Shown one piece after another: positions 1 through 64,000 of a stretch of DNA of 64,000 nt. The position numbers and the translations under genes are program-made. Source of the DNA: Gloeobacterales cyanobacterium ES-bin-313 (GTDB lineage: Bacteria > Cyanobacteriota > Cyanobacteriia > Gloeobacterales > Gloeobacteraceae); NCBI GenBank assembly GCA_014379585.1, contig JACMLN010000105.1:1-64000 (forward strand), read 5' to 3'. The notes under the pieces are model-generated. The model saw nothing but the letters and a program-made list of their open reading frames with translations. It ran no database searches and was not told where the DNA came from. Position 1 is the stretch's first letter; the number at the start of each line of letters is the position of its first letter.

Positions 1-56
1 CCAATAATTCTGACTGGTTCGCTCATGGAGTTTGCTAATTGCTTCTTTCTAAGATG

Positions 57-848
57 TCACATCTGGATCGCTTGCAGAACCCGCAGAGCATCCCTCAGAG
101 GAGCGACTGCGTGGGTGCGCACATAGGCAACGCCCTGCAACACCGCCCAGATTTCAGCCGCAAGGGTGCCATACTGCCGCTCTTGGGGAGGACGACCACC
201 CAACACAGAACCGATAAAGGATTTTCGCGAAACACAGACGTAGAGCGGTCTACCCAGCTTTTTCAATCTCTCCAAGCCTTGAAGCACTCGAAGACTCGGT
301 TCTGGATTGCTGCCTAAAAAGAAACCCATGCCAGGATCGAGAATGATTTGCTCTTCTCGCAAGCCACTTTTCAAGAGTTGCTCGATGCGATGAGCGAAAA
401 AAGTTTCAATTTCAGCCAGGATCGTCTCCGGATTGCCCAACTGTTTTTCAGCCCGTGGCCCTTGGTTTCGGGCAAACATGAGCACGACGGGCACCCGGAA
501 ACTCTTCATCACCTCAACACTGTCAGGACTTTTCAAAGCCGTGATGTCGTTAATCATTCCAGCACCCATTGCCAAACAATGAGCCATGACTTCAGGCTTG
601 TAGGTATCGATGGCTAGTCGTGCCGAATTCAAGGCTTGGATCACTGGTGTCAACCGAGCAATTTCCTCAGCAGCTGAAACTCTCTCACCATCGGGATTAC
701 TCGACTCTGCACCGAGATCGAGCCAATCTGCTCCCTGAAGGAGTAACTGTTGCGCGTGGGCAATTGCTTTTTCGCTCTCGACAAACTGCCCCCCATCTGA
801 GAAAGAGTCGGTAGTAATGTTGACGATGCCAACAATTTGTGGATTCAT
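57..848 (-). CDS. folP: Dihydropteroate synthase, Sul-like subtype
   Basis: Cytoplasmic folate enzyme that condenses p-aminobenzoate with 6-hydroxymethyl-dihydropterin pyrophosphate to give dihydropteroate. The 263-residue TIM barrel begins with the pterin-site strand NITTDSFSDGG (residues 10-20). It has DLGAESSNPD near 44-53 in place of the usual DIGGESTRPG, DPGMGFFLG at 171-179 in place of the usual DPGxGFGK, and SRKSF at 207-211. These substitutions are the ones I remember from the plasmid Sul1/Sul2 sulfonamide-resistance synthases rather than from ordinary FolP, so I call it Sul-like; drug insensitivity is inference. The ATG lies directly before the first barrel strand, without a strong ribosome binding site. 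It is divergent from the small antitoxin-like gene at 904. Confidence 0.9.
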   Translation of the reverse strand: MNPQIVGIVNITTDSFSDGGQFVESEKAIAHAQQLLLQGADWLDLGAESSNPDGERVSAAEEIARLTPVIQALNSARLAIDTYKPEVMAHCLAMGAGMINDITALKSPDSVEVMKSFRVPVVLMFARNQGPRAEKQLGNPETILAEIETFFAHRIEQLLKSGLREEQIILDPGMGFFLGSNPEPSLRVLQGLERLKKLGRPLYVCVSRKSFIGSVLGGRPPQERQYGTLAAEIWAVLQGVAYVRTHAVAPLRDALRVLQAIQM

Positions 849-903
849 GGTGCTCTTTATGTCAAATCAAGCCAGGAAAGCCATTGAAGCATAAAATCAG
901 AGC

Positions 904-1128
904 ATGACTACTGACAAGACGACTATGTTGAAAACATTTTGGGCTACTGTTAAGCAAGGAAAAATTGAGCTTTTGGAATCTACGAAGATTCCAGAAGGTT
1001 CACGAGTTCTAGTAACATTGCTTTCTGATGATGAAGCTGAGTTCTGGCTGCAGGCAAGTCAAGCACCGTTAGGTACGGTGTGGGACAAAGAAGAGGATGA
1101 TGTGTATGCCCAGCTACTTAAAATATGA
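904..1128 (+). CDS. Small antitoxin-like protein, apparently orphan
   Basis: A 74-residue protein. Its first half is a short beta-rich stretch (KQGKIELLE, then IPEGSRVLVTLL), as in AF2212/AbrB-like antitoxins of cyanobacterial toxin-antitoxin pairs. The tail is acidic (WDKEEDDVYAQLL). The stop TGA overlaps an ATG (ATGA), the way a toxin gene usually starts in such operons, but that frame closes after four codons (MKLF, stop) and no toxin follows. Either the toxin has been lost or the protein acts alone. The family assignment rests on pattern only. Confidence 0.55.
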   Translation: MTTDKTTMLKTFWATVKQGKIELLESTKIPEGSRVLVTLLSDDEAEFWLQASQAPLGTVWDKEEDDVYAQLLKI

Positions 1129-1310
1129 AATTATTTTAGTGAGAAGCTCAGGCTTTCCACGATGATCTTAAGAGAGAAGCCTCCGAATAACCCCTCTATA
1201 TAGTGGAGAAATCAGCATTTTTGTTTTGACTGAAACTAACATACTAAGCGGCACAAAAATACGTTCATGCACTAGCCTAGATCAACACTTCAGCATTTTT
1301 GGAGTCAACC

Positions 1311-2543
1311 ATGACGATGACTGAAACTGATAATTCTATATTCTTGAGTAGAAATTTCCTGGAATTTGTGGTGAGTGGCAACTATTTGCTGCAAGAAAGT
1401 ATTCGCACGCTTGCAGAAGAGCTCAAGGAAAAAATTGGCATTAAACTTCCCCAAGAACTGAAACACTTCGAAGATACAGAGATCGAGCTGAAGCAAAAAC
1501 TGGGTCTCAAGCTTTTTCAAGATGTAGAACAAGAGGTAGACGATGAATTTCAAAACCGAAAAGAGCATTCTTGGACTGGTGATGATCTTCAACGCGGGGT
1601 CAGCTTTAACAAGACTACAGACCTCAAATTATTGCAAATTTGCAGAGCGACATCCCTGGTTTACTTAGGGAACCTTCGATTAAAGAAAGACTTGTTTCTT
1701 AAAGAACAAGGACTTGCACCGATCAGCGTTCTCAACGCAGTTGAAGTAAGGGTGCATGAAGTCACTGACCAGATTACGGAAAAACTTGGTGATGTTGCCT
1801 TGGATGAAATCTGGAAAGAGGTGATTCGCTACCATTTTCGAGATCACTTTCAGGCCGTGAAAGATGTACTTGCAGCCCTAGATCAACCGCCCCATGCAAT
1901 GCCTTTTTTCACCCCGCCAGAAATACCTCAAGTCCCCGCTCAAACGAATATGCCTGCCCAGATGATGTCAGTGCCCCGTCCTTCAGAGGAAGAATATCAA
2001 TTATACCAACCTCGAATTGCATCGCAGTCAGTGTCACCCCAAAGACCTCAAGTTGTTCCAGCATTCGCGCTTCCTCCGTTCATAAATAAAACTGGTAATG
2101 ATTTTTTGGCAGGAATATTGGCTTACAAAGCGCCAATCCTCGTCGGTTTGACATGCTTCGTTGGTACTATCGGTTTTTTTATCCTCAATCAGTCCGGCCA
2201 GAATAGCGTTTCTACAGTGTTACCGACTGCGTCTATTCCAACAGAGTTCGTCCGTCCTACCAACAACTCGACAGTCATCGAATCATCGGCAATGCCAACC
2301 GACGCACGCAATCCGGTGAACTTAACAACATCAACGGCAACTGAAAAGTCTACTGTCATCGCTCCTTTGGGAACACCCACCCAAAAGCCTGCTGTTCAAT
2401 CAACTACGCCAAAGGTTGCTTCTGAGGTCGTTCCACAAAGCGCCCTCACTATAGCTCCCTCCCCTTCCCGTCATTCTCGACGCCGATCTCACTCTCGGCG
2501 CCATAAATCACGGCACGGTTCAAAGCACTATGCTAGGGGCTAA
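1311..2543 (+). CDS. Membrane-anchored protein with a basic Ser/Arg/His tail, unknown function
   Basis: I do not recognise this 410-residue protein. The first ~210 residues are charged, mostly helical and presumably cytoplasmic. Residues ~210-260 are proline-rich, followed by one membrane segment (APILVGLTCFVGTIGFFIL, around residues 275-293). A long Ser/Thr/Pro-rich stretch then leads to a strongly basic end rich in Arg, Ser and His (roughly the last 25 residues). The frame is open upstream from a TTG at 1299, but the ATG at 1311 has GGAG six bases before it (1301-1304) and is the better start. It converges on the coiled-coil/ParA pair. One-pass topology with a low-complexity exported half resembles cell-wall or polyanion-binding anchors, which is only a guess. 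Confidence 0.7.
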   Translation: MTMTETDNSIFLSRNFLEFVVSGNYLLQESIRTLAEELKEKIGIKLPQELKHFEDTEIELKQKLGLKLFQDVEQEVDDEFQNRKEHSWTGDDLQRGVSFNKTTDLKLLQICRATSLVYLGNLRLKKDLFLKEQGLAPISVLNAVEVRVHEVTDQITEKLGDVALDEIWKEVIRYHFRDHFQAVKDVLAALDQPPHAMPFFTPPEIPQVPAQTNMPAQMMSVPRPSEEEYQLYQPRIASQSVSPQRPQVVPAFALPPFINKTGNDFLAGILAYKAPILVGLTCFVGTIGFFILNQSGQNSVSTVLPTASIPTEFVRPTNNSTVIESSAMPTDARNPVNLTTSTATEKSTVIAPLGTPTQKPAVQSTTPKVASEVVPQSALTIAPSPSRHSRRRSHSRRHKSRHGSKHYARG

Positions 2544-2645
2544 CCCTTAACGAAACGTACCCTGCCGAACCCTGACATGGAGAATGAGTCTTCTGCGCGC
2601 GCTCAATCCCAAGGGCAAGCCAGAGGAGCCAATCCTGACTTAAAG

Positions 2646-3092
2646 CTACAACAACCAAGAGGGAAGATCGTCGTTGTCATGGTTCACTAAAGGTGGCAAA
2701 GATTTCGAAACAACCCGTGAGGGTTTTTGCTCCCAATGCGGTGCCTGTTCGGCAACAGGAACTTTTTGTACAGGAACTTTTTGCAATGTCAGGTTTTCTT
2801 TGGCCAATGATGCATTTTCGGCGAGCAACTTTGTATTTGCTTTGGCCAGTTCTAAGGCTTCTTTACGAACTTTCTCTAGATCTTTGAGGGCTTGGGCTGC
2901 TGTTTCTAGAGCTGTTTTTTTCTCCTTCTCACCTTTCGCAACTTGTTCACGCAACTGGGCAATTTCTTGGTGGAGTGATTCAACTTCTGGCATTGGAGAA
3001 GCTTCTGTGATTTCTACTTCAGGAATCACCAAGGATTCAGTATTTTTGCTTTGCTCCTCGCGAAGCAGATCTGAAAGCTTTTTTCTAGTCAT
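2646..3092 (-). CDS. Coiled-coil partner of the ParA-type ATPase, possible McdB
   Basis: A 148-residue protein with a short basic start ([14 protein letters not shown]), an acidic linker, a central coiled coil rich in Glu, Lys, Ala and Leu (about residues 35-105), and a C-terminal tail ending DDLPSWLL. Its ATG overlaps the end of the ParA-type gene by eight bases, so the two are translationally coupled partners. As I recall the literature, carboxysome-positioning McdB proteins are small coiled-coil proteins encoded next to a ParA-type McdA and carry an invariant tryptophan near the C-terminus, which fits. A plasmid-style partition accessory protein is the alternative. There is no helix-turn-helix or ParB nuclease-like domain. 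Confidence 0.7.
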
Positions 3093-3741
3093 AGTTCACC
3101 AAATCGCGGTTGAGTTCTTCTACCACTCGACGATAGTCCGATTCTGCCTCGCGCGCATTTTTGCCTTTCCACTGATTGATCGCCTGACCGTCGAGTGCGG
3201 CACGTTCGTGGGCTTTGTAGGCACGGATAAAGGCATTAAAAGCTGGAATCCCCAGTTCAAGTAAAGTATTTTGCGCCTCAATCGCTTCGTTAAGACTGCG
3301 CGGATCCACACGGGTTAGAAGGACACGGTGGCGAATGCCCGTCGGAGCGACTGTTTGCTTCACTGTTTCAATCAGTACAGTCAGATCCATGGGTGCCGGT
3401 GGGGTTGGCAAAACCAGGTAGTCCGCCATCGGAACAACCGTCTGGATGACTGCTGATTGGAGGGCTGGAGGGGTATCGACGACGATAATTGCGTAGTCTT
3501 TCAATGCTTTGAGCTGTTTAAGCCGATCTGGGTCGCTTTCTCGCACGAGATCGAAGCCAAGCCCTTTGGCACTGCGCTCCGACCACCACGAAGCAGAGCC
3601 TTGGGGATCGGTATCAACCAGAAGGACACGCTTTTGTTCCGCAAATGTCGCTGCTAAATTGATCGCTGTTGTCGTCTTTCCAACACCACCTTTGCCATTA
3701 AGGACGACCAAAGTCTTGATGGTTGGCGGAACTTTTGTCAC
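3085..3741 (-). CDS. ParA/MinD-type ATPase, possible McdA
   Basis: A 218-residue deviant-Walker ATPase of the short ParA type, without an N-terminal DNA-binding domain. It shows the deviant Walker A motif [12 protein letters not shown] near residues 15-26 with the signature lysine, switch [13 protein letters not shown], and Walker B VVDTPP. Such ATPases bind nucleoid DNA nonspecifically as ATP dimers and position a cargo named by the neighbouring gene, here the overlapping coiled-coil protein. The cargo could be a carboxysome (McdA), a plasmid-like replicon or a chemotaxis cluster. The chromosomal setting and the absence of parS-like or replication genes argue against plasmid partition. The gene sits 125 bp downstream of the trypsin-like protease gene on the same strand. 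Confidence 0.85.
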
Positions 3742-3866
3742 ACTTGCTGCTCCTGCTGCCGCACTCCCCTAGGAGTTGTACTTTAAACACCCCTTATCCT
3801 TGCACAATTGGGTCAATATGAAACCCTATCTCTCCCTCTCGAAACAAAAATGGGTGACAACAAAAA

Positions 3867-5069
3867 CTAAGGCTGGCTTGGACAAGCAGATTGTCCTGTG
3901 AAACAGTTGATGGTTGTATCGCGATTAGCTGGAATTGGTAGGTAGCGATTGTTTGGATTTCTTGGCGAACCAGCCGGACTTGTGACCGGAGTTGGGTATC
4001 CAGAGTAGTACTGGTAGAGAGCCTTTTGTACAGGCAATGAAGCATCTTCAGTGACGACAGAATAATCACCAGGGATAAGTACTGTAACCCCAGAAGTTGC
4101 TGTACCACTTGGCGTTGTAACGCTGATCAGCCCAGTCGTGCTCCCACTGGGTACAGTCGCAGTGATTTGGGTATCGGAGTTTACTGCGAAAGGGGCACTT
4201 AAGCTGTTGATCTTCACAGCCGTTGCTCCCGTGAAGTAGCTGCCGGTAATGATGATCGAAGTGCCAATCGGCGCATTGCTGGGAGAAAAACTGGTGATCG
4301 TGGGTGCTGGCAGATAGCTGCTTAGAAAGCTTTGATAGTTTGAGAGCAAAATACCGCCACCGATTGAGCCGTACCCGAAAGCACTTCCCTTCGGTGTCGA
4401 GGCAACAAAGGTATTAATGCCAAGCAATTGCGGAATACCATTTACCAAAATAAAAGTAGGTCCCCCCGAATCGCCACTACGGAGCGTGTCTTCTCCGCTC
4501 ACAGCTGGGCCACCCACATAGTTGTAGAGATTCGACGTATCACCTGGCTGGTCAAAATCGAAAGCAAAAGTTGTTGATCCAAATGAAACTGGAAGACTCG
4601 GATCTGCGGGCGTACAGATGCCTGTGTTGTTGGGATCTGGAGCGCATGGATCGTTCACAGGCGCGATGTCGATGGCATTGTAGGCAACGCTACTGTTGTT
4701 ATGGATAAAGACAATACCTGAGCCAATCGGTGCAGATTCAAAATAGATTTTATAGGTAGGGATCGAACTTGGCAGAGGACTAGCAAGGGTGATAGCGACA
4801 AGATCGTTGTCTAAATTAGGTTGACCGAAACTGATATAACCAGGAGCCACGTCAACACGGATGGCTGGTATTCCTTTGAAGCTTAGTGTGGCAGGGTTTG
4901 CCCCTGCACTACAGTGGGCAGCACTCAAGACCACTGTTGGAGAAATCGCGACTCCGGTGCAGCCACCACTGATCGCTCCGGCTCCATCGTAAATCCCTTC
5001 GCCCCATGCGGAGGAAGCACCCAGAAGGATTGTGCTACTAGCGAGATAGCCAAGCATTTGTTTGTTCAT
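3867..5069 (-). CDS. Exported trypsin-like serine protease with IPT/TIG domain
   Basis: A secreted S1-family protease, about 400 residues. The frame extends upstream to an ATG at 5162, but the ATG at 5069 starts a normal signal peptide (MNKQMLGYLASSTILLGASSAWG), so I place the start there. The catalytic triad is visible: His52 in VVLSAAHC, Asp89 in LDNDLVAITL and Ser201 in RSGDSGGP. Residues ~254-335 form an IPT/TIG immunoglobulin-like domain (PTITSFSPSNAPIGTSIIITG), usually a surface or binding module. The gene follows the TPR-CHAT gene on the same strand, so two exported proteases are co-transcribed. If the upstream ATG were used the genes would overlap by 11 bases. The substrate is unknown. 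Confidence 0.85.
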   Translation of the reverse strand: MNKQMLGYLASSTILLGASSAWGEGIYDGAGAISGGCTGVAISPTVVLSAAHCSAGANPATLSFKGIPAIRVDVAPGYISFGQPNLDNDLVAITLASPLPSSIPTYKIYFESAPIGSGIVFIHNNSSVAYNAIDIAPVNDPCAPDPNNTGICTPADPSLPVSFGSTTFAFDFDQPGDTSNLYNYVGGPAVSGEDTLRSGDSGGPTFILVNGIPQLLGINTFVASTPKGSAFGYGSIGGGILLSNYQSFLSSYLPAPTITSFSPSNAPIGTSIIITGSYFTGATAVKINSLSAPFAVNSDTQITATVPSGSTTGLISVTTPSGTATSGVTVLIPGDYSVVTEDASLPVQKALYQYYSGYPTPVTSPAGSPRNPNNRYLPIPANRDTTINCFTGQSACPSQP

Positions 5070-5151
5070 GCCATTTAGAATACTAGAAAACTTGCGTGAA
5101 GAGGTTAAGAGTAATTGAAGAGACAATTCTGGTCGCAACAAACATGTTTCC

Positions 5152-7482
5152 CTATTGACCATCGCCGATCAAAATAAACGGTGACCAGAAGAACGGATGG
5201 CGATCAATTTGCTGGAGTTTTGCCTGCCTAAGTGCTTGGGCTTTGCTCATCTTCTGCTTGAGGTTTTCGTAGAATCCCACCATCAGTTCCTTGGTGGCGT
5301 TATCTTCGACAGCCCATAGACTGGCAATCACAGAACGGGCACCCGCACGTTCGAACAAGTAGGCAAGGCTGGTAATTCCCTCCCCCTTCGATTCGGCACC
5401 AATGGCAGTCTGACAGGCACTCAGGGTGATCAGTTCAACCCCTTTAAACCCAAGTTGGGCAGCGTCGGCGATGTTCATCGCTTGGTCAGCAAAAAGCAGT
5501 GTGTTGGGCTCCATATTTAGATTCCGACAGCCATTCTCTTGAAAACAGCCATGGGTAGCGAGGTGCAAAATCGAGAATTTGGGGATAGAGGTTTTGAACT
5601 GCCGTAAGGAAGCCTGGGTGCCTGTAAAAATCAGACTGCCCGGTACAGCCTGGGTAATGAGTTCCGCTTCTCGGGCGGCTCCTGGCAGATTTCGCTCTCC
5701 TTGAGGAAAGGGGTTGCCAAGGGCAAGGATCCGCCGACTGGGATCTGGGATCTCCTTGAATGCGCGGGTAGACAAAAAAGTCAGATAGTTGACTGGATAA
5801 TCTTCGATCAAGTAGTGGTTCTTTTCGGAGTCGTAAAAAGTCTCAAAGGGCAAGTAGCGCAGCTTGTCCGTAGCCACCACGCTTACTTGTTGAGCAGAAG
5901 CAGCCTGAAACCAAGGCAGGACGGGACGGATCAATAGATCGAAGAGCCTAGCACTGTTCTCGCCGTAGTCGCCATCGAAAGGATTTTTCAGCGCGTCATA
6001 GTATTGGAGAATCAGCGCATCCAGCTCAGAGTGGTGAATCTCCTGCTTATGCACTTGGATGCTGTCCTGGGTCAAGACGAACAGAACTAAGTATTCAGGA
6101 TTGCCATTCATGCTCGATAAAACGACAGGGTGGAGGATGACCTGCCCTTTGCTCAGGGTCGCCCGTAACCTAGCCACGTCGGTGGGAGTGGTCTCGAACA
6201 GATCCGCAACTTCTGGGAAGCGGCGGGAAATGTCGTCTGCTTGCCGATTTACTTCCGTTTCTTTGGCTTGAAGTTGTTGGGTCAAGCCAACAGAAGATTT
6301 GCCATTCAACTGCTCCCGCAAAGTTTCGAGCTGCTGATTCTGGCGATTCCAATTGTCGATTGCCACTTGCGCGAGGGGATCCGATACCTTAGCTCCGATT
6401 AGACGCGAATAATCTACAAACCCAGCAGCAGTAACAAGATTCGCCCATTCGTAGGCACGTCCGACTTGATCGTTCTCGATGAGTAGTCTAACCAAAAGAT
6501 TGACGGTATCCGCTGCCGAACGCACAATCACCGAACGATCATTGCGCTGGAAACCGCTGCGCATTTGCAAACTGATCTTGAGGGACTGCTCCAGAGCTTC
6601 GATTGCCTGTTGCTTTTGACCCACCTGTGCAAGAACTACGCCAATATTGGCAAGGGCTGCTCTCTCCTCAGCGCGATGGCCGACTTCGCGGCTGAGGGCC
6701 AAAGCTTTGCGATGGTACTCTAGAGCTTCACTGGTTTTGCCTTGGTTCGCCAGCAAGACTCCCAGGTTATCGCGGACTGTGGCCTCAAGCGGTCGATAGC
6801 CAATTGCTTGTGCTAGAAGCAAAACCTCTTGGTAGTAACGGCCAGCTTGCTCAGACTGGCCGATCTCAACGTAGAGGTTGGCGAGATTGTTGAGAATCAG
6901 GACTTCTTCCTCGTGGTCGCCCACAGTTCTGCTCAGGGCAAGCGCGCGTTGGTAGGTTTCTAAGGCACGATCAGGCTGTCCGAGGTTGTCGTAGGCGAGA
7001 GCCAGATTGCTAAGGGTATTCGCCTCTGCATCCTGGAGTTGCAGTTTATGGGCCAGTTCTAATGCCTGGATGTAGTTGGTAACAGCCTCTTCGCTGTGGC
7101 CAGTTGCATCGTAGACTTGGCCAATCGTATTCAGTGTGACCACCACCGATCCGAGATTTCCACTTTGACGATCCAGGGAGAGAGCCTCGCGGTAGCTTTC
7201 TAATGCCTTATAAAATTGCCCAGTCTTCTTATAGAGATCCCCCAAACTATTAAGCACTTGTGCTTCTGACTTTCGGTCATTGGATTTACGGCTCAGATTC
7301 AGGGCACGTTGGTACATTTCGAGTGCCTGGACATCTGTTGAAGTTTCAGCTTGTTGCAGGAGTTGGGCGAACTCCTTAGAATCTGAGATATCCCCTGCCC
7401 AAGCAGTGTTGTCGCCCAAGCAGCAGATCCCAACAACAAAAAACAGACACAGAACTGGTAGCTTTCGATTCAAGAATTGCAT
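5152..7482 (-). CDS. Exported TPR-CHAT caspase-like protease
   Basis: A 776-residue protein with a signal peptide (cut near AWAG, residue ~29), about seven tetratricopeptide repeats (residues ~35-310), a helical linker and a C-terminal CHAT domain (~500-776). The CHAT catalytic dyad is present: His644 in LHLATHG and Cys690 in TLSACQT. CHAT domains are caspase-like cysteine proteases that are often kept inactive by their TPR sensor. The gene lies six bases after a small exported protein and runs directly into a trypsin-like protease gene, suggesting a periplasmic or extracellular proteolytic unit. Whether it acts in stress response, cell-surface turnover or programmed death cannot be told from sequence. 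Confidence 0.9.
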   Translation of the reverse strand: MQFLNRKLPVLCLFFVVGICCLGDNTAWAGDISDSKEFAQLLQQAETSTDVQALEMYQRALNLSRKSNDRKSEAQVLNSLGDLYKKTGQFYKALESYREALSLDRQSGNLGSVVVTLNTIGQVYDATGHSEEAVTNYIQALELAHKLQLQDAEANTLSNLALAYDNLGQPDRALETYQRALALSRTVGDHEEEVLILNNLANLYVEIGQSEQAGRYYQEVLLLAQAIGYRPLEATVRDNLGVLLANQGKTSEALEYHRKALALSREVGHRAEERAALANIGVVLAQVGQKQQAIEALEQSLKISLQMRSGFQRNDRSVIVRSAADTVNLLVRLLIENDQVGRAYEWANLVTAAGFVDYSRLIGAKVSDPLAQVAIDNWNRQNQQLETLREQLNGKSSVGLTQQLQAKETEVNRQADDISRRFPEVADLFETTPTDVARLRATLSKGQVILHPVVLSSMNGNPEYLVLFVLTQDSIQVHKQEIHHSELDALILQYYDALKNPFDGDYGENSARLFDLLIRPVLPWFQAASAQQVSVVATDKLRYLPFETFYDSEKNHYLIEDYPVNYLTFLSTRAFKEIPDPSRRILALGNPFPQGERNLPGAAREAELITQAVPGSLIFTGTQASLRQFKTSIPKFSILHLATHGCFQENGCRNLNMEPNTLLFADQAMNIADAAQLGFKGVELITLSACQTAIGAESKGEGITSLAYLFERAGARSVIASLWAVEDNATKELMVGFYENLKQKMSKAQALRQAKLQQIDRHPFFWSPFILIGDGQ

Positions 7483-7488
7483 AGAATC

Positions 7489-8049
7489 TTATGGCGCTGT
7501 TGGTACGGCGCGCACATTCATTATCTGATTGGTGGTAAAGGAGATCTCATCAATCAGGTAAGGACTCGTCTGCGCTACCGCTTTGACTCCACGAAACTCA
7601 GAGGGCTTGAGCACAGTGGTCAAGTTCACCTCTGCAAGACCCTTCGATTGATCTTTGAACCTAAAACCATTGCGGGGAACATTTTGCCAAACCCTTGCGC
7701 CAGTCGTGTTTGACAATAAAGCACCACCGCGAATAGCCAAAGTGCTTGAGCCTTGCACAACTGGTTTATCAGACCTGAACTTGATCTTACTGACGGTTTC
7801 TAAGGGCACAACTGCGGATGTTCCACCAAATTCCACAGACATGTTCGTTGCAGTGAGCGACTTCACCCGACCGGTGATCGAGCTACCATCTTTAAGCTGG
7901 ATATCCGCTAAGGGAGGGATAGATACAAGGAGCCAAGCATCTTGGGGCTGGGCGTAGGCGACCTGACCTGGGAGAATCGCTTTCTCCAGCGTAAACACAG
8001 TTCCCAAAACGACGACGCTAGCAATGACGAATAGCCCTAAACGTTCCAT
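7489..8049 (-). CDS. Small exported protein of unknown function, first gene of the CHAT operon
   Basis: A 186-residue protein with an N-terminal signal peptide (cut near AYAQ, residue ~34). The following stretch (IQLKDGSSITGRVKSLTATN, then VPLETVSKIKF) has the alternating pattern of a small beta-barrel, resembling the LSm/SH3-like fold seen in other exported bacterial proteins, and the C-terminal half also looks beta-rich. I do not know a function. The ATG at 8049 starts the signal peptide and the stop is six bases before the TPR-CHAT ATG, so the two are surely one operon. It may be a binding partner, inhibitor or substrate of the protease. Confidence 0.75.
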   Translation of the reverse strand: MERLGLFVIASVVVLGTVFTLEKAILPGQVAYAQPQDAWLLVSIPPLADIQLKDGSSITGRVKSLTATNMSVEFGGTSAVVPLETVSKIKFRSDKPVVQGSSTLAIRGGALLSNTTGARVWQNVPRNGFRFKDQSKGLAEVNLTTVLKPSEFRGVKAVAQTSPYLIDEISFTTNQIMNVRAVPTAP

Positions 8050-8141
8050 TTGTATTTAATCTCTTAGCTTGAAAACAGAGTTTCCTTATCATGGCATAAG
8101 ATAGAGTCTTAATTCCTAGCCTTTCAGGTTTTGAGGTCGAG

Positions 8142-9008
8142 GTGTCAGAGACTCCCAATCCAACCCCGAAGACGAAACTTCTCGCAGAATTTATTGGTCA
8201 GGCAAGTGTATTTGGCATTTTTCTCTACTTCACGGGCTGGATCTATCGTTGGTCTTATTTTGGCTACTATCAAATTGATATCAACACCTTGGCCTTGTCT
8301 CAGCAATCATTTTTGATTGTTCCACTTCAGGTCTTTTTGGGCAGCTTCGGGGCTACATCGAGAGCGTTGTTCTTGATGGTAACCCTCACGTTTGTAATTT
8401 CTGCTATTTCTGTTTTTGTACAAGCCACCCGTGAAACCTTAGGCACCGCATTTTTTGAGCTAGAAACAATCAGATACGATCCTCTAAAGATCAAGCCTGT
8501 TGAAATCCCTGCCATTGTCAAACGGTTTATGGTGAATACGTTGCTTCAGCCCTTCGTTGTTGACATCGTTATCGTTTTAATCGTTCTATCCAGTCTCTTC
8601 TGGTTAGCCAGCTTTCAAGGTTATGAAGATGCCCGACGGGATGCTTTCAACGACACCTCTACGCTACCGATTGTTGCCTATATCAGCCATTCCGATGAAT
8701 TCCCTCTAGGTCGCAACCTCGCTCAACCCCTATTTAATTCCCCACTTAAAAGTTTCCGGGGGATCGGTGATCTTAGCTTGTTACGGCAACTGCAGGGCAG
8801 AGATATTACGGACAAGACGATTCCAAACCAACCTGTCTGGCGGATGTTGCTTGGTGTTGAAGAATGGATCTACCTAGTGCCTGCTATTCCGGGTGGAATT
8901 TCCCAGAATCAAAATCTTCATCCACCTGTGGTCGCGATGCGAACCAGTAATAACAGTAGCGATTTAATGCTGTTAAGTCCAGCTAAGTCTGCCAATCAAA
9001 ATCCCTGA
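8142..9008 (+). CDS. Integral membrane protein, unknown function
   Basis: A 288-residue protein with three clear hydrophobic segments: about residues 18-40 (FGIFLYFTGWIYRW), 75-95 (LFLMVTLTFVISAISVF) and 138-158 (IVIVLIVLSSLFWLASF). A ~130-residue soluble C-terminal part without recognisable motifs follows. The start is a GTG with GAGG five bases upstream. It is divergent from the CHAT operon with ~90 bp between them, so the two may share control. No function can be proposed. Past the stop, 9009-9224 holds no gene. Confidence 0.7.
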   Translation: MSETPNPTPKTKLLAEFIGQASVFGIFLYFTGWIYRWSYFGYYQIDINTLALSQQSFLIVPLQVFLGSFGATSRALFLMVTLTFVISAISVFVQATRETLGTAFFELETIRYDPLKIKPVEIPAIVKRFMVNTLLQPFVVDIVIVLIVLSSLFWLASFQGYEDARRDAFNDTSTLPIVAYISHSDEFPLGRNLAQPLFNSPLKSFRGIGDLSLLRQLQGRDITDKTIPNQPVWRMLLGVEEWIYLVPAIPGGISQNQNLHPPVVAMRTSNNSSDLMLLSPAKSANQNP

Positions 9009-9224
9009 TCTCTAGGTGCATGATCTAGAAAGCTCAATTCTTGATAGCCACCTACACTGTTCGTCATTGCTCTGTAAGCCTTTGGGAAAACGGAATATTC
9101 CCTGGTTTATGGTGGAAATATTTTTCTTTTCCTACCATTGTCTCTCAGAATACACAATGATGCACCGGACTCCACTAACGATAGATAGTGAATACTGTTC
9201 TATAGGATTCACTTGGAGATTACG

Positions 9225-10160
9225 ATGACTTGTTCCAGCAAACGCGCCCTGGCCAGCACAGTACTCAATCCGGCTCTTTTGAAAAAAAGTTTGCAACGAC
9301 TAACATTTGGGCTGTTGACTGGCTCGTTGTTATTGTCAAACGCAGCTTTTGCAGAGACAATTACTCCTGCCCAAGTGGATGGGGTGTATGTGTTTGGCGA
9401 CAGTCTCGTCGATACCGGGAATATTTACCAAATCTCAAGTCAACAGCAGCCTCTCAGTCCTCCCTACTATCAGGGACGATTCTCCAATGGGCCTCTGTGG
9501 GTCGAGGATCTGCTGGCCAACCTTTCCATTTCGCTTTCCCCTAGCACTTTAGGTGGCACAGACTTTGCTGTTGGTGGAGCCACAACCGGCCAGTTGGGAG
9601 TACTCCTTCAAATCCGGAAGTTTTTGACTTCAGCGCCGACTATCACCCCAAACACGCTCTACTTCGTGACTGCTGGTGGCAACGACTTTTTGAACAACGC
9701 TTCACTCAATCCCAAGATTCCAGTCAACAATCTTGTCACGGCAGTTTCTTCCCTCTATGCCTACGGTGCGCGCAACGTTGTCGTCACAAATTTGCCCGAC
9801 CTGGGAAAAATTCCCGAGGTCAACTCGGATCCCCAGGAATCAGCTGCTCTCAGTGCTGTGACGATCGAATTCAACCGCAAACTAAAAAAGGCTCTGGCTG
9901 AATTGGAGGTCAAACGTCCTGGGCTAAATGTGATCTGGATCGATACTTACAGCCTGCTGAATAGCATCATGGCGAATCCAACGCCTTACGGTATTACGAA
10001 CATCAAGGATGCCTGCGTGGAGGGTACTTACACAGAGCCAACAACTCCCTGTGAAAACCCAGATCAGTACCTTTTTTGGGACACGGTGCACCCTACTCGG
10101 GCAACAGGACAGGTTTTCGCCAATTTTGCTTACCAGAGAATTTTTGGAAATCGTCCTTAA
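9225..10160 (+). CDS. Exported GDSL/SGNH-family esterase
   Basis: A 311-residue secreted hydrolase of the SGNH superfamily. It has a signal peptide (long basic start, then hydrophobic LTFGLLTGSLLLSNAAFA), block I VFGDSLVDTGN with the nucleophile Ser, block III TAGGNDFL with the oxyanion Asn, and block V WDTVHPT with the catalytic Asp and His. This is the arrangement of GDSL lipases and thermolabile-hemolysin-like esterases; the substrate is probably an ester-linked lipid or acyl group outside the cell. The frame opens at TTG 9213, but ATG 9225 has GGAG six bases upstream (9215-9218) and is preferred. It stands alone. Confidence 0.88.
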   Translation: MTCSSKRALASTVLNPALLKKSLQRLTFGLLTGSLLLSNAAFAETITPAQVDGVYVFGDSLVDTGNIYQISSQQQPLSPPYYQGRFSNGPLWVEDLLANLSISLSPSTLGGTDFAVGGATTGQLGVLLQIRKFLTSAPTITPNTLYFVTAGGNDFLNNASLNPKIPVNNLVTAVSSLYAYGARNVVVTNLPDLGKIPEVNSDPQESAALSAVTIEFNRKLKKALAELEVKRPGLNVIWIDTYSLLNSIMANPTPYGITNIKDACVEGTYTEPTTPCENPDQYLFWDTVHPTRATGQVFANFAYQRIFGNRP

Positions 10161-10552
10161 AAAACGGGAAGGAGAGGATGAGCCTCTTTCCCGTTAGTTA
10201 TTGCGTCTGGGAGGCTCGACCTCTTCAATTCCTGATCGTTCAGGGCTTCATAGAGTTGTGCTGGGCCGAGCAGAATATCCCGCAATCCATTGCGCACTTG
10301 TTCTGACTCTAGGGCTTGTTTGCTCATGCTGGTATGGGCGACGAGGGCATCCATAATGGCGTTCATAATCTCATTTGCCAGGTCTGGAGAGTTTGAAAAC
10401 GTTGCTTGTACTCCATGATTCTTTGTTAGGGCATCCCATGCTTCTGTTTGGGTTGATTGAATCCAATCCACAACATCGGCAGGAAATAATGCTCTTGCCC
10501 GGTCATAGTTGGTTGAATCGCCTTCGACATAAAACCAACTATTCGCAGCCAT
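10157..10552 (-). pseudogene. hsdR: Type I restriction subunit HsdR, internally deleted remnant
   Basis: An open frame of 131 codons that joins two ends of HsdR. Residues ~1-47 match the usual HsdR N-terminal region (NYDRARALFPADVVDWIQ, then TQTEAWDAL). Residues ~52-110 match its C-terminal helical region (IMDALVAHTSMSKQALESE, then RDILLGPAQLYEAL). The nuclease and the DEAD-box motor, about 800-900 residues, are absent. In-frame codons continue upstream to about 10579 (FENEICNY), where the original start has been shifted out of frame. The end runs into a terminator stem. It cannot work as a restriction enzyme. Confidence 0.8.
10163..10195 (-). terminator. Rho-independent terminator after the hsdR remnant
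   Basis: On the minus strand the arms AACGGGAA and TTCCCGTT pair and are followed by a run of T. The last codons of the hsdR remnant run into the stem, which suggests the true 3' end of hsdR was trimmed. Confidence 0.6.
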
Positions 10553-10611
10553 GTAGTTGCAGATTTCATTCTCGAAGTTGATTGTGTAGGTTGTTCATTA
10601 TTATTTGGACT

Positions 10612-10670
10612 CTAACTAGTCTGCGCAAAGCTATTTTACCCGTGACAGTAGTAGAAATTAGCGTGGTATG
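10612..10670 (-). pseudogene. hsdS: Second HsdS C-terminal tail, degraded
   Basis: The minus strand encodes TLISTTVTGKIALRRLV, a worn version of the typical HsdS ending ALISAAVTGKIDVR, which is seen intact at 10791-10850. It lies between the better preserved tail and the hsdR remnant, so either two hsdS genes once stood in tandem or one tail was duplicated. Confidence 0.6.
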
Positions 10671-10790
10671 TTTGCTGTCAGGGTATTGGGAGGGAGATAG
10701 ACTGAGAGGGTATTTGTAAAGTCCGAGAGAGATGGCTGTAGCTATTCAGGTGGCAGTTCTTCGAGTTTCACAAATTTCATAAGGGTTATC

Positions 10791-11009
10791 CTATGGAATT
10801 GTAGGATTGACAAGGTTACGCACATCAATCTTGCCAGTAACAGCGGCAGAAATTAGGGCAGTGCGACGTTCTTGAAGTAGAGAAATGGCTGTTTGTGCAT
10901 CAGTGGCAAGATTATTGAATCTTTGCATTTCATTATTGAGAACATTAGTGATCAAGGTTTGCTCATTAACAGGAGGGATCGCAGTAGAAAAATTTACCAT
11001 GCGTAGCAA
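10791..11009 (-). pseudogene. hsdS: Type I specificity subunit HsdS, C-terminal fragment
   Basis: 72 codons matching the C-terminal conserved helix of HsdS: STAIPPVNEQTLI, then TAISLLQERRTALISAAV followed by TGKIDVRN. This covers the end of the second target-recognition domain and the dimerising coiled coil. Both target-recognition domains are otherwise missing. The 5' side is cut where the plus-strand unit begins, around 11010-11139. A full HsdS is about 400 residues. Confidence 0.8.
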
Positions 11010-11138
11010 AAAGACCGTTCATACATGTGTCTTGATTCCTGTCTTAGAATCACTGCGCTCAAGTTTAGCTTTAACCAGAGAAAAATAGAAATCCATGTGC
11101 TTCGGTTATGCTGCTGTAAGTACGCTTTCTTACTTGTC

Positions 11139-12047
11139 ATGTATCCGCGTGAAACAATTAGCCAACTTTTCGGTGCTGATGCCCTCCAATACGTTAATAA
11201 CAAACATAGCGGTGGACAAAACAATGCCAAGGGCAATTCCTTTGAAAACTACTTTACCCTTTTCCAAATAGCAGAACTTGCCCATGAATTTTTTGATACG
11301 CAAGAGTCAGTCATTTTTAGTGCCCAGATTTTAGCTTTTCTAGATGATCTCGTCATTGTTTTACCTCGGCGCAAAGAGGTTCGAAATCATCAGATTAAAG
11401 ACATTGCGGATCTATCTTGGGGAAAGACAGGTCTACGAACTTTAGTAGATGACTTTGAAAAACAACATTCGCTAAATCTTGCACTTGATTATTCCACTAG
11501 TAAGTGTTTAATGGTCGTCTCGCAAGAACATGTATATCAAAAACTTAAAGAGGCGATGCCTGAAAACATCAAAGATTTTACGCAAGTTTCTTACTTCCCG
11601 GCAGCCAAAAGTGTGTCAGAACTTCTGAATAAGTCTCTGAAGCTTAGAGAGCTATTGGCTTTTCTGTCTGCTTTTGACGAAGAAATGCCTGACAGAGATA
11701 AATTAGAGACGATCGCTTCAGTGCTTCTAGGGGCTTGGATTTCCTCTGATCAGAGCCAAGTCACATTGCATGGTTTACTAGTCAAAACTCGGGAAGCATC
11801 CCCAAATTACATCCGCAGCCTTGCAGAACCTCCTCCCCTAGACCCCAGAGTGAAGGAAATACTTGACAACCTGCCAGACTTCACGTATTCCTTAACAAAA
11901 GGATTCCTTAAGTGGAAGTACTTGGATGGCCTTCAAGAAGGCACCCTACCTTACAGCCAAGACGACCAACGCTTTGAAAGCTTCCAACGTCTTCTTAAAC
12001 GAAACCAGCCAACCGACTTCGATGCCCTTGAGGTATTTCTTATATGA
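11139..12047 (+). CDS. Putative PD-(D/E)xK-type nuclease, candidate defence effector (DUF4297/Cap4-like)
   Basis: A 302-residue protein I do not recognise by name. Its N-terminal ~100 residues carry the pattern of the restriction-endonuclease fold found in DUF4297/Cap4-type effectors: GGQNNAKGNSFENYFTLF with Glu36, FLDDLVIVL with Asp69-Asp70, and NHQIKDI with Gln85 and Lys87, reading E...D...QxK. The rest is helical and may be a sensor. The frame is open upstream to 11025, but ATG 11139 begins the conserved-looking part. It overlaps the UPRTase-like gene by four bases (ATGA). It stands opposite to and inside a ruined type I restriction locus, so phage defence is the likely job. The nuclease call is inference from motif pattern. 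Confidence 0.65.
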   Translation: MYPRETISQLFGADALQYVNNKHSGGQNNAKGNSFENYFTLFQIAELAHEFFDTQESVIFSAQILAFLDDLVIVLPRRKEVRNHQIKDIADLSWGKTGLRTLVDDFEKQHSLNLALDYSTSKCLMVVSQEHVYQKLKEAMPENIKDFTQVSYFPAAKSVSELLNKSLKLRELLAFLSAFDEEMPDRDKLETIASVLLGAWISSDQSQVTLHGLLVKTREASPNYIRSLAEPPPLDPRVKEILDNLPDFTYSLTKGFLKWKYLDGLQEGTLPYSQDDQRFESFQRLLKRNQPTDFDALEVFLI

Positions 12048-12754
12048 CTCGAAAGTTTTCAGAATTTGGCCACAAGGATTTTCTGGTACACGATTTGTTA
12101 CGAACCCTGACGGATGAACATTCCGATTCAATTTCTTACCGTACAGCGATGAAGTTACTGGGAAATGGCTTAGGGAAAATTTTGGTAGAGCAAATATCAG
12201 GAACAAAAAATGGAGTATATCTTGCCTGCACAGTTGAAGATGCTGACTTCTTTGGCAAAGGTATTCTTGATATTTTGGAGAAGCAACAAGTAGATCTTTC
12301 TTTCGCCTGCTTCTGGAATGAGCATTATAAGCCTTTCGGGATCAATGACTTAACAGTTGCTCCAATTGTAAGAAAGTATCAAGAGCCGCCAAACAGGAAA
12401 GTGAAGTACTTAATTGTTGTTAAATCTATCATTTCTGGTGCTTGCGTTGTAAAGACTAATCTAACAGCCTTAATTGAAAAGATAGCACCAGAACATATTT
12501 TTATTGTTGCACCAGTCATGCATGAGAGGGCGGAGGAACGCCTGCGTAATGAGTTTGATGAGAAAACTAGCTCACTATTCCGCTTTTTTTATTATGCGAA
12601 AGATTCCGAACGAACAGAAGATGGCACAGTCGTTCCTGGAGTAGGGGGTAGTGTTTACGAACGATTGGGTCTTGGAGACAGTCATGAAAAAAATACTTAC
12701 ATACCTGAAATTGTCAAAGAACGCCGAAAGCGCTTTGCTACCTCTAGATCCTGA
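12044..12754 (+). CDS. Uracil-phosphoribosyltransferase-like protein paired with a putative nuclease
   Basis: A 236-residue protein with a PRTase-like core. YLIVVKSIISGACVV (122-136) sits where PRTases have their PRPP loop, but the two acidic residues are missing and TG is replaced by SG. VVPGVGGSVYERLGL (196-210) lines up with the uracil-binding end of UPRTase (usually IVPGLGDAGDRLFG). The fold therefore looks UPRTase-like while the PRPP site looks altered, suggesting nucleotide or ligand sensing rather than salvage. Its ATG overlaps the nuclease-like gene by four bases, so the two products are made together and probably form a complex. It ends 20 bases before the antitoxin gene, tail to tail. 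Confidence 0.65.
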   Translation: MTRKFSEFGHKDFLVHDLLRTLTDEHSDSISYRTAMKLLGNGLGKILVEQISGTKNGVYLACTVEDADFFGKGILDILEKQQVDLSFACFWNEHYKPFGINDLTVAPIVRKYQEPPNRKVKYLIVVKSIISGACVVKTNLTALIEKIAPEHIFIVAPVMHERAEERLRNEFDEKTSSLFRFFYYAKDSERTEDGTVVPGVGGSVYERLGLGDSHEKNTYIPEIVKERRKRFATSRS

Positions 12755-12774
12755 TAGCACTTCTAGCTTTTGCG

Positions 12775-13020
12775 TTATGATTCCTGAGCAACCATAGAAC
12801 AGTCCTCGAAGCCTTCAAGGGGGGCATCAAAATCAGGGGCAATATATTTCACTGTTCCACTCAACGTGCCCAGCTTTCTGAGTGGCTGAGTGGCTGAAGT
12901 GGCTACCAATCGGGCAATCGGGATATCATTTTCAGTAATGATCACTTCTTCACCAGGCGGCAAGCGGTGAATGAGTTGACCCAAGCTAATCTGTGCTTCT
13001 TGAAGGGTGATCTTAGTCAT
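12775..13020 (-). CDS. Phd/YefM-type antitoxin, no toxin next to it
   Basis: An 81-residue protein with the Phd/YefM start TKITLQEAQISLGQLIHRL, then GEEVIITENDIPIARLVA, the DNA-binding N-terminal fold of the family, and a short C-terminal toxin-binding tail. The partner (usually a PIN/VapC or Doc toxin) should follow downstream on the minus strand, but that space is taken by the convergent UPRTase-like gene. The antitoxin is therefore an orphan left in the restriction-locus ruins. It could still autoregulate or block a toxin elsewhere. Confidence 0.8.
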   Translation of the reverse strand: MTKITLQEAQISLGQLIHRLPPGEEVIITENDIPIARLVATSATQPLRKLGTLSGTVKYIAPDFDAPLEGFEDCSMVAQES

Positions 13021-13055
13021 GACTGTTTGTTCATAATGACTTGGGCATCTAGATC

Positions 13056-13217
13056 CTAGCGTTTTGCGCTGAGGTTATGGGGTGTGGGTAATTGTCTCAG
13101 CAGTGCTGAGACTCTTTCATCGCAAGGGACACCTTTGCCGTAATCCGATTGTTTGTAATCCCCACGCAGCAGATCTGCAACCGACCAGATGAAAGAGGAA
13201 AGGGACTGTTGATTCAT
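13056..13217 (-). pseudogene. hsdM: Type I methyltransferase HsdM, N-terminal fragment
   Basis: Minus-strand ATG at 13217, then codons for MNQQSLSSFIWSVADLLRGD followed by YKQSDYGK, the highly typical HsdM N-terminus (family continuation VILPFTVLRRLD). The identity stops after YGK, and the frame runs on with unrelated codons to a TAG at 13056. The SAM-binding and NPPY regions are absent from the window. It marks the upstream end of the former hsdMSR operon. Confidence 0.8.
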
Positions 13218-13263
13218 GCGAGTCTGGTTCCTGTTCTTATGTCTTTGTGCTCAAGGCTAAAAA

Positions 13264-13296
13264 CCCCTGAAACCCTTGATTCAATGGCTTCAGGGG
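13264..13296 (-). terminator. Rho-independent terminator downstream of the tRNA-Ser fragment
   Basis: On the minus strand CCCCTGAA pairs with TTCAGGGG (17-base loop), followed by five T. It lies just 3' of the tRNA fragment and is plausibly the original terminator of the tRNA-Ser gene before the island was inserted. Confidence 0.75.
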
Positions 13297-13305
13297 CTAG
13301 GAACT

Positions 13306-13364
13306 AAGCGGAGAGGGTGAGATTCAACTCACGGATGGTCGCCCATCTTCGGTTTTCAAGACCG
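13306..13364 (-). repeat. 3' fragment of tRNA-Ser(UGA), candidate att site
   Basis: 59 bases matching 18952-19011 of the intact tRNA-Ser(UGA) gene except for one missing base in the T loop. It covers the anticodon loop, variable arm, T arm and 3' acceptor strand; the 5' half is absent, so it is not a working tRNA. A same-orientation duplicate of a tRNA 3' end is the classic footprint of tyrosine-recombinase integration at a tRNA gene, and this would be the distal att site. Confidence 0.85.
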
Positions 13365-13388
13365 TTCACAATCCTTTGATGACGTTGT

Positions 13389-15872
13389 TCACGTAGAGCT
13401 AGGGTCAGATGTGAGTAGCTCATGAAGCGCTCTCAATAAGTCTAGTAGGCAGTAGGGCTTTGGTAAAAATTTCTTAGCGCCTGCCAGAATTGCCGTTTGA
13501 CTATTAGCTTCAAGTCCACTCGTGGCAATTATCCTGACTTGGGGATTCATGGTTTTTAGGGTGCGGATGGTCGTTGCTCCATCCATACCAGGCATCATCA
13601 TATCGAGCAGCACTCCTTTGATTTTCTGCCGATGTTTCCCATAGAGCGCGATCGCCTCATTGCCATCACTGGCTACCAGAGGGCTGTAATCATAGCTTTC
13701 GAGGCTAGCTGCTATCGTCTCTAGAACGGTGGCTTCGTCATCCACAATCAAAATCCATTCGCCATTCCCTCGGAACAGTCCTTCCTCTGTTGCGGGCTGG
13801 GCTGCTGAGCCAGCTAATGCGGGCAAGTACACCTTAAATTGTGTATACTTGCCCAGTTCACTTGTGACCTGGAGAAATCCACTGTGGTTTTTAACAATGC
13901 CGAGAACGGTTGAAAGCCCTAAACCTGTGCCTTGACCCAGTTCTTTAGTCGTGAAAAAGGGTTCAAAAATGTGCTCGAGATGTTCCGGAGCAATCCCCGT
14001 GCCAGTATCTTCAACAGTTACTAGCACGTAGTTCCCTGTCTGGGCATCCGGGTTCATCTGGGCAAAATGTTTATCAACAACAAAATTTTCCAGGGAGAGT
14101 GTGAGCACACCACCGTCGGGCATCGCATCACGAGCATTGATGCACAGGTTCAACAACACCTGATGCAGTTGGGTGGCATCGGCGTAAACCAGTCCAAAGG
14201 ATTGGGATGGAAGCGTTTCGCAAATTTCAATAGCTTTTGGAAAGGTTTGCTGAGCCACTTTTGCCACTTCTTGCAAGATAGAGGCAAACTTTACCGGGGT
14301 TAGGGTTCCACTTGTTCCGCGCGTAAAGGTGAGGATCTGTTTGACCATGTCTGCGCCGCGTTTGGCGCTCTTCTCGACGAGTTGCAGCATCCTCAGCGAT
14401 TGCGCATCCGGATTGGGCTGTTGCCGTTGCTGCAGTAGCGAGGTCGCCAGAATCATCGGAGTGAACACATTGTTGAGGTCATGAGCAATCCCGTTGGCAA
14501 GCGTCCCTAGGCTTTCTAGTCGCTGGCTGCGGTAAGACATTTGCTCTAACTGTTTCTTCTGAGTGATGTCGGTAGAAATGCCACAAACCGCATAGGGGGT
14601 GCCGGTGGTATCGCAGAGGGGAAATCTCAAGGTAATGTAGGTGTGCAGTCCATCCGACTCAGGTATCTCTTCTTCGGTTTGGACTACTTGATTGCTGTGC
14701 CATACTTCTTGATTATTGGCGGCAAGGGCATCGGCAGTACTGGTGGACCAGACATCATAGACACTCTTCCCAATCAAGCTTTCAGGAGAGGTAGACAGGC
14801 GTTCTGCAAATTTGCGATTGACCAAAAGATACCGATCATTTGGATCGTACACGTAAATCACTGCCGGAGAATTATCGAGAATCGACTGGAACTGATGTTG
14901 GCTGTCGCGGAGCGATACCTCTGCTTGTCTACGCTCGGCCAGTTCATCCTGTGCCTGCTGGTAAAGTTCTGCTTGCTGATGCGCAATACCAACCTGGATG
15001 GCTACTTCTTTAAGTAAATCAACCTCTAACGGCTTCCATGAGCGAGGGGCAGCACAGTGATGGGCAATCAGCATGCCCCACAACCGCCCTCCTGACACAA
15101 TTGGGACGACCAAATTTGCCCGCACTTGCAAATTTGCTAGTAATTCAACATGGCATGGATCGATACTGCCATCGTAAATATCAGGCTTGATGGTAACCAG
15201 TCCTTGCCGGAAGGATTCAATATAGTTTTGGTTAAAGCAGGGGTCATACAGAGAAGTAGACAGGAGGGAAGTCCATTCTGGACGAACTATTTCTGCCACC
15301 ACCTTGCCCCAACCGTCTGACTGCACGCGAAACATCAAAACGCGATCGGTCTGGAGAAACTGTTGTACCTCGGTGACGGCCGTTTGCAATACTAACTGTA
15401 GATCTAAGGTTTGATGAATCTTGCGGGTAATCTGCGCAACTAACCGCTCCCGCTCGATCAGCTGTTGCAATTGGGTTTGTAACTGCAAAGCTTGAAATGC
15501 TCCATTCACAACCCGGTACAGCCGTTCGGGGGTAATTTGGCCCTTGATCAGGTAATCCTGTGCACCTGCTTTCATCGCTTGAACAGCGATCGCCTCATTG
15601 CCCTGTCCAGTCACTATAACCACAGGTGCGGGTTGTTGCAGGGAGGCTTGCAATTGAGTCAGAAACTCTAAGCCGTCCAAATCGGGCAATCGATAATCGA
15701 GCAACAGAATATCCGGTTGGCGTTGTTGCCATAGATCTAGTCCCTGCCGCCCCGACGATGCCTCCAGAATGGTGTAGGAATACTCCTGATCTCGCAGCAG
15801 ATAGCGCCGATAGAGTGCCCGGTCTTCAGGAGAATCATCGACAATGAGAATAGTGCGTGAAGTGAGACTCAT
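13389..15872 (-). CDS. Hybrid histidine kinase REC-GAF-PAS-HisKA-HATPase-REC
   Basis: An 827-residue cytoplasmic sensor kinase. In order: a receiver domain (residues ~7-125, phospho-acceptor Asp59 in LLLDYRLPDLDG), a GAF domain (~150-310), a PAS domain (~325-440), a dimerisation/His box (GIAHDLNNVFTP), an ATPase domain with DTGTGIAPEHLEHIFEPFF and GTGLGLSTV, and a C-terminal receiver (IVDDEATVLE, LLDMMMPGMDG). There is no membrane segment. The N-terminal receiver can take phosphate from an upstream kinase, making it a relay node. It starts two bases after the Rcp-like regulator gene, so phytochrome, Rcp and this kinase form one phosphorelay operon. No DNA-binding output lies nearby. Confidence 0.92.
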   Translation of the reverse strand: MSLTSRTILIVDDSPEDRALYRRYLLRDQEYSYTILEASSGRQGLDLWQQRQPDILLLDYRLPDLDGLEFLTQLQASLQQPAPVVIVTGQGNEAIAVQAMKAGAQDYLIKGQITPERLYRVVNGAFQALQLQTQLQQLIERERLVAQITRKIHQTLDLQLVLQTAVTEVQQFLQTDRVLMFRVQSDGWGKVVAEIVRPEWTSLLSTSLYDPCFNQNYIESFRQGLVTIKPDIYDGSIDPCHVELLANLQVRANLVVPIVSGGRLWGMLIAHHCAAPRSWKPLEVDLLKEVAIQVGIAHQQAELYQQAQDELAERRQAEVSLRDSQHQFQSILDNSPAVIYVYDPNDRYLLVNRKFAERLSTSPESLIGKSVYDVWSTSTADALAANNQEVWHSNQVVQTEEEIPESDGLHTYITLRFPLCDTTGTPYAVCGISTDITQKKQLEQMSYRSQRLESLGTLANGIAHDLNNVFTPMILATSLLQQRQQPNPDAQSLRMLQLVEKSAKRGADMVKQILTFTRGTSGTLTPVKFASILQEVAKVAQQTFPKAIEICETLPSQSFGLVYADATQLHQVLLNLCINARDAMPDGGVLTLSLENFVVDKHFAQMNPDAQTGNYVLVTVEDTGTGIAPEHLEHIFEPFFTTKELGQGTGLGLSTVLGIVKNHSGFLQVTSELGKYTQFKVYLPALAGSAAQPATEEGLFRGNGEWILIVDDEATVLETIAASLESYDYSPLVASDGNEAIALYGKHRQKIKGVLLDMMMPGMDGATTIRTLKTMNPQVRIIATSGLEANSQTAILAGAKKFLPKPYCLLDLLRALHELLTSDPSST

Positions 15873-15874
15873 GG

Positions 15875-16348
15875 TTAGTCTCCCAGTCCATTGGGCAGCG
15901 TTGTCACTTCAAACCAATAGGTTATGAGCATCTGAATATTCTGTTTGAGTTGCTCAAAATTGATCGGCTTGACGACGTAGGTGTTGACTCCAGATCTGTA
16001 GCAGTCTTCAATATCTTTCGGGTTGCTAGAAGTAGTGAACACGACAACTGGGATGGTTTTCAGTTTTTCATCCTGTTTGATCCGACACAATACATCCCGC
16101 CCATCGGTTCCCGGTAAATTCAGGTCAAGCACAATCAAACTGGGACGGGGGGAACTCTGGGGATTCATATAATTCCCCGTGTGCTCGAGGAAGGCCAGAG
16201 CCTGATCTCCATTCACACACCGATGAGTGGGAATAGGCGTGGGCGATCGCTGCAGAAGCCGTTGCAGTGCCTCAAAATCTTCATTGCTGTCTTCCACAAT
16301 TAATATCAGTGACGCTTGCTGCACAGGGGAAGTCGAATTGCGATTCAT
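15875..16348 (-). CDS. Rcp1-type single-domain response regulator
   Basis: A 157-residue receiver of the Rcp family that serves cyanobacterial phytochromes. It has the acidic pair Glu19-Asp20 (LIVEDS), phospho-acceptor Asp75 (VLDLNLPGTDG) and Lys127 (YVVKPINF). There is no output domain. Its ATG overlaps the end of the bacteriophytochrome gene by four bases, which is the usual BphP-Rcp arrangement and gives a one-to-one partner assignment. Phosphate probably passes on to the hybrid kinase encoded two bases downstream. Confidence 0.93.
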   Translation of the reverse strand: MNRNSTSPVQQASLILIVEDSNEDFEALQRLLQRSPTPIPTHRCVNGDQALAFLEHTGNYMNPQSSPRPSLIVLDLNLPGTDGRDVLCRIKQDEKLKTIPVVVFTTSSNPKDIEDCYRSGVNTYVVKPINFEQLKQNIQMLITYWFEVTTLPNGLGD

Positions 16349-18612
16349 GCAGCTGCATCCTCTGCTAGAGTGAAATAGAACGTCGTACCTTGAGTGTGGA
16401 TTGATTCAATCCAAATTCTGCCTCCGTGCCGCTCCACAATTTTGCGAGCAATGGTCAATCCTACCCCACTTCCACCCTCAAATTCATCCCGTCCGTGCAA
16501 GCGGCGGAAGATTTGAAAAATCTTTTCGAAATGTTGATGTGGAATCCCAATGCCGTTGTCGCGGACATAGAAGGTGTAGGGCGCAGGAGGGTTTTCTTCT
16601 TCCACTGCTTTAAAGCCAATCTCAATCCACTTCTCGGCTTTATCGTTGTACTTCATTGCATTACTGATCAAGTTGGTAAAGAGTTCATTCATCTGGATGA
16701 AATCGCACTTGATGAGGGGAAGCGGTTGGGGAATGCGAAATTCAATGCCACTGTCTGGTCGGGCGATCTTGAGGGTGGCGATCACCTCCTGCACCAGCTC
16801 ATCCAGATTTATCGTTTGTCGTATGAGTGCAGCACGTCCTAATTGCGAAGTGTGAAGCAACGAATTAACCAGGTCTTCCATGCGTTGCGTCAGCCGCACC
16901 AGAGTTTGGAGTTTTGCCACACCATCGTCATTTAATGCCTCGGCATAATCCTCCATTAAGAAGGTGGCATAGTTGTTAATGCCGCGCAGCGGTTCCTTTA
17001 GGTCATGGGACGCAATATAGGCAAAGGAATCGAGTTCTTCGTTGCTTCGATGAAGTTCAAAATTGATTGATTCCAATTCCTCGGCTTGCCGCAACACAAT
17101 ACCCACAATCAGATTTCGCAATTCGGCAACAGATTCCATTTCGCAAGCTTTCCATGGCAAAGCAGAGCCACGCACCGTTTCCTGCCACAATTCAAAGGAT
17201 CTGCGCGGCGATATCCGCAAACTGCCATCGGCTGAAACTTCTACCGGCTTATTCGGATCGCCTGCCCAATCCACCGTTTGAATCACCTCTGGACGAAACC
17301 ACAGGATGTAATAGCGGTTAGTTCTAGAAATTTTGAGGGCTAACACTCCGCTGGCGATCGCCTGAAATGACTCGGCAGCAGGGTAGAGTTTTTTGAGCGA
17401 TCCGGTTTCAAACAACCCTTGATGTAGGTACGGTTCCATCCAGTCGAGTAAGGCATGAATCTGCTCTTCTGAAGGCGTTTCACCCACTTGATCGCATTGC
17501 CCTGAACTACATATCACGGCTCCCGTTGCATTCACAAGGTTGAGCAATTGAGATTTCAGTTGCACCAAGCCATCGAGAAAATCCTCCGCTTGTGATAAGG
17601 CTTTGAAGAACTGAGTTTGTAACGACTTCAATTGCCGCTTATACTCACTGTCTTCAGTGACTTCTTTATTCACTATTTCCGCCGACATCACCTGTCCAAC
17701 AAATTCACAAATCGTACGGATAGAGTAAGGAATATATTTAGGAGACGAATGGTGACAGGCAATCAATCCCCAAAGTTTTTGGTCTTGCAAGAGGGAAATA
17801 GACATGGAGGCGGTTACGCCCATATTATGCAGATACTCTAGATGAATCGGAGATACACTCCGCAGTACCGAAAAACTGAGATCCAGCGGTTGATCTGTTA
17901 AAGGATTGTTCGCCGGAATTAAGGCAACGCTTTGGTACTGGGTATCTGGAATCAGCCGTAGACAATTCAGCGTATAGAGATGACGGGCTTGTTTGGGGAT
18001 GTCAGAGGGGGGATATCGTAAATTCAGATAAGGGTTTTCCTGGTTCGTATCTTCTGCAATCACCCTGCCTGCTCCCTCAGGATCGAATTGATAGACCATG
18101 ACGCGATCGAATCCAGTTATACGTCGGATCTCTTTGACGACGACTTGGCACATTTCCCATAATGTTGGTGCTTTTTGAATCCGAGTGATGGGTTCTTTGG
18201 CCTGGCGATAGAAATCAAAAAAATCTGGTTTTCCGGTTGCTGTCTTTGGTTCTAGTTCTAGCAGAATTACCCCGTCCCAACGATGCAAAATACCATCAAA
18301 ATGAATCCTGTGATCCAGGTGAGCGATCGAAAGGTCAAGGGGATTGATGTTCTCAAAGTCCTCCGTCAGGCATTGCTGAATTCGCTGAATTTGGGGATCA
18401 TCCAGTAGGCCTGACAGTGGTTTGCCCAATAAAGCTTCAGGTGGATGACCGATTACCACTTGAGTGTTGCTACTTACTTGAATGATGGTAAGGGTTGGAT
18501 CTTGCAGAACCAGTAAAATGCCATGCGGTTGGATCAGCCCTGGAATGTGAATCGGTTCGCGATCGCAGTTGGTCAAATCAATGTTGGTTAAATCTGTCGG
18601 AGTATCCATCAT
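16345..18612 (-). CDS. Bacteriophytochrome histidine kinase (PAS-GAF-PHY-HK)
   Basis: A 755-residue red/far-red photoreceptor kinase. The start carries NCDREPIHIPG with Cys16 just before the PAS domain, the biliverdin-attachment site of BphP-type phytochromes. In the GAF domain (~130-310) the place of the Cph1 chromophore Cys is Ile (SPIHLEYLHNMGV), and the PRYPPSDIP-like signature appears as RYPPSDIPKQAR. So it should bind biliverdin through Cys16 rather than phycocyanobilin through the GAF Cys. A PHY domain follows, then the His box SHDLKEPLRG and an ATPase domain (DNGIGIPHQHFEKIF, GSGVGLTIARKIVERHGG). It is the first gene of the three-gene operon. Confidence 0.93.
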   Translation of the reverse strand: MMDTPTDLTNIDLTNCDREPIHIPGLIQPHGILLVLQDPTLTIIQVSSNTQVVIGHPPEALLGKPLSGLLDDPQIQRIQQCLTEDFENINPLDLSIAHLDHRIHFDGILHRWDGVILLELEPKTATGKPDFFDFYRQAKEPITRIQKAPTLWEMCQVVVKEIRRITGFDRVMVYQFDPEGAGRVIAEDTNQENPYLNLRYPPSDIPKQARHLYTLNCLRLIPDTQYQSVALIPANNPLTDQPLDLSFSVLRSVSPIHLEYLHNMGVTASMSISLLQDQKLWGLIACHHSSPKYIPYSIRTICEFVGQVMSAEIVNKEVTEDSEYKRQLKSLQTQFFKALSQAEDFLDGLVQLKSQLLNLVNATGAVICSSGQCDQVGETPSEEQIHALLDWMEPYLHQGLFETGSLKKLYPAAESFQAIASGVLALKISRTNRYYILWFRPEVIQTVDWAGDPNKPVEVSADGSLRISPRRSFELWQETVRGSALPWKACEMESVAELRNLIVGIVLRQAEELESINFELHRSNEELDSFAYIASHDLKEPLRGINNYATFLMEDYAEALNDDGVAKLQTLVRLTQRMEDLVNSLLHTSQLGRAALIRQTINLDELVQEVIATLKIARPDSGIEFRIPQPLPLIKCDFIQMNELFTNLISNAMKYNDKAEKWIEIGFKAVEEENPPAPYTFYVRDNGIGIPHQHFEKIFQIFRRLHGRDEFEGGSGVGLTIARKIVERHGGRIWIESIHTQGTTFYFTLAEDAAA

Positions 18613-18906
18613 GCGTTCCCAAGTTCTTTAACAGTTTGATGACGTCTCCAAGAAATATTGGACTCTGATTTTGGGCGAACGCACCGTTAGCTTACGATAC
18701 TACACCTACCGAGGTTTGAGTACGTAAAGAAAGAGGTGTAGGATCCTTTGAGGAAGCACGGCGTAGGCTATTTTCTAAAATCCCGAAATAGGGAACATTC
18801 CATAAGGCCAGAGAAATTACTTGATGCGGAGGGATGTTCCCCGTTCACCAAGCCGAGCAAAAGGTAAGGTTTCGCAAGGTTTTAGCCTGATTTTGTGGGA
18901 AACAAA
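18613..18906. other. Non-coding upstream region of the phytochrome operon
   Basis: About 300 bases without a supported gene. The region must hold the operon promoter. It contains an inverted repeat, GGGAACAT at 18791-18798 and ATGTTCCC at 18834-18841, around a 35-base spacer, which may be an operator or the foot of a worn mobile element. I see no known riboswitch. Confidence 0.4.
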
Positions 18907-18934
18907 AAGCGCCCCAGAAAACTCTGAAGCGCTT
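18907..18934 (-). terminator. Rho-independent terminator after tRNA-Ser(UGA)
   Basis: On the minus strand AAGCGC pairs with GCGCTT, extended by TTCAGA/TCTGGG-like pairing, and is followed by TTTTT. It lies 21 bases beyond the tRNA 3' end and differs in sequence from the one beside the tRNA fragment at 13264, as expected if the island supplied it. Confidence 0.75.
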
Positions 18935-18954
18935 GTGGTAAGCCTTTCATAAAG

Positions 18955-19039
18955 CGGAGAGGGTGAGATTCGAACTCACGGATGGTCGCCCATCTTCGGT
19001 TTTCAAGACCGACGCAATAAACCGCTCTACCACCTCTCC
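18955..19039 (-). tRNA. tRNA-Ser(UGA)
   Basis: An 85-base class II tRNA. The acceptor stem is GGAGAGG/CCTCTCC with discriminator G. The anticodon arm is TCGGT-CTTGAAA-ACCGA with anticodon TGA (reads UCA). The long variable arm is GATGG/CCATC and the T arm is GTGAG/CTCAC. CCA is not encoded. Its 3' half is duplicated at 13306-13364. Confidence 0.96.
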
Positions 19040-19081
19040 AGGCCAAAACATTTTAGCATTAGCCTTTTGTAAGATGGTCAA

Positions 19082-19291
19082 CTAGAAATCTTCGTCGGCA
19101 GTTTCACTCACCAATTGGGCATCGACCCAATTCATTAGCTGCTGGGAAACACTCTGGGGGTCGTCGCCAGGATTCACAGTCGCTTCGGCTGAAAAGCGCT
19201 GGGTCTCGTAGTTGCCAAGATTTTTGACGCGCTCATAGCGCACAGTTGTAATCGTCAAAGCTCTGGGGCGGGGCATCCGTAAGGCTTGCAT
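19082..19291 (-). CDS. Conserved small cyanobacterial-type protein, unknown function
   Basis: About 69 residues from the ATG at 19291. The core TITTVRYERVKNLGNYETQR, then FSAEATVNPGDDPQS, is a pattern I associate with short cyanobacterial proteins of unknown role. The frame is open up to a GTG at 19351 that overlaps the ppk stop by four bases, so the protein may be 89 residues and translationally coupled; the extra N-terminus looks unlike the family, so I prefer the later start. The last residues are acidic. No motif suggests a function. It lies directly after polyphosphate kinase on the same strand. Confidence 0.7.
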   Translation of the reverse strand: MQALRMPRPRALTITTVRYERVKNLGNYETQRFSAEATVNPGDDPQSVSQQLMNWVDAQLVSETADEDF

Positions 19292-19347
19292 GGTTGAACC
19301 TGCTATGAACATGTGTCCATAATAGCACAAAGTTTCAACCCTGTGGA

Positions 19348-21456
19348 TCACATACAGCCTTCAAGCAAGATCTCTTGGGCGCTGACTTCTGGCTCTCCAG
19401 GTTTGGGTTGACGGCGGGCATAGGCACCGTTATTTTGCATTTCCCAACTTTGACGGTTATCGAGCAAGAGCAAGTCGAGATAGTTGATCAACTGTTGGCG
19501 CAGATGGGGTTGTTCGACAGGGACAACCACTTCGACGCGCCGCTCCAAATTGCGGGTCATCCAGTCGGCGGAACCGATCAAGACCTCGGGATTGCCACCA
19601 TTGCCGAAGTAATAAACGCGAGAATGTTCAAGGAGCCGTCCAATCACACTGAACACGCGAATCGTTTCGCTCACTTGCGGATATCCCGGTCGCAAGCAGC
19701 AGATCCCCCGGATGATCAAGTCGATGCGCACACCTGCTTGGGAGGCTGTGTATAGCGCTTTAATCAAGCTTGGGTCAACGAGGGAATTCATCTTGGCGAT
19801 GATCCGTCCTGGTCTTGCGGGGCTATGTTGGCGGATTTCGCGCTCAATGCGAGCCAAGAATTGATCGCGCATAAAAGTGGGAGCCAGCAGCAATTTCCGG
19901 TAGCGGGTCTGGCGCGAGTATCCTGTCAAGTAGTTAAAGAGATCGGTGAGGTCTGCTCCTAGTTCCTCGCGGCAACTAAAGAGTCCGAGGTCGGTGTAGA
20001 GCTTTGCTGTTTTGGAATTGTAATTTCCTGTTCCGATGTGGACGTAGCGAATCAGGCTATCGCCTTCGCGGCGGACAACCAGAGTTGTTTTGGTATGGGT
20101 CTTCAGACCAGCTAGCCCGTAAACGACATGCACACCGGCTCGTTCGAGTATCCGTGCCCAGTTAATATTGTTGCGCTCGTCGAATCGCGCTTTGAGTTCG
20201 ACCAGGACTGCCACCTGCTTGCCATTCTCCGCTGCTCGAATCAGCGCATGGACGATTGGTGAACCCCCGGAAGTGCGGTAGAGGGTTTGCTTGATCGTGA
20301 GAACATTCGGGTCGTCAGCGGCAGCGGAAACAAAGGCTTCGACGGTTGCCTCAAAAGAATCGTAAGGATGATGAACGAGTCGATCACCGCTGCGGATCAG
20401 GGCAAAGATATCTTCACAGTCTTGAAAAGCGAGGGGAACGCGGGGTGTAAATGGCTGGGCTTTAAGATCTGGTCGGTCGATGGAGACCAACTGCCAAAGA
20501 CAGGTGAGATCGAGAAGACCGTCGATTTCATAGACATCCTGTAGCCCAATTTCGAGTTCTTCGATCAGCCGTTCGCGGATGTGGTCGGGCATGGCGGGAG
20601 TCAGTTCAAGCCGTACAGCATCCCCCAATCGCCGCTTGCGTAGTCCCTCCTCGATGGTGAGGAGCAAGTCTTCGGCCTCTTCTTCCGCCAACTCAAGATC
20701 GCTGTTGCGGGTCAGACGAAACGGATAGCAACCCAGGATTTCCATGCCCGGAAACAACTGGTCTAAGTGCGCAGCAATCACTTCCTCAAGAGGAATAAAG
20801 TGATTGGGGATTTCGAGGGGCACGAGGCGGGGCAAAACCTGTGAAGGCACTTTGATCCGCGCAAACAACTCTTTTCCAGAGTCAGGATCGATCACTTGCA
20901 CCGCTAAGGACAAGCTCAGGTTTGAGATATAAGGAAAAGGATGGCTCGGATCGACAGCTAAAGGGGTCAACACCGGAAAAACTTGGCCTTCGAAGTAGTG
21001 CCGGATGTGTTCTTGATGTTTCAGCGATCCCTGGATATCGGTAAAGCTACAGATGCGGATGCCCTCTTTGGCCAATGGCGGCAAGAGATTCAGGCGCAAA
21101 CCCTGGGATTGTGTGGTGAGCAGAGGACGCAAACGGTGAGAAATTGCCGATAATTGTTCTTTGGGGCCAAGACCATCGGAGGAGCGCTTTTGCACACCCA
21201 ACTCCAACTGCTGCATGATGCTGGAGACACGCACCATAAAATATTCGTCGAGATTGCTGCTGAAAATAGCCATAAATTTGAGGCGCTCCAACAGCGGATT
21301 GCGCTCATCAAGGGCTTCAGCAAGCACACGGCCATTAAATTCCAGCCAACTTAGCTCTCGACTGATGGAGAGCATTGGATCATCCAAAGCAGGCGGCGTA
21401 AGGCCTATTTCTGTGAGATCTGCGTCAGCCATAGTCTCTGTAAACTGATCCTCCAT
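19348..21456 (-). CDS. ppk: Polyphosphate kinase 1
   Basis: A ~702-residue enzyme that reversibly transfers the ATP gamma-phosphate to a polyphosphate chain. The N-terminal domain starts SRELSWLEFNGRVL, then ERLKFMAIFSSNLDEYFMVR. The catalytic part has YVHIGTGNYNSKTAKLY with the autophosphorylated His, and the second conserved His in LEHSRVYYFGNGG. The phospholipase-D-like C-terminal repeats are complete. The frame opens at a TTG (21540), but the ATG at 21456 is more credible; another ATG lies at 21432. Length is normal for PPK1. It is followed by a small conserved protein. Confidence 0.95.
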   Translation of the reverse strand: MEDQFTETMADADLTEIGLTPPALDDPMLSISRELSWLEFNGRVLAEALDERNPLLERLKFMAIFSSNLDEYFMVRVSSIMQQLELGVQKRSSDGLGPKEQLSAISHRLRPLLTTQSQGLRLNLLPPLAKEGIRICSFTDIQGSLKHQEHIRHYFEGQVFPVLTPLAVDPSHPFPYISNLSLSLAVQVIDPDSGKELFARIKVPSQVLPRLVPLEIPNHFIPLEEVIAAHLDQLFPGMEILGCYPFRLTRNSDLELAEEEAEDLLLTIEEGLRKRRLGDAVRLELTPAMPDHIRERLIEELEIGLQDVYEIDGLLDLTCLWQLVSIDRPDLKAQPFTPRVPLAFQDCEDIFALIRSGDRLVHHPYDSFEATVEAFVSAAADDPNVLTIKQTLYRTSGGSPIVHALIRAAENGKQVAVLVELKARFDERNNINWARILERAGVHVVYGLAGLKTHTKTTLVVRREGDSLIRYVHIGTGNYNSKTAKLYTDLGLFSCREELGADLTDLFNYLTGYSRQTRYRKLLLAPTFMRDQFLARIEREIRQHSPARPGRIIAKMNSLVDPSLIKALYTASQAGVRIDLIIRGICCLRPGYPQVSETIRVFSVIGRLLEHSRVYYFGNGGNPEVLIGSADWMTRNLERRVEVVVPVEQPHLRQQLINYLDLLLLDNRQSWEMQNNGAYARRQPKPGEPEVSAQEILLEGCM

Positions 21457-21611
21457 ATCATGGCATTGCCCCAACCGCAAAGCATGTGTCAGAGCACTTT
21501 TTTCAAAGAACTTCTGAGGACTTGAGCCGGGAAGACTCAAGAAAATTGCTACCGTTGCTTAGAATTGATCTAAAATAGAAGAAATGCAGCCCATGCCCAA
21601 GGAGGCAGTCC

Positions 21612-22739
21612 ATGTTTGACACTGCTGAACGTCGCGGAAGTCTACGGGTTGGCAACCTGTTTGGCATTCCTTTCTTCATTGATGCTTCTTGGTTTTTTAT
21701 TCTTGCCCTGGTGACTTGGTCTTACGGTTCGCAATTGGCGGCTGAGTATCCGAGTTGGAGTTCTCTTTCCCCCTGGATCTTAGGCTTCATGGCCGGACTA
21801 GGACTGTTTAGCTCTGTGCTCATTCACGAGTTGGGTCACAGTTTTGTGGCCATGGCTCAAGGTATTCCAGTCCGTTCGATCAGTCTCTTTCTGTTTGGCG
21901 GTGTTGCTCGGATTGAGCGCGAAGCCCGTACGCCTTGGGGCGCTTTGGCGATTGCGGTGGCAGGGCCGCTGGTGAGTTTGTCCCTGTTCGGATTTTTCTG
22001 GGGTATCGAAAACTGGTTGCCGCTTAACGAAGGCATCCGTGCCCTCGTTGACTTGCTCGCTTCGGTGAACTTGGCCTTGGCAGTCTTTAACATGTTGCCT
22101 GGGTTACCTTTGGACGGTGGTAATGTCGTCAAGTCTTTGATCTGGGCAATCACTGGCAACCAGTACAAAGGTGTGCGCGTCGCCTCTTGGTCGGGAATGG
22201 CGGTTGCCGCTTTGATGATCGCCTTTGGCCTCATCTACATCGGTGGCTTTAACGGCCTCTGGTTTGCGGTCGTTGGCTGGTTCGTCTTCTCCAATGCCCG
22301 CAACTATGGCAAGTACGCCAAAGTTCAAGAGCAATTAAGTGCCTTCACAGCAGAGCAAGCGGCTGTGCGCACTGAAATGACAGTGATGGGTGAAACCTCC
22401 CTGCGCAGCTTCGCCGACTTTTATGTTCTGGCCAGCCCGCAAGAAACCTTCTTAGTTACCGACTATCTCGGTCGTTTGGTGGGGCGGATTGATCGTCGGA
22501 GTCTTTCGCGCTTTGCTCCAGAAGAGTGGTCTTCGATCCCAGTGAGCGCTGTCATGCAATTGATTGGTGTCGAAGAAACGCTCAGTCCGAATCAACCCCT
22601 GACAGAAGTAATCGAGCGTCTTCAACAGCAGCGGCTTGTGCGCATGCCTGTCCTACAAAGTGATGGCAGGTTATTGGGACAAGTCCAACTTGAAGATATT
22701 CAAAAGCGCTTTTTGGGAAGAGGCTGGAAGTTTGCCTAA
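21612..22739 (+). CDS. Site-2 intramembrane metalloprotease with CBS domain
   Basis: A 375-residue multi-pass membrane protein of the S2P/Rip family. The zinc site is HELGH at residues 72-76 in a membrane helix, and the third ligand is in LPLDGGN (Asp168). A cytoplasmic C-terminal part (~225-375) includes a CBS-type region (VMQLIGVEETLSPNQPLTE). Such proteases cut membrane-bound anti-sigma factors or other regulatory membrane proteins, and the CBS part may sense adenine nucleotides. There is a strong ribosome binding site (GGAGG, eight bases before the ATG), and an intrinsic terminator follows. No anti-sigma factor or sigma factor is next to it, so the substrate is open. Confidence 0.92.
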   Translation: MFDTAERRGSLRVGNLFGIPFFIDASWFFILALVTWSYGSQLAAEYPSWSSLSPWILGFMAGLGLFSSVLIHELGHSFVAMAQGIPVRSISLFLFGGVARIEREARTPWGALAIAVAGPLVSLSLFGFFWGIENWLPLNEGIRALVDLLASVNLALAVFNMLPGLPLDGGNVVKSLIWAITGNQYKGVRVASWSGMAVAALMIAFGLIYIGGFNGLWFAVVGWFVFSNARNYGKYAKVQEQLSAFTAEQAAVRTEMTVMGETSLRSFADFYVLASPQETFLVTDYLGRLVGRIDRRSLSRFAPEEWSSIPVSAVMQLIGVEETLSPNQPLTEVIERLQQQRLVRMPVLQSDGRLLGQVQLEDIQKRFLGRGWKFA

Positions 22740-22768
22740 CTGACCGCTTGGTCATCGAAATAGCCATG

Positions 22769-22794
22769 GGGAGCAAGTCATTGCTCCCTTTTTT
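22769..22794 (+). terminator. Rho-independent terminator after the site-2 protease
   Basis: GGGAGCAA, a GTCA loop, TTGCTCCC, then six T. It separates the convergent site-2 protease and YkgJ-family genes. Confidence 0.85.
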
Positions 22795-23140
22795 ATAGGT
22801 TGGCTTGCTTGAAGCGCAGCATTTCTGGACTCTCTGGCCCATAGACAGAGTCGATATGATCTGTGCAGCAATGAATAGCCCAGCGATCAAGATCTTGCGG
22901 ATCCTCGCCGTACACTTCTTGAACCACGGTTGTATTTACGCGACAGAACTCAGGACGGGTTTCATAAATGCCGCAGGTACGATCGACTTTTTGGTAGTGA
23001 ACGCACCAGCCATCTGCACCGACGAGAGCATGGTAAAGCGCCAACTGATCGGGGTCGAGATACTCTTCGAGAAAAGGACGTTCGGCAGGAGCCAGATAGC
23101 AACAAGCACCACACTGTTTCACACACTGCCAGGTTTTCAC
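22793..23140 (-). CDS. YkgJ-family cysteine-cluster protein
   Basis: About 115 residues with the family pattern WQCVKQCGACCYL at the start, then WCVHY, TCGIYETRPEFCR and HCC, eight or more conserved Cys that bind zinc or an iron-sulfur cluster. No enzymatic role is established for the family. The frame is open to an ATG at 23206, but the GTG at 23140 has GGGGGAGAA just upstream, begins at the conserved part and overlaps the L,D-transpeptidase stop by four bases (GTGA), so I take it as the start. It is the last gene of the pdxA operon. Confidence 0.8.
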   Translation of the reverse strand: MKTWQCVKQCGACCYLAPAERPFLEEYLDPDQLALYHALVGADGWCVHYQKVDRTCGIYETRPEFCRVNTTVVQEVYGEDPQDLDRWAIHCCTDHIDSVYGPESPEMLRFKQANL

Positions 23141-24483
23141 GATGATTCTCCCCCGTGGGCATACACAGTCACAGGAACACCCAAGGCTGCCCATTCCCAA
23201 AGCCACCCGGCATCCTCGCGAGCATCAGGCCATCGTCGGTTGAAGGCGCGCGTAGAAAGATTCACGCAGCCATGGCTCATGGGGTGACCAAAACCGCTGT
23301 GCCACCAAGCGCCATGAAAAGCGTAGGCATCGTGGAAGTACTGGGCATAGGGCACGTTTTCGACCTTGTAGTAGCCAGGGGTACCGGGCGCTGCACTGCT
23401 GGTCATCGTTTTTTTGCGATAGCGCGCGTAAATATAATACGTGCCAGTCACTGTCGGCGTTCTCGACTTGCCGGAACTCATCGCAAAACTATGGACGACT
23501 TCTCCAGATTCGATCGCCTTGACGATCTGAGTATCTAAGTAGACGGAAATATGTCGATCTGGCCCAGTGGTGAAACTTTGCGTGATACCTTGTTCTAGCC
23601 AGCCCCCCTTGACTGATTTCAGACCCGTTGGATCGATCTGGACATCGATCTTTGCAAAGGCTGGCCATTGGGGTTGGGGGACAAATTCGACTTGGCGTTT
23701 GGCAATCCAGTGCCATTTTCCACTGGCTGGCACACCTTCGATGGTTGGTGGCTTGAGGGTTTCAAGTACTGCCTCACGATTTTGAAGCCGTTCACTGAAG
23801 GTAAGCACCACAGGCAGAGCGACACCGACCTTTTCTAAACCTTGGACATTTGCTGTCGCCCGCAACGCCTGTGGGGTTTGGACTTGTAAAGTAAAGCTCG
23901 GTAGCGGCACGCCGTTAGCAGTTGTCCACATGATCTGAACGGGATGCGTCGCGCCTTGGCGATATTTCTGGCTTTGGAGAATGACTTGCCGCCCATCCAC
24001 TTTTGGCGCTAAAGCAAGACTGCTTTTAACTTGAACAGAACTGACAGGGCGATCAAATTGCAGATGCAGGGCACCGTCAGGCTGTAATTGATAGGGAGCG
24101 CGGTTCAAGAGCTTGGGAATATAGGCCGTTGTAAACTCGAAAGTTCGGGAGACACCCTCCTGGGCAAAGGGACGATTGGCTCGCGCACTGAGCGTGTAAT
24201 GGGTTCCGTAGGCTAAGGGTTGCTTCGTAACAAAATGATCCGCTTCGAGTAGACCAGGCACAATACGACCACGATCATCTTTAACTTCGACGGACTCTAG
24301 CTGACTCAAAAAGCCGGAGGACTGGACAGACATCGCTTTGTGGGGATCGCCGAGGGTGGTGCCGCTGATCTCAACATTGAGAGGTACAGCCAGCCAATAC
24401 CCAACAATGCCAAGGCCGGCACCGCAGAAAGCGACGAGCAGCCAGCTCCAGGGGAATTCTCGATTGACAGATTGGGTTGACAT
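23137..24483 (-). CDS. L,D-transpeptidase (YkuD) with N-terminal Ig-like domains
   Basis: A 448-residue cell-wall enzyme that makes 3-3 crosslinks in peptidoglycan or attaches lipoproteins. One N-terminal membrane anchor (~15-32) is followed by immunoglobulin-like beta domains (~35-310), as in mycobacterial Ldt, and then the YkuD domain. The catalytic signature is HGAWWHSGFGHPMSHGCVNL with the nucleophile Cys in SHGC. The gene starts four bases after pdxA and overlaps the YkgJ-family gene. The architecture, anchor plus long Ig stalk, suits periplasmic action. Confidence 0.92.
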   Translation of the reverse strand: MSTQSVNREFPWSWLLVAFCGAGLGIVGYWLAVPLNVEISGTTLGDPHKAMSVQSSGFLSQLESVEVKDDRGRIVPGLLEADHFVTKQPLAYGTHYTLSARANRPFAQEGVSRTFEFTTAYIPKLLNRAPYQLQPDGALHLQFDRPVSSVQVKSSLALAPKVDGRQVILQSQKYRQGATHPVQIMWTTANGVPLPSFTLQVQTPQALRATANVQGLEKVGVALPVVLTFSERLQNREAVLETLKPPTIEGVPASGKWHWIAKRQVEFVPQPQWPAFAKIDVQIDPTGLKSVKGGWLEQGITQSFTTGPDRHISVYLDTQIVKAIESGEVVHSFAMSSGKSRTPTVTGTYYIYARYRKKTMTSSAAPGTPGYYKVENVPYAQYFHDAYAFHGAWWHSGFGHPMSHGCVNLSTRAFNRRWPDAREDAGWLWEWAALGVPVTVYAHGGESS

Positions 24484-24487
24484 AGAT

Positions 24488-25483
24488 TCAGATCTTGGGG
24501 GATAGGTTGCGATAACTGGCTAGGGAAATGGCGAGGTCGATGGCAGCTACCATACTTGCCGAACGGGCGATGCCGCGACCAGCGATATCAAACGCAGTAC
24601 CGTGGTCAGGGGAAGTGCGCACAATCGGCAGTCCAATAGTAGTATTGACTGCCTGATCAAAGGCAAGCATTTTCACCGGAATTAAGCCTTGATCGTGATA
24701 GAGCGCCAAATACGCGTCGCAGGCGATTGGGCTTTCTGGGTCTTGCCATGCACGGGCGGCAGGTAGCCACATGGTGTCCGGTGCCAAGGGACCTGAAACT
24801 TGCTGTTCTACAAGTAATGCCGTCAACCAATCACTTTCCTCTGTACCAATTTGGCCTTCTTCGCCGCTGTGGGGGTTCAAGCCTGCAACGGCAATCCGTG
24901 GGGTGCGAATCCCAAAATCGGCGCTGAGTGAATGGCGCAGAAGTGCCAGCCGATCCACGATCCGTTCAGCATTCACTACCTTTGGCACTTGCGAAAGGGG
25001 AATATGTGTAGTGGCCAAAAGCACCCGCAGGACAAAATTTGTCTGGGGTGAGTGGGCGACAAAGAGCATACCTGAGCGCTTCGCCCCACTCAGTTCTGTG
25101 AGGACTTCGGTTTGGCCGGGATAGAAATGACCGGCTTTATGCCAAGCATTTTTGGCGATCGGTGCTGTGATAATTGCCTGACACTCGCCGCTCAACGTAG
25201 CAGCAATGGCTGCTTGCAAATAGGCAAAACTGAGTGCCCCACTTTCTGCCGTTGCAACTCCTTGAAGGATTTTACCACCAGAGATGTCTCGAATGTCCAA
25301 CGCTGCGGGATCTGCGAGATCTTGAACACCCAATCTCCGCAAAGAAATCCAGGTTTCTTCCAAAATTTCCCGTGTTCCAAAAATGACAGGCTGGTATGGT
25401 CTAGGCTGGGCAAGGGCTTTAAGCACGACTTCTGGGCCGATCCCGGCTGGGTCTCCGAGGGTGATGGCAAGTTTTGGATTCAT
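24488..25483 (-). CDS. pdxA: 4-hydroxythreonine-4-phosphate dehydrogenase
   Basis: A 331-residue NAD-dependent enzyme of pyridoxal-phosphate synthesis. The start [20 protein letters not shown] is the PdxA signature. Metal-binding and active-site regions are seen in HYPGQTEVL-like [29 protein letters not shown] and [13 protein letters not shown]. Length is normal. It heads an operon with an L,D-transpeptidase and a YkgJ-family protein and is divergent from ugd, sharing a 91-bp intergenic region. Confidence 0.95.
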
Positions 25484-25574
25484 TTTAACAATTACATCTC
25501 TTACTAAGGGTACGCTGTTCCCAAGGGTTAAAGCTTTACGCTATTCTCATTAGAACTTCAGAGAGGAACGGTCT

Positions 25575-26945
25575 ATGAAAGTTGGTGTCATCGGTACGGG
25601 ATATGTTGGTCTTGTTACAGGTGCCTGTCTGGCCTATGTTGGCCACGAGGTGCTGTGTATGGATAACGACGCTGGCAAGGTAGAACGTTTACGCCAGATC
25701 ATCATGCCGATCTACGAACCTGGCCTCGAAGAAATTGTCCGTTCCACGGTTGATAGTGGCGCTCTACAGTTCTCCACCAACATGGCAGATGTTGTCGGTC
25801 AGAGCGATGTCATTTTTATCACGGTGGGTACACCCTCAAGACCGGATGGCTCCCCAGATCTCTCGGCAGTGCGAGCCGTAGCCCGTGGTATCGGCCAGCA
25901 TCTCGACAGCCGCTATCGCGTAATTGTCAATAAGTCAACCGTCCCCGTCGGTTCGGGCAATTGGGTGCGGATGCTCGTCGAGGACGGCGCACAGCTTGCC
26001 CCAGTTACGAGTGGCGATGGCGGCGGTGTTGCCCTCGCTCCACCGAAAACGGACTTCGATATCGTCAGCAATCCAGAGTTTTTACGGGAAGGCAGTGCCG
26101 TTTGGGATACTTTTAACCCCGATCGGATCGTTGTTGGTGCCGATAGCGAGAGGGCTCTATCGACTATGGGTCAGCTCTACGCCCATTGGACAGCACCCAC
26201 CGAACCCAACAAAGCGCCTGTGCCGATGGTGGTTACCGATCTTTCCTCAGCTGAGATGATCAAGTACGCAGCGAATGCATTTTTGGCCACCAAAATTAGC
26301 TTCATCAACGAAATCTCAAACATCTGCGAACGGGTCGGAGCAGATGTCACCCGCGTTGCGCAAGCGATCGGTCTTGACAAGCGCATTGGCAGCCAATTTC
26401 TCAACGCTGGTGCAGGTTGGGGTGGTTCCTGCTTTCCGAAAGACGTCTCTGCCTTGGTCAACACGGGATTGGAGTACGGCTACGAATGTTCGCTCTTGAA
26501 AGCCACTCTTTCTGTCAACGACAACCAACGCAAACGGATCATCGAGAAGCTTCAGCGGGAACTGCGTATTCTCAAAGGTCGCACCATCGCTATCTGGGGA
26601 CTGGCTTTTAAGCCCGATACCGACGACATCCGCAGTGCTCCAGCACTTGAAGTGGCCATTCAGCTACTCAATCTCGGTTGCCGGGTCGTTGCCCACGACC
26701 CAATTGTGACCGCCCAGCAGATCAAGGGTCAGGTTCCCGACTTGCAAGTGTCAGAAGATCCTTTGGCCTTGCTGGACAATGCCGATGCCCTCGTGCTGAT
26801 GACTGAGTGGCCCCAGTACAAAGATATTGATCTTAGTGAAGTCTGTCGCCGCCTGCGTCAACCGATCTTGATCGATGGTCGAAACTGTCTCAGCCCTGAA
26901 ATAGCGCGCACAGCCGGACTAACCTACGTCGGGGTTGGTCGCTAA
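25575..26945 (+). CDS. ugd: UDP-glucose 6-dehydrogenase
   Basis: A 456-residue enzyme that oxidises UDP-glucose to UDP-glucuronate for capsule, exopolysaccharide or glycolipid synthesis. It has the N-terminal Rossmann motif MKVGVIGTGYVGLVTGACLA, the catalytic Cys in GWGGSCFPKD, and the C-terminal UDP-binding domain with IWGLAFKPDTDDIRSAP. A purine-rich ribosome binding site (GAGAGGAA) precedes the ATG. It converges on the response-regulator gene; the two overlap by four bases at their 3' ends. Confidence 0.96.
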   Translation: MKVGVIGTGYVGLVTGACLAYVGHEVLCMDNDAGKVERLRQIIMPIYEPGLEEIVRSTVDSGALQFSTNMADVVGQSDVIFITVGTPSRPDGSPDLSAVRAVARGIGQHLDSRYRVIVNKSTVPVGSGNWVRMLVEDGAQLAPVTSGDGGGVALAPPKTDFDIVSNPEFLREGSAVWDTFNPDRIVVGADSERALSTMGQLYAHWTAPTEPNKAPVPMVVTDLSSAEMIKYAANAFLATKISFINEISNICERVGADVTRVAQAIGLDKRIGSQFLNAGAGWGGSCFPKDVSALVNTGLEYGYECSLLKATLSVNDNQRKRIIEKLQRELRILKGRTIAIWGLAFKPDTDDIRSAPALEVAIQLLNLGCRVVAHDPIVTAQQIKGQVPDLQVSEDPLALLDNADALVLMTEWPQYKDIDLSEVCRRLRQPILIDGRNCLSPEIARTAGLTYVGVGR

Positions 26946-27340
26946 CTTGCAGGCACTTCTACGGCGCGCACTGCCCGTAGAAGTGCCCCTTTAAGATCTT
27001 CAAGGCGCGTTGGTTTTTGCAAGTAATCGTTGATGCCTGCGGCAAAGCAGGCACTACGGTCGCTGTTCATCGCATGGGCAGTCATGGCGATCATCCATGG
27101 CTGCTTTTTGTGGCCAGTTTTTTGTCGAAGCCGTCGGGCAACTTCAAGGCCATCAATTTCTGGCATCTGAATATCCAACAAGATCACGTCGTAGGCTTGC
27201 TTGTCGTAGGCGGCAAGCACCTCGCGACCATTGTGGGCGACATCGACAGGATAACCGAGCTTCTCAAGGAAGCACAGGGCTACCTTGAGATTGATCGCAT
27301 TATCTTCTGCAAGTAGCAAGGAGATGCTAGAGGCTTCCAT
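26942..27340 (-). CDS. Stand-alone response regulator receiver
   Basis: About 132 residues from the ATG at 27340, which lies one base after the RNase J stop; the open frame extends to 27397, but the receiver fold begins here. It has the acidic pair in LLLAEDNAIN, phospho-acceptor Asp56 (ILLDIQMPEIDG), the Thr in MTAHAM and Lys109 (YLQKP). The sequence is of the type found as C-terminal receivers of hybrid kinases, so it may be a phosphorelay shuttle. It is co-transcribed with asd-dapA-rnj, an unexpected neighbour. Partner kinase unknown. Confidence 0.85.
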   Translation of the reverse strand: MEASSISLLLAEDNAINLKVALCFLEKLGYPVDVAHNGREVLAAYDKQAYDVILLDIQMPEIDGLEVARRLRQKTGHKKQPWMIAMTAHAMNSDRSACFAAGINDYLQKPTRLEDLKGALLRAVRAVEVPAS

Positions 27341-27341
27341 A

Positions 27342-29165
27342 CTAGGGTGCTGTGGGGACGAGTTCAGGGTTTGCAGAGCGGCGGCGTTTTCCAGCACTTG
27401 GGCTGGTCAGAGCAGTGGCTGTTTCTGCTTGGATGGTTCCAGCCCCGGCACTCAGGTCAGGTGTCTGTAAGAGCACCTGAATCAGTGGATGGCTTTGCAG
27501 AACTTCGCGGATGATCTGTTTGACCGTGCGCTCCAAGGTGGAACGAATGCCCATCCAGTCATAGGATACACGCCCATCCGTCTCTTTGTGGGCCTGTTCA
27601 GGAAAGCCTGAGCGCGCCACTTGTTCGACAGCACTGCGCAGCATATCTTCGAGGTTGCGATTATCCGCATTGCGAGCCACGGCTTTGACGACGACCTGTG
27701 GACGCGCCAAGAGACTAGAATCGGCTCCTAGAGCAATCGCCACGGTCACAAACCCATCTTCGGCAAGACGTTGGCGCTCTTTGAGAACACTATCGTTGAC
27801 CATGCTCGAACGGGAAGCATCGACGAGATCCACACCAGCTGGAATTTGATCGACGATCGCCATGGAATCAGGAGTCAGTTCGACGACATCCCCGTTTTTG
27901 GTGATCACGATATTTTCTTTTGGAACGCCCATCGCCTGGGCGGTACGGGAATGGCACACCAACATCCGGTACTCGCCGTGGCAGGGGAAGAAGAACTTCG
28001 GTTTGGTGAGGGCAAGCATCAACTTGTGATCCTCGGTCGCACCGTGACCGGAGACGTGGATGTTTTTGTCGCGTCCATAGATCACATTGGCACCTTGGGA
28101 CATGAGCAGATCGACGACCCGAACCACAGAAATCGTGTTGCCAGGAATCGGGTTCGCTGAGAACATGACGGTATCGCCCTGTTTGATCTTGATCTGGCGG
28201 TGGTCGCCGTTGGCAATTCTGGTCAGAGCCGACATTGGTTCACCCTGGGATCCGGTGGTCAAGATCATCACCCGCTCTGGGGGCATGGAGTTGACAACAT
28301 GGAGCGGCTGAAGCAATGAGTCTGGGAAATCAGCGATGAAGCCGAGGGTTTTGGCCTTGGCGATCATGTTCAGCATGGAACGGCCAGCGATGGTCACTGA
28401 GCGGCCTGTCTTCTGGGCGATCTCCAGCAACATGTTGATGCGGTGCACCGAGGAAGCAAACGTGGTGACGATCACCCGTCCTTGTGCTTCTTTGACAAAG
28501 CGCTCAAGGCTTGGGTAGATGGAACGCTCGGAGGGCGTAAATCCTGGTACTTCAGCGTTGGTCGAATCGCTGAGGAGACAAAGAACCCCTTTCTCGCCAT
28601 GCTCCGCAAGGCGTTGGTAGTCGAATTTGCGGCCATCGACGGGGGTATGGTCGAACTTGAAATCCCCTGTATGGATGACCAAACCGGCTGGGGTGTTGAT
28701 CGCCAAGGTGTAGGAGTCGGCCATGGAGTGGGTGTTTTGGATGTACTCCACCAAGAAGTATTTGCCGAGGCGCACCATGCCCCGTGGACCGACGGTGACG
28801 ATCTTGGTGCGGTCAAGCAGTTCCGCTTCTTGCAGTTTGTGTTCGAGCAAGGACATGGCTAGACGTGGCCCATAGATGACTGGGATACGCAGGCGTTGCA
28901 GGTGATAGGGAATGCCACCGATATGATCTTCGTGGCCGTGGGTAACAACCATGCCGACAATTTTTTCTTGGTTCGCAATCAGCCAATCGATATTTGGAAG
29001 CACAAGGTTGACACCAGGCATTCCTTCATCTGGAAAGGAGAGGCCGCCGTCGATCAAAATAATTTCTTCACCGACCTGAAAAATCCAGGTATTTTTGCCG
29101 ATTTCTCCCAACCCGCCTAAGGGGGTGATGCGCAAGGGCAGAACATTTGTGTTGGTGGTGACCAT
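27342..29165 (-). CDS. rnj: Ribonuclease J
   Basis: A 607-residue metallo-beta-lactamase/beta-CASP ribonuclease that has 5'-3' exonuclease and endonuclease activity in mRNA decay and rRNA maturation. It has the zinc motif THGHEDHIGG (~75-84), the later ligand motifs HTGDFKFD and SGHG, and the beta-CASP RNA-binding motifs. The C-terminal ~50 residues after the dimerisation domain are a low-complexity tail rich in Ala, Thr and Ser. AAGGA lies just before the ATG. The order asd-dapA-rnj is familiar from cyanobacteria. Confidence 0.95.
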   Translation of the reverse strand: MVTTNTNVLPLRITPLGGLGEIGKNTWIFQVGEEIILIDGGLSFPDEGMPGVNLVLPNIDWLIANQEKIVGMVVTHGHEDHIGGIPYHLQRLRIPVIYGPRLAMSLLEHKLQEAELLDRTKIVTVGPRGMVRLGKYFLVEYIQNTHSMADSYTLAINTPAGLVIHTGDFKFDHTPVDGRKFDYQRLAEHGEKGVLCLLSDSTNAEVPGFTPSERSIYPSLERFVKEAQGRVIVTTFASSVHRINMLLEIAQKTGRSVTIAGRSMLNMIAKAKTLGFIADFPDSLLQPLHVVNSMPPERVMILTTGSQGEPMSALTRIANGDHRQIKIKQGDTVMFSANPIPGNTISVVRVVDLLMSQGANVIYGRDKNIHVSGHGATEDHKLMLALTKPKFFFPCHGEYRMLVCHSRTAQAMGVPKENIVITKNGDVVELTPDSMAIVDQIPAGVDLVDASRSSMVNDSVLKERQRLAEDGFVTVAIALGADSSLLARPQVVVKAVARNADNRNLEDMLRSAVEQVARSGFPEQAHKETDGRVSYDWMGIRSTLERTVKQIIREVLQSHPLIQVLLQTPDLSAGAGTIQAETATALTSPSAGKRRRSANPELVPTAP

Positions 29166-29187
29166 GAGTTTCCTTTGGGTACAGTTT

Positions 29188-30087
29188 TTACAAAATTTGG
29201 AGTTCGGTTAGGAGCTGCGCCAGCCGCTGCTTCAGCTCTGCGTCCGCAGGCATTAAAGGCAAACGACAGTAGTTGACATCCCAACCGAGAAGTTCGAGAC
29301 ACGCTTTGACTGGAAGTGGGTTGGTAGACCAAAAAAGGCCACGGAACAATGGAAAAAGCTGAAGATGGATTTCTGCCGCTTTTTGGGGTTGACCAGCGCG
29401 ATACGCCTGGATCATGGCTTGGATGGCAGGGCCAACCAGATGGGAAGCGATACTCACAACACCGACAGCACCGACGGACAACATCGGGAGCGTGAGCGAA
29501 TCGTCGCCGCAGTAGATCTTGAAATCGTCACGAACAAGGGCACGGATGGCGCTGACTTGATCGAGAGATCCACTTGCTTCTTTGATGGCAACAATATTTG
29601 GGACTTCAGCGAGTTTGGCCACAGTTTCAGGGGCAAGGCTGACACCTGTGCGGCCAGGCACGTTGTAGAGCATGATCGGCATCTCTGATGCCTCAGCAAT
29701 TGCTCGAAAATGGGCGTAGAGTCCTTCCTGCGGGGGTTTGTTGTAGTAAGGACAGACTTGTAGGGATCCGTCTAGACCTAAAGCAGCTGCTTTTTGGGTG
29801 GCAGTAATTGCTTCTTGGGTCGAGTTTGAACCCGTGCCTGCCATCACTTTGGCTCGGCCTGTGACGGTCTGGCGGACAACGCGGAAGAGTTCAAACTCTT
29901 CTTCCCAACTCAGGGTTGGCGACTCACCCGTTGTGCCACAGACAACCAGCGTGTCGGTGCCAGAGTTCACGAGATGATCCGCCAGTTTTTCGGTGAGCGC
30001 GTAATTCACTTTGCCTTCTTGATCGAAGGGAGTAATCATGGCAGTCAAGACATTGCCGAAGCTCAATCGAACCTCCCACACAGACAT
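29188..30087 (-). CDS. dapA: 4-hydroxy-tetrahydrodipicolinate synthase
   Basis: A 299-residue TIM-barrel aldolase that condenses pyruvate with aspartate semialdehyde, the first lysine/diaminopimelate-specific step. The Schiff-base lysine is Lys169 (VAIKEASG), the catalytic Tyr141 lies in YNVPGRTG, and GTTGESPTL binds the pyruvate carboxylate. The ATG lies 25 bases inside the end of asd, so the two enzymes of successive steps are coupled. RNase J follows after 22 bases. Confidence 0.96.
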
Positions 30088-31076
30088 TCCGCAATCTGAA
30101 CAGCATTGAGAGCTGCCCCTTTGCGAATTTGATCCCCACAGAGCCAGAGTTCAAGGGCGTTGGGGCAAGAAAGATCCTGGCGGATCCGCCCGACCAACAC
30201 ATCGTCTTGATCGCTCGCTTCGTTGGGCATCGGGAAGTAGTTGCGACTCCAGTCTTCGACGAGGCGGACTCCAGGCGCTTTGGCGAGCAGTGCTCGTGCT
30301 TCATCCACTGGGAACGGTGCGTCAAATTCAATATTTAACGATTCGCTGTGGGCACGGAGCACACTCACCCGAACACAGGTCGCTGTAATCGGTAGATGAT
30401 CCGCGTGAAACATTTTGCGGGTTTCCAGGATCATCTTTTTTTCCTCTTCACAGTAGAAATCTTCGCCAATGGAAGAGTTGTGGGGAAAGAGGTTAAAAGC
30501 AATCGGGTGTGGGAAGACTTCCGGCTTCGCAGTCCGCCCATCCAAGACATCCTGGGTCTGCTGTTGGAGTTCGATCATTCCCGCTGCCCCTGCTCCGGAG
30601 GCTGCCTGATAGGTCGAAATCACCAAACGCTTCACCGCACGAACCTTGTGGAGAGGCCAGACAGCCAACACCATCAAGATCGTCGAGCAGTTGGGGTTAG
30701 CAACAATTCCAAGATGATGCTCTAGGTCTTCAGGATTGACCTCTGGCACAACCAGAGGAACGGTTGGATCCATGCGGAAGGCGCTGGAGTTGTCAATAAA
30801 CACACTTCCTTGAGACTGCAAAAACGGTGCCCATTCACGGGCAATGGCAGCATCGGTGGCACCGAGGGCAATATCGACCCCACGCAAATTCTCGGCGTTG
30901 AGCACTTCAACAGGCAGGGTATCGTCGCCAAAGGCAATCCAACGTCCGGCGGAGCGTTCCGAAGCGAGCAGCCTTAGCTTGCTAATCGGAAATTTGCGCT
31001 CATGTAAAAGTCGTACCATTTCCGTGCCGACTGCTCCCGTTGCACCGAGAACAGCGACACAATATTCACGAGTCAA
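30063..31076 (-). CDS. asd: Aspartate-semialdehyde dehydrogenase
   Basis: A 337-residue NADPH-dependent enzyme that reduces aspartyl phosphate, supplying lysine, threonine, methionine and, with HcyBio, possibly homocysteine sulfur insertion. It has the dinucleotide motif [12 protein letters not shown], the active-site Cys130 in ANPNCSTI, and later GAGAAG. The first codon is TTG at 31076, supported by AAGGAGG four bases before it; no in-frame ATG lies near the conserved N-terminus. It is the first gene of the asd-dapA-rnj-regulator operon. Confidence 0.95.
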
Positions 31077-31170
31077 TGGACCTCCTTGGTCATACAGTTT
31101 TGCTGAAGAGACTGCTCTTACTTAAAAGCATGTGTAGCTGTAGAAGATTTTAGTTTTATTTCTGTTGCTC

Positions 31171-33636
31171 CTATTGTAAGCGAGGAGATGGCGTGTCGCA
31201 ATCGTCGGTCATAGAATTTTCCGTATGCAGAGCCTCTTCCAAGGAAATATTCAGGGCGAGGCTTGAACCTTCATCGCGCAAACTCTGCAGAAGTAAGGGA
31301 ATAATTGCAGTTTCTGAATTGTTGAGCAGTTCACTGCGCACTTTAGCCGTCTCCGCGTTCGGGGAATTAGGGTCAAGCACGATCGCGTTGGGGTGCTCTT
31401 TGCGAGCGATCTGGATGCCCTCAATACTATCTGGGGCGAAAAGCAGGTGGTAAGGCCGCTCACTTAAATAGGTAGCAACCCGCTGTTGTACCTGAAGATC
31501 CGCTTCAATAAACAACACCTTGACATTCTGGTCAGCCCCCAAAGCCTGCAGTGTGCGGGGAGAAACCGTTGGCAGTCGAACGGTGAATGTACTGCCTTGC
31601 CCAAGCACACTCTCAAGGGAAATCTGTCCCCCCAAAAGATTGGTGAGCCGCTTGCAGATCGCTAACCCCAGACCCGTTCCCCCGGCTTGCCGAGTTGCAG
31701 CACCTTCTAAGCGGCGAAATTCATCGAAGACTTGTGACTGCTGATCCAAAGGAATGCCTGGGCCAGTATCTCTGACTCGAAATTCACAGGTTTGGAGGGT
31801 CGTGAGGCTGACCCACACTGCGACTTCTCCACTTGCGGTGTACTTAAAAGCATTGCTGAGTAAATTCGTCAAAATGGTGCGCAAGTGCTGGGGATCTGTT
31901 TCGATACTTTGGAGGGCTGGATCGACTTGGACGCGAACTTTTAAGCTCTTTTGAGCGGCCAAACTATCGAGTGAATCGAGTACTTCATAAATAAAATGCT
32001 TTATGTTCACTGTTGCATACTGCAAATCTGCTTTTCCAGCTTTGATCTTAGCCAAATCCAAAATATCGTTGACGAGGCGCAGTTGGATTTTGCCATTTTG
32101 GTAGATGCGTTCTAGTTGAAAAAGCACTTGCGGCAATCCCTGAATGCTTTGATTGCGCAGGAGCAGTTGACTAAAACCGATGATTGCGTTGAGAGGTGTT
32201 CGCAACTCGTGACTCATGGAAGCTAAGAAACGGTTCTTTTGACGATCGGCTTCTAAAAGATCCTGGTTTTGCAATTCGATCTGGCGACGTTGACGCTCTA
32301 ATTCTTTGTTCGTTGCTTCTAAGCGAAAACGGGCATCGGCGATCATCTGCACACTGGAACTATTGAGCAAAGCAACGGCAATTTGGCTACTGATACTCTC
32401 CAATAAGTAGCGCGCTTGGGGGCGAAGGTTGATGCTACCACCGACGAACAAGACAGCAACTAGCTCTAAATTACTGATCAAAGGCCATACTGAGAGGGTT
32501 TGGGGTTTGATCTCTCCGGTGGCAGTTTTTAACGCAATCCCTTCGGTATCTGGTGCGCTGAGGGTAATTGGGGTGCAGGTGTAGATGGCCGCACTCAGTA
32601 AACTCTCTAAAGATTCGATTGAATTCAGATTGCGGCTGCACTGGAGAAACGGGCGATCCTGCTGCATCAAGAAGAGCGCCCCCAATTCCATCTCGGTCAG
32701 CTCACAGATCTTTTCTAAGAGCCGCTCACACAGCGGGGCAATTTCAACTTCTTCTACCAAGATCGCATCGAGTGCTCGCAGTTCATTCAAAATGTCCCGC
32801 TCCAATAACTGTGCGGTTTGTGTGCCTAGTTGCTCTGCCATAGCGTTAAATGTCCCGGCAAAAAGAGCCAGTTCATTGTTGCGAGCAACCAGCATTTCTG
32901 GGACGCGAGCACTGATGTCCCCGGCACTGAGGGAGCGGGCTGTTTCTTCGAGAGCACCGAGGGAATCTTTGAGATCTCGAACGAGGTCGAGGGCAATCAG
33001 AGCACCAAAAATCCCAGATGTAAGCACAATACCGAAACTCAAGCTGTCGATTGCAAGTTGGCGGCTAAGATTGAGGGCTTCTAATTTGCGCACGAGTCGG
33101 CTATGGCGCTTTTCGAGTTTGCTGATATCGTCGCGAAAGCGCTGAAAAAGATTTTTGCCAACCCGACTACGCACTTGATCCACTGCTTTCGGATAGTCCT
33201 TTCGCCAAATCGGTTCCATCTCGGCGGTTTGAACGTGGGTGTACCATGCTTTTGCGCTATCTTCGACGGCATTGAGTTCTGGGATCAAATCTTCATTTGT
33301 CTCAGCCGCAAGGGTAAGCAAAAGTTGCCTCGCCTGCGTCTCTGCAACGTAAAACTTTTCTCTTCCTTTGTAGTAGGTTTTTAGAAAAGCTTCGTCGTGG
33401 GTGATGATAAAACCACGCTCACCCGCCTCTTGGTCGATCATGCCAGCGAGCATATCGCTGATATTTGCATTTAACTGCTGGCTCTGGCGATAGGACTGAC
33501 GCAGGGCTTCGACTTGATTGCTGACCAACCACTGCCCAAAGGCAGAAGCGCACGTCATAATAGTCAGCGTCGCGCCCAGTCCATAAATGAGGCGCTGGGC
33601 AATGGATCTTCCTCGCTTCTTGACATCTGCTGTCAT
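31171..33636 (-). CDS. Membrane hybrid histidine kinase: CHASE3-HAMP-GAF-HisKA-HATPase-degenerate receiver
   Basis: About 821 residues. In order: a membrane helix (~15-35), a CHASE3-like periplasmic helical domain (MIDQEAGERGFIITHDE), a second helix (~190-212), HAMP, GAF (~295-430), His box SMSHELRTPLNA, and an ATPase domain with DTGPGIPLDQ and GTGLGLAICKRL. The C-terminal ~120 residues are receiver-like, but the acidic pair is reduced (FIEADLQ) and the switch Lys is absent, so it is a pseudo-receiver. The frame is open to a TTG at 33702; the ATG at 33636 precedes the first helix. It is divergent from the TPR/OGT gene. Confidence 0.9.
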   Translation of the reverse strand: MTADVKKRGRSIAQRLIYGLGATLTIMTCASAFGQWLVSNQVEALRQSYRQSQQLNANISDMLAGMIDQEAGERGFIITHDEAFLKTYYKGREKFYVAETQARQLLLTLAAETNEDLIPELNAVEDSAKAWYTHVQTAEMEPIWRKDYPKAVDQVRSRVGKNLFQRFRDDISKLEKRHSRLVRKLEALNLSRQLAIDSLSFGIVLTSGIFGALIALDLVRDLKDSLGALEETARSLSAGDISARVPEMLVARNNELALFAGTFNAMAEQLGTQTAQLLERDILNELRALDAILVEEVEIAPLCERLLEKICELTEMELGALFLMQQDRPFLQCSRNLNSIESLESLLSAAIYTCTPITLSAPDTEGIALKTATGEIKPQTLSVWPLISNLELVAVLFVGGSINLRPQARYLLESISSQIAVALLNSSSVQMIADARFRLEATNKELERQRRQIELQNQDLLEADRQKNRFLASMSHELRTPLNAIIGFSQLLLRNQSIQGLPQVLFQLERIYQNGKIQLRLVNDILDLAKIKAGKADLQYATVNIKHFIYEVLDSLDSLAAQKSLKVRVQVDPALQSIETDPQHLRTILTNLLSNAFKYTASGEVAVWVSLTTLQTCEFRVRDTGPGIPLDQQSQVFDEFRRLEGAATRQAGGTGLGLAICKRLTNLLGGQISLESVLGQGSTFTVRLPTVSPRTLQALGADQNVKVLFIEADLQVQQRVATYLSERPYHLLFAPDSIEGIQIARKEHPNAIVLDPNSPNAETAKVRSELLNNSETAIIPLLLQSLRDEGSSLALNISLEEALHTENSMTDDCDTPSPRLQ

Positions 33637-33716
33637 GGGAAACCGCTTCGGCTGGCTTAGGTTAATTGTATAGTACAAATTTCGTCGTCTCTCTTTTGGC
33701 AAAGGAGCGTGATTCA

Positions 33717-35333
33717 GTGAAAAAGAAACCGAGGGGTTTCGACAAGTTGCTCAATGAGAAAGTGGCTTCTCGGCATTCAGAAGACCTAAAAGCTATCTAC
33801 GATCTTGCTGTGCGCCTCTACGAAGCTGGTCGTTTTTCTGAGGCCGTGCCGCTCCTGAGGCGCGTTTTGAAGGATGAGCCAAACCAATTTGTGGCACTGT
33901 TTGCCCTTGGTATTTCCCTACGCAGACTGAAGCAGCTCGATGAAGGGGCAACAGCATTAAATCGTGCAATTGCCCTCAAGCCAGACTTTTTTGAGGCGCA
34001 CTATAATTTGGGGCTATTACTGAACGAGCAAGGTCTCGCCGATGAAGCGGCTCATGCTTTTCGTCGTGCCATCGATTTGCGCCCCGATGTGAGTTCAGCA
34101 CACTCAAATCTGCTGATGGCTTTGCAATACTCTTCGGGGCTGACAACAGAACGCTGGCGGGAGGCTCTGATCGCCTTTGCCCAATGCTTCCCCCCAACGC
34201 CTCCCACAACATACGCGAATGCGCCCGATCCTGAGCGGGTTTTGCGGATTGGTTATGTCAGCCCCGATTTCTATCAACATTCCTGTGCTTGGTTTATCGA
34301 GCCACTTCTGAAAGCTCACGACCGTAAGCAGATCGAAGTTTTTTGTTATTCCCAGGTAGCTTCTCCTGATGTAGTGACGGCGCGACTACGCGCACTATCG
34401 GATGGCTGGCGGGAGATTGTTCACCATGAAGATGAAAAGGTCGCAACCCTTATCAGCGAGGATCATATTGATATTCTTGTCGATTGTGCCGGCCATTCTG
34501 CTTGCAACCGCCTTGGCGTGTTTGCCCGCAAACCCGCTCCTGTCCAGGTGAGTTGGCTCGGTTATCCAGCGAGTACGGGCCTGAGTGCAGTCGATTACCG
34601 ACTTTCTGATCCGTGGTTGACACCGCCTGACACCTCAGAATATTTTTCTGAAACGATCTGGAATCTGGAACAATCCGCCCACTGCTATGGGCCACCGCTT
34701 GACGCTCCTGCTGTTGCCCCAGCTCCAGTGCTAAAGCGTGGGCAGATTACCTTCGGCTCGTTCAACAACCTGACGAAGGTGGGCAGAGAAACCGTCGCTC
34801 TCTGGGCAGCAGTGCTGCAAGCAATTCCTGAAAGCCGACTGCTGCTCAAGGCGCATCAGGCCAGTGATCTCAGTGTGCAAGGCAACTTGACCACTGCCTT
34901 TGGCGCTTATGGCGTGCTTCCCCAACGTATTGCCTTCATCGGGAAAGCACCGACTGTCAAAACCCATCTTGCCTACTACGCCCAGATCGACATCGCTCTT
35001 GATACTTTTCCCTACAATGGGGCGACCACAACCCTCGAATCCCTGTGGATGGGGGTGCCAGTTGTTTCGTTGATTGGCGAGCGTGCCGCATCGCGCTATG
35101 GTCTTGCCTTTTTGAGCGCGGTTGGCCTGAGAGAACTTGCAGCAACGGATCTCGATCAGTTCGTAGCGACAGCCGTTGCACTTGCTGGTGATCTCGAACG
35201 CTTAGTTGGTCTGCGCAACACTCTGCGGGGAACCCTGGGCAGTTCAACGTTGTGCGACGCAGCTAGTTTTGCCCAGACCGTGGAGAACGCTTACCGACAG
35301 ATGTGGCGGCACTGGTGTGCAAATTCGGGTTGA
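33717..35333 (+). CDS. TPR protein with O-GlcNAc transferase-like (GT41/SPINDLY) domain
   Basis: About 538 residues. TPR repeats at ~20-130 (LLRRVLKDEPNQFVALFALG, AIALKPDFFEAHYNLGLLL) are followed by the GT41 catalytic region (RIGYVSPDFYQHSCAWFIEP, then DILVDCAGHS, VQVSWLGYPASTG, ITFGSFNNLTKV, and LDTFPYNGATTTLESLWMG). GT41 enzymes attach a sugar, GlcNAc in eukaryotes, to Ser/Thr of target proteins chosen by the TPRs; the bacterial donor and targets are unknown. The start is GTG 33717 with GGAG nine bases upstream, preferred over the upstream TTG at 33666. A palindromic repeat follows the stop. Confidence 0.9.
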   Translation: MKKKPRGFDKLLNEKVASRHSEDLKAIYDLAVRLYEAGRFSEAVPLLRRVLKDEPNQFVALFALGISLRRLKQLDEGATALNRAIALKPDFFEAHYNLGLLLNEQGLADEAAHAFRRAIDLRPDVSSAHSNLLMALQYSSGLTTERWREALIAFAQCFPPTPPTTYANAPDPERVLRIGYVSPDFYQHSCAWFIEPLLKAHDRKQIEVFCYSQVASPDVVTARLRALSDGWREIVHHEDEKVATLISEDHIDILVDCAGHSACNRLGVFARKPAPVQVSWLGYPASTGLSAVDYRLSDPWLTPPDTSEYFSETIWNLEQSAHCYGPPLDAPAVAPAPVLKRGQITFGSFNNLTKVGRETVALWAAVLQAIPESRLLLKAHQASDLSVQGNLTTAFGAYGVLPQRIAFIGKAPTVKTHLAYYAQIDIALDTFPYNGATTTLESLWMGVPVVSLIGERAASRYGLAFLSAVGLRELAATDLDQFVATAVALAGDLERLVGLRNTLRGTLGSSTLCDAASFAQTVENAYRQMWRHWCANSG

Positions 35334-35357
35334 TCTTTCGGTGGTTGGCTTAAGGAA

Positions 35358-35381
35358 GGGCGCAGCACGCTGCGCCCCTAC
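35358..35381. repeat. GC-rich palindrome, dispersed repeat copy 1
   Basis: A near-perfect palindrome, GGGCGCAGC-AC-GCTGCGCCC, just after the OGT-like gene. A related palindrome lies at 60759-60784. It would form a stable hairpin in RNA from either strand. It resembles small REP-like repeats scattered in bacterial genomes. Confidence 0.6.
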
Positions 35382-35423
35382 ATATCCTGATGATTGCTTC
35401 GTGTATTTCTAGAAACGATATGA

Positions 35424-38400
35424 CTACTCCGAAGGGGTATTCTGACGGGGTTTGATTCTGCGCAATTTATGGAAATCCTCGCCCCGCTTGACGTAAAGAC
35501 CTGAGCCGTTGGTTGATTCGGCAATTTCAGCATTGTTTGCAGTGACAGGCTTGCGTTTGTCGCGGATGAAGTAGCCGCGAATTGTGTTGATCACGATGTA
35601 GAGAACCGGAATGATGTAGAGGCTGAGAATCGTCGAGACGATCATGCCACCGAAGACGGCAGTACCGAGGGAGTGACGGCTGGCAGAGCCTGCGCCTTCC
35701 GCGAAGACGAGAGGTAAGATGCCTAAGATGAAGGCCAGCGAAGTCATCAGGATCGGTCGCAGTCGGGTCTGGGCAGATTCGAGGGCTGCATCGGCAATCG
35801 AGAGTCCTCGATCCCGCAACTGGTTGGCAAATTCGACGATCAAGATCGCATTTTTGCTCGCCAAGCCGATCAGCATGACCAACCCAATTTGACAGAAAAC
35901 ATCGTTCTCAAGACCGCGCAGAGATTGGGCAGTCAGGGCACCGAGAATGGCCAGCGGAACAGCCAAGAGGATGATCAACGGATCGACGAAACTTTCGTAC
36001 TGGGCAGCAAGTACCAAGAAGACAAAGACAATCCCCAAAGTAAAGATGACGACGGCCTGGGATCCAGCTTCTTGTTCTTCGAGGGAAATGCCTGACCAGG
36101 AGTAGGTCATACCGGCTGGAAGGATTTCCTTCGCAAGTTTTTCCATGGCAGCGATCGCTTGACCAGAACTGTAGCCAGGAGCAGCGTTACCGTTGATCTC
36201 TGTGGAGCGAAAGAGGTTGTAGTGGTTGATCAACTGTGCTGTGGTGGTTGGCGTGGCTTGGATGACATTGGCGAGGGAAACCAAGCTGTTATTGCCAGTG
36301 CGGACATAGAACTGCTTGATGTTGTCGGGGTTGGTGCGGAATTGCTGATCGGCTTGGACGTAGACCCGGTAACTGCGATTTAAGAAGTCGAAGTCGTTGA
36401 TATAGGCAGATCCCATGAACACCTGCAGGGTCGAAAACAAGTCGGTCATGCTGATGCCGAGAGCCTTCGCTTTTTTGCGGTCAACTTGGATCAAGAGTTG
36501 TGGATCGTTGGCGGTAAAGCTTGAGAACAAACCAGTCAACCCAGGCGTGGCATTGCCTTTGCCCATCATGGCGTAGGTGGTCTGAGCGAGGGTTCCTAGA
36601 TCCCCACCAGCGAGATCCTGGATTTCAAACTGGAATCCGCCGAAGTTTCCTAAACCCTGAATCGCTGGTGGTGGGAAAGGAATGACGATCGCTTCTTTAA
36701 TACCCAACAACTTGCCTCGGATCCGACCAATAATTGCACCAGCGGACTGACTTTCACTTTTGCGCTCCGAGAGAGGCTTGAGAGCAGGGAAAATCGTGGC
36801 TTTGTTGGAGGCGTTACCCGTAAAACTAAATCCACCGAGGGCGTAGGTGTCCTGGACTTCAGGAATTTCTTGCAGCAGCTTTTCCACTTGGAGCATGACT
36901 TTGTTGGTGTACTCCACTGAAACACCTGCTGGAGCCTGAATCGCCACAGCAAAGTAGCCCTGGTCTTCGATGGGTACGAAGCCGGGTGGCACCTTGGTAA
37001 AGAGCCAGTAAGTCAACCCCAAAGATGCAGCGAAGAAAATCATGACGACAAATTTGAGGCGTAGGATCAAGACGAGAGAAGCTTTGTAACCTGCTCGAAT
37101 CGCATCGATCACCGCGTTGACTGCTCGAAAGAATGGCCCTTTTGGGGTTTCCGGCTGGAGCAAAATTGCACTGAGGGCTGGAGTGAGGGTGAGAGCATTA
37201 AAGGCTGAGAGCAGCACCGAAAAAGCGATGGTGAGGGCGAACTGTTTGTACAACTGCCCTGTGGTTCCAGGGAAGAAAGCGACGGGCACGAAGACTGCGA
37301 TCAGTACCAAGGCTGTGGCAATAACCGCGCCCGTTACCTCGCCCATGGCTGCTGAAGCGGCTTTTTGGGAACGCATCCCTTTTTCTTGGATGAATCGGGC
37401 AATATTTTCGATGACGACGATGGCATCGTCTACGACCAATCCTGTTGCCAAAGTCAGACCAAACAGCGTGAGGGTGTTGATCGAGAAGCCGACGAGTTTG
37501 ACAAAAATAAATGTTCCAACCAAGGAAACGGGGATTGTAATCGCTGGAATCAAGGTGCTGCGCCAGTCTTGTAGAAAGATGAAAATCACCGCTACGACCA
37601 GCAAGATCGCTTCACCCAGCGTGATCACCACTTCGTTGATCGAGTCACCGACGATGGTGGTCGGGTCAAAGGAGATCCGGTATTTCAGACCAGGTGGAAA
37701 ACGCTGGGAGAGGCGCTGCATTTCCGTCCGGATGTTTTGATCGATTTCGAGGGCATTCGCTTTTGGTAACTGGGTAATTAGCACCGCCACAGCGTCCTTG
37801 CCGGAAAAGCGGAAAAACGTACTGTAGTCCTCTGCGCCCAATTCCACCCGACCCACATCTTTGAATTGGACAAGATTGCCGTCTGTACCCTTCTTGAGCA
37901 CAATTTCACCAAATTCCTTGGGATCTTTCAGGCGACCAATCGCTCGAATACTGATCTGAAAGCTCTGACCTGCCCCAATCGGGGGTTTCCCGACGGAACC
38001 AGCTGCGACTTGGACGTTTTGTTCTTGCAGAGCCGAAACCACATCCCCAGCCGTCAATCCGCGATTGGCCAGACGGTTTGGGTCGAGCCAGAGGCGCATG
38101 GCATATTTGCGCTCACCAATAATCTGGACGTTGCCGACCCCCTTGATCCGTTGGAGGGCGTTCTTTACGTAGAGATCTGCGTAGTTGCTGATAAAAGCAT
38201 TGGAGTATTCGTTGTTGTCGGTGTACATCCCGAAGACAGCGATGATCGCACTGGAACTTTTGGCAATCGTAATACCCGTTGTCTTCACTTCGTTGGGCAG
38301 GCGACCCTGAGCTGTGTTTACCCGGTTTTGTACGTCCACCGCCGCCAAATCCACATCTCGATTGAGGTCGAAAGTGGCTGTGATCGTGCTTGTACCGTCG

Positions 38401-38654
38401 TTACTGGATGCAGAAGTGAGATATTTCAGCCCTTCAACCCCGTTGATCTGCTGTTCAAGGGGAACCGTCACAGCTGACTCGACAACTTCGGCGCTGGCTC
38501 CTGTGTAGTTCGCGGTGACAACAACCTGGGGGGGCACGATGTTGGGGTACTGGGCAATCGGGAGGGTCGGAATCGTCACTGCTCCCGCAAGCACAAGAAT
38601 GGTCGAGCAAACCGCTGCGAAGACGGGACGCTTAATAAAAAAATCAACAAACAT
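35424..38654 (-). CDS. RND multidrug efflux transporter, AcrB/HAE1 type
   Basis: A 1076-residue inner-membrane proton antiporter that exports hydrophobic and amphiphilic compounds. The N-terminus MFVDFFIKRPVFAAV is typical of the family. The proton-relay aspartates are in LATGLVVDDAIVVIENIAR (TM4), and GSMGSAYINDF-like porter motifs (FMGSAYINDFDF) are present. Twelve membrane helices and two large periplasmic loops can be traced. The C-terminal ~40-residue extension is basic and polar. It is preceded by its adaptor gene (34 bases) and controlled presumably by the divergent HxlR regulator. No outer-membrane TolC gene lies in the window. Confidence 0.95.
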   Translation of the reverse strand: MFVDFFIKRPVFAAVCSTILVLAGAVTIPTLPIAQYPNIVPPQVVVTANYTGASAEVVESAVTVPLEQQINGVEGLKYLTSASSNDGTSTITATFDLNRDVDLAAVDVQNRVNTAQGRLPNEVKTTGITIAKSSSAIIAVFGMYTDNNEYSNAFISNYADLYVKNALQRIKGVGNVQIIGERKYAMRLWLDPNRLANRGLTAGDVVSALQEQNVQVAAGSVGKPPIGAGQSFQISIRAIGRLKDPKEFGEIVLKKGTDGNLVQFKDVGRVELGAEDYSTFFRFSGKDAVAVLITQLPKANALEIDQNIRTEMQRLSQRFPPGLKYRISFDPTTIVGDSINEVVITLGEAILLVVAVIFIFLQDWRSTLIPAITIPVSLVGTFIFVKLVGFSINTLTLFGLTLATGLVVDDAIVVIENIARFIQEKGMRSQKAASAAMGEVTGAVIATALVLIAVFVPVAFFPGTTGQLYKQFALTIAFSVLLSAFNALTLTPALSAILLQPETPKGPFFRAVNAVIDAIRAGYKASLVLILRLKFVVMIFFAASLGLTYWLFTKVPPGFVPIEDQGYFAVAIQAPAGVSVEYTNKVMLQVEKLLQEIPEVQDTYALGGFSFTGNASNKATIFPALKPLSERKSESQSAGAIIGRIRGKLLGIKEAIVIPFPPPAIQGLGNFGGFQFEIQDLAGGDLGTLAQTTYAMMGKGNATPGLTGLFSSFTANDPQLLIQVDRKKAKALGISMTDLFSTLQVFMGSAYINDFDFLNRSYRVYVQADQQFRTNPDNIKQFYVRTGNNSLVSLANVIQATPTTTAQLINHYNLFRSTEINGNAAPGYSSGQAIAAMEKLAKEILPAGMTYSWSGISLEEQEAGSQAVVIFTLGIVFVFLVLAAQYESFVDPLIILLAVPLAILGALTAQSLRGLENDVFCQIGLVMLIGLASKNAILIVEFANQLRDRGLSIADAALESAQTRLRPILMTSLAFILGILPLVFAEGAGSASRHSLGTAVFGGMIVSTILSLYIIPVLYIVINTIRGYFIRDKRKPVTANNAEIAESTNGSGLYVKRGEDFHKLRRIKPRQNTPSE

Positions 38655-38688
38655 AAAATGAGTGCCTCAAATAAATGTCGCTCACCAC

Positions 38689-39912
38689 TTAACTTTCGGG
38701 AGCTACAGGCGCACCATCTCCCAAAATCTGGATGCCCGTAGTAATTAGCTTTTCGCCAGGTTTCAGCCCTTGGAGGACGACATAGTTGCTGCCAATAATA
38801 TCCCCAAGTTTCGCAGGTCGTTGACGGGCAACGGTTTTGCCGTCCTTTGTTTCTGCAACAAAAATAAAGTCTTGACCTCCGAGGTGGGAAACCGCACTGG
38901 TCGGTACAAATACACCTGGCTGTCGCTTCCAGATCACCCGCGCCCGCACAAGCTGATCGGCGCGTAGCTGACCCCTGGCATTTTCATAAACGGCTTTAAT
39001 CAGGACTGACTGGGTGGTATCCGTTGCCGCAGGGGCAATGAAAAACACAGAACTTGTGCCAAGCAGTTTGCCTTCGCTGTCGAGCAACTGCACAGGGGTT
39101 CCATTGCGCAACTCAGGTGCCCGTTCGATCGGCACAGAGACATAGACCTCGATGGGACGATTTTGCGTCACAGAAGCAAGCTTCGTCTCAGTGCTGACAA
39201 AATCCCCCACTTTAACTGGAATATCACCCACTTGACCTGTAAATGGGGCTGCAATCGAGAAGTACTGCAACTGTACCTGCTGCTCATTCACTCCTGCTTG
39301 GGACTGAGATAAGGTTGCCTGAGCCTCTGCAATCGCTGCTTTTTGTACTTGGATCTGGGCGTTGCTGGACTCTAAGGTGGCTTGAGCGGTATCGAAAGCG
39401 ATCTTGTAATTGTCCAGATCTTGCTGGCCAATGGCGCCATCTTTACGTAGATCTGCAAATCTCTGAAAGCGCTGCTTGTTGTAGGCCAAAGTAGCAAGAT
39501 TCGCGGAGCGTTGGGCTTGATAGGTCTTAAGAAGTGCTCGGGCGCTTTCGAGGCGTGCTTGGCTGGAAAGGGCAGAAGATTGGGAACTGCGCACCGTGGC
39601 TTGCTGCTTCGAGGGGTCAATTTGCATCAAGGGTGTTCCCTCTGAAACAGTAGCGCCTGAGGGAACAAAGATTTTACTGATTTGCCCTGCGACCTGGGGT
39701 TGCAGGGTGACGGAACGCCGCGATTTCAAGGTGCCAATGTATTCGGAAGCCTGTTCCACTTGGCTCGTCTGGGCTGTAATCACTTTGACAGGAATGGCTG
39801 GGGGAGCACCTGCACTTGCAGAGGGTTCCGAGCCAGAACCACAACTGCTCAGGAGTCCCATCGCTAGGCAGAAATAGAGAAATTTGGCGCCTGTATGCTT
39901 TGCACAGACCAT
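38689..39912 (-). CDS. RND efflux periplasmic adaptor lipoprotein
   Basis: About 407 residues, AcrA/MexA type. A lipoprotein signal with lipobox LLSSC (Cys24) is followed by a beta-barrel/lipoyl half-motif (SRRSVTLQPQVAGQISKIFV), a long alpha-hairpin (SSQARLESARALLKTYQAQR and after), the second lipoyl half (FTGQVGDIPVKVGDFVS) and a beta-barrel plus membrane-proximal domain. An ATG at 39933 is possible, but ATG 39912 has GGAGG seven bases upstream and starts a proper lipoprotein signal. It links the RND pump to an outer-membrane channel. First gene of the operon. Confidence 0.94.
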   Translation of the reverse strand: MVCAKHTGAKFLYFCLAMGLLSSCGSGSEPSASAGAPPAIPVKVITAQTSQVEQASEYIGTLKSRRSVTLQPQVAGQISKIFVPSGATVSEGTPLMQIDPSKQQATVRSSQSSALSSQARLESARALLKTYQAQRSANLATLAYNKQRFQRFADLRKDGAIGQQDLDNYKIAFDTAQATLESSNAQIQVQKAAIAEAQATLSQSQAGVNEQQVQLQYFSIAAPFTGQVGDIPVKVGDFVSTETKLASVTQNRPIEVYVSVPIERAPELRNGTPVQLLDSEGKLLGTSSVFFIAPAATDTTQSVLIKAVYENARGQLRADQLVRARVIWKRQPGVFVPTSAVSHLGGQDFIFVAETKDGKTVARQRPAKLGDIIGSNYVVLQGLKPGEKLITTGIQILGDGAPVAPES

Positions 39913-39963
39913 TGCGAATCCTCCAGTATGCATAAAGTATACTTAGCTATTAGAGAGCCAATA

Positions 39964-39980
39964 TTAAACTAGTAAACTAA
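39964..39980. promoter_or_regulatory. Candidate operator box 1 (TTAAACTAGTAAACTAA)
   Basis: A 17-base element built from two TAAACTA units. It is repeated with one change at 40070-40086 in the same 210-bp divergent intergenic region between the efflux operon and the HxlR regulator. It is a likely binding site for that regulator; this is inference from position and repetition. Confidence 0.55.
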
Positions 39981-40069
39981 TACCACGTGGTTCTAGATTC
40001 GTGAAGTAGGCACTTTTTGGTAACCTTTGCAGGGCATTCGTAAACATCTCTTTTTTTAGCACATTTACC

Positions 40070-40086
40070 TTAAACTACTAAACTAA
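40070..40086. promoter_or_regulatory. Candidate operator box 2 (TTAAACTACTAAACTAA)
   Basis: Matches box 1 at 16 of 17 positions in the same orientation, 106 bases away. It lies 57 bases before the HxlR start and so could serve autoregulation. Confidence 0.55.
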
Positions 40087-40142
40087 CAACGTAGAAAAAT
40101 GTCTGAAAATTCAGGCACCGAGCAGTAAGCAAGGAGCGCAGA

Positions 40143-40511
40143 TTGGGTCGTGTAATGCCAATTTGTCCAGCGGAGATCACCCTGGACTTCATTTCCGGTC
40201 GCTGGAAAATCATTATTCTGTTTTATCTTTCTCAGAAGACGATGCGATTTTCGGAGCTTATCATCGTCCTGAAAGGCATTTCTCGCCGCGTGCTCACCCA
40301 ACAACTTAGGCAACTCGAACAAGATGGCCTGATTCATCGAGAAGTGTTCGCCCAAGTTCCTCCGAAAGTAGAATATTCGATGACGGAAGTCGGTCATACT
40401 CTGCTTCCTGTTGTTGAGGCAATGTGCCATTGGGGGGAGGCTTACGGCAAAAAAATTCTTGCAGAACGCAGTCTCGCCAGCACAGACGCGGATGAGATTG
40501 AGGATGTTTAA
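40143..40511 (+). CDS. HxlR-family transcriptional regulator
   Basis: About 122 residues with the family core CPAEITLDFISGRWKIIIL, FSELIIVLKGISRRVLTQQL and LEQDGLIHREVFAQVPPKVE, followed by SMTEVGHTLLPVVEAMCHWG, a MarR-like winged helix. The single N-terminal Cys (in ICPAE) is the redox or electrophile sensor position in several relatives. The start is TTG 40143 with AAGGAG six bases upstream; the first in-frame ATG (40155) is too far from it. Divergent from the RND efflux operon, which it presumably represses or activates through the paired boxes. Confidence 0.9.
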   Translation: MGRVMPICPAEITLDFISGRWKIIILFYLSQKTMRFSELIIVLKGISRRVLTQQLRQLEQDGLIHREVFAQVPPKVEYSMTEVGHTLLPVVEAMCHWGEAYGKKILAERSLASTDADEIEDV

Positions 40512-40578
40512 CGACGTTTGCCCTCAAGGCAACTTGGGCTAAGGCACCGCAGTGATGCTCATCAATGGAAACCAGGGA

Positions 40579-41796
40579 TTACGTCGTATACTCGGCATTA
40601 ATTTTCACGTAGTCGTAACTCAGATCGCAGCCCCAGGCTAGACCGATGCCTGGGCCTATTCCAACGGAAATTTGCACAATCACTGTCTTTTCTGACTTCA
40701 AATAGGCGGCGGCGGCAGGTCGGTCGTAAATCAGCGGTTGCCCTCCTTTCATTAGGGCAAATGCACCGAGGTCAATTTGGAGCAGTTCTGGATCGAAAGT
40801 GACACCTGCACGACCCGCCGCCGCCGCAAGACGACCCCAGTTTGGATCGTTGCCAAACATGGCTGATTTGACCAGGGAGGAGCCAACAACGGTCTTAGCG
40901 ATCTGTCTGGCACCAGCATCTTCGGTGGCTCCGCTGACTTGCACTTCGATCAACTTGGTTGCCCCTTCCCCGTCTCGCACCACAGCTTTTGCCAAGTCAA
41001 CACAGACAGCAACGAGCATTTCCTCAAGCAAGAGTGCTTCTGGACTTGCGGGATCGGCGATCGTCTTGTTTCCAGCTTGGCCATTGGCGAGGGCGATCAG
41101 CAGATCGTTGGTGCTGGTATCGCCGTCCACGGTGATCTGGTTAAAAGAACAATCCACAGCTTTGGCCACCAAAGCGCGCCAGAGATTCACTTCCACATCG
41201 CAGTCGCTAGTGACGAAAGCGAGCATTGTCGCCATATTTGGATGAATCATCCCAGAACCCTTGGCCATCCCACCGAGACGAAAGGTCTTCCCGTCGATTT
41301 CAGCTTGGACGGCACACTGTTTCAACGTTAAATCCGTGGTCAAAATCGCTTGGGCGGCATCGGTATAGCCCTCGCGGGAAGCCTTCGCAGCCAAACTTGG
41401 GGCGGCATCGCGGATCTTTTCAATCGGGAGCGGCACCCCGATCACTCCCGTCGAAGCCACTAAAATCTCTTCGGGGGCAACGCCTAGGGCTTTGGCAAAA
41501 CTTTCCACGGTTTCTTGAACCGCTTCTACTCCTTTTTGCCCCGTTGCGGCGTTGGCGTTACCAGAGTTCACCACCATCGCCCGAACTGCTGCCCGTTCTT
41601 GAAGCAAGTTGCGGTCGTAGACCACCGAAGCCGCCTGCACCAAATTCTTCGTAAAAGAACCAGCCGCCACTGCGGGCACATCGGAAACCACCAAAGCAAG
41701 ATCGAGCTTCCCTGATACTTTGATCCCGCTCACCATACCCGCAGCGCGAAAACCGACCGCTGCTGTCACGCCCCCATCCACCCAGGAATACTTCAT
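40579..41796 (-). CDS. argJ: Bifunctional glutamate N-acetyltransferase/amino-acid acetyltransferase
   Basis: A 405-residue enzyme of the cyclic arginine pathway: it moves the acetyl group from N-acetylornithine to glutamate and may also use acetyl-CoA. It is an Ntn-type hydrolase that self-cleaves before the Thr in HPNMATMLAF. The N-terminal part holds VVNSGNANAATG and STGVIG, and the C-terminus NDPNWGR and the ending DYVKINAEYTT, typical for ArgJ. A purine-rich site precedes the ATG. It stands alone, convergent with the HxlR gene. Confidence 0.95.
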   Translation of the reverse strand: MKYSWVDGGVTAAVGFRAAGMVSGIKVSGKLDLALVVSDVPAVAAGSFTKNLVQAASVVYDRNLLQERAAVRAMVVNSGNANAATGQKGVEAVQETVESFAKALGVAPEEILVASTGVIGVPLPIEKIRDAAPSLAAKASREGYTDAAQAILTTDLTLKQCAVQAEIDGKTFRLGGMAKGSGMIHPNMATMLAFVTSDCDVEVNLWRALVAKAVDCSFNQITVDGDTSTNDLLIALANGQAGNKTIADPASPEALLLEEMLVAVCVDLAKAVVRDGEGATKLIEVQVSGATEDAGARQIAKTVVGSSLVKSAMFGNDPNWGRLAAAAGRAGVTFDPELLQIDLGAFALMKGGQPLIYDRPAAAAYLKSEKTVIVQISVGIGPGIGLAWGCDLSYDYVKINAEYTT

Positions 41797-41957
41797 CCGC
41801 CTTCTCTATACAGCTTCCAAATTATCGTATGCAACAGTCATTCGTTGGTGCATGTACCAAGGCTGGTTCACCGCATTTCTGACTATTTGCCTCGCGATTA
41901 AAAAGATCTGCCAAAATCCAGTAGATCTAGATCTTGGCAGTCTACATGCTTCAAGAC

Positions 41958-43292
41958 TCACTTTTTGATCTGGTCATATTTCTGCTTGTACTTCTCGTAG
42001 AGACGAATCTGACGATTGCCAAGATCGATGGGGCGGCCTTGAATAAAAGCCATCTCCACGTTGGACGTGATCTCCAAAGGATCGCCTGTGGTCACGATCA
42101 ATGTTGCATCTTTGCCCACTTCGAGAGAACCAAGCCGATCTCCAACCCCCAAAATTTGGGCGGGATAGAGGGTGACAGATTTCAAAGCTTCTTCTTTGGG
42201 TAGGCCGAAAGCAGCAGCCATAGCTGCTTGATAGGGAAGATTACGCTGTAAGTGCGTATCATTCTCACCCACTGAAATCGCAAAACGTACACCCGCTGCC
42301 GCAAGTAATCCAGGGTTAGCGTAGGGTTCATCGTAGCTATCAGAACGCCGCAAAGGTAGGCGCATCACGGGGCTGACGATCACGGGAATGTCCCTTGCTT
42401 TCAGCAACTTGGCCACACGCCAAGCATCGACTCCACCGACGAGCACCATGGATAATTTTTCACTGGCTGTCCAGTCCAGAGCCGATTTGATCTGCTTCAC
42501 TTCGTCGGCATGGATGAAAACGGGCACTTTGCCTTCCAGTACCGGAAGCATCGCTTCGAGGCGCAAGTCTGCTCCTTGACTGGAATTCTCGACTTGGCGA
42601 GCTTTTTGATAGGCACGGGCGACTGCGAAGGTTTCTTTTAATTGGCGCAGAGACTTTTCGGTCGCCTCAACTTGATCTTCGGGGCTGGTGGGAAAGCGCG
42701 GATCGCGGTTGATCACCAAGTCGGGCCAGTAGATATGCATTCCGACAGGGGCTTTAAGCGTCATGTCTTCCCATGTCCAGCCGTCGAGTTTAATCACTGC
42801 TCCGGTACCAGCAACCAAGCCATTGTCAGCTATCTGGGGAATCGTTAGAGCCGTGAGAATCCCATTGGTGCGGGTAACGGGAAGCAATTCACTGTCGGGG
42901 TTTACAGAAACTTCGGCGCGAATATTCGGATTGATGCTGCCTGTTTCAGTGGTATCGACGCTGCCGCGCACCGAAGAAATTTCGATAAGACCGAGAGAAG
43001 AGTTGCTTGAGATCAGACCTGGATAGATCTGCTTGCCGCTGACATCGATGGATTTGGTGTTGGCTGGCAGAGTCAAATTTTTGCCGATCGCCTTGATCTT
43101 GCCCTGCTCCAATAAAATTTCCCCCGACTCAATGACAGCGCCGCTGACTGGATGAATCGTTCCCCCTTTGAGGAGGATGGGCTGAGATTGGGGGGGGGCA
43201 GGAATTTCTTCGGAGGCTCTACTCGTCGCCGTGGCCAGAGTAAGCATGAGAGCTACCGCCATTGTGGTAGAGCGAATGATATTCCTGTACAT
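41958..43292 (-). CDS. Exported amidohydrolase-fold protein lacking the metal ligands
   Basis: About 444 residues. A signal peptide (MYRNIIRSTTMAVALMLTLA) is followed by the amidohydrolase beta-sandwich start (ILLKGGTIHPVSGAVIESGE, GKIKAIGKNL) and the barrel. Where active members have PGLIDxHxH, this one has YPGLISSNSS, so the HxH metal pair is missing; later DATLIVTTGDPL is intact. It is probably non-catalytic or altered. The start at 43292 has GGAG eight bases upstream and lies inside the preceding amidohydrolase gene (74-base overlap); the longer frame to 43508 is unlikely. A structural partner of the larger paralogue is plausible. Confidence 0.8.
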   Translation of the reverse strand: MYRNIIRSTTMAVALMLTLATATSRASEEIPAPPQSQPILLKGGTIHPVSGAVIESGEILLEQGKIKAIGKNLTLPANTKSIDVSGKQIYPGLISSNSSLGLIEISSVRGSVDTTETGSINPNIRAEVSVNPDSELLPVTRTNGILTALTIPQIADNGLVAGTGAVIKLDGWTWEDMTLKAPVGMHIYWPDLVINRDPRFPTSPEDQVEATEKSLRQLKETFAVARAYQKARQVENSSQGADLRLEAMLPVLEGKVPVFIHADEVKQIKSALDWTASEKLSMVLVGGVDAWRVAKLLKARDIPVIVSPVMRLPLRRSDSYDEPYANPGLLAAAGVRFAISVGENDTHLQRNLPYQAAMAAAFGLPKEEALKSVTLYPAQILGVGDRLGSLEVGKDATLIVTTGDPLEITSNVEMAFIQGRPIDLGNRQIRLYEKYKQKYDQIKK

Positions 43293-46200
43293 ACACAAAA
43301 CTCCTCGGATCGACGGGTTTACTGGGGGATTTTTCGGCTGGTTTGCCACCCAAAGCTTTTTGGCGCTCAGGCAAAGCTTTTTGGATGAGGGCTTCGCGTT
43401 CGGTATTGGCCTGAACGCGCAGTTGTTGATCACGTTGGCGATCGAAGTAGGCACGCCCATCGATCCAGGTCTGTTCAGGACGGCTGTAGGTGGAGAGAGG
43501 TGAACCATTCCAGATCACAAAGTCCGCATCTTTGCCAACTTCGAGGGAACCGACGTACTTGTCGATGCCTAACTGTTTGGCCGGGTTGAGGGTGACGAGT
43601 TTAAGCGCTTCTGATTCGCTCATGCCACCGTACTTGACCGCTTTGGCGGCTTCGGTGTTTAAGCGGCGAGCCAGTTCGTCGCTATCGCTGTTGAAGGATG
43701 TGTTCACTCCTGTGGCGCTCATCAGCGCACCGTTATAGGGAATCGCATCGACAACTTCGTATTTGTAGCCCCACCAATCACTAAAGGAAGAACCGCCCGA
43801 TCCCGCTTTAGCAATGGCATTGGCGACTTTGTAACCTTCCAAGATGTGTTGAAAAGTGGCGACTCGAAAACCCTGGGCTTGGGCAACGCGAAGCAACATC
43901 AGCACTTCATCTTGACGGTAGGAATGGGCGTGGACGAGGCGTTTGCTCTGGAGGATCTCAGCCATCGCTTCGAGTTGGAGATCCCGGCGGGGGGGCATAG
44001 CGATTTGGCCTTTACGATATTTTTCCCAATTGCTCTCGTAGTCCCGTGCAGCGACAAAGGCATCTTTGATCAACTGCTCCACACCCATTCGGGATTTGGG
44101 ATAGCGCTTGGCACTACTATCCGCCCAGTTGCTCTGTTTGGGATTTTCGCCGAGGGCGAACTTAATGCCCTGGGGTGCTTCGCTAAATTTAAGCCCTTCG
44201 GGATCTTCGCCCCAGCGCAGTTTGATCACCTGGTTTTGGCCACCGATGGCGTTGGCTGACCCGTGGAGCAGGTTAGCAATGGTTAGACCGCCGCCGAGTT
44301 CGCGGTAGATACCAATGTCGGTGGCATCGACTACATCGCCGACGCGCACTTCGGCAGTGACGGCGTGGGTGGCTTCATTTACACCATTGCTGATGGCGGT
44401 GTGGGAATGGCAATCGATCAGACCCGGTGTTACTTGCTTGCCACTCCCATCGATGACCACAGCTCCAGATGGAACACTGAGATTTACGCCTACCCCAGCG
44501 ATTTTTCCTTGGTGAACCAGCAAGTCGGCTTTTTGGAGAATGCCTTGGGCACTGCTAGTCCAGATCGTCGCATTTTTGACCAAGAGCCACTCCGGTTGTA
44601 TCGGCGACTTAGCCATCCCAAAGGCACCAGCCGGATAGGTTTCCACCTCACTGAGGGGCGTTTCTGAAGGCACGGTTTCTGGGCTGGCTGCAAAAGGAGC
44701 AGTGCGGGTGCCAGTCCAATCGAGGATTTGCCCATCGGGGAGTTGGGCACTGCCACTCAGGATTTCGTTGGTTTTGTGGCCACTGAGGCGGACAATGCCC
44801 GTAGTTTGGCCGAAAGCTTTGGCGGGCACGAGAAGTACGATGTCGTCGTTATTGATTGCAGCTGTGGCATCGACACTGGCGAGGGTCGCTTTTGGCTTCT
44901 CCGCGTCACCTGTGATACTCAAAATATCTGGGCCTTTGCTGCTGGTCCAACGAAGTGTCCAAGTGCCCCGCAGATCTGCGTCGTCGGTCTTGCCTGTGGG
45001 ATATTCCTGGCCATCCACCCAGATATCGACAATTTTTGCCTTCGTGGTAAATAGATCGCCATCGGCAACAACAATATTTGCCACTTTTCCTGACTCTAAG
45101 GTGCCGTAGCGCCCAGAAACGCCAAACAGCTTGGCAGGCGCGATCGTCAAGGCTTCAAGGGCATCGCTGGGACTGAGACCCCGTTTAATCGCTTGGCGAA
45201 GTCTAGGCCAAAATGTATCTTCCGGTTTAGCCAATTTGTCGGTCGTCAGAGCAAACGGAATATTGGCCTTGGCAAGGCGAGCCAAGTTACTGGGAGCAAA
45301 GTTCCAGTGCTGGAGAGCCTCTAAATCGATGTCGAGGGCTTTTTCGGGGGTTTCAACTTCGGGTACTCCAGGGAAATCGAGGGGCACGATGATCGTCGAA
45401 CGACTCGCTTTTAATTGATCTAGTACCCGATACTCGTAGCCATTGCCCCGCAACCAACTGGTCAACTTGAACTCTTTGGCGATGCGCAGGGCACGCAGAA
45501 GATCTAACTCATCCCCCGCCTCAAAGACTACCGGTTCCTTCCCTTCAACGACGGGTTCGAGTGCTTTGAGGGCATCGTTGGTCTCAGGCCGCGTCATTTG
45601 GGGTTCGCGACTAGAAACAGCTTGGGCTTTGCTGTACCAATCGGCATCGAGCAACGTTTGGCGAATTAAAGCAATACTGCCCATCAACGAGCCTGGGTAA
45701 CTGTCTTCGCGAAAACCTGACTGCTCAAAGGCAATGTGCTGGGCGACCTGGGGGCGCAAAATCGAGCGGTTTTCATCGGTGCCACTCAAGTTGATCAAGG
45801 TACTCGTTCCTCGGAAAATGCCCCGTCCGGGAGTGACAAGGGCAACGGTGAATCCGAGGTTGCGCAACTTTTCTGTCTGCTTGGCATCGACCTTGAGCAC
45901 CGCGCTGGCACTACGTTGGGGGGTAATGCGCTCATTCCAAGCCGCTGCACCTGGTGTTGGGGTTTTCTTCTCTGGGGCGGCACCCATTTCAAAGCTGGAG
46001 CGCTCCACCTTCGGCTGCCATTCTTTCGGAAGATCTAAGTAGGCGTAACTATTAATAAAGCCGGGATAGATGGTGCGACCCGACAGATCCCAGATCCGCG
46101 CATCGGCGGGCACGGGCAAATTCTCGCCAACACCGACGATCACACCATTACGAATGACCAGGACACCTTTTGGGATCGTGCGCTCAGGAGAAACGACAAT

Positions 46201-46341
46201 CCGAACATTGATCAGCGCGTGCACCAAGGGATTTTTGGTGTGCAAACCCTCTGTCGGGGCTGCTTGAGGAATCTGAGCGAGGGCTGGACTCGTCAAAGCA
46301 CAAAGAGCAAGGCACACCAAAGAGCGAGACAATGCAGCCAT
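43219..46341 (-). CDS. Exported two-module amidohydrolase
   Basis: A 1040-residue secreted protein with a signal peptide (cut near ALAQ, residue ~23). The first amidohydrolase-like module (~35-460) ends with the usual LFGVSGRYGTLESGKVANIV but has YPGFINSYAYL where HxH should be, so it lacks metal ligands. A beta-rich spacer (~460-580) follows. The second module (~590-1000) has the intact VTPGLIDCHSHTAIS motif and GTLEVGKDAD-like GSLEVGKDADFVIW, and should be a metal-dependent hydrolase or dipeptidase of the imidazolonepropionase type. GGAG precedes the ATG by five bases. It is followed by an overlapping paralogue. The substrate is unknown. Confidence 0.85.
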   Translation of the reverse strand: MAALSRSLVCLALCALTSPALAQIPQAAPTEGLHTKNPLVHALINVRIVVSPERTIPKGVLVIRNGVIVGVGENLPVPADARIWDLSGRTIYPGFINSYAYLDLPKEWQPKVERSSFEMGAAPEKKTPTPGAAAWNERITPQRSASAVLKVDAKQTEKLRNLGFTVALVTPGRGIFRGTSTLINLSGTDENRSILRPQVAQHIAFEQSGFREDSYPGSLMGSIALIRQTLLDADWYSKAQAVSSREPQMTRPETNDALKALEPVVEGKEPVVFEAGDELDLLRALRIAKEFKLTSWLRGNGYEYRVLDQLKASRSTIIVPLDFPGVPEVETPEKALDIDLEALQHWNFAPSNLARLAKANIPFALTTDKLAKPEDTFWPRLRQAIKRGLSPSDALEALTIAPAKLFGVSGRYGTLESGKVANIVVADGDLFTTKAKIVDIWVDGQEYPTGKTDDADLRGTWTLRWTSSKGPDILSITGDAEKPKATLASVDATAAINNDDIVLLVPAKAFGQTTGIVRLSGHKTNEILSGSAQLPDGQILDWTGTRTAPFAASPETVPSETPLSEVETYPAGAFGMAKSPIQPEWLLVKNATIWTSSAQGILQKADLLVHQGKIAGVGVNLSVPSGAVVIDGSGKQVTPGLIDCHSHTAISNGVNEATHAVTAEVRVGDVVDATDIGIYRELGGGLTIANLLHGSANAIGGQNQVIKLRWGEDPEGLKFSEAPQGIKFALGENPKQSNWADSSAKRYPKSRMGVEQLIKDAFVAARDYESNWEKYRKGQIAMPPRRDLQLEAMAEILQSKRLVHAHSYRQDEVLMLLRVAQAQGFRVATFQHILEGYKVANAIAKAGSGGSSFSDWWGYKYEVVDAIPYNGALMSATGVNTSFNSDSDELARRLNTEAAKAVKYGGMSESEALKLVTLNPAKQLGIDKYVGSLEVGKDADFVIWNGSPLSTYSRPEQTWIDGRAYFDRQRDQQLRVQANTEREALIQKALPERQKALGGKPAEKSPSKPVDPRSFVYVQEYHSLYHNGGSSHAYSGHGDE

Positions 46342-46438
46342 AGGACTCCAAAGCGAAGCAATTGGAGCGAATCTAGCGTGTTCTCGCTATGGTATGGGTG
46401 TCGTAGAGAGCGAGAAATAAATTCTTAATATTTCGACA

Positions 46439-46780
46439 TTATGCGCAAGTAGCTTCGAGCAGTAGAGCGTGAGCAGCCGCTAAAGATTCTGGCTTGGCTG
46501 AATAGTTATCGATATAGAGGTCGAGCCATTGTTGCATTGAGGGCGGATCTGGATAGTTTTCGCTGAGCAGAGCGCAAGCTGCGTGGGCATCTTGGTGACC
46601 GAGCAAACCCAAAGCACAGCGGATCGCCAAGACTTGCAACCGAGTAAGCAGGTCGAGTTCGTTGACTGAGATGCCAAATAAGGCCAGTACCGCTTCCCAG
46701 CTGTTCATCAGCAGGGTGGGGCGCTCATCAATAATGACGAGGTGCGGCAGGAAGCAAGTTGGGGATGGAGTTGTGATCAT
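46439..46780 (-). CDS. Small hypothetical protein
   Basis: A 113-residue all-helical looking protein (LTRLQVLAIRCALGLLGHQ, PSMQQWLDLYIDNYS) without motifs I recognise and without a membrane segment. The ATG at 46780 has no clear ribosome binding site. Amino-acid use is ordinary and the frame has no better alternative on either strand, so I consider it a probable gene. It lies 97 bases upstream of the amidohydrolase gene on the same strand. Confidence 0.5.
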   Translation of the reverse strand: MITTPSPTCFLPHLVIIDERPTLLMNSWEAVLALFGISVNELDLLTRLQVLAIRCALGLLGHQDAHAACALLSENYPDPPSMQQWLDLYIDNYSAKPESLAAAHALLLEATCA

Positions 46781-46897
46781 GGATCTGTTGTGCGCAGTCG
46801 AGGATAGCTTACCCGCAGATGGGGTACAGCCATCACAGTGTCTCTACGGATTCTCCGCCTCCATCTCTAGGCAGATTTCAGAAAATAAATTATGAAA

Positions 46898-47050
46898 TAA
46901 GCGGGATGGGCAGTTGCACAGAGACCCGCTATGGTACACTCTACGCTTGGAAGGGGGGTATTCCTGTATGTAGTCCAAGGGAACAGGGCGGACTACTCAG
47001 GGATCCCAAAGCTAGGGGCCGTAGCCTGTCCGCACGGTCCTCTTTTATTT
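46898..47050. ncRNA. Candidate structured RNA in the 46781-47103 intergenic region
   Basis: A 323-base stretch without a gene that contains several strong stems in order: AGCGGG (46900) with CCCGCT (46925), CTTGGA (46946) with TCCAAG (46974), and GCGGAC (46988) with GTCCGC (47028), the last enclosing the palindrome GGGATCCC (47000). The plus strand then has CCTCTTTTATTTT. Such density of pairing suggests a stable RNA, perhaps 6S-like. I could not match it to a known family, and the strand is uncertain. Confidence 0.35.
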
Positions 47051-47103
47051 TCCCAATTCCAATCGTAGAAAAAAGTTGTAGAGCAACAATTATACAGACT
47101 AGA

Positions 47104-47625
47104 TTACTTAGAGACTCGGTGCTCCGCCCAAGTGCGCAGACGAATCTTGCTGGCGATGTACAGAGGAAATTGGTAATGTTCGGCAAGCAGCCAGCCTACC
47201 AAAATAAGATGTACAGATAGGGTCAAGCCCGTCCAAAGTGCAGGCAAAAACGTCTGGGTACCGAGAGCAATTTGGGTCAGTGGAATAGAACAGGCGGAGA
47301 ACCACACCAGCGCCGGCGGGAAAATAATCAAGGCTAGCCCGACAAACCAGATGACCAGGGTCAGGTCCAAGTCTTCGCGGTGGACAGACTGCCAGTTGCG
47401 ACCATTCCAACGCCAACTGAGCGGTTGAGAACTGTCCTCGACCCGCAAAGTATTTTCTTCTAGATCTGCTGTAAAAATATGTCGGCAGAAGTTACAGGCA
47501 AAAGCGTCTGTAAGCACAAGGCCAGAGATTTCGCCGTGGCGACAGATGGGGCAGGCGTAAACATCTCTGTAGTCGAGACGATGCTTCGGGTGCACAGACT
47601 TACTAGATGGGTTCACAGGAGACAT
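47104..47625 (-). CDS. Zinc-ribbon membrane protein, unknown function
   Basis: A 173-residue protein with an N-terminal zinc ribbon (CPICRHG at ~25-31, CNFCRH at ~44-49), a short beta-rich part (LSWRWNGRNWQSV), and two membrane helices (~90-112 and ~127-148). A conserved-looking cytoplasmic tail follows. I take it for a cyanobacterial family of unknown role. The ATG at 47625 is the only reasonable start. Confidence 0.7.
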   Translation of the reverse strand: MSPVNPSSKSVHPKHRLDYRDVYACPICRHGEISGLVLTDAFACNFCRHIFTADLEENTLRVEDSSQPLSWRWNGRNWQSVHREDLDLTLVIWFVGLALIIFPPALVWFSACSIPLTQIALGTQTFLPALWTGLTLSVHLILVGWLLAEHYQFPLYIASKIRLRTWAEHRVSK

Positions 47626-47700
47626 TGCGGCGCGACAACATCCTACTAGCCTTCCAGAAAATTTGCAGAAGTGGTAGTTATTTTAGGAATTGTTCACGAT

Positions 47701-47952
47701 TTAATAGCGTTCCAAACTGGAAGAAAAGAGCGGCTCGACATGAACGGCTTGAATCCGGCTTGGGCGTATACAAAGGTATTCCCCTTCGGCCTGAAGCGGA
47801 ATATGTAAAAAGTCGCTACTTTCTTGCGCCTGGACGAAAAAGATCTGCTGGATCAAGTCGTTCACTTCTTTGCTCGTGCGCATCCGAACGGTTTGGGGAT
47901 GCCCACCTTCCATGATCAGGTGTAGGGCGTACTCTGAAGGTGTTTTTGCCAT
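47701..47952 (-). CDS. Small soluble protein, unknown function
   Basis: About 83 residues from the ATG at 47952; a GTG two codons earlier is also possible. It is mixed alpha/beta with TVRMRTSKEVNDLIQQIFF and HIPLQAEGEYLCIRPSRIQA; the latter resembles a small beta strand pair ending in a ligand- or partner-binding edge. No catalytic motif. It is the kind of short conserved gene common in cyanobacteria. It is divergent from pmbA with ~95 bp between. Confidence 0.65.
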   Translation of the reverse strand: MAKTPSEYALHLIMEGGHPQTVRMRTSKEVNDLIQQIFFVQAQESSDFLHIPLQAEGEYLCIRPSRIQAVHVEPLFSSSLERY

Positions 47953-48047
47953 AGCCACTCTCGCTTTGTCCGCCCTCAGTATGCCTGGAATTGAGGGTCG
48001 AACACACTTTTTGTTTGTTATCCTCTAAGTTCGATTGAGGGAAAGTT

Positions 48048-49349
48048 GTGAGCGAAGTCGTTGAGAAGTTGATCGATCTGGCCGCCCGCAGAGGGATCAG
48101 CGCTGAAGTGTACTACACAGAGCGGGATGAAACCCCCGTTGAATTTGAAACCAACCGCCTCAAAACCCTCAGTACTTCGGCGACGACAGGGATTGCTCTG
48201 CGGGTGATCGACGAAGGCCGCCTCGGTTTTGCCAGTTCTACCGATCTCAGCCGCACCGAACAGTTGCTCGAAGCCGCCCTCGAAACTTCGCGCTCAGGAG
48301 ACCCTGTCGAATTTGACTTCTCTTCAGCCGTCTTGACATCGAGCCAGACAGATTACATCGCTCCTGATACTGCACACTTTGTCGCTCAAGGCGAGGTGCT
48401 GGTCGAAAAAGTCCATGGCTACAACCCAGAGATTATCGTCGGGGTTGGCTTCACAACCCGTCGCTCCCGAACCATATTTGCGACGACTAACGGCAGTTAC
48501 GGAGAGCGCCAACGTTCAACTGTGACGGCTTCTTTGTCGGGCAACTTGGTGCGCGGCGAAGATCTGCTCGATGTCTACAGTTACAGTGTCGCCCGCGAGG
48601 CAGAACCGGACTACGACCAATTGCTTCAAGAACTTGTCACCAAGTTCCGACTTGCCGAAGCAAGTGCCCAGGTCAGCAGTGGCAGTCTGCCCGTGTACTT
48701 TTCACCGAGAGCCGCTGCTTCCACCCTCGGCAGTCTCTTTCGCACCGTGCTCTCCGGTCAGGCTGTTTGCCAGAAAACTTCACCTCTAAGCGACAAAGTT
48801 GGTCATACCCTCTTTCATCCTGCTCTGACGGTCTACGAGGATCCGAGTATCGGCATTTCTGCATCGACGTTTGACGATGAAGGTACCCCGACAACGGCAA
48901 AGCAATTCATTGCTCAAGGCATCGTGCGCGAGTTTTACTGGGATCGCACCTGGGGGGCTCGCGCTGGTATGCCTTTGGGCGGCAATGGTTTTCGCGGTGG
49001 TGTCAGTCGGCCTAGCCCTTCGATGATGAACTTCTGCATGGCTCCTGGTCAGACCACCGAAGCGGAATTGCTCAGTTCGATCAAAGACGGCATCTGGGTC
49101 GAACAGGTACTCGGCGCAGGCCAGTCCAACATGCTTGCGGGGGAATTCTCGGTCAACTTGGATCTCGGCTACCGCATCCAAAACGGCGAAATCGTCGGTC
49201 GGATCAAAAACACCATGGTCGCAGGCAATCTCTTTGAAGCCTTCAACGACGATCTTCAAGCCCTTAGCGCCGAGCAAACCTGGGTCTTTGGTTCCGCCCT
49301 CCTTCCCGGAATCCTGTTCCGAAAACTTGGCGTAGCTGCCCGCAGCTAG
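48048..49349 (+). CDS. pmbA: TldE/PmbA-family metalloprotease subunit
   Basis: A 433-residue protein of the TldD/TldE (PmbA) family. In other bacteria TldD and TldE form a heterodimeric protease that trims modified peptides; the TldE subunit has no zinc site. There is no HExxxH in this sequence, so it is the PmbA/TldE type. Typical stretches are YYTERDETPVEFETNRLK, GIALRVIDEGRLGFASS, GLMPLGGNGFRGG-like GMPLGGNGFRGG and VNLDLGYRIQNGEIVGRIKN. The start is GTG 48048 after GAGGGAAAG. The tldD partner is not in the window. Confidence 0.92.
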   Translation: MSEVVEKLIDLAARRGISAEVYYTERDETPVEFETNRLKTLSTSATTGIALRVIDEGRLGFASSTDLSRTEQLLEAALETSRSGDPVEFDFSSAVLTSSQTDYIAPDTAHFVAQGEVLVEKVHGYNPEIIVGVGFTTRRSRTIFATTNGSYGERQRSTVTASLSGNLVRGEDLLDVYSYSVAREAEPDYDQLLQELVTKFRLAEASAQVSSGSLPVYFSPRAAASTLGSLFRTVLSGQAVCQKTSPLSDKVGHTLFHPALTVYEDPSIGISASTFDDEGTPTTAKQFIAQGIVREFYWDRTWGARAGMPLGGNGFRGGVSRPSPSMMNFCMAPGQTTEAELLSSIKDGIWVEQVLGAGQSNMLAGEFSVNLDLGYRIQNGEIVGRIKNTMVAGNLFEAFNDDLQALSAEQTWVFGSALLPGILFRKLGVAARS

Positions 49350-49481
49350 ATTCCCCCCACAGATTTCATCTCACAGTTGGAATTTCTCCGCAGACGGGAG
49401 AAGTTCTGGAAACTCAACGCGAGATCCTGTTGTGTTTTTGACTTGATAGTGAGAGACTTAGATTAGTTGAGCTTTAGGTGA

Positions 49482-49679
49482 ATGCTAATGCTTTCAGTTC
49501 TGTTTTCAATTGCTGCGTTTGTCGTTGTGCTTGCGGTTCTGGGTTTGGTGTTCAAGATCATTGCGATCCCCTTCGTGCTCATCGGTTTTGTCACTCACAA
49601 CTTTCTGCCAATCGCTCTTGTTGGCGGTGGCCTTTGGTGGTATTTCAATAGTCGCCAGAAACAGCTTCCTGGCGGATAG
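49482..49679 (+). CDS. Small two-helix membrane protein
   Basis: A 65-residue, very hydrophobic protein with helices at ~3-35 (LSVLFSIAAFVVVLAVLGLV) and ~42-57 (LPIALVGGGLWWYF), ending in a polar tail RQKQLPGG. It ends 26 bases before a strong intrinsic terminator, which supports a real transcribed gene. No family recognised. Confidence 0.6.
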   Translation: MLMLSVLFSIAAFVVVLAVLGLVFKIIAIPFVLIGFVTHNFLPIALVGGGLWWYFNSRQKQLPGG

Positions 49680-49705
49680 TCAAGCTTCAAAGGAACTCCA
49701 GGCCA

Positions 49706-49733
49706 GCCAGGGTTTTGACACCCTGGCTTTTTT
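49706..49733 (+). terminator. Rho-independent terminator
   Basis: GCCAGGG, a TTTTGACA loop, CCCTGGC, then six T, ending the small membrane-protein transcript. Confidence 0.85.
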
Positions 49734-49824
49734 GTTGCCGGAGGGGAGAAGTTTTCTAGAAAACGCATGAAAGGCTAGCGACTATGATCGCCGCTTGCGG
49801 TCTGGCAGATCTTGTCGTCAGTGA

Positions 49825-51561
49825 TTATTTCACAGCCTGTTCAAGTTGGTACTGATTCCAAAGTCGAGCATAGATGCCACTTTGACGGATGAGTTCGCTA
49901 TGGGAGCCACTTTCGGCGATTTGGCCGCGATCCATGACCAAGATGCGGTCAGCAGAGGCAGCAGCACTAAGGCGATGCGTGATCAATAGGGTTGTCCGGC
50001 TTTCGCGGGCAAGTTCTTTGAGAACCTCCTCGGCGGTCTGGTTATCGACGCTGGAGAGGGCATCGTCGAGCACGAGTACGGGGGCTTGTACCAAGAAGGC
50101 ACGGGCGAGGGCAACGCGCTGGCGTTGGCCACCGGAGAGGGTGATTCCTCGCTCCCCAACCAGGGTTTGGTAGCCTTTCGGGAAGATGGCAATCTCTTCG
50201 GCAATGCGGGCGCGATGGGCCGCAGCACTGACCTCTGCGTCAGTGGCATTGGGCCGACCGTAGCGAATATTTTCTTCGACAGTGGCGCTAAACAAAAAAC
50301 TGTCTTGAGGAACGTAGGCGATGGCGGAGCGCAGGTCTACAAGACGCAAGTCTGTAATATCCAAGCCATCGAGAAAAATTTGTTCAGGGTTGATTTCGAG
50401 CAAGCGGAGGAGCGCATTGGCCAAGGTCGATTTGCCAGAACCAATCGGGCCGACCATTGCCACCGTTTCACCAGCGCGGATCGTGAAGTTGAGGTGATCG
50501 AGAACAGGGCGTTCACTCCCTGGAAAGTAGTAAGTCAAGTTGCGAACTTCCAACTCGCCTTCTACAGCACCCAGAACTTTTGCGTCGGGCGCGTCTTGGA
50601 TCGTCGGTGGCACAGCAAGGATTTTTTCGATGCGGTCGATACTCACTTGCCCACGCTGGTAGGTGGTGATCGTAAAACCGAGCAAGGCGGTCGGAAAGAC
50701 AAGGCGTTCGATATAGATCGCCAAAGCGGCAAACGCACCGATGCTCAACGTTCCATCGGCGAGGCGTGGCCCACCGAACCACAACAGAACCAGCAAACTC
50801 GCACTCGCGAGGGCACCGAGAAGCGGAAAGACAATATTGCGGCTGAGGGCAAGACGGAGATTGGCCTCCATCAGTTGATCATTTTTGCGATCAAAGGCTT
50901 GACGCTCATTTTCCTCTTGGGCGTAGACTTTGATCAGCGAAATGCCGTTGAGATCTTCCTGGATCAATGAACTTACTTGGTCGAGTCCCTGTTGAACCGC
51001 GATCTGCTCGTTGCGCAATCGATCCGCAAACAGCCATACCGATCCAAACATCAGCGGATACACTGCAAGCGAAGCGAGGGTAAGAGGAACATCCAAGCCA
51101 AGCATGACAGGTAAGGTCAACAAATAAGCAAAGAAAGTATTGATAATACTAAGAATGGCAAAACCCAAGAGACGGCGCACGCTATCGACATCGCTCGTGG
51201 CGCGGTTGATCAAGTCACCGACAGGGTTTTTGGCAAAGTACGAAGGTGCCATGCGCAGGAGATGGGCAAAGATTTGGCCTTTAAGATCAAATTCCACCAG
51301 TCGGCCAATGCTAAAAATCAGCACCCGCGACCAGACACGGATGAAGGCCATGACTGTTGCGAGCCCGAGAATCAGCCCTGTGTAATACAAGATCCCTTGA
51401 TACTGTAAGTTTTTACCCAGATCGTCGATGGCAACCTTGAGGAGCCACGGAATCAGAACACCGAGGGCATTGGTGATCAAAAGGGTAAAAATGCCGAGGA
51501 AGAGCTTGGCCTTGTGGGGGCGCAAGTAAGTCCAAAGTTGGGCAAGCGAAGCGTTAGCCAT
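49825..51561 (-). CDS. ABC exporter half-transporter (MsbA/MdlA-like)
   Basis: About 578 residues: a six-helix exporter membrane domain (~15-300) fused to a nucleotide-binding domain. Walker A is GPIGSGKST, the signature is LSGGQRQRVALAR, and Walker B is VLVLDDALSSVD. The residue after Walker B is Asp where active sites normally have Glu, as in the degenerate halves of heterodimeric exporters such as MdlA or YheI, so it may pair with another half-transporter encoded elsewhere. The frame opens at TTG 51591; ATG 51561 with GGAAG before it is preferred. Substrate unknown, lipid or drug likely. Divergent from the HcyBio gene, 44 bases apart. Confidence 0.92.
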   Translation of the reverse strand: MANASLAQLWTYLRPHKAKLFLGIFTLLITNALGVLIPWLLKVAIDDLGKNLQYQGILYYTGLILGLATVMAFIRVWSRVLIFSIGRLVEFDLKGQIFAHLLRMAPSYFAKNPVGDLINRATSDVDSVRRLLGFAILSIINTFFAYLLTLPVMLGLDVPLTLASLAVYPLMFGSVWLFADRLRNEQIAVQQGLDQVSSLIQEDLNGISLIKVYAQEENERQAFDRKNDQLMEANLRLALSRNIVFPLLGALASASLLVLLWFGGPRLADGTLSIGAFAALAIYIERLVFPTALLGFTITTYQRGQVSIDRIEKILAVPPTIQDAPDAKVLGAVEGELEVRNLTYYFPGSERPVLDHLNFTIRAGETVAMVGPIGSGKSTLANALLRLLEINPEQIFLDGLDITDLRLVDLRSAIAYVPQDSFLFSATVEENIRYGRPNATDAEVSAAAHRARIAEEIAIFPKGYQTLVGERGITLSGGQRQRVALARAFLVQAPVLVLDDALSSVDNQTAEEVLKELARESRTTLLITHRLSAAASADRILVMDRGQIAESGSHSELIRQSGIYARLWNQYQLEQAVK

Positions 51562-51605
51562 GGCTTCCAATGTAGCCCAGTTGGCACTCAAGTAGGATGG
51601 GTAAC

Positions 51606-52757
51606 ATGCCTAGCATTGCCGAAATTAATGACCGCATCCGCAAAGGGACTGTGCGGGTGATGACAACCTGTGAGCTGAAGCAAGCCGTTGCGGAGCGAGG
51701 GGTTGAGCGTGTTGCCGAACATGTAGATGTGATCACCACGGGTACTTTTGAACCCATGGAATCCAGTGGTATTGTTCTCAATCTTGGTCATACCGACCCG
51801 CCGATCCGCCTGCACAAAGCGACTTTGAACGGCGTAGATGCTTACTGTGGGATCGGGGCAGTGGATCTGTACTTGGGGGCAGCCCAAGCAGGCGAAGATC
51901 TCAACTACGGGGGTGGGCATGTCATCGCTGCCCTTGTCGCCGGAAAATCTGTGCAGTTTCGGGCGACGGGGATGGTCAGTGACTGTTTTCCGCGTCGCAG
52001 TTTTGATACCCAGATCACCTTAAATTCGGTGAATCAGTGCTATCTTTTTAACCCGCGCAACGCGTACCAAAATTTTATCGTCGGTGTGAACGGTGGCGAC
52101 CGACCGCTGTACACCTATTTGGGGACTTTGCAAGCACGCCTTGGCAACGCGATTTACGCAAGCCCTGGCGCACTTTCCCCTTTGATCAACGATCCCCAGC
52201 TTAAAAGTATTGGTATCGGCACCCGCATTTTTTTAGGGGGTGGTGTCGGCTATATCGCCTGGGAAGGAACTCAACATTTTCCGTTGCAAAAGCGGATGCC
52301 CAATGAAACACCGATTGGGCCAGCAGCGACCCTCGCTTTGATCGGAGATCTCAAACAGATGGCTCCGCGTTGGGTTAGAGGCTGTCGCTTTCACAACTAC
52401 GGGCCTTCATTGATGCTTGGTGTCGGTATCCCCTTGCCTGTTACAGATCCATCGGTCGTCTTCGCTGCGTCCGTTTTGGACAGGGATGTCGTTGCTCCTG
52501 TGATCGACTTCGCCATTCCAAGACGGGTTCGGCCAAGCTTCGGCCTCGTCACCTACGAACAACTTAAAAGCGGTCACATCACCATTGAGGGGCAGCGGAT
52601 TCGGACTGCGCCCCTTGCTAGCATTGCTTTTTCCATGCAGGTCGCCCAAGAACTACAAAATTGGATTCGTTCAGGTCGCTTCGAATTGACAGAACCAGTC
52701 GCTCCTTTGCCCCTTGAACGCAATTTCTTGGCGCAGGATCAGACAATTCTGCGCTAG
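51606..52757 (+). CDS. Homocysteine biosynthesis protein (HcyBio/DUF39)
   Basis: About 383 residues. The DUF39/HcyBio family is known from methanogens and sulfate reducers, where it takes part in sulfide incorporation into aspartate semialdehyde to form homocysteine; cyanobacteria carry the single-domain form. Visible features are TIAEINDRI-like SIAEINDRIRKG, TTGTFEPMESSG, LNLGHTDPPIRL, the conserved Cys in DAYCGIGAVDLYLGA, LNYGGGHVI and IFLGGGVGYIAWEGTQH. ATG 51606 has AGGA eight bases upstream and is preferred to ATG 51597. Its stop abuts the lepB stop (tail to tail, no gap). Confidence 0.88.
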   Translation: MPSIAEINDRIRKGTVRVMTTCELKQAVAERGVERVAEHVDVITTGTFEPMESSGIVLNLGHTDPPIRLHKATLNGVDAYCGIGAVDLYLGAAQAGEDLNYGGGHVIAALVAGKSVQFRATGMVSDCFPRRSFDTQITLNSVNQCYLFNPRNAYQNFIVGVNGGDRPLYTYLGTLQARLGNAIYASPGALSPLINDPQLKSIGIGTRIFLGGGVGYIAWEGTQHFPLQKRMPNETPIGPAATLALIGDLKQMAPRWVRGCRFHNYGPSLMLGVGIPLPVTDPSVVFAASVLDRDVVAPVIDFAIPRRVRPSFGLVTYEQLKSGHITIEGQRIRTAPLASIAFSMQVAQELQNWIRSGRFELTEPVAPLPLERNFLAQDQTILR

Positions 52758-53312
52758 CTAAAGCGTGCCAATGCGGTTGAGGGGCCAGAAACGAAAGACA
52801 GCCTGACCGATAATATTTTCGCGGGGAAGAAAACCCCAAATGTGAGAATCTTGGCTGTTATTGCGGTTGTCACCCATCATGAAGTAATTCCCTTCAGGGA
52901 CTTTCGTCTTGGGCATGTAGTAGTCTGGCGGGGCAGCGATGTAGGGTTCTTTTTGAGGGACACCGTTAATGATGACCTGACCATTGGCGATCTCGAGCGT
53001 ATCTCCTGGCATTCCGATCAGGCGCTTAATAAAAGCTTGATCACTGTGGGCGTTTGGGGGTGGCATGAAAACAATGATCTGGCCACGGGTAGGCTTTAAA
53101 AAGTCGTAAGTGAGCTTTTCGACAATCAGACGGTCGTCGATCATCAAGGTCGGTTCCATGGAACCAGAAGGAATAAATCGTGCCTCGGCAACGAAAGTAC
53201 GAATAAAGAGGGCGAGTAATACCGCAACCACGACAGTCTGAATATTCTCGCGACTGAAGATCTTGCCTGAAGCAGAATCATCGATCTCTTTTCGGGAATT
53301 AGGGTTACTCAA
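52758..53312 (-). CDS. lepB: Signal peptidase I
   Basis: A 184-residue membrane serine protease that removes signal peptides of exported proteins. One N-terminal membrane helix (~25-42) is followed by box B PSGSMEPTL with the nucleophile Ser51, box D FIKRLIGMPGD with the general base Lys96, and box E MGDNRNNSQDSHIWG. It is short, as in cyanobacteria and Gram-positives. The start is TTG 53312 with GAGG nine bases upstream; there is no in-frame ATG before the catalytic Ser. It lies 22 bases after ccsA on the same strand. Confidence 0.95.
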   Translation of the reverse strand: MSNPNSRKEIDDSASGKIFSRENIQTVVVAVLLALFIRTFVAEARFIPSGSMEPTLMIDDRLIVEKLTYDFLKPTRGQIIVFMPPPNAHSDQAFIKRLIGMPGDTLEIANGQVIINGVPQKEPYIAAPPDYYMPKTKVPEGNYFMMGDNRNNSQDSHIWGFLPRENIIGQAVFRFWPLNRIGTL

Positions 53313-53334
53313 CGCCAGAACCTCAAAAATGTAT

Positions 53335-54321
53335 TTACTTGCCGAATAGCCAGCCGTAACTGTGCAGCCCTGTAGCTAAAAAGTTCACACCCAAATAGGT
53401 GACCCATACGGAGAAGAAACCAACTGTCGCTAGGATAGCAGGTCGTTTACCTTGCCAACCTCGTGTAAGGCGGGCATGCAGGTACGCAGCGAAGATAAAC
53501 CACGTAATGAGCGACCATGTTTCTTTAGGATCCCAACTCCAATAAGACCCCCAAGCTTCGTTGGCCCAGACAGCCCCGGCAATCAGCCCAACGGTAAGCA
53601 AGGGAAACCCCAAGCCAATTAAGCGATAGCTGACATTGTCCAATGTCTCCGCGAGATCTGAGCGGCGTAGTCCTTGGGCAACAGGATTTGCCGCTAGGGT
53701 TGCGGTGGTACCACCATCGCTGAGAGCGAAACTTAGGGCAGGGGAATCGATTGCTTCAGAGCGCTGAAAAGCGCCCGCCCCGATAGAACTGCCTCGGAGT
53801 TCAAGATCTTTTTTGCCCCAAGTGACAACCAAGTAGGCAATGGAGACCAGGGAACCAACCATGAGACCACCGTAACTGAAGATCATCACGCTGACGTGCA
53901 TCATCAACCAGTTGGATTTGAGCGCAGGCACCAGTGGCCCACCTGCTTTCATCGCTGCAGGCAGGGCAAAAGACGAGAAAGCAGCCATACCGAGAGCAAC
54001 AGGCATGGTGAACGCACCGACAAGGCGCTGATGGGCGAACCGTTCTGCAGCAAGGTGCATGACCAATACGCACCAGCACAAAAAGAACATCGACTCGTAA
54101 AGATTGCTGACCGGAAAATGTCCTGTCTCGATCCATCGCGCCAGGAGTAGTCCACTCGTCGTCAAGGCTGCAACCGCCGAGGCTCCAGTGCCAAGTTCAT
54201 GAATCAGCGGAATGCGGCGAAAAGCGACACTCAGCCAGTACAAAGCTGTGGCGAGCATCAGGACTGCGAAGGTGACATTGTCGAGTAGTACCTGGATATT
54301 GACCAACTGGTTCGTATTCAT
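53335..54321 (-). CDS. ccsA: Cytochrome c biogenesis protein CcsA (system II)
   Basis: A 328-residue multi-pass membrane protein of the haem-handling family. The Trp-rich haem-binding motif is [18 protein letters not shown] near residues 250-267. Conserved His lie in SNWLMMHVS and in the late helix (YLHARL). With Ccs1 it exports haem and attaches it to apocytochromes c (cytochrome f, c6, c550) at the outer face of the membrane. A Ser/Ala-rich cytoplasmic loop lies in the middle (~195-230). Three bases separate it from ccs1, so they are one operon. Confidence 0.95.
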
Positions 54322-54324
54322 GGG

Positions 54325-55689
54325 CTATTTCTGTCCTGCAATGTTCTCTACGATAGAAGAAAGTTCCCGTTCAAAGCTCAATTGGGCGCGATTTGTTCGG
54401 CCTGCAAGGTGCAGTTGACCATCTAGACAGATCGCCCAAACTTGAGCGTGACTCAAGTAACCCATGGCAAGGCCAATCATCAGCAGAGCAAACCCAGCAT
54501 AGACAAAAGGAATGCCAGGATCTGCTTTCACCTGAATCCCTGTCTCCCCGACAAGTTCTCGAATCAGGATTTCTTGGCCAAGTACTTTCACAGGATGACC
54601 AACTCTGGCTGGGGTGATGGCATTGCGCAACGGTTCGCCAGTGCGTGTATTAAAGGGCAACAACATCAAGCTTCCCTGAAGACCACGAGTAACTACCTGA
54701 ACAGCAATCTCCCCACGCTTGTCGAAGGGCAATGCCTGTCCCCAAGCTTCTTGGCCGCCGGGGCCACCTTTCATCGCTTGCATGGGGATTGTCAGCCAAG
54801 GACTTTGGTTAATGCGCATGACAAAGCTATTCACGCCCCAACTCGCCTGGTACATTGTCACGCCTTCGAAGACCAAAGGCTCGTTCACCGCAATCACTTG
54901 CCGCTTCAACTCTTTGCCCTCAGAGCTGATCACCGAGAGGTCGGAGTGAAACTGATCAATCGAACCATCAGGTCGATAGTCGATCCAAAACTTGTTGACA
55001 TGGACATGCCAAGTGGGCAGGTGGGCAAGACTCAACCGAGGCAGTTCGACTTTTTGGAGGTCAAAGTTTTGACCCTGAGCAGTCATGCGCTGGGTCTTGA
55101 AGCCCCCAAAAGCACCGATCACAGCACCTCCCAAAATCAGCAGCAGGCTGATATGGATAATAATCGGCCCGACGCGTCCCAAAAGACCTCGGCTGGCATA
55201 AACCAGACCCTCTTTTTGATGGACTTCAAAGCGGCGACTTCGCAACTGAGCGATTAAAGCGTCAGGGGTATCGAGTGCCAGGGTTGTATTGAGAGCAAAT
55301 TTGGAAAGCTTTCGGGGTTCTGCATAAAATTTCCAGGTTTTTGCTGCTTTGAGCATCGGGATCTGTCGCCGAAAGGTGCAAACCATCAAGTTGGCGGCTA
55401 AAAGCATCAGGAGAGCCAAAAACCACCAAGTTCGGTAGACATTGTCGATGCCAAGATTCGCCAAAAAGCGCCAAGTGACAAATCCCCAGACAACTTTGCC
55501 AGATTCGGGGTAGTTCTGTTGGTAGTATTCGAGGGATTCTTCTTGGGGAATCACAGTGCCAAGAATACTTGCGACTGCGATCACCAAAAATAAACCGATA
55601 GCGAGGCTTAAAGAACCGAGACCTGTATTCAGCTCCCGTTTCAATTCTTCCCAAAGGAAATGCCCAGGTTTTGCCGCTTGTTTGGCCAC
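54325..55689 (-). CDS. ccs1: Cytochrome c biogenesis protein Ccs1/ResB (system II)
   Basis: A 454-residue membrane partner of CcsA. Three N-terminal helices (~25-45, ~85-100, ~170-190), a large periplasmic beta-rich domain (~210-405) and one C-terminal helix (~408-430) agree with ResB. Typical stretches are GSLSLAIGLFLVIAVASILG, VPQEESLEYYQQ-like IPQEESLEYYQQNYP, and MYQASWGVNSF. It holds reduced apocytochrome and haem in place for ligation. The start is GTG 55689 with AGGA eight bases upstream. Confidence 0.95.
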   Translation of the reverse strand: MAKQAAKPGHFLWEELKRELNTGLGSLSLAIGLFLVIAVASILGTVIPQEESLEYYQQNYPESGKVVWGFVTWRFLANLGIDNVYRTWWFLALLMLLAANLMVCTFRRQIPMLKAAKTWKFYAEPRKLSKFALNTTLALDTPDALIAQLRSRRFEVHQKEGLVYASRGLLGRVGPIIIHISLLLILGGAVIGAFGGFKTQRMTAQGQNFDLQKVELPRLSLAHLPTWHVHVNKFWIDYRPDGSIDQFHSDLSVISSEGKELKRQVIAVNEPLVFEGVTMYQASWGVNSFVMRINQSPWLTIPMQAMKGGPGGQEAWGQALPFDKRGEIAVQVVTRGLQGSLMLLPFNTRTGEPLRNAITPARVGHPVKVLGQEILIRELVGETGIQVKADPGIPFVYAGFALLMIGLAMGYLSHAQVWAICLDGQLHLAGRTNRAQLSFERELSSIVENIAGQK

Positions 55690-55710
55690 GAATTTGTCCT
55701 ACTGCGCAAC

Positions 55711-56775
55711 TTATTGTAATCCTTTCGCGCCCTCGCCCTGGCACAAGCCGTCTTTCACAAAGCGTTTCCAACTAAAAGGCGCAAGTAAGGCTTCTGGCTT
55801 TCCCGTCAAGATCTGCTGACTGAGCAAGTATGCCGTGGCTGGAGCGAGCAAAATGCCATTGCGGTGGTGTCCGGTGGCCAGACAGAGGTGCGGCCAGGGC
55901 CCCTCACCGATCATGGGGGATTGATCTGGAGTAGTAGGACGAAAACCCCACCAAGTCTCGATGACAGGATACCCAGCCAACCAAGGAAGCAAGTCGATCG
56001 CGGATCGGTGCAGAGTTGAAATTTCAGGCTCACTATTGCCCGGTGCAAATCCAGCCCATTCCTGGGTCGCACCAACAACGATCCGCCCATCAAGACGAGG
56101 AACAATATAGGTACTTTCAGAAAAAATGACCGTTTTGAGTTGACCGATTTCAGCCTGAATCGCGAGCATCTGGCCTTTGAGGGGATATACAGGAATGTCG
56201 AGCCATTCTCCAGACCAACTGCCCTGGGCTAAAACAAACAGATCGGCAGCGATCACTCCTGAACTGGTGTTGACAGTCTGCAATTGGGGATCCCCTGGGC
56301 CGAAGATTGTCACGCCTCGGTGGACAGGGATACCTAAATGTTCGCAAGCTCGCTTGAGTGCCTGGAAAACCAAGCGATTATCGACGCAGCCTTCTTGGGG
56401 GAACCAAACACCTGCTTGGACGTTGATGCCTGGAATCTGGCTTTGCAGCACTTGTGCATTCCACCACTGGCCTTCGGCGCTTCGCCCCTGATTTCCAGGC
56501 AAAAAGATCCCACAGGCTTGATAGTCAATATTCAGGCCACTCAATTTTTCTAGTTTTTTTGCCCAATCTGGCCAAAGATCTCGGCTGTAAAATCCAAGCT
56601 GACCGAGGGGGCTATCCCCTAAATTTTCAGCTTGCGGAGCAAGCATCCCGGCTGCTGCCCAAGTGGCTGGAGAATCGCCGCGATCCAGCACAAAAACTTC
56701 TGCACCACCTTGGTGGAGTTCGATGGCAATGGAAAGGCCAATCATTCCTCCCCCTAAAATACAGACTTTCGGCAT
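55711..56775 (-). CDS. thiO: Glycine oxidase ThiO
   Basis: A 354-residue FAD-dependent amine oxidase of the DAO family that makes dehydroglycine from glycine for the thiazole half of thiamine. The FAD dinucleotide motif is KVCILGGGMIGLSIAIEL, with GDSPATWAAAGMLAPQAE next. Substrate and FAD contacts lie in RLDGRIVVGATQEWAG, WWGFRPTTPDQSPMIG and ATGHHRNGILLAPATAYL, all typical of ThiO. It lies 22 bases upstream of ccs1 on the same strand, and may share its transcript. Divergent from the cupin gene. Confidence 0.93.
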   Translation of the reverse strand: MPKVCILGGGMIGLSIAIELHQGGAEVFVLDRGDSPATWAAAGMLAPQAENLGDSPLGQLGFYSRDLWPDWAKKLEKLSGLNIDYQACGIFLPGNQGRSAEGQWWNAQVLQSQIPGINVQAGVWFPQEGCVDNRLVFQALKRACEHLGIPVHRGVTIFGPGDPQLQTVNTSSGVIAADLFVLAQGSWSGEWLDIPVYPLKGQMLAIQAEIGQLKTVIFSESTYIVPRLDGRIVVGATQEWAGFAPGNSEPEISTLHRSAIDLLPWLAGYPVIETWWGFRPTTPDQSPMIGEGPWPHLCLATGHHRNGILLAPATAYLLSQQILTGKPEALLAPFSWKRFVKDGLCQGEGAKGLQ

Positions 56776-56835
56776 ATTTTCTTAAAGAATACAGAGAAAC
56801 AGGGGGCATCCTGGTATCGTTGACCAGGAAATCAT

Positions 56836-57243
56836 ATGACCAATGTAGTACCGCATTCAGCTTTGGAGGCTAGAGCACTCGTGGAAGCACACAACGTTGC
56901 ATCGACAGAAATTCGTCCTTGGGGATCTTTTACGATTCTTGATCAAGGAGATGGCTACAAAATCAAACGGATCGAGGTCAAACCAGGACATCGCCTGAGC
57001 TTGCAAATGCATCATCACCGCAGTGAACACTGGATCGTCGTCGCCGGTACAGCCAAAGTGACCTGCAACGATCATATTGAAATGGTCTCCCATAACCAAT
57101 CTACCTACGTTCCTCCCTGCGCATCCCACCGCCTCGAAAATCCTGGGGTTATTCCGCTGGTGATTATCGAGGTGCAAAATGGACAATATCTCGGTGAAGA
57201 TGACATTGTGCGCTTTGAAGATGACTACGCTCGCGCCAAATAA
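56836..57243 (+). CDS. Mannose-6-phosphate isomerase-type cupin
   Basis: A 135-residue single cupin domain equal to the C-terminal half of bifunctional mannose-1-phosphate guanylyltransferase/mannose-6-phosphate isomerase. It has RPWGSFTILDQGDGYKIKRI, the metal-binding PGHRLSLQMHHHRSEHWIVV with its two adjacent His and the Glu, and CASHRLENPG. It interconverts mannose-6-phosphate and fructose-6-phosphate for GDP-mannose supply. AGGAAATC precedes the ATG. It stands alone and ends ahead of a terminator. Confidence 0.92.
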   Translation: MTNVVPHSALEARALVEAHNVASTEIRPWGSFTILDQGDGYKIKRIEVKPGHRLSLQMHHHRSEHWIVVAGTAKVTCNDHIEMVSHNQSTYVPPCASHRLENPGVIPLVIIEVQNGQYLGEDDIVRFEDDYARAK

Positions 57244-57338
57244 AATCACTGATCCCGAAAATCTTGTTAAAAAACCAGAGTTGCTCCACTTTCTGAAACT
57301 AGAGTGAGGGTCAAGATACCTCCTAACTGCGTCCTCAT

Positions 57339-57370
57339 GCCCCTGCTACTCTACTAAGAGCAGCAGGGGC
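57339..57370 (+). terminator. Hairpin terminator between the cupin gene and serA
   Basis: GCCCCTGCT and AGCAGGGGC form a nine-base-pair stem, followed by TATTTATTA, a weak T tract. Confidence 0.65.
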
Positions 57371-57442
57371 TATTTATTAGAAGCTAAGGTTTGGGGTGTA
57401 AAATCAAAACGCTTCACAGCGTGACGTGTTTAGAGGGAATCC

Positions 57443-59023
57443 ATGCCGAAGGTGCTTGTCAGCGATCCAATCGATCAGGCTGGTATTGAAATTCTGTCCC
57501 AGGTGGCCCAAGTAGACTACGAGCCGGAGCTTTCTCCGGGGGCACTTGTGGAGCGCATCGGCCAATACGATGCCCTGATGATCCGTTCTGGAACCCGTGT
57601 GACCGCCGAGGTCATCGAGGCAGCGCAACGCCTCAAAATTATTGGTCGAGCAGGTGTCGGTGTCGATAATGTCGATATCCAAGCTGCTACCCGCAAAGGA
57701 ATCATGGTCGTGAACTCGCCAGAGGGCAACACTGTCGCTGCTGCTGAGCATGCTATCGCCTTGATGATGAGTCTGTCTCGGTACATTCCCCAAGCCAACG
57801 CCAGCCTCAAGGCAGGGCAGTGGAAGCGTTCCCAATTTACCGGGGTCGAAGTCTACAAAAAAAATCTTGGGATCGTCGGCCTAGGCCGCATCGGTCTGCA
57901 CTTGGCACGGGTTGCCCGTGCCCTTGGCATGCAGATCCTCGTCTATGACCCGTTTATTTCATCAGAACGAGCACTCCAGGCGGGGGCAAGGCTCGTGGAT
58001 CTCGAACAGCTGTTTCGAGAAGCTGATTACATCACGCTCCACATTCCTCGCACCCCAGAGACGACCCATCTCGTCAATGCCAAAACCCTCGCCCTGATGA
58101 AGCCAACCGCACGGATCATCAACTGCGCGCGGGGCGGGATCATCGACGAGCAAGCCCTCTACACCGCCCTCAAAGACGGTCAAATCGCTGGCGCCGCCCT
58201 CGATGTCTTCGAGGAAGAACCCCTCGGTGATTCACCCCTGCGCAGCTTAGATCGCGAGATCGTGCTCACGCCTCACCTTGGTGCCTCTACCGAAGAAGCG
58301 CAGTCGAATGTGGCCATCGACGTTGCCGAGCAGATCCGCGATGTATTGCTGGGATTACCCGCTCGTTCAGCGGTGAATATTCCTGGCCTCAGACCCGAAG
58401 TTTTGCAGGAGCTAAAAGCCTATCTGGAATTGGCCGAAACCCTGGGCAACCTGGTTGGCCAACTGGCAGAAGGTCGCATCGATGCCCTCGATATTCGTCT
58501 TCAAGGTACTTTGGCCGAAAAAGATGCGCAACCGATCGTCGTTGCCGCTCTCAAAGGTCTGCTCACTCCAGCGCTTCGAGAACGCGTCAATTATGTGAAT
58601 GCCTCTTTAGAAGCGAAGGAGCGGGGAATTCGGGTCACAGAAACCCGCGACCGTTCGGTCACTGACTATGCCGGCTCGATTCTTCTCACTGCCCATGGCC
58701 CCAACGGACCACGCACCGTCACAGGCGCTTTGCTCGGACAAGAGGAAGTGCGGATTACCAACATCGACGAGTTCCCCATCAGTGTTGCGCCTAGCCGCCA
58801 TATGCTGATCACGCTTCACCGCGACATGCCGGGGATCATCGGCAAAGTCGGCTCCTTCCTGGCACTCTACAATGTCAACATTGCTGGAATGCAAGTCGGT
58901 CGCAAACTAATTCGTGGGGAAGCAGTCATGATGGTCTCCCTCGACGATCCCTTGCCCGAGGGGTTAATTGGCGAGATCGAATCAGTCTCCGGGATCCGCA
59001 AAGCCTACACGGTGAACCTCTAA
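57443..59023 (+). CDS. serA: D-3-phosphoglycerate dehydrogenase
   Basis: A 526-residue NAD-dependent first enzyme of serine synthesis, of the long type. In order: substrate-binding segment, NAD fold with LGIVGLGRIGLHLARVA, catalytic residues in INCARGGIIDEQAL and LTPHLGASTEEAQ, an intervening ASB domain (~320-450), and a C-terminal ACT domain (~452-526; LITLHRDMPGIIGKVGSFL) that mediates serine feedback in related enzymes. AGGGA lies just before the ATG. Its stop is eight bases from the convergent TPR gene. Confidence 0.96.
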   Translation: MPKVLVSDPIDQAGIEILSQVAQVDYEPELSPGALVERIGQYDALMIRSGTRVTAEVIEAAQRLKIIGRAGVGVDNVDIQAATRKGIMVVNSPEGNTVAAAEHAIALMMSLSRYIPQANASLKAGQWKRSQFTGVEVYKKNLGIVGLGRIGLHLARVARALGMQILVYDPFISSERALQAGARLVDLEQLFREADYITLHIPRTPETTHLVNAKTLALMKPTARIINCARGGIIDEQALYTALKDGQIAGAALDVFEEEPLGDSPLRSLDREIVLTPHLGASTEEAQSNVAIDVAEQIRDVLLGLPARSAVNIPGLRPEVLQELKAYLELAETLGNLVGQLAEGRIDALDIRLQGTLAEKDAQPIVVAALKGLLTPALRERVNYVNASLEAKERGIRVTETRDRSVTDYAGSILLTAHGPNGPRTVTGALLGQEEVRITNIDEFPISVAPSRHMLITLHRDMPGIIGKVGSFLALYNVNIAGMQVGRKLIRGEAVMMVSLDDPLPEGLIGEIESVSGIRKAYTVNL

Positions 59024-59030
59024 ACTGAGC

Positions 59031-59894
59031 CTACTTTGGGGCGCTGGCTAACTGCACTTGAATATCCCGTTCGTGGATAATTTGCTTGCGGATGCCTTCG
59101 GGGAGTTGTTTGCCGATGTCCAGGGCTTTATTAAAAAACACCACCGACTGGGCTGCTTTGCCTTGAAGTCCTAAGATTTGGCCTTTGAGGTAGAACAGGT
59201 CTGGATTTCTCGGTGCTGTTGCTAGACCTTTCTCGGCCATAGACAGGGAATCGTCGTAGGCTTTTTTGTCTCGGTAGGCGAGTGCTTGGCCTCGGTAGGA
59301 GAGGTAAGGAGGTGCAGCCTTACGAAATTCGTCGATGGCTTGATCCTGTTTTCCTAACAAAACATCGATATAAGCAACGAAAAGATTGACCTCTGGGTCA
59401 TCTGGGGAAACATCTCGCGCCCGGTTAATCTCGCTAAACATGCCCGGAACATAGGTCAGAACCTTCGGCAAGCCCAGTACCCCGTCTTTGAGGTAGAAGC
59501 TAGAGCCTTCTAATCCTTGGGAGAGTCCTACATAGAGGTGGGAACGACAAGGATCTTTTGGCTCGAGGGCTTGGGCAATTTGGCGCGTCTTTTTGGCGAG
59601 GGCAACCATTTGTTCGACTTGACCATTTTGGTAGGCAAGCACCGCTTGAAGCGTGTAGACCAAAGGCTCATCGGGGTTTTGAATTTGGGCTTTGGTCAAC
59701 TTCTGGGCGGCATTTTGGTAATCGCCGGTACGAAAAAAATCTTCGAAAGCACCCTGAATATACGATCCCAAAGGACGAGCCACCGATCCCGTCCGAAATG
59801 GATCGAGGGCGTAGGCAGGCTGTGTAGAAAACATCAGGGCAATAAGCAGTCCACTAGCTGCAGAGTGTCTCATTTTTTGCCAAGTGAAAGTCAT
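59031..59894 (-). CDS. Exported TPR-like protein, cyanobacterial family
   Basis: About 287 residues from the ATG at 59894; a GTG start at 59915 is possible. A signal peptide (SAASGLLIALMFSTQPAYA) is followed by helical repeats of TPR type (FEDFFRTGDYQNAAQKLTKA, DLFYLKGQILGLQGKAAQSV). A central stretch, HLYVGLSQGLEGSSFYLKDG, looks conserved and non-repeat. TPR proteins of this kind often scaffold periplasmic or thylakoid/inner-membrane complexes. No partner gene is adjacent; it converges on serA. Confidence 0.8.
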   Translation of the reverse strand: MTFTWQKMRHSAASGLLIALMFSTQPAYALDPFRTGSVARPLGSYIQGAFEDFFRTGDYQNAAQKLTKAQIQNPDEPLVYTLQAVLAYQNGQVEQMVALAKKTRQIAQALEPKDPCRSHLYVGLSQGLEGSSFYLKDGVLGLPKVLTYVPGMFSEINRARDVSPDDPEVNLFVAYIDVLLGKQDQAIDEFRKAAPPYLSYRGQALAYRDKKAYDDSLSMAEKGLATAPRNPDLFYLKGQILGLQGKAAQSVVFFNKALDIGKQLPEGIRKQIIHERDIQVQLASAPK

Positions 59895-60027
59895 AAAGAA
59901 GTCCAAAACACCCACTTACCTGACCCAATCTACTCCTAAGCTGTTCCTGAATGTCAGTCTAAAGAAAACCCCTCCAATCCGCTGGAGTTACTGTATTATT
60001 AAGTATAAGGACTTAGGGTATCGATGA

Positions 60028-60738
60028 ATGGAAGCAGTGTTTGAACTTGATGCAGCGCGTAGCAGTTTAGAAGAGCTTGCCCGCCAATGGGAAGGGCAAT
60101 CTGCCCAGGCAACGTTAAGCGAAGCGGTGCGGGCTTTCGGGGACAATTTAGTTCTTGCCTGTAGCTTTGGCCCCGAAGATATTGTTCTGATCGATTTACT
60201 CAGCCAAGTTGCTCCAAATGCCCAAGTCTTTTTTATTGACACAGGCTACCACTTCCCCGAAACCCTAGCTTTGAAAGAGCGTGTACTCGCACGCTATCCA
60301 CAGTTACGCCTCAAGACCGTGACTCCTCTTTCAACTGTGGAAGCCCAAGATACGGAGCATGGGGAACGTCTTTATGAGCGCAGTCCCGACAGTTGCTGCG
60401 CGATGCGCAAAGTGGAACCTTTGAACCGTGTCCTCAAAGGCTATAAAGCCTGGATTACGGGAATGCGCCGCGAACAGGCACCGACACGTTCCGACATTGG
60501 ACTTGTTCAGTGGGATTCCCGTCGTGGCATGGTGAAGTTCAATCCTCTAGCCACGTGGACGAACGGCGAAGTATGGAAGTACGTCATCGATCATAAGCTT
60601 GAGTACAACCCACTTCATGACCAGGGCTATCCCTCGATCGGCTGTGCGCCTTGTACTGTTGCCGTTGCTCCTGGACAAGATCCGCGCTCAGGTCGTTGGT
60701 CTGGTAAGGGCAAAATCGAGTGCGGTTTGCACACCTAA
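60028..60738 (+). CDS. cysH: Adenylylsulfate/phosphoadenylylsulfate reductase
   Basis: A 236-residue enzyme that reduces activated sulfate to sulfite with thioredoxin. It has the nucleotide-binding SFGPEDIVLIDLL, RKVEPL, and the catalytic Cys in IECGLH near the end. It also carries both Cys pairs of a [4Fe-4S] cluster, SCCAMRKVEPL and GCAPCTVA. As known for the family, the cluster is typical of APS-using reductases; some cyanobacterial forms accept PAPS, so the substrate is open. It supplies sulfide for cysteine and, possibly, HcyBio. It stands alone, followed by a palindromic repeat. Confidence 0.94.
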   Translation: MEAVFELDAARSSLEELARQWEGQSAQATLSEAVRAFGDNLVLACSFGPEDIVLIDLLSQVAPNAQVFFIDTGYHFPETLALKERVLARYPQLRLKTVTPLSTVEAQDTEHGERLYERSPDSCCAMRKVEPLNRVLKGYKAWITGMRREQAPTRSDIGLVQWDSRRGMVKFNPLATWTNGEVWKYVIDHKLEYNPLHDQGYPSIGCAPCTVAVAPGQDPRSGRWSGKGKIECGLHT

Positions 60739-60758
60739 AATAGTTTCTCAATCATTCG

Positions 60759-60784
60759 TAGGGGTACAGCTTGCTGTGCCCCTA
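60759..60784. repeat. Palindrome, dispersed repeat copy 2
   Basis: TAGGGGTACAGC-TT-GCTGTGCCCCTA, followed by TTTT on the plus strand. It is related to the palindrome at 35358 (shared GGG-CAGC core and CCCCTA end). Position between convergent cysH and GT2 suits a bidirectional terminator. Confidence 0.65.
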
Positions 60785-61705
60785 TTTTCGTGAACCATGA
60801 ATCCGGCGAACATAATCGCTCCATCCTTGCCATACAGCGCGTCCGTAGGCTGAGAACTGCGCATCATGGCGCACATACAACAGCAACCAGGTTTTCAGTT
60901 GACTCAGCAAGTTCCAAGTACTTGCACTCAAGCGCTGCAAAATTGGAAGATGAAACTCATAAAAATAGAGACTATTGCGGGCAATATAGTAAACTACATC
61001 GGGCTTCATCTTATTGCCAATGCTGCGCCCCAAAGATCCACCTTCTTGATGCCAAATCCGAGACTCAGGCACATAGAGACATTGAAAACCTGCCTGTTGA
61101 ATGCGCAAATTCCAATCGAGATCTTCGTAGTACAAAAAAAAGCGTGGATCCAGCGTTTCGCACTGGCGGATGATTGACGTGCGAATCAGTAAACTGCAAC
61201 CAGTCACAAAATCTGTGGGTTCGCAGCGATCGTAGTGACCGCGATCTACTTCGCCACGTCCACGATGCAAAATTTTCCCGCGCCAAGGATCGATGGTTCC
61301 CCCTGCGTAAGCAAGGATTTCTGGTTCTTCAAGGGAATAGATTTTTGAACCGGCCAGACCGGCATCTGGGTTGCCCTCTAAGGCATCAACTAGGGCAGTA
61401 AGACTATTGGGATCAACCCGCGTATCGTTGTTGAGGATCCAGACGTAATCGGCACCTTGGGCAAGAGAATAAGCTATTCCTCTGTTGTTACCATCGGCGT
61501 AGCCAAGGTTTTCCCCAGTCTGGATGAACATCAGATCAGAAAATGCTTTTCTCAGGATAATCTCTGAACCATCTGTAGAACCATTATCGATCACAATAAT
61601 GCAGAAATTGCCATAGCTGAGCTTCCGCAGTGACTCGATACAGTCTGCGGTAAAGCGATGGGAATTCCAATTAAGAACTAGAACGCTTACGAGGGGGCAC
61701 ACCAT
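60782..61705 (-). CDS. Family 2 glycosyltransferase, rhamnosyltransferase-like
   Basis: About 307 residues. GT-A fold with the start PLVSVLVLNWNSHRFTADC, VIDNGSTDGS, GENLGYADGNNRGI and the metal motif WILNNDTRVDP. TDFVTGCSLLIRTSIIR and the acceptor-side FFLYYEDLDWNLRIQQAG are typical of GT2 enzymes of O-antigen and exopolysaccharide clusters (WbbL/rhamnosyltransferase type). The C-terminal ~45 residues are amphipathic and may touch the membrane. ATG 61705 lies at the family start; an ATG at 61738 would add 11 residues. Adjacent genes are also for surface glycans. Confidence 0.9.
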   Translation of the reverse strand: MVCPLVSVLVLNWNSHRFTADCIESLRKLSYGNFCIIVIDNGSTDGSEIILRKAFSDLMFIQTGENLGYADGNNRGIAYSLAQGADYVWILNNDTRVDPNSLTALVDALEGNPDAGLAGSKIYSLEEPEILAYAGGTIDPWRGKILHRGRGEVDRGHYDRCEPTDFVTGCSLLIRTSIIRQCETLDPRFFLYYEDLDWNLRIQQAGFQCLYVPESRIWHQEGGSLGRSIGNKMKPDVVYYIARNSLYFYEFHLPILQRLSASTWNLLSQLKTWLLLYVRHDAQFSAYGRAVWQGWSDYVRRIHGSRK

Positions 61706-61845
61706 ACAAAAAAATGAGACTGCTCGATTCTGCCACATACTCCCTTTCGTAGCTCATTTGGTTCGCACCCAAAGAGGCTAGACAAAACGGCAAGCCCCTG
61801 CAATGCTAAGGAGTGTATATTCGGTTGAGCATAAAGGTTTTAATA

Positions 61846-62499
61846 ATGGAAAAGGCAATTCAGGGATCCCAAGTTGAAGGGTACTACCAGAATCAACGTC
61901 CTGAGATGCTTCCTTTTATTCCGGCTGGAGCAAAATGTGTTCTGGAAGTTGGTTGCGGGGAAGGAGGATTCAGTCAACTAGTTAAATCGCAGCTTTCTGC
62001 CGAAACCTGGGGAGTTGAAATTGATGAGCGTGCTGCTAAAGCTGCTTCCAAAAAACTTGATCGAGTTCTCTGTCAGTCATTCAACTCAGGTATTGAACTG
62101 CCTCACCATTATTTTGATTGCATCATTTTTAATGATGTACTCGAACATCTTGTCGATCCATTCGCTGCTCTCGATTTCTCTCGCCAACTTCTAAATAGCA
62201 AAGGAGTGGTTGTTTGCTCAATCCCGAACATTCGCTACTTCCATATTCTGGTTGAACTGCTGTTTGAAGCTGAGTGGCGCTATCGTAATGATGGCATTCT
62301 AGACCGCACGCACCTGCGCTTCTTCACCGAACGCAGTATCAAACGTACTTTTGACGAACTAGGCTACCACATCGAGCGTATAGAGGGTCTGCACCCAAGT
62401 CCGTCTTGGAAGTATCGTTTGGTCAACACCTTGCTCCTTGGCCGGATCGCAGATATGGGATATACCCAGTTCGCTGTTGTTGCTCGTCCTCGCAACTAG
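61846..62499 (+). CDS. Class I SAM-dependent methyltransferase
   Basis: About 217 residues. The SAM motif I is VLEVGCGEGGFSQLV, with the acidic residue after strand two in WGVEIDE, motif II in DCIIFNDVLEHLVDP and LLNSKGVVVCSIPN. The C-terminal HLRFFTERSIKRTFDELGY is common in sugar or lipid-linked glycan methyltransferases next to glycosyltransferases. ATG 61846 has AAAGG eight bases upstream; the frame opens earlier at GTG 61813. Substrate unknown, but a glycan methylation role fits the neighbours. Confidence 0.88.
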   Translation: MEKAIQGSQVEGYYQNQRPEMLPFIPAGAKCVLEVGCGEGGFSQLVKSQLSAETWGVEIDERAAKAASKKLDRVLCQSFNSGIELPHHYFDCIIFNDVLEHLVDPFAALDFSRQLLNSKGVVVCSIPNIRYFHILVELLFEAEWRYRNDGILDRTHLRFFTERSIKRTFDELGYHIERIEGLHPSPSWKYRLVNTLLLGRIADMGYTQFAVVARPRN

Positions 62500-62570
62500 A
62501 TTTTTTTCGCAGACATAACCCTTTGGATCTTACTTGGACTTCCAATCAGACAGTCTCTTGCCATATCGAA

Positions 62571-62780
62571 TCAAGGCAAGATCTTCTGGTTAAACGCAAC
62601 CACGGGAAGCAAAGTAAATATAAGTACTAGTAGCTCATCCAAAAGACCAATCCATAATGGCAAAGGGGCGTATAGCCACAGAAGTACATTCATGGCTACA
62701 AAAGCTGCGGTTGTAGGCAGGAGCAATGGTTCGATCAGCCTAATTTGGAAGGCTCTCCTGAGATTAGAGTGGCTCCTCAT
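62571..62780 (-). CDS. Possible small membrane protein
   Basis: 69 residues with two hydrophobic segments (TTAAFVAMNVLLWLYAPLPL and LLDELLVLIFTLLPVVAF) after a basic start. The LLDELLVL stretch recalls short DUF1232-like membrane proteins, but the match is weak. There is no ribosome binding site and the surrounding 62500-63060 shows no other supported gene. Confidence 0.35.
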   Translation of the reverse strand: MRSHSNLRRAFQIRLIEPLLLPTTAAFVAMNVLLWLYAPLPLWIGLLDELLVLIFTLLPVVAFNQKILP

Positions 62781-63060
62781 TGATCAAAAAGCTGTGATCC
62801 CTGTTGCACAGGGTTTTCAGGCGAGAGAGCAAGTCCAGAGTGTATCTTGATGAACTTTCTCCACCGTCAACTCAGGAGAATCGATGTAATAAGTTGTATA
62901 GCAGCAGTGATACAAGAACGATTCAGGCCATTAATCGCGCACTGAAAAAATCCAGCCGTTGTCGAAGCAGCCATACCCAAAGCACTGAGAAGCAAAAGCA
63001 AGAAACTGTAGGTGTCTGGCTAAAACGACCGACAACCACGATTGTCCCAATTGTTCGTGA

Positions 63061-64000
63061 TCAGTTGCTGATTTGACCACACATTACCCGGTCGTAAGCG
63101 CCAGAGATCCGGTTGCTGACAGACTGTGGAGAGAAAAAAGTTTCACAACGCTGCCGTCCACGCTCGGCGAGTTGCTGGCGCATCTGAGGCGATTTCAGCA
63201 ATCTGGATAGAGCACTGGCTAGTGCCTGGATGTCATGGGCAGGAAAAACAACACCAGCATCGCCAATCACTTCGGGGATCGCTCCACTAGAAGAACCAAG
63301 TACAGGAATTCCGGAGGCCATCGCCTCAATGAGTACAATTCCGAACTGCTCCATCCAAAAGCGAGTCGGGAGGCTGGGCAGAACCAAGACATCGACATCG
63401 TTGTATAGTCCAGGCATCTGGTTGGCATTTGCGTATGCTTTACCCTCCAGAAAATGTACTCTTTCCTGCAGCCCAAGTCTTCGGCACTCGAACATCAGGC
63501 GATCCCGCTCATAAGGATTGCCGTTATAAAGCAGATGGACATCCTTCTCCAGTTGGCTAGAGCGATGCAGGAGAGTAAAGGCTTCAAGTAGGTCAAACAC
63601 TCCCTTCTCCCACACCAAACGGCCAGCAAACAAAATAATTGTCGAGTCTGGAGCAATATTGAGTTTGCGATGAAGTTGGTAGGTTTTTGGGCGCGGTTGA
63701 AAGTTTTCAAGACTAACAGCAGTGCCAATATAGGTGATGCGCTCAGGTTCGACACCTTCCAACTCCAGAGCCATTCGCGCTGTTTGTGATGCTACAAGAA
63801 AGTGATCAGCTGACTGACGCACGATTGCTTTTGCTTGTGCGAGTTTGCGGCCAAAGGGAGTTGTAGGTATATTTTCGTACAAAAAAGGAATATTCTCCCA
63901 TACAGTAAGAATGACCTTGTGATTGAACTGCCGCTTCAGTTCGACCGCTTTCAGACTGTAACCCGAAAATGTTTCAGCGGTGTGCAAGATATCGTGATTC
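63061..64000 (-). CDS. Family 4 glycosyltransferase, N-terminus beyond the window
   Basis: At least 313 residues of a GT-B glycosyltransferase; the frame is still open at the window edge, so the start lies outside. Visible parts are the N-terminal acceptor domain end (DILHTAETFSGYSLKAVEL), ILFAGRLVWEKGVFDLLEAF at the interdomain switch, and the donor-site motif FGIVLIEAMASGIPVLGSSS with the GT4 EX7E glutamates. Ends with RGRQRCETFFSPQSVSNRIS. It probably uses an NDP- or GDP-sugar in polysaccharide assembly, as part of the same cluster as the GT2 and methyltransferase genes. Confidence 0.9.
   Translation of the reverse strand, partial: NHDILHTAETFSGYSLKAVELKRQFNHKVILTVWENIPFLYENIPTTPFGRKLAQAKAIVRQSADHFLVASQTARMALELEGVEPERITYIGTAVSLENFQPRPKTYQLHRKLNIAPDSTIILFAGRLVWEKGVFDLLEAFTLLHRSSQLEKDVHLLYNGNPYERDRLMFECRRLGLQERVHFLEGKAYANANQMPGLYNDVDVLVLPSLPTRFWMEQFGIVLIEAMASGIPVLGSSSGAIPEVIGDAGVVFPAHDIQALASALSRLLKSPQMRQQLAERGRQRCETFFSPQSVSNRISGAYDRVMCGQISN

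Follow-up and report, generated by a model that had tools for sequence, protein, structure and literature searches.

The window is the whole 64,000-nucleotide stretch of contig JACMLN010000105.1 of Gloeobacterales cyanobacterium ES-bin-313 that was analysed; the genome is 4.26 Mb in size and carries ten CHAT genes above the family cut-off as well as five trypsin-family genes. On the minus strand, three open reading frames (ORFs) were recovered as given in the initial annotation (3867-5162, 5152-7482, and 7489-8049), including the six-base gap between the small gene and the CHAT gene (7483-7488) and the spacing of the CHAT and trypsin-like genes, which is either an 11-base overlap (first ATG) or an 82-base gap (second ATG, 5069). 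The features of the region, with the evidence used for each, are the following:

3867-5162, minus strand: trypsin-like ORF in its upstream-ATG version (ORF listing)
3867-5069, minus strand: S1 protease of the trypsin type, with a TIG domain and a tail specific to this genome; translation probably starts at 5069; a neighbour outside the conserved module
3867-4088, minus strand: 73-aa C-terminal tail of the trypsin protein, common to large exported proteins of the same genome
5152-7482, minus strand: TPR-CHAT protease, predicted to be exported, 776 aa (ORF, Pfam, hydrophobicity of the N-terminus, CHAT tree)
7396-7482, minus strand: signal-peptide-like N-terminus of the TPR-CHAT protein, likely cleavage after AWA, residue 29 (hydrophobicity)
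6553-7332, minus strand: TPR array of the TPR-CHAT protein, residues about 51-310 (Pfam)
5161-5952, minus strand: CHAT (clan CD) protease domain (Pfam)
5551-5553, minus strand: catalytic His644 (alignment of homologues)
5545-5547, minus strand: Cys646, invariant within the module CHAT subfamily (alignment)
5527-5529, minus strand: Cys652, second invariant cysteine of the HGCF..xxC motif (alignment)
5413-5415, minus strand: catalytic Cys690 (alignment of homologues)
7489-8049, minus strand: small protein, predicted to be exported, 186 aa, conserved partner without Pfam family (ORF and homologue searches)
7951-8049, minus strand: signal-peptide-like N-terminus of the small protein, likely cleavage after AYA, residue 33 (hydrophobicity and A-x-A motif)
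7777-7935, minus strand: residues 39-91 of the small protein, a small beta-barrel of Sm/Hfq-like (SH3-type) appearance (predicted-structure and profile comparison)
8050-8141, no strand: intergenic region of 92 bases separating the divergently transcribed small and TM genes, presumably with a bidirectional promoter
8142-9008, plus strand: membrane protein (TM) of 288 aa, starting at a GTG (three helices predicted, without Pfam family)
within 8142-9008, plus strand: layout of TM, with a basic cytoplasmic loop and a C-terminal domain of ~120 aa on the predicted periplasmic side

Conserved gene neighbourhood

In other cyanobacteria, homologues of the small protein are flanked by a same-strand TPR-CHAT gene and by a divergent homologue of the window ORF at 8142-9008(+). 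The initial annotation had described a unit of the small, CHAT, and trypsin-like genes; the association of the first two stood, the trypsin-like gene dropped out as a member, and the TM gene had been missed. The locus set was obtained by scanning 84,980 species genomes for the TM family, which yielded 102 relatives, and the best 80 loci, every one of them cyanobacterial, were kept. Within these best 80 of 102 loci, the TM gene occurs in 80 by construction (TM being the bait), while the counts of the small gene (74 loci) and of TPR-CHAT-type genes (59 loci) are independent of the bait; the next commonest gene cluster was counted 10 times. The small exported beta protein noted initially was supported as a true genomic partner of the CHAT protein. 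Of the 55 loci that extend for 5.5 kb or more beyond the TM gene in the direction of the small gene, 49 encode a clan-CD protease, and in six none was found. Based on the CHAT density of the window genome itself, about 0.02 CHAT genes are expected per 8 kb, and the recurrence of the CHAT-small-TM neighbourhood, found in about 27 genera, is far above chance. At the level of whole genomes (386 sampled), 11 of the 13 that carry the CHAT subfamily also carry the TM gene, which was counted in 18 genomes for this comparison (hypergeometric p 4e-15; counts and p unadjusted for kinship), and two have the subfamily without TM. The window contains the three adjacent genes, the GW.YRW.YF motif in TM, and the HGCF..xxC motif in the CHAT protein, the latter being replaced by a swapped clan-CD protease in some members. 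The region 5152-9008 is thus almost certainly a member of a real, conserved cyanobacterial three-gene module, a description of which was not found in the open-access literature on exported or periplasmic CHAT proteins.

The arrangement of the genes varies. Across the best 80 of 102 loci, the small and TM genes are divergent in 74 and co-directional in one, and the protease lies on the far side of the TM gene in six; the gap between small gene and protease gene reaches up to 4 kb in some loci. Because of this variable order and these gaps, co-transcription is not universal. On the Calothrix PCC 7716 plasmid Cal7716_p2 (L229, 2860-8846), the TM and small genes are located near two integrase-family genes; no recognisable CHAT gene was found directly beside them, the 667-aa neighbour not being a CHAT protein. 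At two further loci, a 523-aa ORF directly behind the small gene takes the usual place of the protease (L117:5487-7058(-) and L122:5518-7089(-)); it is a metallophosphoesterase by Pfam in L117, and the TM proteins of both loci form one clade.

The distribution of the module is patchy, with TM in 23 and the small gene in 15 of the 386 genomes. Neither the TM gene nor the small gene was found in the eight other genomes of the order, i.e., the module was either gained in the window genome or lost in its relatives. In the trees, the window proteins have long branches; the CHAT protein branches off close to the base of its clade, and the placement of TM in its tree is weak. The G+C content is 0.51 for the CHAT gene, 0.50 for the small gene, and 0.507 for the window, and lower (0.45) for the TM gene.

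Proteins of the module

The CHAT domain (PF12770) covers residues 511-774 (Pfam; 1.1e-61, 209 bits against a cut-off of 24) and is preceded by the TPR array (TPR_12, 2e-50). His644 and Cys690 had been read as the catalytic dyad in the initial annotation, and both are invariant in nine aligned homologues; with CHAT domain, TPR array, and His/Cys dyad present, the protein is predicted to be a protease. Its proposed location outside the cytoplasm was supported by the signal-peptide-like N-terminus. Export calls were based on a hydrophobicity scale, and a strongly hydrophobic N-terminus was detected in 40 of the 47 module CHATs; of the seven without one, most are fragmentary or have lost the start of the ORF. 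In the CHAT tree, 46 of the 47 module CHATs, the window protein, and one orphan (G015) form a clade with a long stem (SH-aLRT 99). Common to the module CHATs is the motif HLATHGCF..xxC beside the catalytic His, which was not found in the compared CHATs outside the module, with the exception of the orphan. Apart from Cys646, Cys652, and Cys690, the mature window CHAT protein contains no cysteine, from which we infer a putative Cys646-Cys652 disulfide in an oxidising compartment.

The TPR arrays of module CHATs range from few to over 30 units (approximate numbers from a simple-pattern count), and adjacent units are 80-100% identical in many loci. The proteins reach 1829 aa (L132:1274-6763(-) and L174:1540-7029(-)), and adjacent repeats in them share up to about 90% identity, which suggests rapid expansion and homogenisation of these arrays. 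The closest relative of the window CHAT protein (49% identity) is the orphan (L063:5755-7782(-)), which has no small or TM gene nearby. At the module locus of Arthrospira PCC 9108 (L178:1803-2612(-)), the catalytic His of the CHAT protein is lost (HLANPVCLN versus HLATHGCFQ) and the Cys is kept, and this sequence is likely that of a dead protease retained at the locus.

The protease slot is not always occupied by this CHAT subfamily. In Xenococcus, Crocosphaera, Snowella, and Microcystis, the small gene is followed by a Peptidase_C14 gene (E 5e-24 to 8e-40) with intact catalytic motifs YYAGHG and DACR; such genes lie, for instance, at L190:5865-7394(-), L191:4079-5671(-), L193:6032-7372(-), and L103:9756-11381(+). 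These swapped caspases have a signal-peptide-like N-terminus and are fused to GUN4, or to a cyclophilin domain instead in Microcystis LSC13-02; in L176, the gene is split into two ORFs. The TM proteins of the C14 loci form one clade (support 100) within the tree of CHAT-associated TM proteins, and the exchange was therefore read as a replacement of CHAT by C14. Additionally, a CHAT protein of another, unrelated subfamily occupies the slot in Scytonema RU_4_4 (L158), and one is encoded beside the module in G144 (L112); both belong to one clade of other CHATs in the tree. CHAT and C14 proteins are both caspase-fold enzymes, so that the small and TM proteins appear to need that kind of protease activity, which argues that their partner is a caspase-fold protease and not one particular protein.

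Of 75 small-protein homologues, 74 have a strongly hydrophobic N-terminus. No Pfam family was found with either the small protein of the window or its family as query; a gasdermin was not found in the small family either. The predicted structure has a pLDDT over 90 in its folded parts. In Foldseek searches, the barrel matched Hfq with a probability of 1.0 and an E-value of 9e-3 at best (about 1e-2 over 43-57 columns), the rmsd being 0.7-1.1 A in the tightest matches, and profile comparison gave weak matches to SH3-type/Sm-like chains (E 0.05-0.06). The putative Sm-like barrel aligns with Hfq over about 43-57 columns; the small protein differs from Sm/Hfq proteins in its predicted export, in lacking a significant sequence match, and in its additional C-terminal half, which is modelled as alpha/beta and beta-rich.

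Three helices were predicted in 62 of the 80 TM proteins. For the window TM, the hydrophobicity scan gave helices two and three only, helix one being evident from the alignment and from the AF2 model. The mean net charge is +6.6 for the loop between helices two and three and -0.6 for that between helices one and two; with a basic second and a neutral first loop, the C-terminal domain of ~120 residues is therefore placed in the periplasm according to the positive-inside rule. The AF2 model consists of long helices and a beta-rich C-terminal domain, for which no match to PDB folds was found; searches of TM against PDB sequences, Pfam families, and phage records gave no match either. Decayed TM copies with internal stops exist among the 386 sampled genomes. 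If the signal sequences are read correctly, all three module proteins would act at or outside the inner membrane, and an extracytoplasmic action of the module is considered very probable.

The trypsin-like neighbour

The trypsin-like protein is an S1-family member (PF00089, 1.2e-8, 35.5 bits against a cut-off of 20.6), and both the intact triad (H83/D120/S232 when counting from the first ATG) and the TIG domain (Pfam, 1.4e-8) noted earlier were confirmed. Signal peptides had been assigned to all three minus-strand proteins; this holds strongly for the small and CHAT proteins, and for the trypsin-like protein a weak h-region was seen from the second ATG only. As the protein looks exported only from ATG 5069, the 82-base gap is likelier than the overlap. 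Co-occurrence did not bear out the proposed CHAT-trypsin pair: no gene for a GDSGG-type serine protease was found in the best 80 of 102 module loci, and the peptidase domain has weak relatives in only three other genomes of 292 (33-34% identity for two long matches). On both grounds, the trypsin-like protein was ruled out as part of the module. A comparison with solved structures gave no sequence match.

The trypsin-like protein shares its TIG domain and 73-residue tail with two large exported proteins encoded in its own genome, this part being 77% identical at the protein level to that of one of them. The tail (..YYSGYPTPVTSPAGSPRNPNNRY..CFTGQSACP) follows TIG domains in otherwise different exported proteins and was located at four places with 67-86% identity (window 3867-4088(-); L073:1957-5415(+); L074:849-5207(+) and 5968-6630(+)). 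It was not found in the 19 relatives searched, and may represent a surface or sorting module that is peculiar to this genome and contains a pair of cysteines. The trypsin/TIG gene is a lineage-specific neighbour outside the conserved set, which may share the transcript of the module; its product resembles a modular surface protein encoded behind the operon and may have a local add-on role.

Possible function and relation to known systems

The module looks like an undescribed envelope protease switch. The best overall explanation, to which we assign an even chance, is an extracytoplasmic three-gene module acting as a regulated-proteolysis switch at the inner membrane; regulated proteolysis as the mechanism is given slightly less than that. 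A periplasmic ligand or partner would be bound by the TPR array of the CHAT zymogen, upon which the protease would be released and would cut the outer domain of TM and/or the small protein, which would otherwise tether or inhibit it. The sequences show the association of the genes, the CHAT subfamily clade, the exchange of the protease with its catalytic residues kept, and signals of export and topology; we infer cleavage and the biological role, and likewise zymogen control, the identity of the substrates, and the signal. The variable gene order, the loci without the protease, the lost His in Arthrospira PCC 9108, and the genomes with the CHAT subfamily but no TM speak against the model. The model borrows by analogy the logic of Craspase, not membership in that system.

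Several observations would also be in line with a conflict or cell-death module, in which phage attachment, a toxin, or contact with non-self triggers the periplasmic caspase-fold protease and TM is the killing effector thereby activated, comparable to protease-activated gasdermins but from the outside: the patchy distribution, the absence from the eight other genomes of the order, the decayed TM copies, the plasmid copy beside integrases, the exchangeable proteases, and the TPR arrays of very different length with near-identical neighbouring units. We regard this as unlikely, since small and TM have no PADLOC match, TM resembles no pore-former in Pfam or among PDB folds and has no match in phage records, and the best 80 of 102 loci have no constant association with defence genes. 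A housekeeping function in the envelope, with the protease processing exported or cell-wall proteins, the small protein serving as chaperone, and TM as membrane anchor, appears improbable; the proteins are exported, membrane-linked, and found in filamentous and colony-forming genera with complex envelopes, yet patchy presence, frequent loss, and replacement of the protease are unlike a core processing enzyme.

The earlier reading, in which CHAT and trypsin would work at the surface as a zymogen cascade or protease-inhibitor unit, could draw on their shared strand, their proximity, and the probable export of both. It is now very improbable, with a trypsin-type gene in none of the best 80 of 102 loci, a peptidase domain of such narrow distribution, and a small protein that accompanies TM and CHAT instead of trypsin; a cascade including trypsin is accordingly unlikely as the conserved function. 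Compared with the regulated-proteolysis switch, a wider and tentative reading, doubtful at present, is extracytoplasmic caspase-fold surveillance, in which various clan-CD proteases plug into a pair of Sm-barrel protein and membrane sensor/effector, and surface events lead to a signal or to cell death. The proteases would then be, just as tentatively, CHATs of two subfamilies, or orthocaspases with a GUN4 or cyclophilin fusion.

Among known systems, Csx29 of Craspase (type III-E CRISPR) has a TPR array followed by a CHAT domain with a His/Cys dyad, is switched by a partner, and cuts the locus-encoded substrate Csx30 (PMC9729208, PMC10028731, PMC11106740). The window protein is alike in the order of TPR array and CHAT domain and in the dyad. 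Csx29 is cytoplasmic and RNA-guided via Cas7-11, whereas the window protein has a signal peptide, and a Sm-barrel protein and a membrane protein as partners. An identity with Csx29 was ruled out by the Csx29 model, which scored 20.1 bits where the cut-off is 300, and by the lack of Cas7-11/Csx30 neighbours; no Cas gene was found among the conserved neighbours in the best 80 of 102 loci, which are small and TM only. HetF is a cyanobacterial, membrane-associated CHAT protein with TPRs, and a putative protease with an essential active site. Its CHAT domain is N-terminal (residues 1-555) and accompanied by a single TM segment plus a TPR domain; its role, together with FtsI, lies in division and heterocyst differentiation (PMC8406250). 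HetF was excluded by the order of signal peptide, TPR, and CHAT in the window protein and by the different neighbourhood. GUN4 is a known accessory domain of orthocaspases (PMC8283722), and a search of two orthocaspase surveys (PMC8283722 and PMC7475262) for signal peptides found no mention of them; orthocaspases (Peptidase_C14) with GUN4 are the alternative occupant of the protease slot, the window itself having CHAT. A protease-activated gasdermin system was ruled out by the absence of an adjacent gasdermin and of a Pfam family or PDB match for TM. The same applies to known PADLOC anti-phage systems, of which only TPR-type and weak models match the CHAT protein and none match the small, TM, or trypsin-like proteins.

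In bacteria, relatives of caspases are usually considered to be enzymes of the cytoplasm or anchored in the membrane, with unknown triggers. The module described here is a conserved two-partner set that probably holds a caspase-fold protease in the periplasm, with CHAT or C14 in one slot. It names candidate substrates and regulators for the caspase homologues of cyanobacteria, including bloom formers (Microcystis) and diazotrophs (Trichodesmium, Nostoc), and through it the role of these homologues becomes directly testable.
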